Below the pieces are notes generated by a model, which saw only the letters and a list, made by a program, of their open reading frames with translations, was not told the DNA's origin and did not search any database. Positions 1 to 37,245 of a stretch of DNA of 37,245 bases are shown here, piece by piece. The stretch spans positions 75,136 to 112,380 of the forward strand of contig JACPHU010000029.1 in the NCBI GenBank assembly GCA_016188495.1, in the 5' to 3' direction. The position numbers and the translations under genes were made by a program. The stretch is from Candidatus Uhrbacteria bacterium (GTDB lineage: Bacteria > Patescibacteriota > Patescibacteriia > UBA9934 > GWF2-40-263). Numbering within the stretch: position 1 is the first letter of the stretch; each line of letters opens with the position of its first letter.

Positions 1-59
1 CAGGCCACGGCGTACGCACTCTTCTAGCGTATCTCAAAACATTTTAGTGTATGGAACCG

Positions 60-329
60 ATGAAAAAAACGTATCGAAAGTTAGTCCTCGTATGTACAAA
101 TAATCGAGAAGATGGGAGAGAATGCTGCGCGCAAAAAGGTTCTGAAGATCTAAAATATAAATTGAAAATGGCTGTAGCAGGCATTGATCCCTCTATCCGA
201 GTAATTAGTTCTGGATGTTTAGATAATTGTTCACATGGAACGTCTGTTGTAGTAATGCCTGATAATCTCTGGTTTGGAAGAGTGACGGAGCGTGATATCC
301 CCGAGCTTATCAAAACAATTATTTCTTAA
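60..329 (+). CDS. (2Fe-2S) ferredoxin, thioredoxin-like fold family
   Basis: ORF 51-329; likely start at MKKTYRK (60). Pattern LVLVCTN...C...SGCLDNCSHGTSVVVMPDNLWFGRV matches small thioredoxin-like 2Fe-2S ferredoxins. Confidence 0.75.
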   Translation: MKKTYRKLVLVCTNNREDGRECCAQKGSEDLKYKLKMAVAGIDPSIRVISSGCLDNCSHGTSVVVMPDNLWFGRVTERDIPELIKTIIS

Positions 330-352
330 CAGCTAGACACAAAATAAATACT

Positions 353-390
353 CCCTGAGCGAAGCGACCCACGGGAGCGAAGTCGAAGGG
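353..390. repeat. Dispersed short repeat R1: CCCTGAGCGAAGCGACCCACGGGAGCGAAGTCGAAGGG
   Basis: Near-identical to 6735-6772 (R2). Ends shared with 716-755 and (inverted) 31671-31710. Confidence 0.85.
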
Positions 391-404
391 TTATCAAGAT
401 ATTT

Positions 405-638
405 ATGTCCATCACCGTCTATTCCACGCCGACCTGTCCTTTTTGCATTCAACTGAAGCGTTATCTAGATGAGCAGAAAGTTGCCTATACCAATGTGGAC
501 GTTTCTTCTTCTCAAGAAAAGGCGCAGGAGATGATCCAAAAATCCGGCCAAATGGGCGTCCCGGTCACAGAGATCGATGGTCAAATCGTCATAGGGTTTG
601 ATAAGAAAAAACTAAATGAATTGTTAGGGATTAAATGA
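405..638 (+). CDS. Glutaredoxin / NrdH-like redoxin
   Basis: MSITVYSTPTCPFCIQLKRYLDE...GVPVTEIDGQIVIGFD; CPFC active site and cis-Pro VPV. Confidence 0.88.
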   Translation: MSITVYSTPTCPFCIQLKRYLDEQKVAYTNVDVSSSQEKAQEMIQKSGQMGVPVTEIDGQIVIGFDKKKLNELLGIK

Positions 639-670
639 AAAGAAGGGGAAGGCCCCTTCTTTTCATTTAA
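631..670. terminator. Perfect 18-bp-stem hairpin overlapping the glutaredoxin stop codon
   Basis: TTAAATGAAAAGAAGGGG-AAGG-CCCCTTCTTTTCATTTAA; arms are exact reverse complements. Confidence 0.75.
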
Positions 671-900
671 ATGAAGCTCCCCGCAGCAAGCTGACGGGGT
701 ATCAAGCTGAATATTCCCTGAGCGGAGGTTCGTTCGACGAACCGGAGTCGAAGGGTACATGTGCAGCCTTCGACGGATTCGACCATTCGACAAGCTCATG
801 GCAGGCAGCTCACCACAGACAGGCTCAGGCAATAAAATACACAGCCGTTCGATCTACTCACGACAGGCAAGCTGACGGGGTATTTACCCTGAGGGAATAA
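671..900 (+). repeat. Composite repeat copy A (about 230 bp)
   Basis: Contains ATGAAGCTCCCCGC...CAAGCTGACGGGGTAT...CCCTGAGCGGAGGTTCGTTCGACGAACCGGAGTCGAAGGG...CAGCCTTCGACGGATTCGA...CAGGCTCAGG.AATAAAATAC.CAGCCGTTCGAT...TATTTACCCTGAGGGAATAA. The same blocks occur in reverse complement at 31518-31757. Confidence 0.85.
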
Positions 901-934
901 AAAACAGCTCGTCTGATAAGAAGAGCTGTCGCGT

Positions 935-1294
935 TTAGAAACTTTTTTTAATTTCGCATTGAGAACCTTCTTCCCCAGAGGAACAGCACAGCGCAAAGGT
1001 ATCGTAGGACATACCGCGCGTATCCGTTGTTCTCGTCTGGTAGGCGTTTCCCGATGCACACCCAATTTTTTGTGCATCAATAGAGTAGGCATCCTTAAGT
1101 GAAAACATCTGATCTTTACCGTGGAATCTTACGATGACTTGCGACGGTTTGGTTTCAAGAGGAGTCTCTTTCGTTCTTGGAAGAATATCTGGTTTGGTAG
1201 CAATGATCAGCAACACAATCGCACTGCTGCAGATGATGAGATCAAACAGCCCAAATTTTTTCCGCATCCGCGTCTGCATCCGTTTTCCTTCCAA
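935..1294 (-). CDS. Hypothetical single-TM protein with Cys-rich C-terminus
   Basis: ORF with N-terminal TM (LIICSSAIVLLII) and C-terminal GC...LCCSSGEEGSQC shared with the pilin-like ORF 1815-2183. Confidence 0.6.
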   Translation of the reverse strand: MEGKRMQTRMRKKFGLFDLIICSSAIVLLIIATKPDILPRTKETPLETKPSQVIVRFHGKDQMFSLKDAYSIDAQKIGCASGNAYQTRTTDTRGMSYDTFALCCSSGEEGSQCEIKKSF

Positions 1295-1350
1295 ATTTTT
1301 TAAAAAACAGCTCGTCCAGTAAGGAGAGCTGTTACGTTGAAAGTCGCTTC

Positions 1351-1782
1351 TCAGCCTGAGGAAGACGATGATCGTCGTGTTACCAACAGACCGATAAGGA
1401 GCAGAAGGGCTCCAATCATGGCTCTTGGCACATCGATTTCATTCACTGTGCTGGCAGTCCACATGAGGTACGGACCACCAATCAGGAAAACACACCGAGC
1501 AAGGAAGGGGATCCATAGGATTAGAAGGCTAGCTCCTGCTCCAACCACAGATCCCATGAGACCACCCAGAACCCCGCCGGCAGGCGTGCACGTTACCGCC
1601 CCTCCAACAGTAACGCCGAATGTGCTCAATAGGATAAAGATACCCAGAATGAAATTCCAGAACCCGTACCAACACATCCAGAACTGACTGGTATTGTGCA
1701 GGGTCAGTACAACACTGTTTGAAACGAAAAACGAAATGGCTCCAATCAGGATACCGATGAAAAAACCATATAACCCACGCAT
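1351..1782 (-). CDS. Hypothetical multi-pass membrane protein
   Basis: 143-aa ORF with about 4 hydrophobic segments; the overlapping + strand ORF 1337-1687 is low complexity. Confidence 0.6.
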   Translation of the reverse strand: MRGLYGFFIGILIGAISFFVSNSVVLTLHNTSQFWMCWYGFWNFILGIFILLSTFGVTVGGAVTCTPAGGVLGGLMGSVVGAGASLLILWIPFLARCVFLIGGPYLMWTASTVNEIDVPRAMIGALLLLIGLLVTRRSSSSSG

Positions 1783-1814
1783 CTTGATTCCTCCTTGTTT
1801 GGTTTTTTAGATCT

Positions 1815-2183
1815 TTAGTTGGTAGAGGTCATCAGCGCACACCGCGGCGCCTCACCCACGGAACCGATGCAACACAGATATACTGAGTCACGAAAGACCA
1901 TCTCTTTCATATCATAGCCTCTTAGTTGAAATGCTACGTTATCTGCCGGCATACAGCCGACGTCCTCAGGATTCACACGGTGCGTTTCGATGAGACGTAC
2001 ATCCCTATACCCCTGACTTTCGAGATACTTGACCGCCGCGATGTTGCTGACGGTATGGCTTTCGCCATAGGACAATACGGTTTTGCCGATGAAGAAATAG
2101 ACGACCAGGGTTATGACGCAACCCACGAAACCGAGAATAAAGACCACGATCATGAGCTCGACTAGGGTAAAACCCTTCTGCAT
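1815..2183 (-). CDS. Type IV pilin-like / pseudopilin protein
   Basis: MQKGFTLVELMIVVFILGFVGCVITLVVYF: canonical prepilin peptidase site (G|FTLVE) and hydrophobic helix. Confidence 0.85.
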   Translation of the reverse strand: MQKGFTLVELMIVVFILGFVGCVITLVVYFFIGKTVLSYGESHTVSNIAAVKYLESQGYRDVRLIETHRVNPEDVGCMPADNVAFQLRGYDMKEMVFRDSVYLCCIGSVGEAPRCALMTSTN

Positions 2184-2304
2184 CTTGATTTTACGAGCGG
2201 TTGAATTCACGTACCTTCTCCTTTTTGTGATGAACTTACCATCCAAGCCTAATGTTCGAATGGAAGATAATAGACTAAAAAGAACTTTTCCTGAGAAAAT
2301 TGGT

Positions 2305-2730
2305 TTAGGTTTCAGTCTGTATTGTTGTGGATTTGTTCAGACCCACGTTGATTTTGACTCTACTTCTGCTGAAGATCACGACCGCAGCAATTCCCAAAAA
2401 GAAACCGTAGTTGTACCAACATCCATTGTTGTGGATTTCGTACATGCTAATTTTGTCCGAGAACAGGGACGCCATCAGCGTGAACACGGCGATAATCCCA
2501 TGCCACACACCGTGCCAAAAACCCGCGGGATAGTTAGAAATTCCCGCTGTGGTTCCTGTGAGATTGTTGAAACTGGGAAAAAAATAATTATCGTAATGAA
2601 GCATTGACAGATTCAATACGATAGCAAAAGCCAAGGTTGCAATCAGAATCAGGATTCTGTTTGAACACTCACTCATCATTTCAGAGTTTCCTTTCAGTTT
2701 TGAGAGAACGACATTTTTATCCGAGTCCAA
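2305..2730 (-). CDS. Hypothetical membrane protein
   Basis: 141-aa ORF with several TM segments (ILILIATLAFAIVLNLSML; GIIAVFTLMASLF; GFFLGIAAVVIFS). Confidence 0.55.
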   Translation of the reverse strand: MDSDKNVVLSKLKGNSEMMSECSNRILILIATLAFAIVLNLSMLHYDNYFFPSFNNLTGTTAGISNYPAGFWHGVWHGIIAVFTLMASLFSDKISMYEIHNNGCWYNYGFFLGIAAVVIFSRSRVKINVGLNKSTTIQTET

Positions 2731-2776
2731 TACTCGAACGTGAAAGATTACTCTAAAAATCAGTTTTTGTCAATCA

Positions 2777-2800
2777 TAAAACCGCCGAAATGGCGGTTTT
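2777..2800. terminator. Rho-independent-like hairpin (AAAACCGCC-GAAA-TGGCGGTTTT)
   Basis: Inverted repeat with A/T tracts on both sides, just downstream of the peroxiredoxin gene. Confidence 0.75.
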
Positions 2801-2809
2801 ATTGTCTTT

Positions 2810-3367
2810 TTAAGCTTTTCCTAGCGTTTCCTTTCCTTGTGTCCAATCAACGGGACAAAGTTCGCCTGTTTGGAGGGCTTTGAGCACGCGTAAGGTTTCA
2901 TCTACAGATCTTCCCACGCCTAGATCGTGATAGAGGGCGTAACGGAGGATTCCTTCGGGATCAATGATAAAGGTTCCTCGAAGAGCGATTCCTTGCTCAG
3001 GCAGTAATACACCATAGTCCCAGCTCATATCTCGGGTAATATCAGAGAAAAGGGGATACTGAAGTTCTCCTAATTCTTTGAGCCAAGCTCTATGAGAATG
3101 AATCGAATCTGTGGATCCTCCAAGCACTTGTGCATTGAGCGCTTTAAATTCTTCGAAACGTTTTGAGAATCCTGTGATTTCTGTAGGACAAACAAACGTG
3201 AAGTCGAGGGGGTAGAAAAAGAGCACGAGCCACTTCCCTTTATAATCTTCAAGTTTCGCTTGGGAAAATTCACCGCCTTTTATGACCGTTTCTACAGTAA
3301 AGTTTGGAGCAGGCTTGCTCACCTGTGCGACTTGAGGGGTGTGCAGTTCTTCAATAAAGTCTTCCAT
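2810..3367 (-). CDS. 2-Cys peroxiredoxin (AhpC/Prx1 type)
   Basis: FYPLDFTFVCPTEITGFSKRFEEF...STDSIHSHRAW...GVLLPEQGIALRGTFIIDPEGILR...GELCPVDW; peroxidatic VCP and resolving CP cysteines. Confidence 0.95.
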   Translation of the reverse strand: MEDFIEELHTPQVAQVSKPAPNFTVETVIKGGEFSQAKLEDYKGKWLVLFFYPLDFTFVCPTEITGFSKRFEEFKALNAQVLGGSTDSIHSHRAWLKELGELQYPLFSDITRDMSWDYGVLLPEQGIALRGTFIIDPEGILRYALYHDLGVGRSVDETLRVLKALQTGELCPVDWTQGKETLGKA

Positions 3368-3410
3368 ATGTTTATAGAGATAAAATGAATAAAATCGTCA
3401 TGATTGTCTG

Positions 3411-3434
3411 GATGCGTTACTATGGTAACGCATC
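3411..3434. other. Perfect 10-bp-stem hairpin in divergent intergenic region
   Basis: GATGCGTTAC-TATG-GTAACGCATC. Confidence 0.6.
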
Positions 3435-3437
3435 ATA

Positions 3438-3567
3438 GAGACCTCTGCAAAACTCGCGATCTTACCTTTCACGGGCGCCCGTTGACCACACTCTCCCTAT
3501 GGGGAATAGGGTTCGTGCGGCTCAACAGCCCGTTCAAGGTAATCTCATCGAGTTTTTCAGAGGTCTC
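3438..3567. repeat. Structured element S, copy 1 (candidate ncRNA or MITE-like element)
   Basis: Outer stem GAGACCTCTGCAAAACTCG / CGAGTTTTTCAGAGGTCTC (one mismatch); inner conserved GCGATCTT, GGCGCCCGTTGACC, CCCTAT..ATAGGG, GGCTCAACAGCCCG, AATCTCATCGAG; shares all blocks with 10377-10502. Confidence 0.75.
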
Positions 3568-3587
3568 ACCATAGACTTTCGTCAATT

Positions 3588-4616
3588 ATGTTTCGATCTT
3601 CTTTATTCTGGTTCATTTCTTTATTGCTTGTGGGAACAGGCGTTGTTTTTTATTTTGAATATCGCTATTACCGAACGCCTCTTATGCAGAGTGGTTCGTC
3701 TGAGAATAATACGGTCTTATATAATGTTCCCGTTGAGACGGATGGTGTGCTTCACGCGATTGATCTTGATGAAATTATGACAGGTACGTTTGATGAGGAT
3801 GCCATTCCCGCTATTGACGCGCCTGTCTATGAATCCATCGCCTCCGCTGATGTCTATTTAAATAATGACGGTTACGGACTGGTTGTTGAGAATGATGATG
3901 CAGTTCGTTTTTATCCTTATCAGATTTTAGTTTGGCATCAGGTGGTGAATGATACCTTTGGAAAAACACGGCTTCTGGTTACCTATTGTCCGCTGTGTTT
4001 TGAGGGGGTTGTGTATCAGGCGCATCCAGACGCCTCCGAAGCCTTTTCTTTCGGTGTCTCAGGAAAAATTTGGAATAACAATACATTGTTATTTGATCGC
4101 TCTAGCCATTCTCTTTGGAGTCAATTGTTAGGGGAAGCTCTTGTGGGTCCTCGTACAGGAGCAAAACTCGACCGATATCCCTCTTATTCCACAACCTGGG
4201 CTTCCTTTAAAGAAGCGTATTCTTCTGCGGAAGTTCTTTCACGGGAAACCGGCTACATCCGTGATTACACCCAAGATCCTTATGAACGTGAAGGATACTA
4301 TTCGTCTTCGGCTATCTGGTATCCTCTTTCTCATGAAGATGGACGTTTGGAAGCAAAAGAACTTGTTTACGGATATCAATCAGGAGATTTTCAAAAAGCC
4401 TATTCGCAGGAATGGATAAAACAAGCTGGTTCTATTCAAGATATGATTGGATCAGAGTCTTTCAAACTGATTTGGGATGAGGATCTGCAAACAGCTCGTC
4501 TTTTTTCTCAACTATCGGGGGATTCTGAATTGGAAACGGAACATCCTTTGCAAAAAATGTTCTGGTTTTGCTGGGCAACGATGTATCCTGATACGGAAGT
4601 TTCTATTGAAAATTAA
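3588..4616 (+). CDS. DUF3179 domain-containing protein, N-terminal TM/signal anchor
   Basis: LLVTYCPLCFEGVVYQ...FGVSGKIWNNNTLLFDRSSHSLWSQLLGEALVGPRTGAKL is characteristic of DUF3179. Confidence 0.85.
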   Translation: MFRSSLFWFISLLLVGTGVVFYFEYRYYRTPLMQSGSSENNTVLYNVPVETDGVLHAIDLDEIMTGTFDEDAIPAIDAPVYESIASADVYLNNDGYGLVVENDDAVRFYPYQILVWHQVVNDTFGKTRLLVTYCPLCFEGVVYQAHPDASEAFSFGVSGKIWNNNTLLFDRSSHSLWSQLLGEALVGPRTGAKLDRYPSYSTTWASFKEAYSSAEVLSRETGYIRDYTQDPYEREGYYSSSAIWYPLSHEDGRLEAKELVYGYQSGDFQKAYSQEWIKQAGSIQDMIGSESFKLIWDEDLQTARLFSQLSGDSELETEHPLQKMFWFCWATMYPDTEVSIEN

Positions 4617-4626
4617 TGAGAGATCT

Positions 4627-5301
4627 ATGGCTACGTTATTTGTTGTCGCAACTCCTATTGGAAATCTTTCGGACTTGAGTGAGCGTGCGAAAAAAACGCT
4701 TGCTTGTGTTCAAACGATTTTGTGTGAAGATACACGCGTGACCGGAAAGTTGTTGTCTGTTTATGGGATTCACGTTCCTCTGTTATCCTACCACCAGCAT
4801 TCAGGACAATTTAAAACACAGAAAATTATAGAATTATTAGAAGAACAGAAAGATCTAGCTCTGGTGACCGATGCGGGAACTCCCACGATTTCTGATCCTG
4901 GTGGAAAGCTGATTGAAGAACTGCTCGGTCATTTTGGAGAACATTTAACGATCACGCCCATTCCAGGACCCTCAGCCCTTATCGCCGCGCTTTCTATTGC
5001 TGGTGTTCCTGCTGATGAATTCACTTTTTTGGGTTTTCCACCGCATAAAAAAGGACGACAAACTTTTTTTGATCGTTTAGCCCAAATGGCTTCTACTGTG
5101 GTTATCTATGAAAGCACCCACCGTATTCTCAAGACGCTTGATGAGATCCATAAACGTACGCCCGAACGACACCTCGTTGTTTGTCGGGAACTGACAAAGA
5201 TGTACGAAACAATTTATCGAGGCTCTGCACAAGAGGTGACAGTCAAGCTTCAATCCACTAGTATCAAAGGCGAATTTGTCATTGTTTTTTCTCCACTATG
5301 A
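4627..5301 (+). CDS. rsmI: 16S rRNA (cytidine(1402)-2'-O)-methyltransferase
   Basis: MATLFVVATPIGNLSDLSERAKKTL...CEDTRVTGKLL...TDAGTPTISDPG...PIPGPSALIAALSIAGVP; ATG at 4627. Confidence 0.95.
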   Translation: MATLFVVATPIGNLSDLSERAKKTLACVQTILCEDTRVTGKLLSVYGIHVPLLSYHQHSGQFKTQKIIELLEEQKDLALVTDAGTPTISDPGGKLIEELLGHFGEHLTITPIPGPSALIAALSIAGVPADEFTFLGFPPHKKGRQTFFDRLAQMASTVVIYESTHRILKTLDEIHKRTPERHLVVCRELTKMYETIYRGSAQEVTVKLQSTSIKGEFVIVFSPL

Positions 5302-6740
5302 AATCGTATTACATCACAACCACTTTGCCATACGTAAATGCAAAGCCTCATATAGGATTTGCATTGGAAATAATTCAAGCCGATGTGCTTGCTCGTTTTT
5401 ATCGCTCTAAAGGCTATGAGGTTATTTTCAATACAGGTACCGATGAGCATGGACAAAAAATTTACGAGAAAGCCCTAGAAGAAGGGAAGGAACCCAAAGC
5501 GTATGTTGATGAATATGCGCGCAAGTTTGACGCACTTAAAGAAGCCCTCAATTTGAGCTACACCCACTTTATTCAGACAAGCGATCCTCGCCATAAGCAA
5601 GCGGCTCAAGCCTTCTGGCTGCGCTGCCTTGAGAAGGGCGACATTTATAAAGCTCGTTATCAAGTGAAATATTGTGTCGGATGTGAATTGGAAAAAACAG
5701 ATTCCGAACTCGTGAATGACCATTGTCCTGTTCATCCAAACCTTGAACTCCAACTGGTAGATGAAGAAAATTATTTTTTTCGTTTTTCAAACTATCAACA
5801 GCAACTGTTGGAACTTTATGGGCAACGTCCAGATTTTGTTGTCCCAGAGAATCGTCTGAAAGAAATAAAAACATTTGTGGAAGGAGGGCTTAAGGATTTT
5901 TCCGTTTCTCGTATCAAAGCCAAAATGCCGTGGGGGGTGGCTGTGCCAAATGACGAGGAACAGGTGATGTACGTTTGGTTTGACGCCCTGGTGAATTATA
6001 TTTCTACGCTTGGATGGCCGGATGAACAAAGTTCGTTTAAAGATTTTTGGCCGGGTGTTCAAGTCGCTGGAAAAGATAACCTCAGACAACAATCCGCCAT
6101 GTGGCAGGCCATGTTGTTCTCTGCCGGAATCCAAGCCTCTAAACAAATTTTTATTCATGGATTTATTACCTCTGGCGGACAAAAGATGAGCAAGAGTCTT
6201 GGCAACGTCGTCGACCCTTTTGAAATGGTTGAAGAATACGGTACGGATGCTTTGCGTTACTATTTGTTGCGTGAAATTCCTTCGTATGATGATGGGGATT
6301 TTTCTCGTGAACGTATGGAACAGCGTTACGCGGAACTTGCAAACCGTTTGGGAAACCTTGTGGGTCGCGTGGCGGCTATGGCACAAAAATATTTTGAAGG
6401 AAAACTTGAAGCGGTTTGCGATGATTGGTCACAGTGGGAGAATGCTCTGGAGGAGGCTTTGAAACGTTATGATTTTAGAGCCTATGTTGATCAGGTTTTT
6501 GAAGTCGTAGACCAAGCAAATGAAGAAATCGATCGCAAAGCTCCGTTCAAGTTAGTGAAAGAAGACAAGGCAGCGGCCGAGCAGGTGCTTTCACGTGTGT
6601 GTGACCAGATTCGATTTATCGGTCGATCTTTGGAACCGATTCTTCCACAGACCTCGCAAGAAATATTGCGACGGTATGGTACGATAGTGGAAACAGGAGA
6701 AGCTTTATTTCCCCGTAGAGACGAACGAAATATTCCCTGA
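5298..6740 (+). CDS. metG: Methionyl-tRNA synthetase
   Basis: YITTTLPYVNAKPHIGFALEIIQADVLARF; GQKMSKSLGNVVDP. The C-terminal codons and stop overlap repeat R2. Confidence 0.97.
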   Translation: MKSYYITTTLPYVNAKPHIGFALEIIQADVLARFYRSKGYEVIFNTGTDEHGQKIYEKALEEGKEPKAYVDEYARKFDALKEALNLSYTHFIQTSDPRHKQAAQAFWLRCLEKGDIYKARYQVKYCVGCELEKTDSELVNDHCPVHPNLELQLVDEENYFFRFSNYQQQLLELYGQRPDFVVPENRLKEIKTFVEGGLKDFSVSRIKAKMPWGVAVPNDEEQVMYVWFDALVNYISTLGWPDEQSSFKDFWPGVQVAGKDNLRQQSAMWQAMLFSAGIQASKQIFIHGFITSGGQKMSKSLGNVVDPFEMVEEYGTDALRYYLLREIPSYDDGDFSRERMEQRYAELANRLGNLVGRVAAMAQKYFEGKLEAVCDDWSQWENALEEALKRYDFRAYVDQVFEVVDQANEEIDRKAPFKLVKEDKAAAEQVLSRVCDQIRFIGRSLEPILPQTSQEILRRYGTIVETGEALFPRRDERNIP

Positions 6741-6772
6741 GCGGAGCGACCCAAGGGAGCGAAGTCGAAGGG
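6735..6772. repeat. Dispersed short repeat R2, overlapping the metG stop codon
   Basis: CCCTGAGCGGAGCGACCCAAGGGAGCGAAGTCGAAGGG; compare 353-390. Confidence 0.85.
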
Positions 6773-6795
6773 GTTTGACTCACTTTTAACATACT

Positions 6796-7353
6796 ATGGG
6801 TTTCATCGATATCGTTCTTATTGTCATCATTGGCGCGTTCGTTTTTTCTGGATTTTTTTTCGGTTTATTCCATACATTGGGGTCTGTCATTGGAACCATT
6901 GTCGGAATTATCTTTGCTTCAAGACTGATAGACCCGGCGTTTTCAACGTTCGGGTTTTTGTTTGGAGGCGGAACGACCGCAAAGATCATTCTCTTCATTT
7001 TCATTTTTTTCCTTATCACCAGAGCGGTCGGACTGGTCTTCTGGTTTTTGTCGAAGTTTTTCCATTTTTTTTCTTGGATTCCGTTTCTTCGGTCGTTTGA
7101 TCGTGTGTTAGGAGGTTTTTTTGGATTTATCGAAGGGATCATCGTTGTGGGGGTTGTTCTTTTTTATGCCATGCAGATTCTTCCGGATGATACTCTTCGT
7201 GATGTTCTTGAGACCTCGCGCGTTGCTGATTTTCTTATTGTAACCATGACGACGTTACAAATATTCTTCCCGGAATATGCCCGACAAGCCGTTGAATCTG
7301 CGGCGGACTCGACCGCACGCACCATTCCTCCTCCAGTCACCACGGCACCTTGA
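6796..7353 (+). CDS. CvpA-like membrane protein
   Basis: MGFIDIVLIVIIGAFVFSGFFFGLFHTLGSVIGTIVGIIFASRL...; four TM segments, CvpA-like N-terminus. Confidence 0.65.
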   Translation: MGFIDIVLIVIIGAFVFSGFFFGLFHTLGSVIGTIVGIIFASRLIDPAFSTFGFLFGGGTTAKIILFIFIFFLITRAVGLVFWFLSKFFHFFSWIPFLRSFDRVLGGFFGFIEGIIVVGVVLFYAMQILPDDTLRDVLETSRVADFLIVTMTTLQIFFPEYARQAVESAADSTARTIPPPVTTAP

Positions 7354-7355
7354 TT

Positions 7356-8213
7356 ATGAAATTGATTGATTCTCATTGTCATGTCCATTTCAATGCGTAC
7401 AAAGAGGACATGGACGAAGTCATCCAAAGAACACTGGAGCAAGGAACGTTTATGATTACCGTTGGGACGCAAAAAGATACCTCACGTGTTGGTTTGGAGG
7501 TTGCCGGGCGTTACCAAGGGATGTGGGCGAGCGTAGGACTTCATCCCAATCATACGGTCGAGCAAGAATTTTGGGATGATGATGAACTTCCTGCAAAACA
7601 ACAGGCCACCCCTCAGATCAAAACGCGCTGTGAATCGTTTGACATGGAATATTATCGTGAGCTGGCTAAACATCCAAAGTGTGTTGCTTTAGGAGAAACA
7701 GGACTCGATTACTATCGTATTCCAGAAGGTGTTGATCGCTCTCTGGTAATACAAACACAAGAACAAACCGTAAAAGCTCATTTTGATCTTGCTACAGAAG
7801 TGAATCTTCCTGTGATCATTCACTGTCGAGATGCCTACCCACAACAAGCACAACTTATTGGTGAATATCTTGAAGCAGGCAAGCTCACTCGTCGCGGAGT
7901 TATTCATTGCTTTACAGGAACCCTTCCAGAAGCTCAATCCTTTTTAGAACAAGGTTTTTTTATTTCCTTTAGCGGAATCCTTACTTTTTCCAAAGAGCTT
8001 CAAGCCGTTGCAAAAAATTTGCCGTTGGAGAAACTTCTTGTAGAAACCGATTCTCCTTATCTCACCCCTGTTCCAGACCGCGGTGTACGTAACGAACCCT
8101 GGCGCGTAAAGCACATTGCCCAAAAACTCGCAGATCTTCACCAAGTATCGCTTGAGCACGTAGCTGAACAAACGTTTGAAAACACAAAACAGGTTTTTGG
8201 GTTAGATGCTTGA
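7356..8213 (+). CDS. TatD family metal-dependent hydrolase (DNase)
   Basis: LIDSHCHVHFNAY...ASVGLHPNH...VALGETGLDYYRI...PVIIHCRDAY...GVIHCFTGT...LVETDSPYLTP. Confidence 0.95.
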   Translation: MKLIDSHCHVHFNAYKEDMDEVIQRTLEQGTFMITVGTQKDTSRVGLEVAGRYQGMWASVGLHPNHTVEQEFWDDDELPAKQQATPQIKTRCESFDMEYYRELAKHPKCVALGETGLDYYRIPEGVDRSLVIQTQEQTVKAHFDLATEVNLPVIIHCRDAYPQQAQLIGEYLEAGKLTRRGVIHCFTGTLPEAQSFLEQGFFISFSGILTFSKELQAVAKNLPLEKLLVETDSPYLTPVPDRGVRNEPWRVKHIAQKLADLHQVSLEHVAEQTFENTKQVFGLDA

Positions 8214-8875
8214 TCTTTCATTTTATGGGATTAGATATACCTGAAGGAGGAAGAGAACGGTTATCCGAGCAATCGCAACGAGCTATTGGTTTTGTTAATT
8301 GTGTCTTTACTTCTTTTGAGTCGGATTGGAGAGAAACTGGAAAAAATCTTCCCCCTGAAATTTTTGAAAAGTGGAAGAATCGCACAACAGCTTCTATTCT
8401 CGCTTTTATGTTAAATGTGAAGCCTGCTCTTTTTCTTGATATGTTAAAAGATCGTGAGCGTGTACAAAAGTATTTAGATGATTCTGGTAAAAATAGTTTT
8501 ATCTATCAAGAAAGTTTTATTGTTGATCGAGATCTTGTCATGGGCAGAATTAAAGAAGAATCTAACATTGCACAAGAGTTGGGTTGGAAAGAAGGCATGA
8601 CGATCGATGAATGGTTATTGGAAGCAAATCCTAATGGAAACGAAAAACAACGAGGAATTATTGGTTTTTTTCTTGGTTACCCAAAAAGTGCTATCAATGC
8701 TTATGCAACTCACCAAATAAAGAACCCAACCTTAGTAGAGATCGGTGGGGCTTTATTTTTTACGACAGATGCTACATTGAAAGAGGCGGATGATGTAAAA
8801 TTTTTAGAAAAAAAGTACAAAACCGCTTTTCAAAAAGCTGGGTTAGGAAAATTTTATCGCGAAGAAAAGATTTAA
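8210..8875 (+). CDS. Hypothetical protein
   Basis: 221-aa ORF with good coding character and overlapping start with the tatD stop; no family recognised. Confidence 0.65.
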   Translation: MIFHFMGLDIPEGGRERLSEQSQRAIGFVNCVFTSFESDWRETGKNLPPEIFEKWKNRTTASILAFMLNVKPALFLDMLKDRERVQKYLDDSGKNSFIYQESFIVDRDLVMGRIKEESNIAQELGWKEGMTIDEWLLEANPNGNEKQRGIIGFFLGYPKSAINAYATHQIKNPTLVEIGGALFFTTDATLKEADDVKFLEKKYKTAFQKAGLGKFYREEKI

Positions 8876-8916
8876 TGGATGTAACCAGCTATTGGGGACA
8901 AAAATGTAAAACGATA

Positions 8917-8945
8917 TTGACCTTGGCTGTTTTTCCCCGTACACT
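8917..8945 (+). promoter_or_regulatory. Sigma70-like promoter of the atp operon
   Basis: TTGACC - 17 bp - TACACT immediately upstream of ATG 8958. Confidence 0.6.
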
Positions 8946-8957
8946 AGTGGCGCCTTT

Positions 8958-9224
8958 ATGAAAGCACCTGTCCACAATGATGCTGCCTACTATCGACTTG
9001 CCGGACGCATCTTTGCTGATTTTAGCGGTATCATTGCCGTTCCTGCTGTTCTCGCCGCTTTATTAGGTAAATGGCTTGATCAAAAACAGGGAACAGAACC
9101 CCGTTACCTCATCCTCTGTTTGATTGTCGCTTTTTTCTTCACAGGAGTGTTGATTGTCAAAAAAGCAAAATTTTATAAAGACCAGTACGAATCAGTTATA
9201 AACAAAGATCGCAACGATAAGTAA
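8958..9224 (+). CDS. AtpZ/AtpI-like F0 assembly protein
   Basis: Two-TM ORF at first position of the atp operon; GIIAVPAVLAALLGKWLDQKQGTEPRYLILCLIVAFFFTGVLI. Confidence 0.75.
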   Translation: MKAPVHNDAAYYRLAGRIFADFSGIIAVPAVLAALLGKWLDQKQGTEPRYLILCLIVAFFFTGVLIVKKAKFYKDQYESVINKDRNDK

Positions 9225-9227
9225 TTT

Positions 9228-10079
9228 ATGGAATTGCTCCTCCCACCCGCTGCGGCTGAACCTCTTTTTCACGTCGGCTCAATCCCTATTACCAATGCTA
9301 TGGTTAATGGTTGGATTGCTGTCGTGTTTTTTGTTTTCGTTGCTTTTATTGCGCGTCGACGTTCTGGTTTAGTTCCAAAGGGTGTTCATAACGTTATTGA
9401 AGCGGTTGTTGAATTTTTGTTGAAGGAAATTCAAAAGGTAACAGGGGATCTAAAACGAGCAAAACAATTTTTACCCATTGTAGGAACAATTTTTCTTTTC
9501 ATTCTATTTTCGAACTGGATAGGATTGTTTCCTGGAACTGGGTCTATCGGCATTTGGGCTCTTCATGAGGGTGAGGTGGAATTGATTCCGCTCCTGCGTC
9601 CTGCTGCTAGTGATTTAAATCTTACTCTTGCCATCGCCCTTTTTGCTGTTTTAGCTTCGCACGTCATGGGAATGTTTGCTATCGGACCTGTCTCTCATAT
9701 CAGTAAGTTTATAAATATTCGTGGTATTTTCCGATCTTTTAAAAAAGGTCCTGTGGCTGTAGTGGTTGCTGTTGTGGAATTTGGCGTTGGTTTAATTGAA
9801 ATTGTTTCAGAAGTTGCTAAAGTGGTATCGCTTTCTCTTCGTTTGTTTGGAAATATTTTTGCCGGAGAAGTTCTTCTGACCGTTATGCTTGGTCTTTTGG
9901 CCTATTTCCTTCCTATCCCTTTCATGTTTCTGGAACTTTTGGTTGGAGCTATTCAAGCAACGGTGTTTGCCATGCTTACTCTTGCCTATCTTACCGTTGC
10001 CACTCAAGATCATGGTCATGATGAATCCGATGAACATTCTCCTCATCAAGAAGAAACATCTCCTGCAACCACACATTAG
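9228..10079 (+). CDS. atpB: F0F1 ATP synthase subunit a
   Basis: LSLRLFGNIFAGEVLLTVM with conserved Arg; LVGAIQATVFAMLTLAYLTVA. Confidence 0.95.
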   Translation: MELLLPPAAAEPLFHVGSIPITNAMVNGWIAVVFFVFVAFIARRRSGLVPKGVHNVIEAVVEFLLKEIQKVTGDLKRAKQFLPIVGTIFLFILFSNWIGLFPGTGSIGIWALHEGEVELIPLLRPAASDLNLTLAIALFAVLASHVMGMFAIGPVSHISKFINIRGIFRSFKKGPVAVVVAVVEFGVGLIEIVSEVAKVVSLSLRLFGNIFAGEVLLTVMLGLLAYFLPIPFMFLELLVGAIQATVFAMLTLAYLTVATQDHGHDESDEHSPHQEETSPATTH

Positions 10080-10088
10080 GTTGCTCGT

Positions 10089-10120
10089 AGACCTCAGTTT
10101 ATAAACGTAAATTGAGGTCT
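10089..10120. promoter_or_regulatory. Intergenic hairpin between atpB and atpE
   Basis: AGACCTCAGTTTA-TAAACG-TAAATTGAGGTCT; adjacent second hairpin TCTGCG-GCTCA-CGCAGA (10118-10134). Confidence 0.6.
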
Positions 10121-10161
10121 GCGGCTCACGCAGAGTCTAACCACTCACTAATACCAATCCT

Positions 10162-10380
10162 ATGGATGCAGCTACAATGGTAACCTTGACGAAAGGATTA
10201 ACAATGGCGCTTGGAGGTTTTGCTCCAGCACTTGCTATTGGACTTCTTGGATTCAAGGCCATGGAAGCCATCGGACGAAATCCAGAATCAGCAGGAAAGC
10301 TTTTCGTTCCAATGCTTCTTGGTATGGCGTTTGCGGAAGCAATTGCCATTTATTCACTCGTCGTCGTGTTCACACTGTGA
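10162..10380 (+). CDS. atpE: F0F1 ATP synthase subunit c
   Basis: Two-helix hairpin; [17 protein letters not shown] loop; [17 protein letters not shown] with ion-binding Glu. Confidence 0.96.
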
Positions 10381-10502
10381 ATGACCAAACCCGCGATCTT
10401 GACGTTTTCAGGCGCCCGTCGACCCCGTTCTCCCTACGATGAGTAGGGTTCTCGGGGCTCGACAGCCCGAAAACATCAATCTCATCGAGTTTTGTCATTC
10501 AC
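10377..10502. repeat. Structured element S, copy 2, overlapping the atpE stop
   Basis: Outer stem GTGAATGACCAAACCCG / CGAGTTTTGTCATTCAC; inner blocks GCGATCTT, GGCGCCCGTCGACC, CCCTAC..GTAGGG, GGCTCGACAGCCCG, AATCTCATCGAG shared with 3438-3567. Confidence 0.75.
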
Positions 10503-10513
10503 ATTAAGACGAG

Positions 10514-10558
10514 TCCCGACATACCGTCTCAATTATTGTTTTGAGATGGTCGGTTGGG
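10514..10558. promoter_or_regulatory. Hairpin immediately upstream of atpF
   Basis: CCGACATACCGTCTCAA-TTATTGT-TTTGAGATGGTCGGTTGGG forms an extended stem with a small bulge. Confidence 0.55.
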
Positions 10559-10568
10559 AAAACTATCT

Positions 10569-11129
10569 ATGTCTCAAGAAATTCAACAAGTCGCGCAAGC
10601 GGCACAAGAAGTGGCACATGTCACAGAAAGTTCCGGTGGAATTGGAACGTTGGGGATCAATCTAAAAATTTTTATCGCCCAGCTGATCAATTTTAGCATC
10701 GTTCTCCTGGTCCTTTGGAAGTGGGCATACACCCCTGTTGTTAGGTTACTTGAAGAACGCCAGGAAAAAATTACAAAAGGCGTAAAACAGGCCGAAGAAA
10801 TTGAAAAACGTATTCTTGCTCTTGAAAAGGAACAGGAAGAAATTCTCAACAAGGCTAAAAGCGAAGCAGCCGCTGTTTTAGACAATGCCCGTTCAGAGGC
10901 TCAACAACGAAAGGATAGTCTTCTTGATAAAACAAAAGAAGAAATCAAAGAGGTTATTGCTCAGGGCAAGCTCCAACTTCAAAGAGAAAAAGAACAAATG
11001 ATTCGAGAATCTCGCGAAGAAATCGCTTCGATTGCGGTAGAAGCAACTCGTAAAATTCTTTCTGAAACGATCGATGAAAAAAAATCACAAAAACTCGCTG
11101 AGCAAGTGATTGATTCAATGAGCAAGTAG
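10569..11129 (+). CDS. atpF: F0F1 ATP synthase subunit b
   Basis: N-terminal TM then long charged coiled coil; MSQEIQQ...FIAQLINFSIVLLVLWKWAYTPVVRLLEERQEKI. Confidence 0.93.
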   Translation: MSQEIQQVAQAAQEVAHVTESSGGIGTLGINLKIFIAQLINFSIVLLVLWKWAYTPVVRLLEERQEKITKGVKQAEEIEKRILALEKEQEEILNKAKSEAAAVLDNARSEAQQRKDSLLDKTKEEIKEVIAQGKLQLQREKEQMIRESREEIASIAVEATRKILSETIDEKKSQKLAEQVIDSMSK

Positions 11130-11133
11130 GTTT

Positions 11134-11520
11134 ATGAAATCATCTGAAAAACAACTTGCTTGGACATTGGTGGATACCTTAAAAGAGGCTTCTAAAGAAG
11201 ATATTGAACAGACCGCAAAATCAGTGATCCATTTGCTTGCATCCAGAAATGAGCTAAATCGATTAAAAGGACTTATAGAAGCGATCGAGCAGGTTTGGAT
11301 TCAAAAATACGGAGCCGCGACTATTACGTTTGAGACCCCTTATCCGCTTTCAGTCGATTTACGTAAAAAACTTGAAACCATTGCTCAAGGAGCGGAATTA
11401 AAAGAACAAATACGACCCGAATTGATCGGTGGTACGCGACTGCGAGTGGATGAAACGATTATCGACGGATCTATTCAAGGACATCTTTCACAACTGGCTC
11501 ACGTCTTTAGGAACGCATAA
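11134..11520 (+). CDS. atpH: F0F1 ATP synthase subunit delta
   Basis: Operon position; C-terminal [33 protein letters not shown]. Confidence 0.88.
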
Positions 11521-11528
11521 ACCAATGT

Positions 11529-13034
11529 ATGGCAATAAAAACAGAGATCATCGAGTCGCTTAAAAACGCCCTCGATCAGTACCACACAGAAATAAAACAA
11601 GAGGAAGTAGGAACCGTTGTGTCCGTAGGAGACGGAACGGCTCGTATGACTGGGCTTTTACAGGCGAAAGCTTCTGAAATGCTTGAATTTCCTGGAGGTA
11701 TTTACGGCGTTGCCTTAAATCTCGAGGAAAATGGCGTAGGTGCGGTTATTTTAGGAGATGCTTCGCACATCAAAGAAGGGGATACGGTAAAAACAACGGG
11801 ACGTATTTTATCTGTTCCTATTTCAGATGATATTTTAGGCCGAGTGGTTGATCCGTTGGGAATGCCTATTGATGGAAAAGGAAAGTTGAATGCCAAGAAA
11901 TTTTTTCCTATTGAAAAAATCGCTCCAGGAGTCATGACCCGTAAATCTGTCGGAGTTCCTCTTCAAACAGGAATCAAAGCGATTGATTCCATGATTCCTG
12001 TCGGTCGTGGTCAACGTGAATTGATTATTGGTGATCGCCAGACAGGAAAAACAGCGATTGCTATTGATACGATCATCAATCAAAAAGGTCAAAACGTAAA
12101 ATGTATTTACGTCGCGATCGGTCAGAAAGAATCAAAAATTGCAAAAATTGTCGCTCGGCTTGAAGAAGCAGGAGCTATGGAATACACCACCGTAGTAGTG
12201 GCTGGTGCCTCAGATCCTGCCGCACTTTCCTACATTGCTCCGTTTACCGGATGTACGATTGGTGAATACTTTATGGCCAAAGGAGAGGACGCGTTGGTCA
12301 TCTATGATGATCTTTCAAAACAAGCGTGGGCGTATCGAGAAATTTCTCTTCTTCTTCGTCGACCACCAGGACGCGAGGCATATCCAGGAGACGTATTTTA
12401 TCTTCACTCACGTTTGCTTGAACGTGCCGCACGTTTAAATGAAGAAAACGGAGGGGGTTCACTTACGGCATTGCCTATTATCGAAACTCAAGCAGGTGAC
12501 GTATCGGCTTATATTCCAACAAACGTCATTTCTATTACCGATGGTCAGATTTATCTTGAAACAGATTTGTTTTATCGAGGTATTCGACCAGCTCTTAACG
12601 TAGGACTTTCTGTTTCCCGTGTTGGATCTGCAGCGCAGACAAAGGCCATGAAAAAAGTGGCAGGAAAATTGCGTTTGGAATTGGCACAATTTCGTGAACT
12701 TGAAGCTTTTGCGCAGTTTGCAACCGACTTAGATGAAGGAACACGCAAACAAATTGAACGCGGTCGTCGGCTGACAGAACTTTTAAAGCAGCCTCAATAT
12801 CATCCTCTCCCTTTTGAAGAACAAGTCGCGGTTTTATTTGCAGCGATCAATGGGTATCTTGATCAAGTCGTCGTGGAGGGTATCGTTGATTGGGAACATT
12901 CATTTTTGAATTATCTGCGATCCTCAGGTGCACAGGTATTAGAAGAATTGCACAACGAAAAGGCTATTACAGAAACCATTGAGCCTGCTCTTAAAAGTGT
13001 GATTGAAGACTTTAACAAAACCTTTAAAAAATAA
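11529..13034 (+). CDS. atpA: F0F1 ATP synthase subunit alpha
   Basis: [54 protein letters not shown]. Confidence 0.98.
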
Positions 13035-13042
13035 GGTTTGAT

Positions 13043-15296
<2,254 letters not shown>

Positions 15297-15298
15297 CT

Positions 15299-15736
15299 AT
15301 GAATAAACTTCATCTCTCGATTGTCACGCCTGAACGAATCGTCTATCAAGACGAAGTAGATTCGGTTTCTGTCATGACAGATATGGGAGAACTGACGATT
15401 TTAACTCAACATGTTCCCTTGGTCGCCAATTTACGCGCAGGGGAATTGCGTTTGCGTAAAAATGGAACTGAGCAATTTATGGTTTCTTCAACTGGCTTCC
15501 TTCATGTTCGTCCAAAAAATGAAATTATTATTCTTGCTGATACCGCGGAACGCGTGGAAGAACTTGAACTGGAAAAAATTGAAACGGCAAAAGAACGAGC
15601 AAGAAAACTATTGGAAGAAAAACGCCATGGAGACGACGTGGCTTTTGCCGATGCCGCGGCCATGTTAGAGAGAGAGCTCGCTCGATATCGAGTCGCTCTG
15701 AAACGAAAAAAATATAAAGATGTAGGAAGAGTTTAG
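15299..15736 (+). CDS. atpC: F0F1 ATP synthase subunit epsilon
   Basis: LHLSIVTPERIVYQDEVDSVSVMTDMGELTILTQHVPLVANLRAGELRLRKNG. Confidence 0.95.
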   Translation: MNKLHLSIVTPERIVYQDEVDSVSVMTDMGELTILTQHVPLVANLRAGELRLRKNGTEQFMVSSTGFLHVRPKNEIIILADTAERVEELELEKIETAKERARKLLEEKRHGDDVAFADAAAMLERELARYRVALKRKKYKDVGRV

Positions 15737-15770
15737 ATCAAAAAACAGGTTAAACAACCTGTTTTTTGAT
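15737..15770 (+). terminator. Rho-independent-like terminator of the atp operon
   Basis: ATCAAAAAACAGGTT-AAAC-AACCTGTTTTTTGAT. Confidence 0.85.
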
Positions 15771-15870
15771 GGTTATCCACCTCGATTTTTAAACACTCTT
15801 GAAAAAAAGAAAAGACGGCGTTACTATCCTGACTTGTCGATTTCCGGAAACTCTAAACAGAGGAGCTTGC

Positions 15871-16575
15871 ATGAGTTGTACGCTGAGTCCGTTTAACCGA
15901 GAGGTCGTAGCCGTCTTGCGAGAGCAAGGGGTTCTTTGCGACTATCAAGCCCGCGGAAGAAATGGCCAAATCGTGGTCGCTTGTTCTGATGGCGATCAGA
16001 TGAAAGATCTTTTGCTTCATAAATGGGAACAGGCGATCAGAAGAGGGAAGAAGTTTAGGCCCCACATGCTCTGCTTTCATGGCGGGGCGATGAACATCGA
16101 TGTGCACTGCAAACTTTATCCTGGCTTGGGACAGATCGTTCTGGACCATATTCGACAAGCAGAAGGTCCTAACCTGAAAGGAATCACGAGCGTCAATCTC
16201 AGCATCCATACTCCGTGTGGAGCCGCAGAATTGAATGAAATGACCTTAATTCATCAGATGTGGCATCAGTATAGAGCAAGTCTTCTGGTAGCCCAGATTG
16301 ACTTGACCAACACAATTATTCCCACGCTTCATGTGGATTACGGGGAGGATGATACTGAACTGGTTCTACGGGCAAATTCTTTACCCTACAAAGATTCTGC
16401 CACGGCTATTCAGCGGCTCGCGGATGAGACGGGGGTAAAAGTTCTTATTCCGATTCCGGAAACCCATCGACGAAGAACGTATTTGGTTAATCTGAATCGT
16501 TTTATCGAGTTTTGGAAAACATCCGGCAACGCTCTGTGGGGTCATTTGTTCGAAATCGACCCTCTGACTCTTTAA
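15871..16575 (+). CDS. Hypothetical protein with beta-carbonic-anhydrase-like motifs
   Basis: VVACSDGDQ ... MLCFHGGAMNID ... GQIVLDHIRQAEGPNLKGITSVNLSIHTPCGAAE resembles the CxD...HxxCGA zinc-site layout of beta-CA, with the Arg of CxDxR replaced. ATG 15871 is preceded by AGGAG; an upstream TTG start at 15799 is possible. Confidence 0.45.
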   Translation: MSCTLSPFNREVVAVLREQGVLCDYQARGRNGQIVVACSDGDQMKDLLLHKWEQAIRRGKKFRPHMLCFHGGAMNIDVHCKLYPGLGQIVLDHIRQAEGPNLKGITSVNLSIHTPCGAAELNEMTLIHQMWHQYRASLLVAQIDLTNTIIPTLHVDYGEDDTELVLRANSLPYKDSATAIQRLADETGVKVLIPIPETHRRRTYLVNLNRFIEFWKTSGNALWGHLFEIDPLTL

Positions 16576-16604
16576 CCGTCTTGTACGCATCAAGACGGTT
16601 TTTC
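16574..16604 (+). terminator. Rho-independent terminator
   Basis: AACCGTCTTG-TACGCAT-CAAGACGGTTTTTCTT. Confidence 0.85.
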
Positions 16605-16656
16605 TTTAAAAACGAAGGTATTTAAATCATCTTTTTATTATCCACTTTTAAAAGGA

Positions 16657-16685
16657 TTGATTCTTTTATGACACGGGATTATAAT
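16657..16685 (+). promoter_or_regulatory. Sigma70-like promoter of the complex I-like operon
   Basis: TTGATT - 17 bp - TATAAT ending 20 bp upstream of ATG 16706. Confidence 0.65.
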
Positions 16686-16705
16686 TTCCTCGATTTTTTT
16701 ACGAT

Positions 16706-17236
16706 ATGTATATTCTCACATTGCTTCGAACACTCTTTCTTGGTCCTAGCGTAACAGAGGAAAATCCTTTATTACGTTTAAAAGATGGGGAAATTGAACC
16801 TATTGGCAACGAATTAAAAGAAATGATCCGTTCACTCTACCATGGACGATCATTACGCATTCGCGCTGTAGACGGAGGTTCGACAAACGCAGAAGAAATT
16901 GAATTGACAGCCCTGAACAATGCCTACTATGACATAGAGCGTTTCGGGCTGTCTTTTGTTGCCTCTCCCAGACATGCCGATATGTTATTTGTCACAGGAC
17001 CTGTTACGCGTAATTTAGAAGCCGCCGTAAAAGCAACTTATGAAGCCGCTCCTGAGCCTTGTATTGTCGTGGCCGTAGGGGATGGAGCTTGTACGGGCGG
17101 AATCTGGAAAGATTCTTATGCGGTGGTAGGGGCTGTGGAGAATGTCATTCCTGTTCACATAAAAATTCCAGGGGATCCGCCTTCTCCTGAAATGATTCTT
17201 AAAACGTTATTAGCGGCTCTTAAACAGAAGGCTTAA
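16706..17236 (+). CDS. NuoB/HyfI/EchC-like small subunit lacking Fe-S ligands
   Basis: AYYDIERFGLSFVASPRHADMLFVTGPVTRNLEAAVKATYEAAPEPCIVVAVGDGACTGGIWKDSYAVVGAVENVIPVHIKIPGDPPSPEMIL is clearly this family; ligand positions read TNAE, GDG, PGD instead of CNGC, GDC, PGC. Confidence 0.88.
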   Translation: MYILTLLRTLFLGPSVTEENPLLRLKDGEIEPIGNELKEMIRSLYHGRSLRIRAVDGGSTNAEEIELTALNNAYYDIERFGLSFVASPRHADMLFVTGPVTRNLEAAVKATYEAAPEPCIVVAVGDGACTGGIWKDSYAVVGAVENVIPVHIKIPGDPPSPEMILKTLLAALKQKA

Positions 17237-17246
17237 CACTCACGGT

Positions 17247-19256
17247 ATGGATCTTTCTTTCATCTCATTTTTGATCTCGGGAAGTCTCTTTGTTGCCATT
17301 CTTTCTGGTTTGGTTGCTTTGCTTGACCGATCAAGTCGTTCTCATTTTTTTTCCCAGGTTCTTTTAATCATGTCCGGTGTATTGGGAGCGGTTGGAAGCA
17401 TGGCTTTCCTTTTTCTTTCAAAAAAGAATAGTTTTGATCCTGTCGCTATCCAACAGTCTTTTTCGTTCTTTGGTATACAGACAGGTTTGACATTGGATTT
17501 TTTTTCAGCTCTGTTTTTTGCCTTAGTTTGTATTATCAGCGTGCTTTGTGCGATCTATTCTCTTTCTTATTTGGCATCAATGCGCGATACATACAATCTA
17601 TCCGTGGTTGATGCTCTTGTTGCCGCGTTTGTTTTAGGCATGCAGCTGGTGCTTCTTTCTCAAACACCTCTTGCGTTTTTATTTGGTTGGGAAGTGATGT
17701 CTATCACTTCTTTTTTTCTGGTCATGAGCGATCGCACTCAAACGTCTATTCGCGCAGCTGTGGTGTATTTGATCATGACACATCTTGGAGCTGCGGCTAT
17801 CCTTGCTGGTTTTATGCTTTTGGCAGGGGGCAATCCTTTTTCAACATTTAACGATCTTTCTCTCATTGCAGGTCAAGCCTCCCACACGATTCTTTTGAGT
17901 GCATTCGGTCTGTTTTTATTCGGCTTCGGTTCAAAAGCAGGATTGGTTCCTTTTCACATTTGGCTTCCAGAGGCCCATCCTGCTGCTCCAAGTCATGTTT
18001 CAGCCCTCATGTCTGGAGTCATGTTGAAAATCGCACTTTATGGATTTTTGCGTGTCTTACTTTTTATCCTTCCACCCATTTCTTCCGCGGCGTACCTGAT
18101 GATCGTTTTCTTGGGTTTGCTTTCTGCTATTTTCGGGGTGCTGTATGCAGTAGTAGAAAAAGATTTTAAAAAGACATTAGCTTTCAGCAGTATCGAAAAT
18201 ATCGGTTTGATGTTCACAATGGTGGGAACGGCTTTTTATTTGAAATCTCAAGGCCTCATTCCTTTATCGGAGTTACTATTGAACACCTGCTTATTTTTTG
18301 CCGTAGGACATGCTCTTTTTAAATCGGGTTTGTTCCTTGTTTCCGGAGCGATCATTCATAGTGTTCATTCTCGAAGCCTTGAAATGATGGGGGGATTAGC
18401 CAAACGAATGCCCATACTTTCCGTTTCTTTGTGTGTATTAATTCTTGCTGCCGCTGCGTTACCTCCTTTTGGACCTTTTTTTGCCGAATGGGTATTTCTC
18501 CAAAGCTTGGTTATTGGCGTGACTCTTGCAAGCCCATTTGTTAAGGGGATTTTGATTGGAACTCTCGTTATAACAACCCTGGTGGGAGGACTGGCTATTT
18601 TTGCCATGGTTAAATTATTTGCTATCTCCATGCTAGGAGAACCCCGCACGCCTCAAGCACAATCCGCACATGATCCTTCATGGCTTATTCTTTTTCCTAT
18701 TATTGCGCTTTCAATTCTCGTCGTTGTTCTGGGATTGTTTTCCCCTAGAATTCTTTCTCTGATGGAAATTCAGTCACCCGTTTCCTTCTTTGTTTCGATG
18801 ACAAGTCTCTCTGCAGGATTGGGCAGCATAAAACCATTTTTTATCGGTTTATTTTTAGTCCTGTGCGTGATCGGCGTTTGGTTATTTCGTCGGGTGTTCA
18901 CAGATGTTAAAAATGAACGTCTTTTCCATAGTTGGGATTGCGGTCAGCCAATAGATGCGTCTATGGAATATACAGCGACAGCATTCTCTGCTCCTATCCG
19001 TTTCTTTTTTCGTTCTTTATTGGGTATTCGCAAATCTATTGAAGTTCACCCCTTGTGCGAAGGTAACTCCTGGATAGCAAAACGCACAATAACCCTTCAT
19101 TTGCGTTCTATTTGGATGGATTTTGGATACACACCTCTTGGAAAGGTTTTGATAGAAATCAACGAACGGGTGAAAAAAATTCAAAACGGAAATATTCGTT
19201 TTTATCTCTTTCTTTTGTTGCTCACTCTTCTATTGACTATCTGGATTGCTCTATGA
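17247..19256 (+). CDS. NuoL/HyfB-like antiporter-type proton-translocating subunit
   Basis: FLFGWEVMSITSFFLV; GFGSKAGLVPFHIWLPEAHPAAPSHVSALMSGVMLKIALYG; C-terminal WDCGQPIDASMEYTATAFSAPIRFFF typical of HyfB. Confidence 0.92.
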   Translation: MDLSFISFLISGSLFVAILSGLVALLDRSSRSHFFSQVLLIMSGVLGAVGSMAFLFLSKKNSFDPVAIQQSFSFFGIQTGLTLDFFSALFFALVCIISVLCAIYSLSYLASMRDTYNLSVVDALVAAFVLGMQLVLLSQTPLAFLFGWEVMSITSFFLVMSDRTQTSIRAAVVYLIMTHLGAAAILAGFMLLAGGNPFSTFNDLSLIAGQASHTILLSAFGLFLFGFGSKAGLVPFHIWLPEAHPAAPSHVSALMSGVMLKIALYGFLRVLLFILPPISSAAYLMIVFLGLLSAIFGVLYAVVEKDFKKTLAFSSIENIGLMFTMVGTAFYLKSQGLIPLSELLLNTCLFFAVGHALFKSGLFLVSGAIIHSVHSRSLEMMGGLAKRMPILSVSLCVLILAAAALPPFGPFFAEWVFLQSLVIGVTLASPFVKGILIGTLVITTLVGGLAIFAMVKLFAISMLGEPRTPQAQSAHDPSWLILFPIIALSILVVVLGLFSPRILSLMEIQSPVSFFVSMTSLSAGLGSIKPFFIGLFLVLCVIGVWLFRRVFTDVKNERLFHSWDCGQPIDASMEYTATAFSAPIRFFFRSLLGIRKSIEVHPLCEGNSWIAKRTITLHLRSIWMDFGYTPLGKVLIEINERVKKIQNGNIRFYLFLLLLTLLLTIWIAL

Positions 19257-20179
19257 ACACCTCTTTTCTTATCTCTTTTATACAACTTGTCATCGTTCTT
19301 CTTTTTGCTCCATTTGTCACAGGGCTTGTACGTCTATTGAAAGCCCGGTTACAGGGCAGAAGGGGAGCGAGTCCTTTCCTTGTGTATTTTGGTTTGTTAA
19401 CGATGTTGCGCAAGCAAACGGTTATTTCCCAAAGCCGTTCATGGGTTTTTCGCTGTGTTCCTTACGTTGTTTTGGGAACAATTATTTTTCTTGTCATGAG
19501 TCTTCCTCTGGTATTTTCAAATGCGGGTATCAACGGCGTTGATCTCTTTGTCATTGCTGGAGTGTTAGCCATGAGTTCCGTCTTTCTTGTTTTTGGAGGA
19601 CTTGATTCAGCGACCGCCTTTGGAGGAATGGGGGCCAGTCGAGAAATGACGCTTGCGGCTCTTGTTGAACCATTGATTATGACAACGTTTGTGACACTCG
19701 CGATAACAAACCACAGTACGCTTGTGAAAGAATCGCTCGGTTCAGGGATTCACCTATGGCAAAATCCAGCGTTGCTGCTGACTCTCATTGCTTTTATTTT
19801 TATTGCATTGTCTGAAAACGCTCGCTATCCGACCGATAATCCAGCTACACACCTTGAGCTCACCATGGTTCATGAGGCAATGATTCTAGAATACTCAGGT
19901 CCTTCTTTGGCTATTCTTGAATACGCTTCATCTGTGAAGCTCACCCTCTTCTTTTTACTGATTGGAAACTTACTTGTTCCAAAACCAGAAGCGGTCTTAA
20001 GCCTGAGTTCGTTGTTTGTTTCTCTTGTTTCCGTTTTCATGACCTTGATTATTGTTTCTTTTCTTCTTGCTCTTCTTGAATCGTGTATAGCAAAAATGCG
20101 ATTTTATCGCATGCAAGAATATATGGCTCTCGGTTTTATTTTTAGTCTTTCTGGTTTGATTCTTACACTCGTTTTATGA
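19253..20179 (+). CDS. NuoH/HyfC-like membrane subunit
   Basis: ATGA overlap with the upstream gene; LSENARYPTDNPATHLELTMVHEAMILEYSGPSLAILEYASSVKL typical of HyfC/HycD. Confidence 0.92.
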   Translation: MNTSFLISFIQLVIVLLFAPFVTGLVRLLKARLQGRRGASPFLVYFGLLTMLRKQTVISQSRSWVFRCVPYVVLGTIIFLVMSLPLVFSNAGINGVDLFVIAGVLAMSSVFLVFGGLDSATAFGGMGASREMTLAALVEPLIMTTFVTLAITNHSTLVKESLGSGIHLWQNPALLLTLIAFIFIALSENARYPTDNPATHLELTMVHEAMILEYSGPSLAILEYASSVKLTLFFLLIGNLLVPKPEAVLSLSSLFVSLVSVFMTLIIVSFLLALLESCIAKMRFYRMQEYMALGFIFSLSGLILTLVL

Positions 20180-20841
20180 TTTCTCTTTTAACATTCTTAA
20201 ATGTCATGATGTTCGTATTTGTTGGGGGAACCTTTTTTTGCTTAACGCTTTCCAGACTCCCGAGTCTTTTGAGGGCCTATGCGACTTCTTCCTTTGCCTT
20301 GGCGGGTTTGACGTTAAGCATAGCGTTAGAAGAAAAAGCGTCTCACTTGTATATCGTGGTTCTTATGATTCTGATCGTGAAAGGAATTCTTGTTCCTTTT
20401 ATTATTAGAAGAATGGCGGATCGTTCAGGAGTTTCTCTGAGACTTTCGTCTGTTTTACGTGCAACCTCAAGTTGGTTTGTGGCCGGATTATCCTTTTCCG
20501 CTGGAATGGTTTTAGCTCTCCGCTCTCCACTTTTTCTAAACACGGGTTCTTCTGAGGGAGTGACTCTTCTTTTGCCTATTTCTATCGGAATTATTTTTGT
20601 AGGAATAAGTACAATGATTATCAGGCGAGACATCATTTCCCAAATGATCGGTTTTCTTGTGATGGAAAACGGGATTGCTGCCTTCGCATTAAGTGCTTTG
20701 GGTGGTGTTCCTGTTGTCATTGAATTTGGTGTCTATTCTGCCGTATTGATCGGCGCTGTTCTCATGGCTACTCTTGGACAACGTGTTCAAGAGTTGTTTG
20801 GTTCTTCCGACACGTCACACTTGAACGAATTGATTGACTAA
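20176..20841 (+). CDS. HyfE-like (NuoK-related) membrane subunit
   Basis: ISQMIGFLVMENGIAAFALSALGGVPVVIEFGVYSAVLIGAVLMATLGQRVQELFGSSDTSHLNELID matches the HyfE layout. Confidence 0.85.
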   Translation: MISLLTFLNVMMFVFVGGTFFCLTLSRLPSLLRAYATSSFALAGLTLSIALEEKASHLYIVVLMILIVKGILVPFIIRRMADRSGVSLRLSSVLRATSSWFVAGLSFSAGMVLALRSPLFLNTGSSEGVTLLLPISIGIIFVGISTMIIRRDIISQMIGFLVMENGIAAFALSALGGVPVVIEFGVYSAVLIGAVLMATLGQRVQELFGSSDTSHLNELID

Positions 20842-20845
20842 ATGT

Positions 20846-22324
20846 ATGTTGATTTACGTTTTATTTGGAGTTCTTATTTTTTCTGGATTTGCTGCTCTTA
20901 TTCCGAATATAAAAAATAACACGCTCCATCGGATTGGCTTAAGTACAGCCGTCACAGCTACCGTTCTTACACTTTGGATTTCCGGTCCTGTTCTTTTAGG
21001 AACTCAGGAATCTTGGCAAACCTTTTTTTGGGAGGTCAGTCGTTTTGGATCTCTCGTAGCTTGTCTTATCGTCTTTGTTTATTTGGGAGCCATGTTAGTG
21101 AGTCAAAAATATTTAACCGTGGAAGAAAAAAAAGGAATTTTAAGCACAAATCACGTACGCCTCTACATGGTCTGTGTGCCTTTGTTCGTGCTTTCCATGT
21201 TGGTAAGTATTTTTGCCAATAACGCTGGAATCATATGGGTTGCGTTAGAAGCAACGACTCTATCGACCACGCTACTGGTTTCTTTTTATAGGAAAAAATC
21301 CTCCATGGAAGCCGCTTGGAAGTATATTGTTTTGTGTTCAACGGGAATTGCCCTTGGATTATTTGGCATACTCATGCTTGGTTACGCCGGATCCTTAGCA
21401 GGACTTTCAGAGGGGGAAGTTTTCAACATGCATTTGCTTAGATCCGCAGGTTCCTCGTTAAACCAAGATATCGTAAAGTGGGCTTTTGTCTTTTTATTTG
21501 TAGGTTTTGGAACAAAGGTAGGATTTGTTCCTTTGCATACATGGCTTCCGGATGCCCATAGTAAAACACCAGCTCCTGTTTCTGCGATGCTTTCTGGTGT
21601 TCTCTTAAACGTTGCTTTTTTTACTCTATTAAGATTTAAAGTCATTACCGACACGGTCTTAGCATCATCCCAATGGACGAATTACTTTTTCCTCATTTTT
21701 GGAACACTATCTGTTATTCTTCCAGCCATCATCTTAATTTCTCAACGTAACTATAAGCGCATGCTTGCGTATTCTAGTGTTGAGCATATGGGGTTGTTGG
21801 CCTTTTTTGTAAGCCTTGGTCCTGTAGGAATTGTTCCTTTCAGCATTCACATGATTGGCCATACGCTTGCAAAATCAGCACTTTTTTACGGGGCCGGAGA
21901 ATTTTTGCAACGATTTGAATCGACAAAGTTTGCGCTTGTTCATGCCACAATGGCTCGAGCCCCAAGAACAAGCACACTCTTTTTGCTGGCTTTGCTACTT
22001 CTTATTGCGGTTCCCCCTTCTGGTTTATTTTTGAGTGAGTTTATGCTCGTGGGTCTAGGATTTTCTCAAAATCCATGGCTTACGGCGATTGTTGTTCTTG
22101 GGCTATCTTTGGCTGGTGTAGGAATGATCCGTTCCGTGTTAAGTCTTTTGTTTGGTGAAATTACTCCTAACGAGAAGCAGGAGATCGCACAAGAACATTG
22201 GAATACCACCCATACAATCATGGCTATTCACATTATTCTTGGTATCGCTTTCGGATTTTGGTGTTTAACCGGAAATGGTCTCCTGTTCCTCACGCAAGTA
22301 AGCGGCTCCTTTTTCACTCTATGA
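20846..22324 (+). CDS. NuoN/NuoM/HyfF-like antiporter-type subunit
   Basis: IIWVALEATTLSTTLLVSFY; GFGTKVGFVPLHTWLPDAHSKTPAPVSAMLSGVLLNVAF; RNYKRMLAYSSVEHMGLLAFF; HTLAKSALFYGAG. Alternative TTG start at 20834. Confidence 0.92.
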   Translation: MLIYVLFGVLIFSGFAALIPNIKNNTLHRIGLSTAVTATVLTLWISGPVLLGTQESWQTFFWEVSRFGSLVACLIVFVYLGAMLVSQKYLTVEEKKGILSTNHVRLYMVCVPLFVLSMLVSIFANNAGIIWVALEATTLSTTLLVSFYRKKSSMEAAWKYIVLCSTGIALGLFGILMLGYAGSLAGLSEGEVFNMHLLRSAGSSLNQDIVKWAFVFLFVGFGTKVGFVPLHTWLPDAHSKTPAPVSAMLSGVLLNVAFFTLLRFKVITDTVLASSQWTNYFFLIFGTLSVILPAIILISQRNYKRMLAYSSVEHMGLLAFFVSLGPVGIVPFSIHMIGHTLAKSALFYGAGEFLQRFESTKFALVHATMARAPRTSTLFLLALLLLIAVPPSGLFLSEFMLVGLGFSQNPWLTAIVVLGLSLAGVGMIRSVLSLLFGEITPNEKQEIAQEHWNTTHTIMAIHIILGIAFGFWCLTGNGLLFLTQVSGSFFTL

Positions 22325-23874
22325 CATACGATGAACTTACAAAGATATTTCCTGGCTTGGTAAAATCACACAAGGATCAATGGCATCTTGTCATTGATCA
22401 CAACGATTTTACTGCCACGGCAGTAAAATGTGTTAAAGAAATGGGTTTTTCTCTTTCTCTATTATACGCAACAGACGATTCTGCCTCACAGAAGGGATTT
22501 GGTATTCATGCTGTCTTATCACAGTCTGCTGAACCTGCCTGGTTTACGATTTCTACACAATTAAACGATGAACATCCAACGTATCAATCACTGACAACCC
22601 AAATAATGGCGAGCCATTGGTACGAACGTTATCTCATGGACATGTTCGGTATTGAAGCAATGAATCATCCAGATGGACGACGTTTAGTGCATCACGAAAA
22701 TATTCCAGAAAAAACATACCCTTTGAGAAAAGAATTTAAATGGGATACAAAACTTGCCCATGCCAATGTCGCTTATCCGATGCATCATGTAGAAGGTGAG
22801 GGGATTTATGAAATTCCTGTAGGTCCTATTCATGCTGGAATCATTGAACCAGGCCATTTTCGTTTCAATGTTGCCGGAGAGCGAATTATTACGTTAGAAG
22901 GAAAACTCTTCTTTACGCATAAAGGCGTTGAAAAACTTCTGGAAGGAAAGACACCTTCTGAAGCGTTGCCCTTTATAGAACGTCTCTCTGGGGACATGGC
23001 CGCGTCTCATGCTCTTGCTTTTTGTCAGGCTGTTGAAAAAATTTGTTCAACAGATGTACCTCTTCGCGCGCAGATGATTCGAAGTCTTGTGTGTGAACTT
23101 GAACGCATCACCATGCATATTCATGACCTGGCTAATATCGCAGGAATGGGAACGGGATACACAGTTATGGCCGCCCAAGGCTTCCGTATCAAGGAACGTT
23201 TAATGCGATTATCTCAAACCATTTTTGGAAACCGTTTTTGGAGAGGATTTATTATTCCAGGTGGAGTGTTACGAGAATTCACTTCAGAAGAACGCTTGCT
23301 TATGAAAGAAACGACTCAAGAAGCCGTAAGAGAAATGCTTTCTCTGATCAAAATGGCAATGCTTTCCGATGGACTTCGAGAACGATTGGAGACAACGGGA
23401 ATTTTGCAAAAAGAAGCGGCTGTGGCTTACGGTGCTGTAGGTCTTCCTGCCCGTGCCTCAGGAGTGAACAAAGATGTACGTACAGATCATCCTTATGCAG
23501 GTTATGGTCAATTGCCTTTTACACAAATTTCTGCAACCGATGGGGACGTTTACGCACGTTACCGATGCCGTTTTGAAGAACTCGACGTCTCTCTTGAGAT
23601 GATTCTCGCAGCACTAGATAAACATCAGAACACAAAAATACAGACGGACGTTCTTGTGAAAGATGGCAACGCTTTGAGTGCTGTAGAATCGTGGCGAGGA
23701 GAGATCATGACCGTTGTGCATTTAAAAGACGGTGTGATTGATCGTTGCATGCCACGCGACCCTTCGTTTTGCAACTGGGCTTTGTTTGGCGAAATAGGTC
23801 CTGGGAACATTGTTCCTGATTTTCCTCTGTGTAATAAATCTTTAAACCTCAGTTATTCGGGAAACGATCTGTAA
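22321..23874 (+). CDS. NuoC-NuoD fused large subunit (HyfG/HycE-like) lacking NiFe ligands
   Basis: NuoC-like HWYERYLMDMFGIEAMNHPDGRRLVHHENIPEKTYPLRKEFK, then GPIHAGIIEPGHFRF; L1 region RLSGDMAASHALAFCQAVE; C-terminus RDPSFCNWALFGEIGPGNIVPDFPLCNKSLNLSYSGNDL. Confidence 0.9.
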   Translation: MTYDELTKIFPGLVKSHKDQWHLVIDHNDFTATAVKCVKEMGFSLSLLYATDDSASQKGFGIHAVLSQSAEPAWFTISTQLNDEHPTYQSLTTQIMASHWYERYLMDMFGIEAMNHPDGRRLVHHENIPEKTYPLRKEFKWDTKLAHANVAYPMHHVEGEGIYEIPVGPIHAGIIEPGHFRFNVAGERIITLEGKLFFTHKGVEKLLEGKTPSEALPFIERLSGDMAASHALAFCQAVEKICSTDVPLRAQMIRSLVCELERITMHIHDLANIAGMGTGYTVMAAQGFRIKERLMRLSQTIFGNRFWRGFIIPGGVLREFTSEERLLMKETTQEAVREMLSLIKMAMLSDGLRERLETTGILQKEAAVAYGAVGLPARASGVNKDVRTDHPYAGYGQLPFTQISATDGDVYARYRCRFEELDVSLEMILAALDKHQNTKIQTDVLVKDGNALSAVESWRGEIMTVVHLKDGVIDRCMPRDPSFCNWALFGEIGPGNIVPDFPLCNKSLNLSYSGNDL

Positions 23875-23890
23875 CACCGTTATTGATAGA

Positions 23891-23919
23891 AAAAATCGAC
23901 CTTATAAAGGGTCGATTTT
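23891..23919. terminator. Hairpin terminator between convergent units
   Basis: AAAAATCGACC-TTATAAA-GGGTCGATTTT. Confidence 0.75.
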
Positions 23920-23923
23920 GCGT

Positions 23924-24493
23924 TTATGGGATGGATACTCTGATTTTGATCCATCCGTGTTTTTCATGTCCGAGATAGAGGACATCCCGATGTTTCAAAA
24001 TAACGGGAAAATTCAAAGGAAGCGATTGTTTTCTTTGATCCCCACTGTGTCGCAGTCGAGTACTACTTGTTCTTTCAACCAGATGCTTAATCGCCGGCTG
24101 TCCATCCTCCAGTTGCAGTGCAGCATGCAGTCGGGAAATAGGTGATGAAAACCTTTGATCCCAATGACGCTCAAGCAGCGGAGTAAGATCGATTTCAGGT
24201 ACGATCGGTGGATTGTGGCCCTCATCCCGTCTGCCGATACGCAGAGGAATTTTCAGAATTTCGAAAGGAATCTGAATGGACTCCTGACCTTCTTCAAAGA
24301 CTGTACCAAAACAAGAAATCAAATGAAGAATCAGTCTCGGCTTTGACCGATCTGCTTCATGTTTTTTTCCGCACACAAGCACGCAAGACGTGTGTTTTTG
24401 AATGGGGGTGAACGACTCAACCAACAAATCCCCGCACTGTCGACACACAATAGCTCCCTGGTCGTATTCAAAACCGCAATGACAAGAAAGCAT
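23924..24493 (-). CDS. FHA domain protein with N-terminal zinc-ribbon-like motif
   Basis: N-terminal CxC...CRQCG; IPLRIGRRDEG...DLTPL...SSPISRLHAALQLEDGQPAIKHLVERTSSTRL resembles the FHA core. Confidence 0.75.
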   Translation of the reverse strand: MLSCHCGFEYDQGAIVCRQCGDLLVESFTPIQKHTSCVLVCGKKHEADRSKPRLILHLISCFGTVFEEGQESIQIPFEILKIPLRIGRRDEGHNPPIVPEIDLTPLLERHWDQRFSSPISRLHAALQLEDGQPAIKHLVERTSSTRLRHSGDQRKQSLPLNFPVILKHRDVLYLGHEKHGWIKIRVSIP

Positions 24494-24496
24494 GGA

Positions 24497-25747
24497 TTAT
24501 TTCCTTTCTCGCGTATAGGACTTGGATATTGAGCTGTTTACCATAGTAGAAGAGGATCGTCTTAACTCTTCGTCGACATTTGCAAGAGACAACGAATCCA
24601 TCATTCGAGCCGTTTCCATGTCGCCGGCCCGTCGATAGAGTTCGCCGGCCCGTCGATACTGGCCTGTTTCTGCTTGTTTGACAGCAGACATCATGGTCAA
24701 CATTTTTACGATTTCAGGATTGGGTGACGCGGATTCGTGTTGTGCCACATCGACTGAAAGCGCGAGAGTGTCCTCAAAAGGTCTTCCGTTTTCGCAAACG
24801 AATCCCGAAAATTCCAAATTGAGCACGGTTTGGTTTCCGATTTTTGGATCCTTAACCCGGAATTCCAACATGTATTGTTGACCCCGGTAAATATCAAGAG
24901 CCCCTGAAAAATCTTCGAAAACAGTTGCTTGGGGAGATAAACCCAGCGAATGCATTTCCGGCATCATCCGAGTTACGCCGATCAAAGAAACATTTTGCGC
25001 ACAGGTTCCTCTGATGAGAAGACGTTCAATAGCCGTTCCTCGAAGATTCGCGAGCTCCCCCAGAAGATGTCCTTCAAGGGTGGCGACGTTCATCACGTGT
25101 TTGCAAAAACTTCCTCCGCCTGCTCGAACAGCCAATTGCTGAAGAAGGCTCCAGTTATAATCAGCTCCTGTGCCATAAATAGACAGCGGAAGATTTCTTT
25201 CTCTTGCTTGATCTGCCAATCTCACCAAACGGGGATGGTCGGTAGATGGGCGCGAAGAACGTCCATCTGTAAAGAGAATGACGCGAGTCAGATGCTTAGG
25301 AATGGTTGGATCCATGACGAGCTCTAATCCAGAAGAAATGTCTGTTTCTTCCATGGGTTCAAGCGCACACACCTGACGCCGTATAAGCTCCTTTCCTGAA
25401 GCATGCAGGATCGTCAAAGGAACGAGGAGTTTGCCTGTGGTGCTGAAGATCGAAAGACATAGATAATCCCGCGGTTCTAGTTTTGACAAAAGGCTTAAGA
25501 TCGCTTTTTTAACAAGATCAAGTTTACTTTCCTGATCCGAATTGGTCTTTTGTCTCATGGAACCGGAGCAATCGATCACCAGACGTAATTCTATGATTGG
25601 CAGAAAATGATTTTGAGTAACAGCACTTGGTCTAAGTTCAACCAGTATTTGTCCCTCAATGACGTCGGCTATGTTAATCGTTGATCGTCCACGAACCACA
25701 CGAACATCCAACAGATGTTGTTTTGAAAAGAACATAGTCACCTCCAT
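24497..25747 (-). CDS. VWA domain protein
   Basis: LRLVIDCSGSMRQK (MIDAS DxSxS), ILFTDGRSS, SGLELVMDP, GADYNWSLLQQLAVRAGGGSF; probable start MFFSKQHLL or MEVT. Confidence 0.88.
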   Translation of the reverse strand: MEVTMFFSKQHLLDVRVVRGRSTINIADVIEGQILVELRPSAVTQNHFLPIIELRLVIDCSGSMRQKTNSDQESKLDLVKKAILSLLSKLEPRDYLCLSIFSTTGKLLVPLTILHASGKELIRRQVCALEPMEETDISSGLELVMDPTIPKHLTRVILFTDGRSSRPSTDHPRLVRLADQARERNLPLSIYGTGADYNWSLLQQLAVRAGGGSFCKHVMNVATLEGHLLGELANLRGTAIERLLIRGTCAQNVSLIGVTRMMPEMHSLGLSPQATVFEDFSGALDIYRGQQYMLEFRVKDPKIGNQTVLNLEFSGFVCENGRPFEDTLALSVDVAQHESASPNPEIVKMLTMMSAVKQAETGQYRRAGELYRRAGDMETARMMDSLSLANVDEELRRSSSTMVNSSISKSYTRERK

Positions 25748-25754
25748 TTTTTAC

Positions 25755-25799
25755 CACTGTCGGCAGTGTTTTCTTATCTTAAAAAAGAGATATTGTCAA
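25755..25799 (-). promoter_or_regulatory. Promoter plus palindromic operator candidate for the VWA-FHA unit
   Basis: On the minus strand, TTGACA - 17 bp - TAAGAA followed by palindrome CACTG-CCGA-CAGTG (25755-25768) overlapping the expected +1. Confidence 0.5.
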
Positions 25800-25852
25800 T
25801 GTAATCTGACATCGTTTCAGCAAAAAGATGGCTGTGATACCATAGCCTCACT

Positions 25853-28807
25853 ATGCCTGAAGATTTACTTTCATCTCTCAATGAAGAACAGCGGGCAGCT
25901 GTGACACACACCCAAGGACCTTTGATGATTGTGGCTGGTGCCGGAACGGGAAAAACCACTGTCGTTACTCATCGTATTGCCTGGCTTATAGAGCAGGGCT
26001 TAGCCAAACCGGAAGAAATTTTAGCTCTTACGTTTACCGACAAGGCGGCAGGGGAGATGGAAGAAAGAGTTGATCGTTTATTGCCTTACGGGTATGTAGA
26101 TCTTTCTATTTCAACGTTTCATGCATTTGCAGAAAAACTCTTGAGAAACTACGGAGTTGAGCTGGGTCTTTCTCGAGAATTTCAACTGGTGACAGAATTA
26201 GAAGCTTGGTTACTGGTTCGACAGCAATTTCACTCTTTCGAATTGGACCATTACCGTCCTTTAGGAAATCCTACAAAGTATATCCGTTCTTTATTAACCC
26301 ATTTTTCTCGAGCGAAAGATTTAGGTATTGATCCGGACGCCTATAGACTATTTGTTGAAAATAAACAGGCGGATTTAGATACGATTCAGGCTGACGAGAG
26401 CGTCACTTCCGAATTGAAACGTTTGAACGAATTAGCACGAGCGTATGCGAACTATCAGCGTATTTTGCTCGATCAAGATTCCTTAGACTTCGGAGATCTT
26501 TTACTCTATGCGTTGAAACTTCTACGCAACCGACCCGTCGTTTTAGAAAAAATTCGAAAACAGTTTAAATTTATTCTTGTCGATGAATTTCAGGATACGA
26601 ATGATGTTCAATACGAACTGGTTAAACTTCTTGCGCACCCAGAGCGCAATCTCACGGTGGTAGGGGATGATGATCAATCTATTTATAAATTTCGTGGGGC
26701 ATCGCTCGCAAATATTTTGCGTTTTGAACAAGATTATCCTGATACCACACAAATCGTTCTGACGAAAAATTATCGTTCAGCTCAAGAAATTTTGGATCAA
26801 GCCTATGGTTTCATCCAACACAATAACCCAAATCGTCTAGAAGCTGTTTCTGAAAGAAATCTTTCTAAAAAACTTCAAGCGATGAATACGTTTGGCGGGT
26901 CGATTGAACATCTTCATGCTCTCACTGCTCAAGAAGAAGTGGCACAGGTCGTACAAAAAATTCTTTCTTTGCGTCGTGATCAAAAAGAACTTACTTGGAA
27001 TGATTTTGCTATTCTCGTACGTTCAAATAGCGCTGGAATGGATTTTGCCACGGTCTTAGACCGTTATGGAATTCCTTACCAATTTTTAGCGTTGAGTGGT
27101 CTGTATACTAAACCTGTTATTTTAGACTTACTGGCTTATCTAAGGATTATTGATAATCCATATGATAGCCCTAGCTTTTATCGTGTTCTTACATCAGCTC
27201 TTTCGGGTGTGAGTGAAAAAAACATTATCGAGCTTAATCGTTTTGCTCATCGCAAAGGCAAATCTTTATTTGAAGCTTGCCAGCAAGCAGCATCTCTTTT
27301 TCAAACAGATGCTATTGATATACAAAAGATTGACCGTATTCTCAAACAATTGGACGTATTTCAAAAAGCAGCGAGAAATCGTCCTATAGGGGAATTGTTT
27401 GTCTTGGTTGCCAAAGAATCTGGAATGATTGAATGGCTTAACCAGCAGTCCGAGGCAAAAAAAATAGAGCAGTTCAATTATCTGCAACAATTTTATCGTC
27501 GCCTAAAATCGTTTGAAAAACGTCATGAACATCCGATTCTCCATCAATTTCTTGAGGAATTTAAACATGAACGTGATGCAGGTGAAGAGGGGTCTTTATC
27601 CGTAGATTTTGAAGCAGGTCCAGACATGATAAAAATCATGACCATTCATGCGTCAAAAGGACTAGAGTTCGAACATGTGTTCGTGGTTAATCTTGTCGCT
27701 CAGCGATTTCCTACCAATGCGAAAACAGAAGCGATCCCTTTACCAGAGGAATTAACCTCAAACGCTTCTCAAGAGGGGAGCGAACTGCATCTAGAAGAAG
27801 AACGTCGTTTATTTTATGTCGCCATGACACGAGCGAAAAAGGGGCTTTACTTTACCTCTGCGCAACAATACGGAGGAACGCGTAAAAGAAAAATCTCTCG
27901 TTTTCTTTCAGAGCTAGGTTATGAAACATCCGACGCTGTTTCTGAAGAGATCCAGTTATTTGATGAAGATAAAGGTCCTGACCAAACAAAGGGAGAAGAT
28001 TCTTTCATTCTACCTATTCCCAAGCAGTTTTCCTTTACGCAGTTAGCGGCGTTCAAGACCTGTCCGCTTCAATATAAATTTGCTCATATTTTAAATGTTC
28101 CCGTCATGGGAAAATGGACTTTTTCGTTTGGAAAAACCATGCATCATACGCTCCAAAAATTTTTTACGCTCTGGCTTGAGCGTACAGGAGTGCAACAAAC
28201 GAGTTTGTTTGAAACGGCAAACGAATCTCTTCAAACAGAAAAAAAGGAGGATCTTCCGGTTTCACTCCAAGAACTCTTGGAACTTTATGCGTTATCCTGG
28301 CAAGACGATTGGTATATGAATGATCGTCAACGTGAAGAATATCGTGAACAGGGATTGCATTCGCTTAAACAGCTTTATCGACAACTGACAAATACAGCTC
28401 CTCAACCATTTTCTCTTGAACAAGGTTTCACCATGAAATTTGGCGATGTGGTGTTAAAAGGTCAAATCGATCGCATAGATTCTTTTGAAGATGGTGTTGA
28501 AATCATTGACTATAAAACAGGAACACCTAAAACAGAAAAAACGCTTTCAAAAGAGGATAAGGAACAATTACTGCTCTATCAAATGGCTGCACGAGATGTT
28601 CTGGGGCTTAATCCAAAGCGTCTGACCTACTATTATTTGCAAGATAACAGCCAGGTTTCTTTTATTGGAACAGATAAACAACTTTTGGAACTTCAAGAAC
28701 AAATTGTTGAGCGCGCCCAAGCTATTCGCGCTTCAAACTTCCAGCCCACACCAGGCTTCCACTGTGGCTTTTGCGATTTCGCCGATATCTGTGAATTTAG
28801 AGAATAA
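25853..28807 (+). CDS. UvrD/PcrA/AddA-family ATP-dependent helicase with C-terminal PD-(D/E)XK nuclease domain
   Basis: MIVAGAGTGKTTVVTHRIAWLI; LVDEFQDTNDVQYEL; VVGDDDQSIYKFRGA; MTIHASKGLEFEHVFVVNL; nuclease GQIDRIDSFEDGVEIIDYKTG; cysteines CPLQYKF...CGFCDFADIC. Confidence 0.95.
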   Translation: MPEDLLSSLNEEQRAAVTHTQGPLMIVAGAGTGKTTVVTHRIAWLIEQGLAKPEEILALTFTDKAAGEMEERVDRLLPYGYVDLSISTFHAFAEKLLRNYGVELGLSREFQLVTELEAWLLVRQQFHSFELDHYRPLGNPTKYIRSLLTHFSRAKDLGIDPDAYRLFVENKQADLDTIQADESVTSELKRLNELARAYANYQRILLDQDSLDFGDLLLYALKLLRNRPVVLEKIRKQFKFILVDEFQDTNDVQYELVKLLAHPERNLTVVGDDDQSIYKFRGASLANILRFEQDYPDTTQIVLTKNYRSAQEILDQAYGFIQHNNPNRLEAVSERNLSKKLQAMNTFGGSIEHLHALTAQEEVAQVVQKILSLRRDQKELTWNDFAILVRSNSAGMDFATVLDRYGIPYQFLALSGLYTKPVILDLLAYLRIIDNPYDSPSFYRVLTSALSGVSEKNIIELNRFAHRKGKSLFEACQQAASLFQTDAIDIQKIDRILKQLDVFQKAARNRPIGELFVLVAKESGMIEWLNQQSEAKKIEQFNYLQQFYRRLKSFEKRHEHPILHQFLEEFKHERDAGEEGSLSVDFEAGPDMIKIMTIHASKGLEFEHVFVVNLVAQRFPTNAKTEAIPLPEELTSNASQEGSELHLEEERRLFYVAMTRAKKGLYFTSAQQYGGTRKRKISRFLSELGYETSDAVSEEIQLFDEDKGPDQTKGEDSFILPIPKQFSFTQLAAFKTCPLQYKFAHILNVPVMGKWTFSFGKTMHHTLQKFFTLWLERTGVQQTSLFETANESLQTEKKEDLPVSLQELLELYALSWQDDWYMNDRQREEYREQGLHSLKQLYRQLTNTAPQPFSLEQGFTMKFGDVVLKGQIDRIDSFEDGVEIIDYKTGTPKTEKTLSKEDKEQLLLYQMAARDVLGLNPKRLTYYYLQDNSQVSFIGTDKQLLELQEQIVERAQAIRASNFQPTPGFHCGFCDFADICEFRE

Positions 28808-28886
28808 AGCTTCCCTCGAGCCAAATGGACGGAGTACAAGATACGTAAAAATTTTGTCCACCTCTTATAATTCATAACAAAAATGT

Positions 28887-29156
28887 ATGAAGAAAAAAAT
28901 GATTATTGGCGTTATGGTAGCCATCACAGCTCTATTGTTTTGGGCTCCTTGGACAGGGGATGGCGATGTGTTGAGTAGGAAAATTTTAGAAAAAGAATCG
29001 GTTCAAAAAGAGTTAAGTACATTAACAGCTAAACATTCTTGTTCTGAAGGAAACTTAACGAATTGTTGTGATGGTCTTTCCACCAGATGGGCCCCTTTTG
29101 GAAAAACAATAAAATATTGTGAATACGGAAGTTGGTACGCTCCTTTTTGGGAATAG
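28887..29156 (+). CDS. Hypothetical small exported/TM protein
   Basis: MKKKMIIGVMVAITALLFWAP signal-like N-terminus; Cys-containing C-terminus. Confidence 0.5.
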   Translation: MKKKMIIGVMVAITALLFWAPWTGDGDVLSRKILEKESVQKELSTLTAKHSCSEGNLTNCCDGLSTRWAPFGKTIKYCEYGSWYAPFWE

Positions 29157-29167
29157 ACGAGCAAAAT

Positions 29168-29210
29168 TTCCGTTAGCCAAGCTGACGGAATATTTACCCT
29201 GAGCAAATAA
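29168..29210. repeat. Partial copy of the composite repeat (tail module)
   Basis: TTCCGTTAGCCAAGCTGACGGAATATTTACCCTGAGCAAATAA; compare CAAGCTGACGGGGTATTTACCCTGAGGGAATAA at 868-900. Confidence 0.75.
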
Positions 29211-29214
29211 ATTT

Positions 29215-30339
29215 ATGACATCAGAGAGATTTGATTTGGAACCAATTTTTCAAAAAGAAGTACCCAGACAGCCAGTTCCCATGAAAGAGCTGGGTGTTGC
29301 GACACGAGAAAAAGACAAAGGGGCGCTTGCTTCACTCCTTTCAAAAATAAGAGAGTTAAAATCTACTCTTTTTGTTGCAAAAAAACCTGAAGATGTTGAA
29401 AAGAGTTTGCGAGGGGTGATGGAGAATCTGCAGACGGCGGCAGATCATCTGCCACCAGACGAGTCTGCCAACGAACCGATTTGGATAGATTTATATAAAG
29501 AATTCCAAAGTTTAGTTGAATTAAAAAAACAATCAAAAGGTGATATTGGCAAAGCATTTGAACAAGTATTCGAGGAACAGAGAGATTTTATTGAAGACGA
29601 GTTGGTTTACTTTGCGATTGAAGAATTAAAACTGACTGGCAAAAAATTTGATTTGCAAGAAATTATTGGAAAACTATACGGGTACTCAATGGAAGAATAT
29701 TTTGTTGTCAAAGACAGAAACAGGGAGCTTGTGGTAGACAAAATTCAAGAATTAAGAGATCGACCAGAAATCACAATTGAAATGATTGAACAACTTCACG
29801 CGATAAATAATCGAGGAATTGTAGCCAAGTCTGCTTCCCGTTTGCGTAGAGATCCTGAAGACATTTCGACCTTCTCGGTAAGGGTAGGAATACTAAGTGA
29901 AGATGTTGAAATGGAAGTCAATACTGTGTTAGCACGTGCAAATAATCTAATCGCAGAGATACCACCAGATCAACGACTCAACACATTAAAAAGAATTGGC
30001 TACGAACTGTGCGTTGCAAAACTTCATAATGATTTTTTGGATATCCACCCCTTTCTTGATAGAAACGGAAGTACTTCACTGTTATTCTTAGAGTTAATGA
30101 TGTCTAAAATAGGATATGAACCATCGTCAAAACGTGAACCTCATTATTATAATCATATACGAAAAGCATTAAACAATAATTTAGCAGCCATTGCCTTGAT
30201 TGCCTCTGAAATGTTTCGAATAAAATTTGTTCCTGGTCATTATCCGGGAATTACAACGCAATCACCAGATAAACAAAAACAATATAAGGAACATTTACAA
30301 AGGAAAAGGAAAATGAATGAGGAAGAAAAAAATAACTAG
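29215..30339 (+). CDS. Fic-like domain protein with altered core motif
   Basis: AKLHNDFLDIHPFLDRNGSTSLLFLELMMSKIGYEP; compare Fic HPFxDGNGR. Confidence 0.7.
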   Translation: MTSERFDLEPIFQKEVPRQPVPMKELGVATREKDKGALASLLSKIRELKSTLFVAKKPEDVEKSLRGVMENLQTAADHLPPDESANEPIWIDLYKEFQSLVELKKQSKGDIGKAFEQVFEEQRDFIEDELVYFAIEELKLTGKKFDLQEIIGKLYGYSMEEYFVVKDRNRELVVDKIQELRDRPEITIEMIEQLHAINNRGIVAKSASRLRRDPEDISTFSVRVGILSEDVEMEVNTVLARANNLIAEIPPDQRLNTLKRIGYELCVAKLHNDFLDIHPFLDRNGSTSLLFLELMMSKIGYEPSSKREPHYYNHIRKALNNNLAAIALIASEMFRIKFVPGHYPGITTQSPDKQKQYKEHLQRKRKMNEEEKNN

Positions 30340-30359
30340 CAGAATGTTATAATACAAGT

Positions 30360-31532
30360 ATGATCAACAAAAAATACAAATCATTTCTGCGAAATTATTA
30401 TATAAGTTCGTCGCTCTATGATTTTGTTTTTGCCTATGCAATCTACAATGTATTATTCAACATTCGTGGATTATCAATTTTTGAAATTTCCCTCCTTCTG
30501 TCCTGGTGGGCTTTGACATCAGTAATACTCGAAATACCCTCTGGAGCATTAGCAGACTATTGGAGTCGCAAAAAAATGCTCGTAATTGCACCAATAATTA
30601 AATCTCTTTGTTTTGTGGTTTGGTTCTTCGCAAATGGAGATTTTTATTTGTATGCACTCGGTTTCCTATTTTGGAGCATTGGCAGTTCACTTGTTTCAGG
30701 TACAACAGAGGCATTGCTTTATGATGAATTAACTGCTTTTGACAAAAAAGATGAATACGAAAAAGTACTTGGAAAGAAAAAATTCTACTTTCATATTGCC
30801 CTAGCAATTTCAACAATTTCAGGTGGTTTTATAGCGCACTACAATCTTGACTGGGCTCTCATTTTTTCAGTCATTCCGCTTCTACTCTCTGCTTTTTTTG
30901 CTCTGTTCATCAAAGAAACGCCAAAGGCAAAATCAACCGAGGAAATACACTATCTTGATCACATAAAATCCGCATACAAAGAAATCAAACAGAATAAAAT
31001 ACTTTTATATTTCTTTGCATATGCCGTTGGTATTTCGATTTTTGGTGGCATCGAGGAATTTGACCAACTTTATTACCAGTTAGCCGGCTTACCAATATTT
31101 GCTTTCGGTATTGTTGGGTTTATATGGTCTGCATTTAATTCTGTTGGTTCATATTTTGCACACAGACTCAAAAACACACATTGGATTTATTATGGACTTC
31201 CATTTTTCGGTTTCGTTTTAATGCTTTTGGTGGGTCTATTCCCAAGTATTCCAATGATAGTATTGCTATTACTCTCTTATTTCATCACCTCGCCTTTGGA
31301 GGTGCTCATTGACAGCAAGGTTCAACACAATATTAAATCCATAAGCAGAGCAACGGTAACATCAGTAAATCGTCTGCTTATCAATTTTTCCGGTGTAATT
31401 CTTGCGCCACTTTTTGGACTTATCGGCAAAATTTGGAATTTACAGGCAATCTACATAGCAACAGCAATTTTTTTGCTATTATTCACGATCTGGACATTTC
31501 TAAAAAGAAAAGTGTTTATTCCCTCAGGGTAA
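30360..31532 (+). CDS. MFS transporter
   Basis: About 12 TM segments; SIFEISLLLSWWALTSVILEIPSGALADYWSRKKMLVIAPIIKSLCFVVWFFA; last residues IPSG encoded by repeat sequence. Confidence 0.88.
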   Translation: MINKKYKSFLRNYYISSSLYDFVFAYAIYNVLFNIRGLSIFEISLLLSWWALTSVILEIPSGALADYWSRKKMLVIAPIIKSLCFVVWFFANGDFYLYALGFLFWSIGSSLVSGTTEALLYDELTAFDKKDEYEKVLGKKKFYFHIALAISTISGGFIAHYNLDWALIFSVIPLLLSAFFALFIKETPKAKSTEEIHYLDHIKSAYKEIKQNKILLYFFAYAVGISIFGGIEEFDQLYYQLAGLPIFAFGIVGFIWSAFNSVGSYFAHRLKNTHWIYYGLPFFGFVLMLLVGLFPSIPMIVLLLLSYFITSPLEVLIDSKVQHNIKSISRATVTSVNRLLINFSGVILAPLFGLIGKIWNLQAIYIATAIFLLLFTIWTFLKRKVFIPSG

Positions 31533-31757
31533 ATACCCCATCAGCTTGGTGTGTATTCTCCTTATGCCTTTGAATCTGCCTGCCGTGAGCTTATCGAACG
31601 GCTGCGTATTTTATTACCTGAGCCTGCCTGTGGTGAGCTTGTCGAATCCGTCGAAGGCTGTATTTGCACCCCCTTCGACTCCGGTTCGTCGAACGAACCT
31701 TCGCTCAGGGAATATGTAGCCTGATACCCCACAGCTTGGCTCGCGGGGAGTTTCATT
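31518..31757 (-). repeat. Composite repeat copy B, inverted relative to copy A
   Basis: Reverse complement reproduces the blocks of 671-900 in the same order, including CCCTGAGCGAAGGTTCGTTCGACGAACCGGAGTCGAAGGG and TATTTACCCTGAGGGAATAAA. Confidence 0.85.
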
Positions 31758-31884
31758 TTAACGCCATTGTTCCGTCTGTTGCTTTTATCTTGTCCACGCT
31801 GACAATTCCGTTTTTTAAAAAGTGGTGGCTAAAAAGGTAAACACAACCACTCATCCACTTCTTTTTTTGCTATACTTATAATCT

Positions 31885-32211
31885 ATGGCTCTTTCTTCTC
31901 TTCGTAATCTTCTCTCTGGCTCGCTCAATCGGGCTGGTATCCGAAAGTCCGTAAAAGCAGCAATGATTGTTGAGGCGGCCAACCGCATCATTCCAGGGCA
32001 TCTTCCAGGAATGCAGGCATACGACGTCGTAGCCATTTCTTATAAAGATGGGATCGTTCGTTTGCGTGTGAAAAATTCAGCTGCTAGATATGCTCTGCGT
32101 GGAATTGAACCTATTCTTCTGATGAAATTACAAGAGGAATTTCCTTCAAGTTCTATTAAACAAATTTCTACATTTCTTTCAAAAGAACCATCTCGTTATG
32201 AACTTCCGTAG
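31885..32211 (+). CDS. DUF721/DciA-like protein
   Basis: 108-aa ORF; AYDVVAISYKDGIVRLRVKNSAARYALRGIEPILLMKLQEEF resembles the DUF721 layout. Confidence 0.6.
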   Translation: MALSSLRNLLSGSLNRAGIRKSVKAAMIVEAANRIIPGHLPGMQAYDVVAISYKDGIVRLRVKNSAARYALRGIEPILLMKLQEEFPSSSIKQISTFLSKEPSRYELP

Positions 32212-32575
32212 CTATCTTATTTTGATGACGCTCGGCACGCTTACCGCTTGGGTTTCTTGGTTGGTGGTTGTGTATGGAATTGATCCGTCTCGTTCAGGAA
32301 TGCTTGGATTCTTTTTATTTTATCTGACATTAAGCATGCTCTCTTTTGGAACGATCTCATTACTCGGTCTTATATTCCGTTTTTGGCGTTTGGAAAAAGA
32401 GCTTTCTTCCAGAATCACGTATCGTGCGTTTCGTCAGGCTATTTTGTTGACTGTTATTTTTATCGCTTCCCTCATTCTTCTTTCTCAAGGATGGTTTAGA
32501 TGGTGGACAATGATTCTGATCGTGATAATTGCGGCGTTTGTCGAGTTGGCTTTTATCTCAACAAAACGAACATAA
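32198..32575 (+). CDS. Hypothetical four-TM membrane protein
   Basis: MNFRSYLILMTLGTLTAWVSWLVVVYGIDPSRSGMLGFFLFYLTLSML... Confidence 0.65.
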   Translation: MNFRSYLILMTLGTLTAWVSWLVVVYGIDPSRSGMLGFFLFYLTLSMLSFGTISLLGLIFRFWRLEKELSSRITYRAFRQAILLTVIFIASLILLSQGWFRWWTMILIVIIAAFVELAFISTKRT

Positions 32576-32612
32576 TCGAATCTCTCACCACAGGTATGGT
32601 GAGAGATTCGAT
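32575..32612. terminator. Long perfect hairpin upstream of mreB
   Basis: ATCGAATCTCTCACCA-CAGGTA-TGGTGAGAGATTCGAT, 16-bp perfect stem. Confidence 0.65.
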
Positions 32613-32639
32613 GAATACAAAAAATGTTCAATATTAAGC

Positions 32640-32668
32640 TTGATAGTCAAGTTTTAATAGGATACAAT
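32640..32668 (+). promoter_or_regulatory. Sigma70-like promoter of mreBCD-mrdA
   Basis: TTGATA - 17 bp - TACAAT, 21 bp upstream of ATG 32690. Confidence 0.6.
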
Positions 32669-32689
32669 CGCAGGGGTTAGACCTCTTTT

Positions 32690-33742
32690 ATGTTTAACAA
32701 ATTACTTGGTAAATTTTCAAAAGATCTTGGAATAGATCTGGGAACATCCAATACGCTCGTCTATTCAAAAGACGGCGGAATTGTGATTAATGAACCTTCG
32801 GTCGTAGCGGTGAACACACGAACAGATCAAATTTTATCTGTAGGAAAAGATGCAAAAGATATGTTGGGAAAAACCCCACCGCATATCCAAATTACACGCC
32901 CTCTCTCAAAAGGTGTTATTTCAGATTTTGAAGTGACAGAAAAAATGCTGAAATTTTTTATTGATAAAGTTCACGATGAATCTTTTACGATTATTCCTCG
33001 ACCGAGTGTCGTGATCGGAGTTCCTTTAGAAACAACGGAAGTAGAACGAAAAGCGATCGAAGATGCGGCTCTTTCTGCTGGTGCGCGAAAAGTTTATCTC
33101 GTAGAGAACCCTTTACTTGCAGCCTTGGGTGCCCGTCTGCCGCTTGCTGAATCTTTAGGAATGATGGTTGTTGATATCGGCGGAGGAACAACAGAAATTG
33201 CAGTTATGTCTCTTGCAGGGGTCGTCACGTGGAAATCCTTGGATATCGCCGGTGATGAGATGAATAAAAATATTATTCAATATGCCCGCGACTCATTTAA
33301 TTTACTTGTAGGCGAACGAATTGCTGAACGTTTAAAAATGAGAATTGGAACAGCGATTGAACCAGACGAACCGCTTGAAATCGAAATGCGAGGAAGAGAT
33401 CTCCTTACAGGTCTTCCAAAAGAAATCATTATCAATGACAGTCAGATCCGTGAGGCTATACACCGATCAGTAAGAACCATCGTAGAAAATATCAAAGCGA
33501 CTCTTGAAACCACCCCGCCTGAGTTGGTGGCGGATATCTATGAGCGGGGAATTGTCTTAACAGGGGGAGGGGCCCTATTGCGAGGGATGGATGTTCTTAT
33601 TTCACGACAAGCGGCTATTCCCGTTCGTGTTGCCGACGATCCACTTACCTGTGTCGTACGTGGAGCAGGTTTGCTTTTAGAAGATCCTGAACTGCTCAAA
33701 GATATTTCATTACCTTCGGCAACAGAAGGAAGTATTATTTGA
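32690..33742 (+). CDS. mreB: Rod shape-determining protein MreB
   Basis: KDLGIDLGTSNTLVYSKDGGIVINEPSVVA; MVVDIGGGTTEIAVMSL; GIVLTGGGALLRGMD. Confidence 0.97.
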   Translation: MFNKLLGKFSKDLGIDLGTSNTLVYSKDGGIVINEPSVVAVNTRTDQILSVGKDAKDMLGKTPPHIQITRPLSKGVISDFEVTEKMLKFFIDKVHDESFTIIPRPSVVIGVPLETTEVERKAIEDAALSAGARKVYLVENPLLAALGARLPLAESLGMMVVDIGGGTTEIAVMSLAGVVTWKSLDIAGDEMNKNIIQYARDSFNLLVGERIAERLKMRIGTAIEPDEPLEIEMRGRDLLTGLPKEIIINDSQIREAIHRSVRTIVENIKATLETTPPELVADIYERGIVLTGGGALLRGMDVLISRQAAIPVRVADDPLTCVVRGAGLLLEDPELLKDISLPSATEGSII

Positions 33743-33779
33743 AATAGGTTTTCAGATTGTTTTCTAAGACAACGACTGT

Positions 33780-34592
33780 ATGAAACCTGGATTTGGTGGA
33801 AAAAATAAATATAAACCGGTGGTTGTTTTTCTCTTTCTTTTTTTATTTTGTCTCTCTTTTATTTTCAGGGGGATTTTAACAAAAACCATCAGTCAGGTCG
33901 CTCGACCTCTCGTATCACTGGCAACCGGACTTTCTGATAATCTTTTTTGGTGGTCAGCATCTGATTCAATAACTCCTCATGAACTAGAACAGTTCTATCA
34001 ACAGCGCAACGATCTTGCTGTGGAACGCGTGATGTTTGAGCAATTAAAAGATGAAAATGAACATCTAAAAAAAGAACTTGATTTTGTTCAACGTTCTCCA
34101 TTTTCTTATATTCCAGCAAATATTATTGCCAAAAGCATTTCACAAAGTGTTAGTCGATTCGTGATCGATGTAGGAAGCGCTCAAGGAATCGAATTAGGGA
34201 CGGCTGTCCTTGTCCAAGAGGGGATATTCGTTGGAAAAATATCAGAAGTAAGAAAGGATTCGTCAACAGTCGTGGCCGTGACTGATCTAACACAAGCGAT
34301 CGCAGTAAGTCTGTTGAATGAAAGCCGTACGATAGGTGTCGCGAGCGGGACCATAAGTGATTTATTAAAAATCAACTTCATTCCCATTGATGAAAAAATC
34401 CAACCGAACGATCTTGTGGTTACTTCAGGTTTAGAATCACCGATTCCCAGCGGTTTGCTGGTAGGAATTGTTAATACGGTTAAACAAGAAACGGGTTCTC
34501 CGTTTCAGGAAGCAATCATTGAACCACTGGTCGATGTTCGTCGTATTGATTCAGTTCTTGTCCTCATAAACTCATCATCGTCATCCCCATGA
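33780..34592 (+). CDS. mreC: Rod shape-determining protein MreC
   Basis: N-terminal TM, coiled coil, beta domains (YIPANIIAKS...FVIDVGSAQGIELGTAVLVQEGIFVGKISEV); operon context. Confidence 0.93.
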   Translation: MKPGFGGKNKYKPVVVFLFLFLFCLSFIFRGILTKTISQVARPLVSLATGLSDNLFWWSASDSITPHELEQFYQQRNDLAVERVMFEQLKDENEHLKKELDFVQRSPFSYIPANIIAKSISQSVSRFVIDVGSAQGIELGTAVLVQEGIFVGKISEVRKDSSTVVAVTDLTQAIAVSLLNESRTIGVASGTISDLLKINFIPIDEKIQPNDLVVTSGLESPIPSGLLVGIVNTVKQETGSPFQEAIIEPLVDVRRIDSVLVLINSSSSSP

Positions 34593-35107
34593 TAAAAACG
34601 GGAATTCTTCTATTTCTTTTTCTTCTTTTTCTTACCTTACAGGTCAGTTTTATTCACGTTCTTCCTTTTCCGTTTGATCGAACTCCTTTTCTTTTATTGA
34701 TGGCTATTTATTTTTATCAGTATTTAAATCAAGTGTATGTCTGGTGGTGGCTCATTTTTTATGGAATCGTTCTAGATTTTTTGTCTCTTTCTTATGCTCC
34801 ATTTGAAACAATTTCCTACAGCATTCTGGCCTTGGTGATCATCATTTTAGCTAAACATGTATTCACGAATCGTTCGTTTTATGCCGTTTCTGCAACCATG
34901 CTTGTCTGTTTGTTGATCTTAACGGTAAGTCAGTGTCTGAGCATCTTCATTCTTCATTTTTTTAATGGTTCTTCTGTAGAATGGTTGACGATTGTACAAG
35001 TGAACCTATGGGCCGGAGTTCTTGGTTGTTTTGTTCTTTTCTTTCTTTTCCCAGTTGCCAGACGGGTACGTGTCATGTTTCATTCTTTCTTTTTTAAAAG
35101 AAAGTAA
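34589..35107 (+). CDS. mreD: Rod shape-determining protein MreD
   Basis: Small polytopic membrane protein between mreC and a PBP2-like gene. Confidence 0.82.
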   Translation: MIKTGILLFLFLLFLTLQVSFIHVLPFPFDRTPFLLLMAIYFYQYLNQVYVWWWLIFYGIVLDFLSLSYAPFETISYSILALVIIILAKHVFTNRSFYAVSATMLVCLLILTVSQCLSIFILHFFNGSSVEWLTIVQVNLWAGVLGCFVLFFLFPVARRVRVMFHSFFFKRK

Positions 35108-35109
35108 CT

Positions 35110-37062
35110 ATGTTTTTCAAAAAAAACAAAACAGTTTCTTCACTCTTTTATCTTCAGCAAAATGGTCAATATGGTCAGGTTGGTTTAGATGACTCGGATT
35201 CGGCAATCGAGCAGTTTGTGGCGTTTGAAAAAAAATCTTGGACAAACGGACGGGGATTATTGACGTTGTCTTCTTCTATACGAAAAAAAAGATTGCTCTT
35301 TTCTCTTTTTATCGTCGTAAGTGTTTTTTTTCTTTTTACTGCTCGTTCAGCACAGCTGCAAATTATTCAAGGAAAAGGATACCTTGCCCTTTCAAATCAA
35401 AATAAAGAACGAACGGAACTGCTTATTCCTTCCAGAGGACTCATAAGCGACGCAAAGGGGGTTCCACTTGCTTGGAATGAACCCGCGTTTGTTTTGACCA
35501 TGACGATTGCCGATCTTCCAAAAACAGATGAACGAGAAAAAATGTTTGAAGACATTTCCAAGTTAATAGGTTTGCAACCCACAGATCTTGATTTGCTTAT
35601 TTCTCAATACGCCTCTCACCCCTATGATCCAATTCCTATTGAGAAAGATTTGCCTTATGAATCAGCGATACGTCTTGCCATCGAAATAAAGAAGTTCCCT
35701 GGATTTTCATTAAATACGAGAACAAAACGTGTCTATTCTTCCTCTGCTCCTTCTCTTTCCCATATTATTGGGTACACAGGAACTCTGAGTATAGAGGATT
35801 TGGAACGTTATAAAGAGAACAATTACCAGTCAATCGACCTGGTGGGGAAAACAGGAATTGAATTTCAAGATGAAGCTCTTCTACGTGGAATTCCAGGCAA
35901 ACTTATCTATGAAGTAGATGCTCTAGGAAACAAGAAAAGTATTCTTTCAAAAGAAGATCCTGTGTTGGGATCCAATCTTACATTAAGTATCGATGCTTCT
36001 TTTCAAAAATACATTGAACAACAACTACAGCTTACCTTCGATCGTGTCGGGGCTTCTCGTGGATCTGTCGTCGCGATTGATCCCAGGTCCGGTGCGGTAA
36101 GAGCGCTAGTGAGCTTGCCGACATTTGATGCGAACGAATTCGTTGATGGTATTACTCAGGATCGATATGATGCCTTACTAAATAATGAAGATCACCCGTT
36201 ATTTCCTCGCGCCATTGCTGGAGAATTCCCTTCAGGATCAACACTCAAACCAATTATTGCTTACGCCGCATTAGCAGAATCGATTATTAGTGAGCACACG
36301 TCTTTTCTCTCAACAGGAGGGCTTCGAATCGGTCAGTGGTTTTTTCCTGATTGGAAAGGAGGAGGCCACGGGATCACAGATGTACGAAAAGCGATTTCTG
36401 AATCCGTGAATACCTTTTTTTATATTGTTGGAGGTGGGTATGATGCTACGTCTGGTTTAGGTGTTTCTCGTATTAATGAATATGCGCGCAAATTTGGTTT
36501 TGGGTCTCAAACAGGAATAGACCTTCCTGCGGAAGCAGACGGATTTTTACCCTCAAAAGAATGGAAAGAAGAGGTGAAAAAAGAACGATGGTACGTCGGA
36601 GATACATACCATCTCGCCATTGGGCAAGGAGATTTTTTAACAACCCCCTTACAAATGGCCTCAGCCACAGCCACCATTGCCAACGGAGGAAAAAAAATAA
36701 AGCCTTATGTTGTTGAATCTGGGGATGGATTAGGAATCCATCGTATTAAACACGAAACACCTGTGGCAATAGAAAATTTAGATACAAAAGCTCTTTCTCT
36801 TGTCAGGCAAGGAATGCGTCAAACGGTTACCAGCGGAAGCGCACGATCACTAAATAATCTTCCTGTTGAAATTGCAGGGAAAACAGGAACAGCACAAACC
36901 TACGGAAATCAACCTTATCATTCTTGGTTCACTGGGTTTGGACCTTATGATGAGGCCAGTATTGCTTTGGTTGTCTTAATAGAAGAAGGAGGGGAGAGTA
37001 ACGACGCAGCTGTTCCATTGGCAAGATCTATTTTAGATTGGTGGTTCACAAATGGAGAATGA
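35110..37062 (+). CDS. mrdA: Penicillin-binding protein 2 (class B transpeptidase)
   Basis: AGEFPSGSTLKPIIAYAAL (SxxK), SESVNTF (SxN), AGKTGTAQTYG (KTG); N-terminal TM and dimerisation domain. Confidence 0.94.
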   Translation: MFFKKNKTVSSLFYLQQNGQYGQVGLDDSDSAIEQFVAFEKKSWTNGRGLLTLSSSIRKKRLLFSLFIVVSVFFLFTARSAQLQIIQGKGYLALSNQNKERTELLIPSRGLISDAKGVPLAWNEPAFVLTMTIADLPKTDEREKMFEDISKLIGLQPTDLDLLISQYASHPYDPIPIEKDLPYESAIRLAIEIKKFPGFSLNTRTKRVYSSSAPSLSHIIGYTGTLSIEDLERYKENNYQSIDLVGKTGIEFQDEALLRGIPGKLIYEVDALGNKKSILSKEDPVLGSNLTLSIDASFQKYIEQQLQLTFDRVGASRGSVVAIDPRSGAVRALVSLPTFDANEFVDGITQDRYDALLNNEDHPLFPRAIAGEFPSGSTLKPIIAYAALAESIISEHTSFLSTGGLRIGQWFFPDWKGGGHGITDVRKAISESVNTFFYIVGGGYDATSGLGVSRINEYARKFGFGSQTGIDLPAEADGFLPSKEWKEEVKKERWYVGDTYHLAIGQGDFLTTPLQMASATATIANGGKKIKPYVVESGDGLGIHRIKHETPVAIENLDTKALSLVRQGMRQTVTSGSARSLNNLPVEIAGKTGTAQTYGNQPYHSWFTGFGPYDEASIALVVLIEEGGESNDAAVPLARSILDWWFTNGE

Positions 37063-37245
37063 TAAAAAATACAAGAACAATCCCAATAAAGTTACTTCTA
37101 GAAGATGTAAAAGAGACGTGATATTTTCCGGATTGGGAGAAATGAATTTTTCCGCCTCGGCTAAGATGCCGGGGTATGAAATACATTCCCATGTCGACGA
37201 AAGAAGTGAAAAAACTCGAGATTGTTGAGGCGGTCCGCTGTGGCC

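Follow-up and report, generated by a model that had tools for sequence, protein, structure and literature searches.

A palindromic, probably MITE-like element of Candidatus Uhrbacteria with the ends of two insertion sequence families around one core

The window, that is, the whole analysed stretch of 37,245 nucleotides from a Candidatus Uhrbacteria bacterium, carries a hairpin of about 130 bp at positions 3438-3567 (forward strand). It is placed between the 5' ends of the genes for an AhpC/TSA peroxiredoxin (2810-3367, reverse strand) and a DUF3179 protein (3588-4616, forward strand). An earlier note had described a 19-bp outer stem with one mismatch, a nested second stem, a CCCTAT-ATAGGG tip, and loop blocks; all of these are present and fold. 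The hairpin is the sole such inverted repeat within the window, and none was obtained across 20 Markov shuffles. Folded as RNA with its flanks, it reaches -69.1 kcal/mol (z -9.5). No ORF of at least 80 aa is found within the element.

From left to right on the forward strand, this copy (copy 1) consists of the left arm GAGACCTCTGCAAAACTCG (3438-3456), the first 18 bp of which equal the end of an IS5-family insertion sequence (IS) in the congener G002 (locus L074); the core motif CGATCTT on the 5' side of an internal loop (3457-3463), almost invariant in 39 copies; the 5' side of the inner stem with the block ACCTTTCACGGGC (3464-3476); the tip hairpin CCCTATGGGGAATAGGG, which is of tip type A (3495-3511); the 3' side of the inner stem, GCCCGTTCAAGGT (3528-3540); the conserved core motif AATCTCAT on the 3' side of the internal loop (3541-3548); and the right arm GAGACCTCTGAAAAACTCG (3549-3567), the reverse complement of the left arm with one mismatch. 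The arms are referred to as type 1. The copy is flanked by the target-site duplication (TSD) CATA, at 3434-3437 on the left and at 3570-3573, two bases past the arm, on the right (both forward strand).

A second copy (copy 2) with type 2 (IS982-like) arms is located between atpE and atpF. It had been reported at 10377-10502 and does exist there, but is slightly longer (10375-10504, forward strand), and its arms show three mismatches. The left arm CTGTGAATGACCAAACCCG (10375-10393) provides the end of atpE, namely its final Leu codon and its TGA stop codon (10378-10380); the right arm is at 10486-10504. The atpE genes of five relatives likewise end in FTL*. In the closest relative, G004, the atpE-atpF gap contains an independent copy of its own, in opposite orientation and with the 7-bp TSD CATTGAG, and the host has no copy at that insertion site. 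The corresponding gap is devoid of a copy in G002, G003, and G005. In G001 (L300), the atpE stop codon is adjoined by a sequence that is related to the element but strongly diverged; it has different arms and retains the CGATCT / ATCTCAT motif alone.

A DNA search of the 1.19-Mb host assembly returned 47 matches. The search of the genome and its relatives with a covariance model, which had been proposed in the earlier note, was carried out with a model built from 39 copies and revealed 74 distinct copies in the host; the family occupies approximately 0.8% of the host genome. The five congeners together have about 55 copies. Matches to the model occur in 32 of the 43 genomes of the host's family, where a genome other than that of the host has at most about 30 copies, and the named relatives that carry the element are Candidatus Uhrbacteria. 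Three contigs filed under Lentisphaerae bacterium GWF2_44_16 (L167, L157, and L095; MHBF01) also carry it. L167 has the tRNA-Arg site of the host together with both flanks, which makes it likely that an Uhrbacteria contig was misbinned. A pattern scan across contigs (19 fixed bases, 31 gap lengths) additionally gave single matches in unrelated phyla; these were discarded as their number is at chance level and most have no paired arms. An Rfam match had been named in the earlier note as a refuting result, and the scan was negative: no family was matched at gathering or relaxed thresholds, the best weak match being symR with 22 bits against a gathering score of 61. Literature searches did not bring up any description of such elements from Patescibacteria.

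From the outside inwards, the members of the family have a 19-bp arm that ends in ACTCG, followed by the conserved asymmetric internal loop CGATCTT / AATCTCAT. The inner stem is made up of alternative blocks (e.g., GCCTTTCACGGGC, GACGTTTTCAGGC, or GCGGCTTACGGGC) with their partners. Three tip types are distinguished: A (CCCTAY..RTAGGG), B (..GACGTACGTTTGGGTACGTC..), and C (GTCGCCGTA..). Arms, inner blocks, and tips reassort in many combinations. Two arm types surround one common core, and a third, rarer arm resembling GGGRCTGTCYC was also seen. In the two window copies, the fold of the minus strand is more stable than that of the plus strand, with margins of 10.6 and 15.7 kcal/mol under RNA parameters, and the order is the same under DNA parameters. 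Additional palindromes are nested in the element copies at L030, L034, L035, L038, L009, and L022; these palindromes (CCGCCCGAACGAACGTTCGACGGTCGGGCGGGC, CTCCGCCAGAGGCGGATCTGCCTTCGGCATGA, and the CTGAGTTTATCGAAGGG repeat) represent nested repeat families.

The flanks of host copies were compared with the closest relative G004. Copy 1 is missing there: the host has GCATCATA-element-ACCATAGACTTTCG, where G004 has the empty site GCATCATAGTCTTTCG, which identifies CATA as duplicated. At L027, the 7-bp duplication CTTGTGG cleanly brackets a type 2 copy, the site of which is likewise empty in G004, as are those of the copies at L019 (TCTT), at L015, and of others. Deletion footprints were also encountered in G004 (e.g., ATTAGAGATCTCATTAG), and at such sites (e.g., ATTA-GAGATCTC-ATTAG) both ends have been left behind in fused form. 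Copies have thus been gained and lost between sister species. An exact 4-bp TSD is present in 18 of 69 type 1 copies, compared with 0.9 expected by shuffling, and in 24 of 83 (vs. 1.7) when small register freedom is permitted; for type 2 copies, an exact 7-bp TSD is found in 7 of 15 (vs. 0.4, with small register freedom). A type 2 copy (TSD TGGAATTA) at L184 contains an inserted type 1 copy (TSD TAGG). TSDs are missing from many copies, the arms of which match no IS.

These data bear on the alternative that the element is a transcription terminator or a simple bidirectional hairpin without mobility. Its frequent position directly after stop codons would fit, but some copies lie within operons (atpE-atpF) and others separate tRNA genes from their upstream neighbours, no U-run follows the stem, and TSDs are present; as a complete explanation it is refuted by the empty sites, and we give it hardly any credence. 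Integron attC sites were considered as well, on account of the stop-codon adjacency and the strand preference of the hairpin, and were set aside in view of the TSDs, the IS-like arms, and the occurrence as dispersed single copies.

TSD length tracks the arm type, and so does the similarity to ISs, for which the DDE transposase loci of the host's family were inspected for inverted repeats. Type 1 arms (GAGACCTCTGCAAAACTC, 4-bp TSD) correspond to the end of an IS5-family IS and type 2 arms (CTGTGAATTACGAAACTC, 7-bp TSD) to the ends of IS982-like ISs; for both types, identity to IS ends of G002 extends over 18 of 18 bp. The type 1 match is the IS at L074 of G002, which ends in GAGACCTCTGCAAAACTCC and encodes an IS5-family transposase (NF033581, 185.5 bits vs. 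cut-off 140); this IS is cut by the contig end, leaving a single end and no TSD visible. ISs ending in CTGTGAATTACGAAA occur in G002 (L075) and in G029 (L090, with TSD CTAGTAAG), and one end of the IS at L075 equals the type 2 arms across the 18 bp. The transposase of the IS at L075 is IS982-like: NF033520 is the best match, although its 111.4 bits remain under the cut-off of 130, and PF13612 scores 92.9 against a cut-off of 27. Related ends, GAGACCACTGCAAAACTC, are found at L088 of G029. By the identities of both arm types, ends from two IS families are thus found on one and the same core.

The nearest matching ISs are those of a congener (G002) and a family member (G029), and no transposase or IS with matching ends was detected in the host assembly, which is 96% complete. 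A search for a parent IS by end motif in 11 genomes yielded merely more element copies and chance matches. The host has a sole gene of the DDE_Tnp_1/IS982 type (L254/L307, at the end of contig C8), and its ends, CGTGAACCCAAAAATTC, are unlike the type 2 arms. In G002 (L069, contig C57), an IS with ends TCACTAGTGTCCAA adjoins the left end of an element copy. A link between copy number and DDE_Tnp_1 was considered and rejected, as the copy-rich genomes G009, G018, and G027 carry no DDE_Tnp_1.

A different mode of transposition would be that of a single-stranded DNA hairpin moved by a Y1/HUH enzyme in the style of REP/RAYT or IS200/IS605; this would account for the strand polarity as well as for the left end being fixed. 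The host does have one RAYT-like Y1 gene (L077:988-1860, contig C6), the minus strand is the best-folding one also with DNA parameters, and the left end shows polarity, as detailed below. Y1 transposition leaves no TSD, however, whereas the 4- and 7-bp TSDs of the element are significantly above chance; the arms are ends of DDE ISs, and the element core is absent from the stretch around the RAYT-like gene. We consider this explanation very unlikely.

The outer and the second stem had been stated to differ between the two window copies while remaining paired, and this holds for the family. Over 39 copies, 95.6% of the pair cells are standard pairs, 219 cells are changed on both sides (shuffled mean: 50), and both-sided changes occur in 26 of 36 pairs. 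The covariation score is 0.456, as compared with 0.134 for shuffled and at most 0.10 for slid data. Ten orthologous sites with a copy in both the host and a relative offer 190 arm pairs for comparison, of which 35 are changed on both sides and still paired, 13 are changed otherwise, and 142 are unchanged. An example is the tRNA-Arg site at L167: the flanks are conserved on both sides, five compensated pairs separate the arms of the host from those of the relative, and the host copy has a tip of type B, that of the relative one of type C.

Strong covariation and compensatory change at orthologous sites are what would be expected of a functional structured RNA, a tRNA leader or 3'-UTR element the stem of which is kept by selection on pairing and which has spread secondarily by transposition. 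Conservation of the internal loop also favours this explanation, as does the far better folding of the minus strand, which would carry tandem G.A pairs. Against it stands the scarcity of one-sided G-U states: the G-U state is nearly absent from the outer pairs, changed pairs have almost always passed from Watson-Crick to Watson-Crick, and intermediates are few whichever strand is read. The outer stem is about 94-95% Watson-Crick in the copies of the host and its congeners, with mismatches of 16 G.T and 54 A.C, a difference for which a p-value is indicative only, the copies being related. A.C exceeds G.T in copies sense and antisense to their neighbours alike, so that the asymmetry is independent of transcription and follows the polarity of the element itself. 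Furthermore, copy 1 and many others are missing from the closest relative, and there is no Rfam match.

The position relative to genes adds to both sides. Within the genus, the left end is at most 8 nt from a stop codon for 35 of 60 left neighbours reading towards the element, while the same measure for the right end gives 7 of 51 (Fisher p 1.5e-6); single distances are approximate, since gene calls are simple longest-ORF calls. The bias towards stop codons recurs outside the genus with genus loci excluded (19/33 vs. 5/21, p 0.02). Of the tRNA neighbours in the genus that face the left end with their 5' end, 24 of 25 are at most 8 nt away, most of them 4 nt; no such placement was seen in the sample from outside the genus. 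Tip types B and C are linked to tRNAs (13/24 vs. 18/105, p 4e-4). The left-end bias is not predicted by the symmetric arms. The tRNA placement and the enrichment of tips B and C there would agree with a functional RNA, but no single strand is favoured, because copies adjoining ORFs are plus-sense and those adjoining tRNAs are minus-sense. All in all, we regard a functional RNA as the primary explanation as improbable. Of the two possibilities raised in the earlier note, a structured RNA or a hairpin mobile element, the second is borne out by copy number, TSDs, empty sites, and IS-end arms, and the first falls short of being demonstrated, as wobbles are rare, the mismatch asymmetry ignores transcription, and arm copying by template switching predicts the same signature (PMC8794818).

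We thus consider it probable that the element is MITE-like: a non-autonomous, palindromic, gene-free mobile element with arms of DDE IS type, which is moved in trans and in which pairing is kept mainly at the DNA level. The 19-bp outer arms would be, or descend from, the terminal inverted repeats of DDE ISs, and transposases of the IS5 and IS982 types may move the element in trans. Template switching is known to yield multibase compensatory stem changes without wobble intermediates (PMC8794818). If it acted at this hairpin, one arm would be copied onto the other, resulting in both-sided changes with few G.T/G-U intermediates. The covariation of the arms fits such DNA-level copying better than RNA selection, which stays a less likely alternative; it is more readily attributed to the palindromic, mobile nature of the element than taken to prove that the RNA is functional. 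Gene conversion among copies via the conserved core blocks could exchange whole inner stems and whole tips. With arm copying, moreover, the two ends would be able to shift together to the recognition sequence of a new transposase, a joint change that a normal MITE could not easily achieve.

The asymmetric internal loop beside the arms is kept in nearly all copies, although pure arm copying should sometimes erase it; some selection on structure is therefore likely, be it on account of mobility or of the host. As RNA, the hairpin may also be of use to the host at gene 3' ends and in tRNA leaders. A more far-reaching model, which we put forward tentatively and hold to be rather doubtful, is that the core itself is the replicating unit. 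It would switch from one transposase to another when hairpin copying rewrites its two ends jointly, its insertion or retention at stop codons and tRNA gene starts would have a fixed polarity, and at these places it might function as an RNA leader or 3' element of a bacterium with a reduced genome.

Covariation is usually the best evidence for a functional RNA, and here a mobile palindrome gives the same signature. With about 130 copies examined, orthologous sites, and rare wobbles, the family can be used to test pipelines for RNA discovery. In addition, it exemplifies one core bearing the ends of two IS families, and in its host, an ultra-small bacterium, it takes up about 0.8% of a small genome of the kind thought to shed excess DNA.

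Like MITEs in general, the element is short, multicopy, and gene-free, shares terminal inverted repeats with ISs (a single end having been seen for the type 1 IS), and shows TSDs and empty sites; type 1 copies have the 4-bp TSD and the IS5-family ends of IS5-family-derived MITEs. We class it with the bacterial repeats of the MITE/ERIC kind, as a new and unusual variant. ERIC (also IRU or RU-1) of enterobacteria is an imperfect palindrome of 127 bp, dispersed in intergenic and transcribed regions and treated as a MITE (PMC2229807). Size, imperfect palindrome, and dispersal are similar; the element differs by at least two IS end types on one core, TSDs of 4 and 7 bp, covarying arms, and a host from the Patescibacteria. 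It lacks the TA terminal motif of the ERIC type, with ends GAGA.. or CTGT.., and no sequence relation to ERIC was seen in this comparison of described features. YPAL (RU-2) of Yersinia is a palindromic mobile repeat of 168 bp with TSDs and empty sites, the TSDs varying from 3 to 26 bp and the inverted repeats being internal (PMC2229807), whereas the Uhrbacteria element has terminal arms and a TSD length that goes with the arm type. REPs are 20-40 bp long with GTAG or CGTC tags (PMC3733652); REP/REPIN sequences with RAYT are likewise high-copy extragenic hairpins, but the element, with its 130 bp, terminal IS-like arms, and TSDs, does not belong to them. Homogenised inverted-repeat arms have been described for stems maintained by template switching (PMC8604942). 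Such stems are known from RNA genes and yeast coding genes; here, the stem is that of a mobile palindrome. In pneumococcus, the ends of RUP match those of the IS thought to move it (PMC2229807), and BOX elements give stop codons at gene 3' ends (PMC3049150). The element resembles RUP in its IS-matching ends and BOX in supplying a stop codon at a gene 3' end. For both, we know of no report of an exchange of end types around a conserved core and of no placement at tRNA 5' ends, which are features of the Uhrbacteria element.
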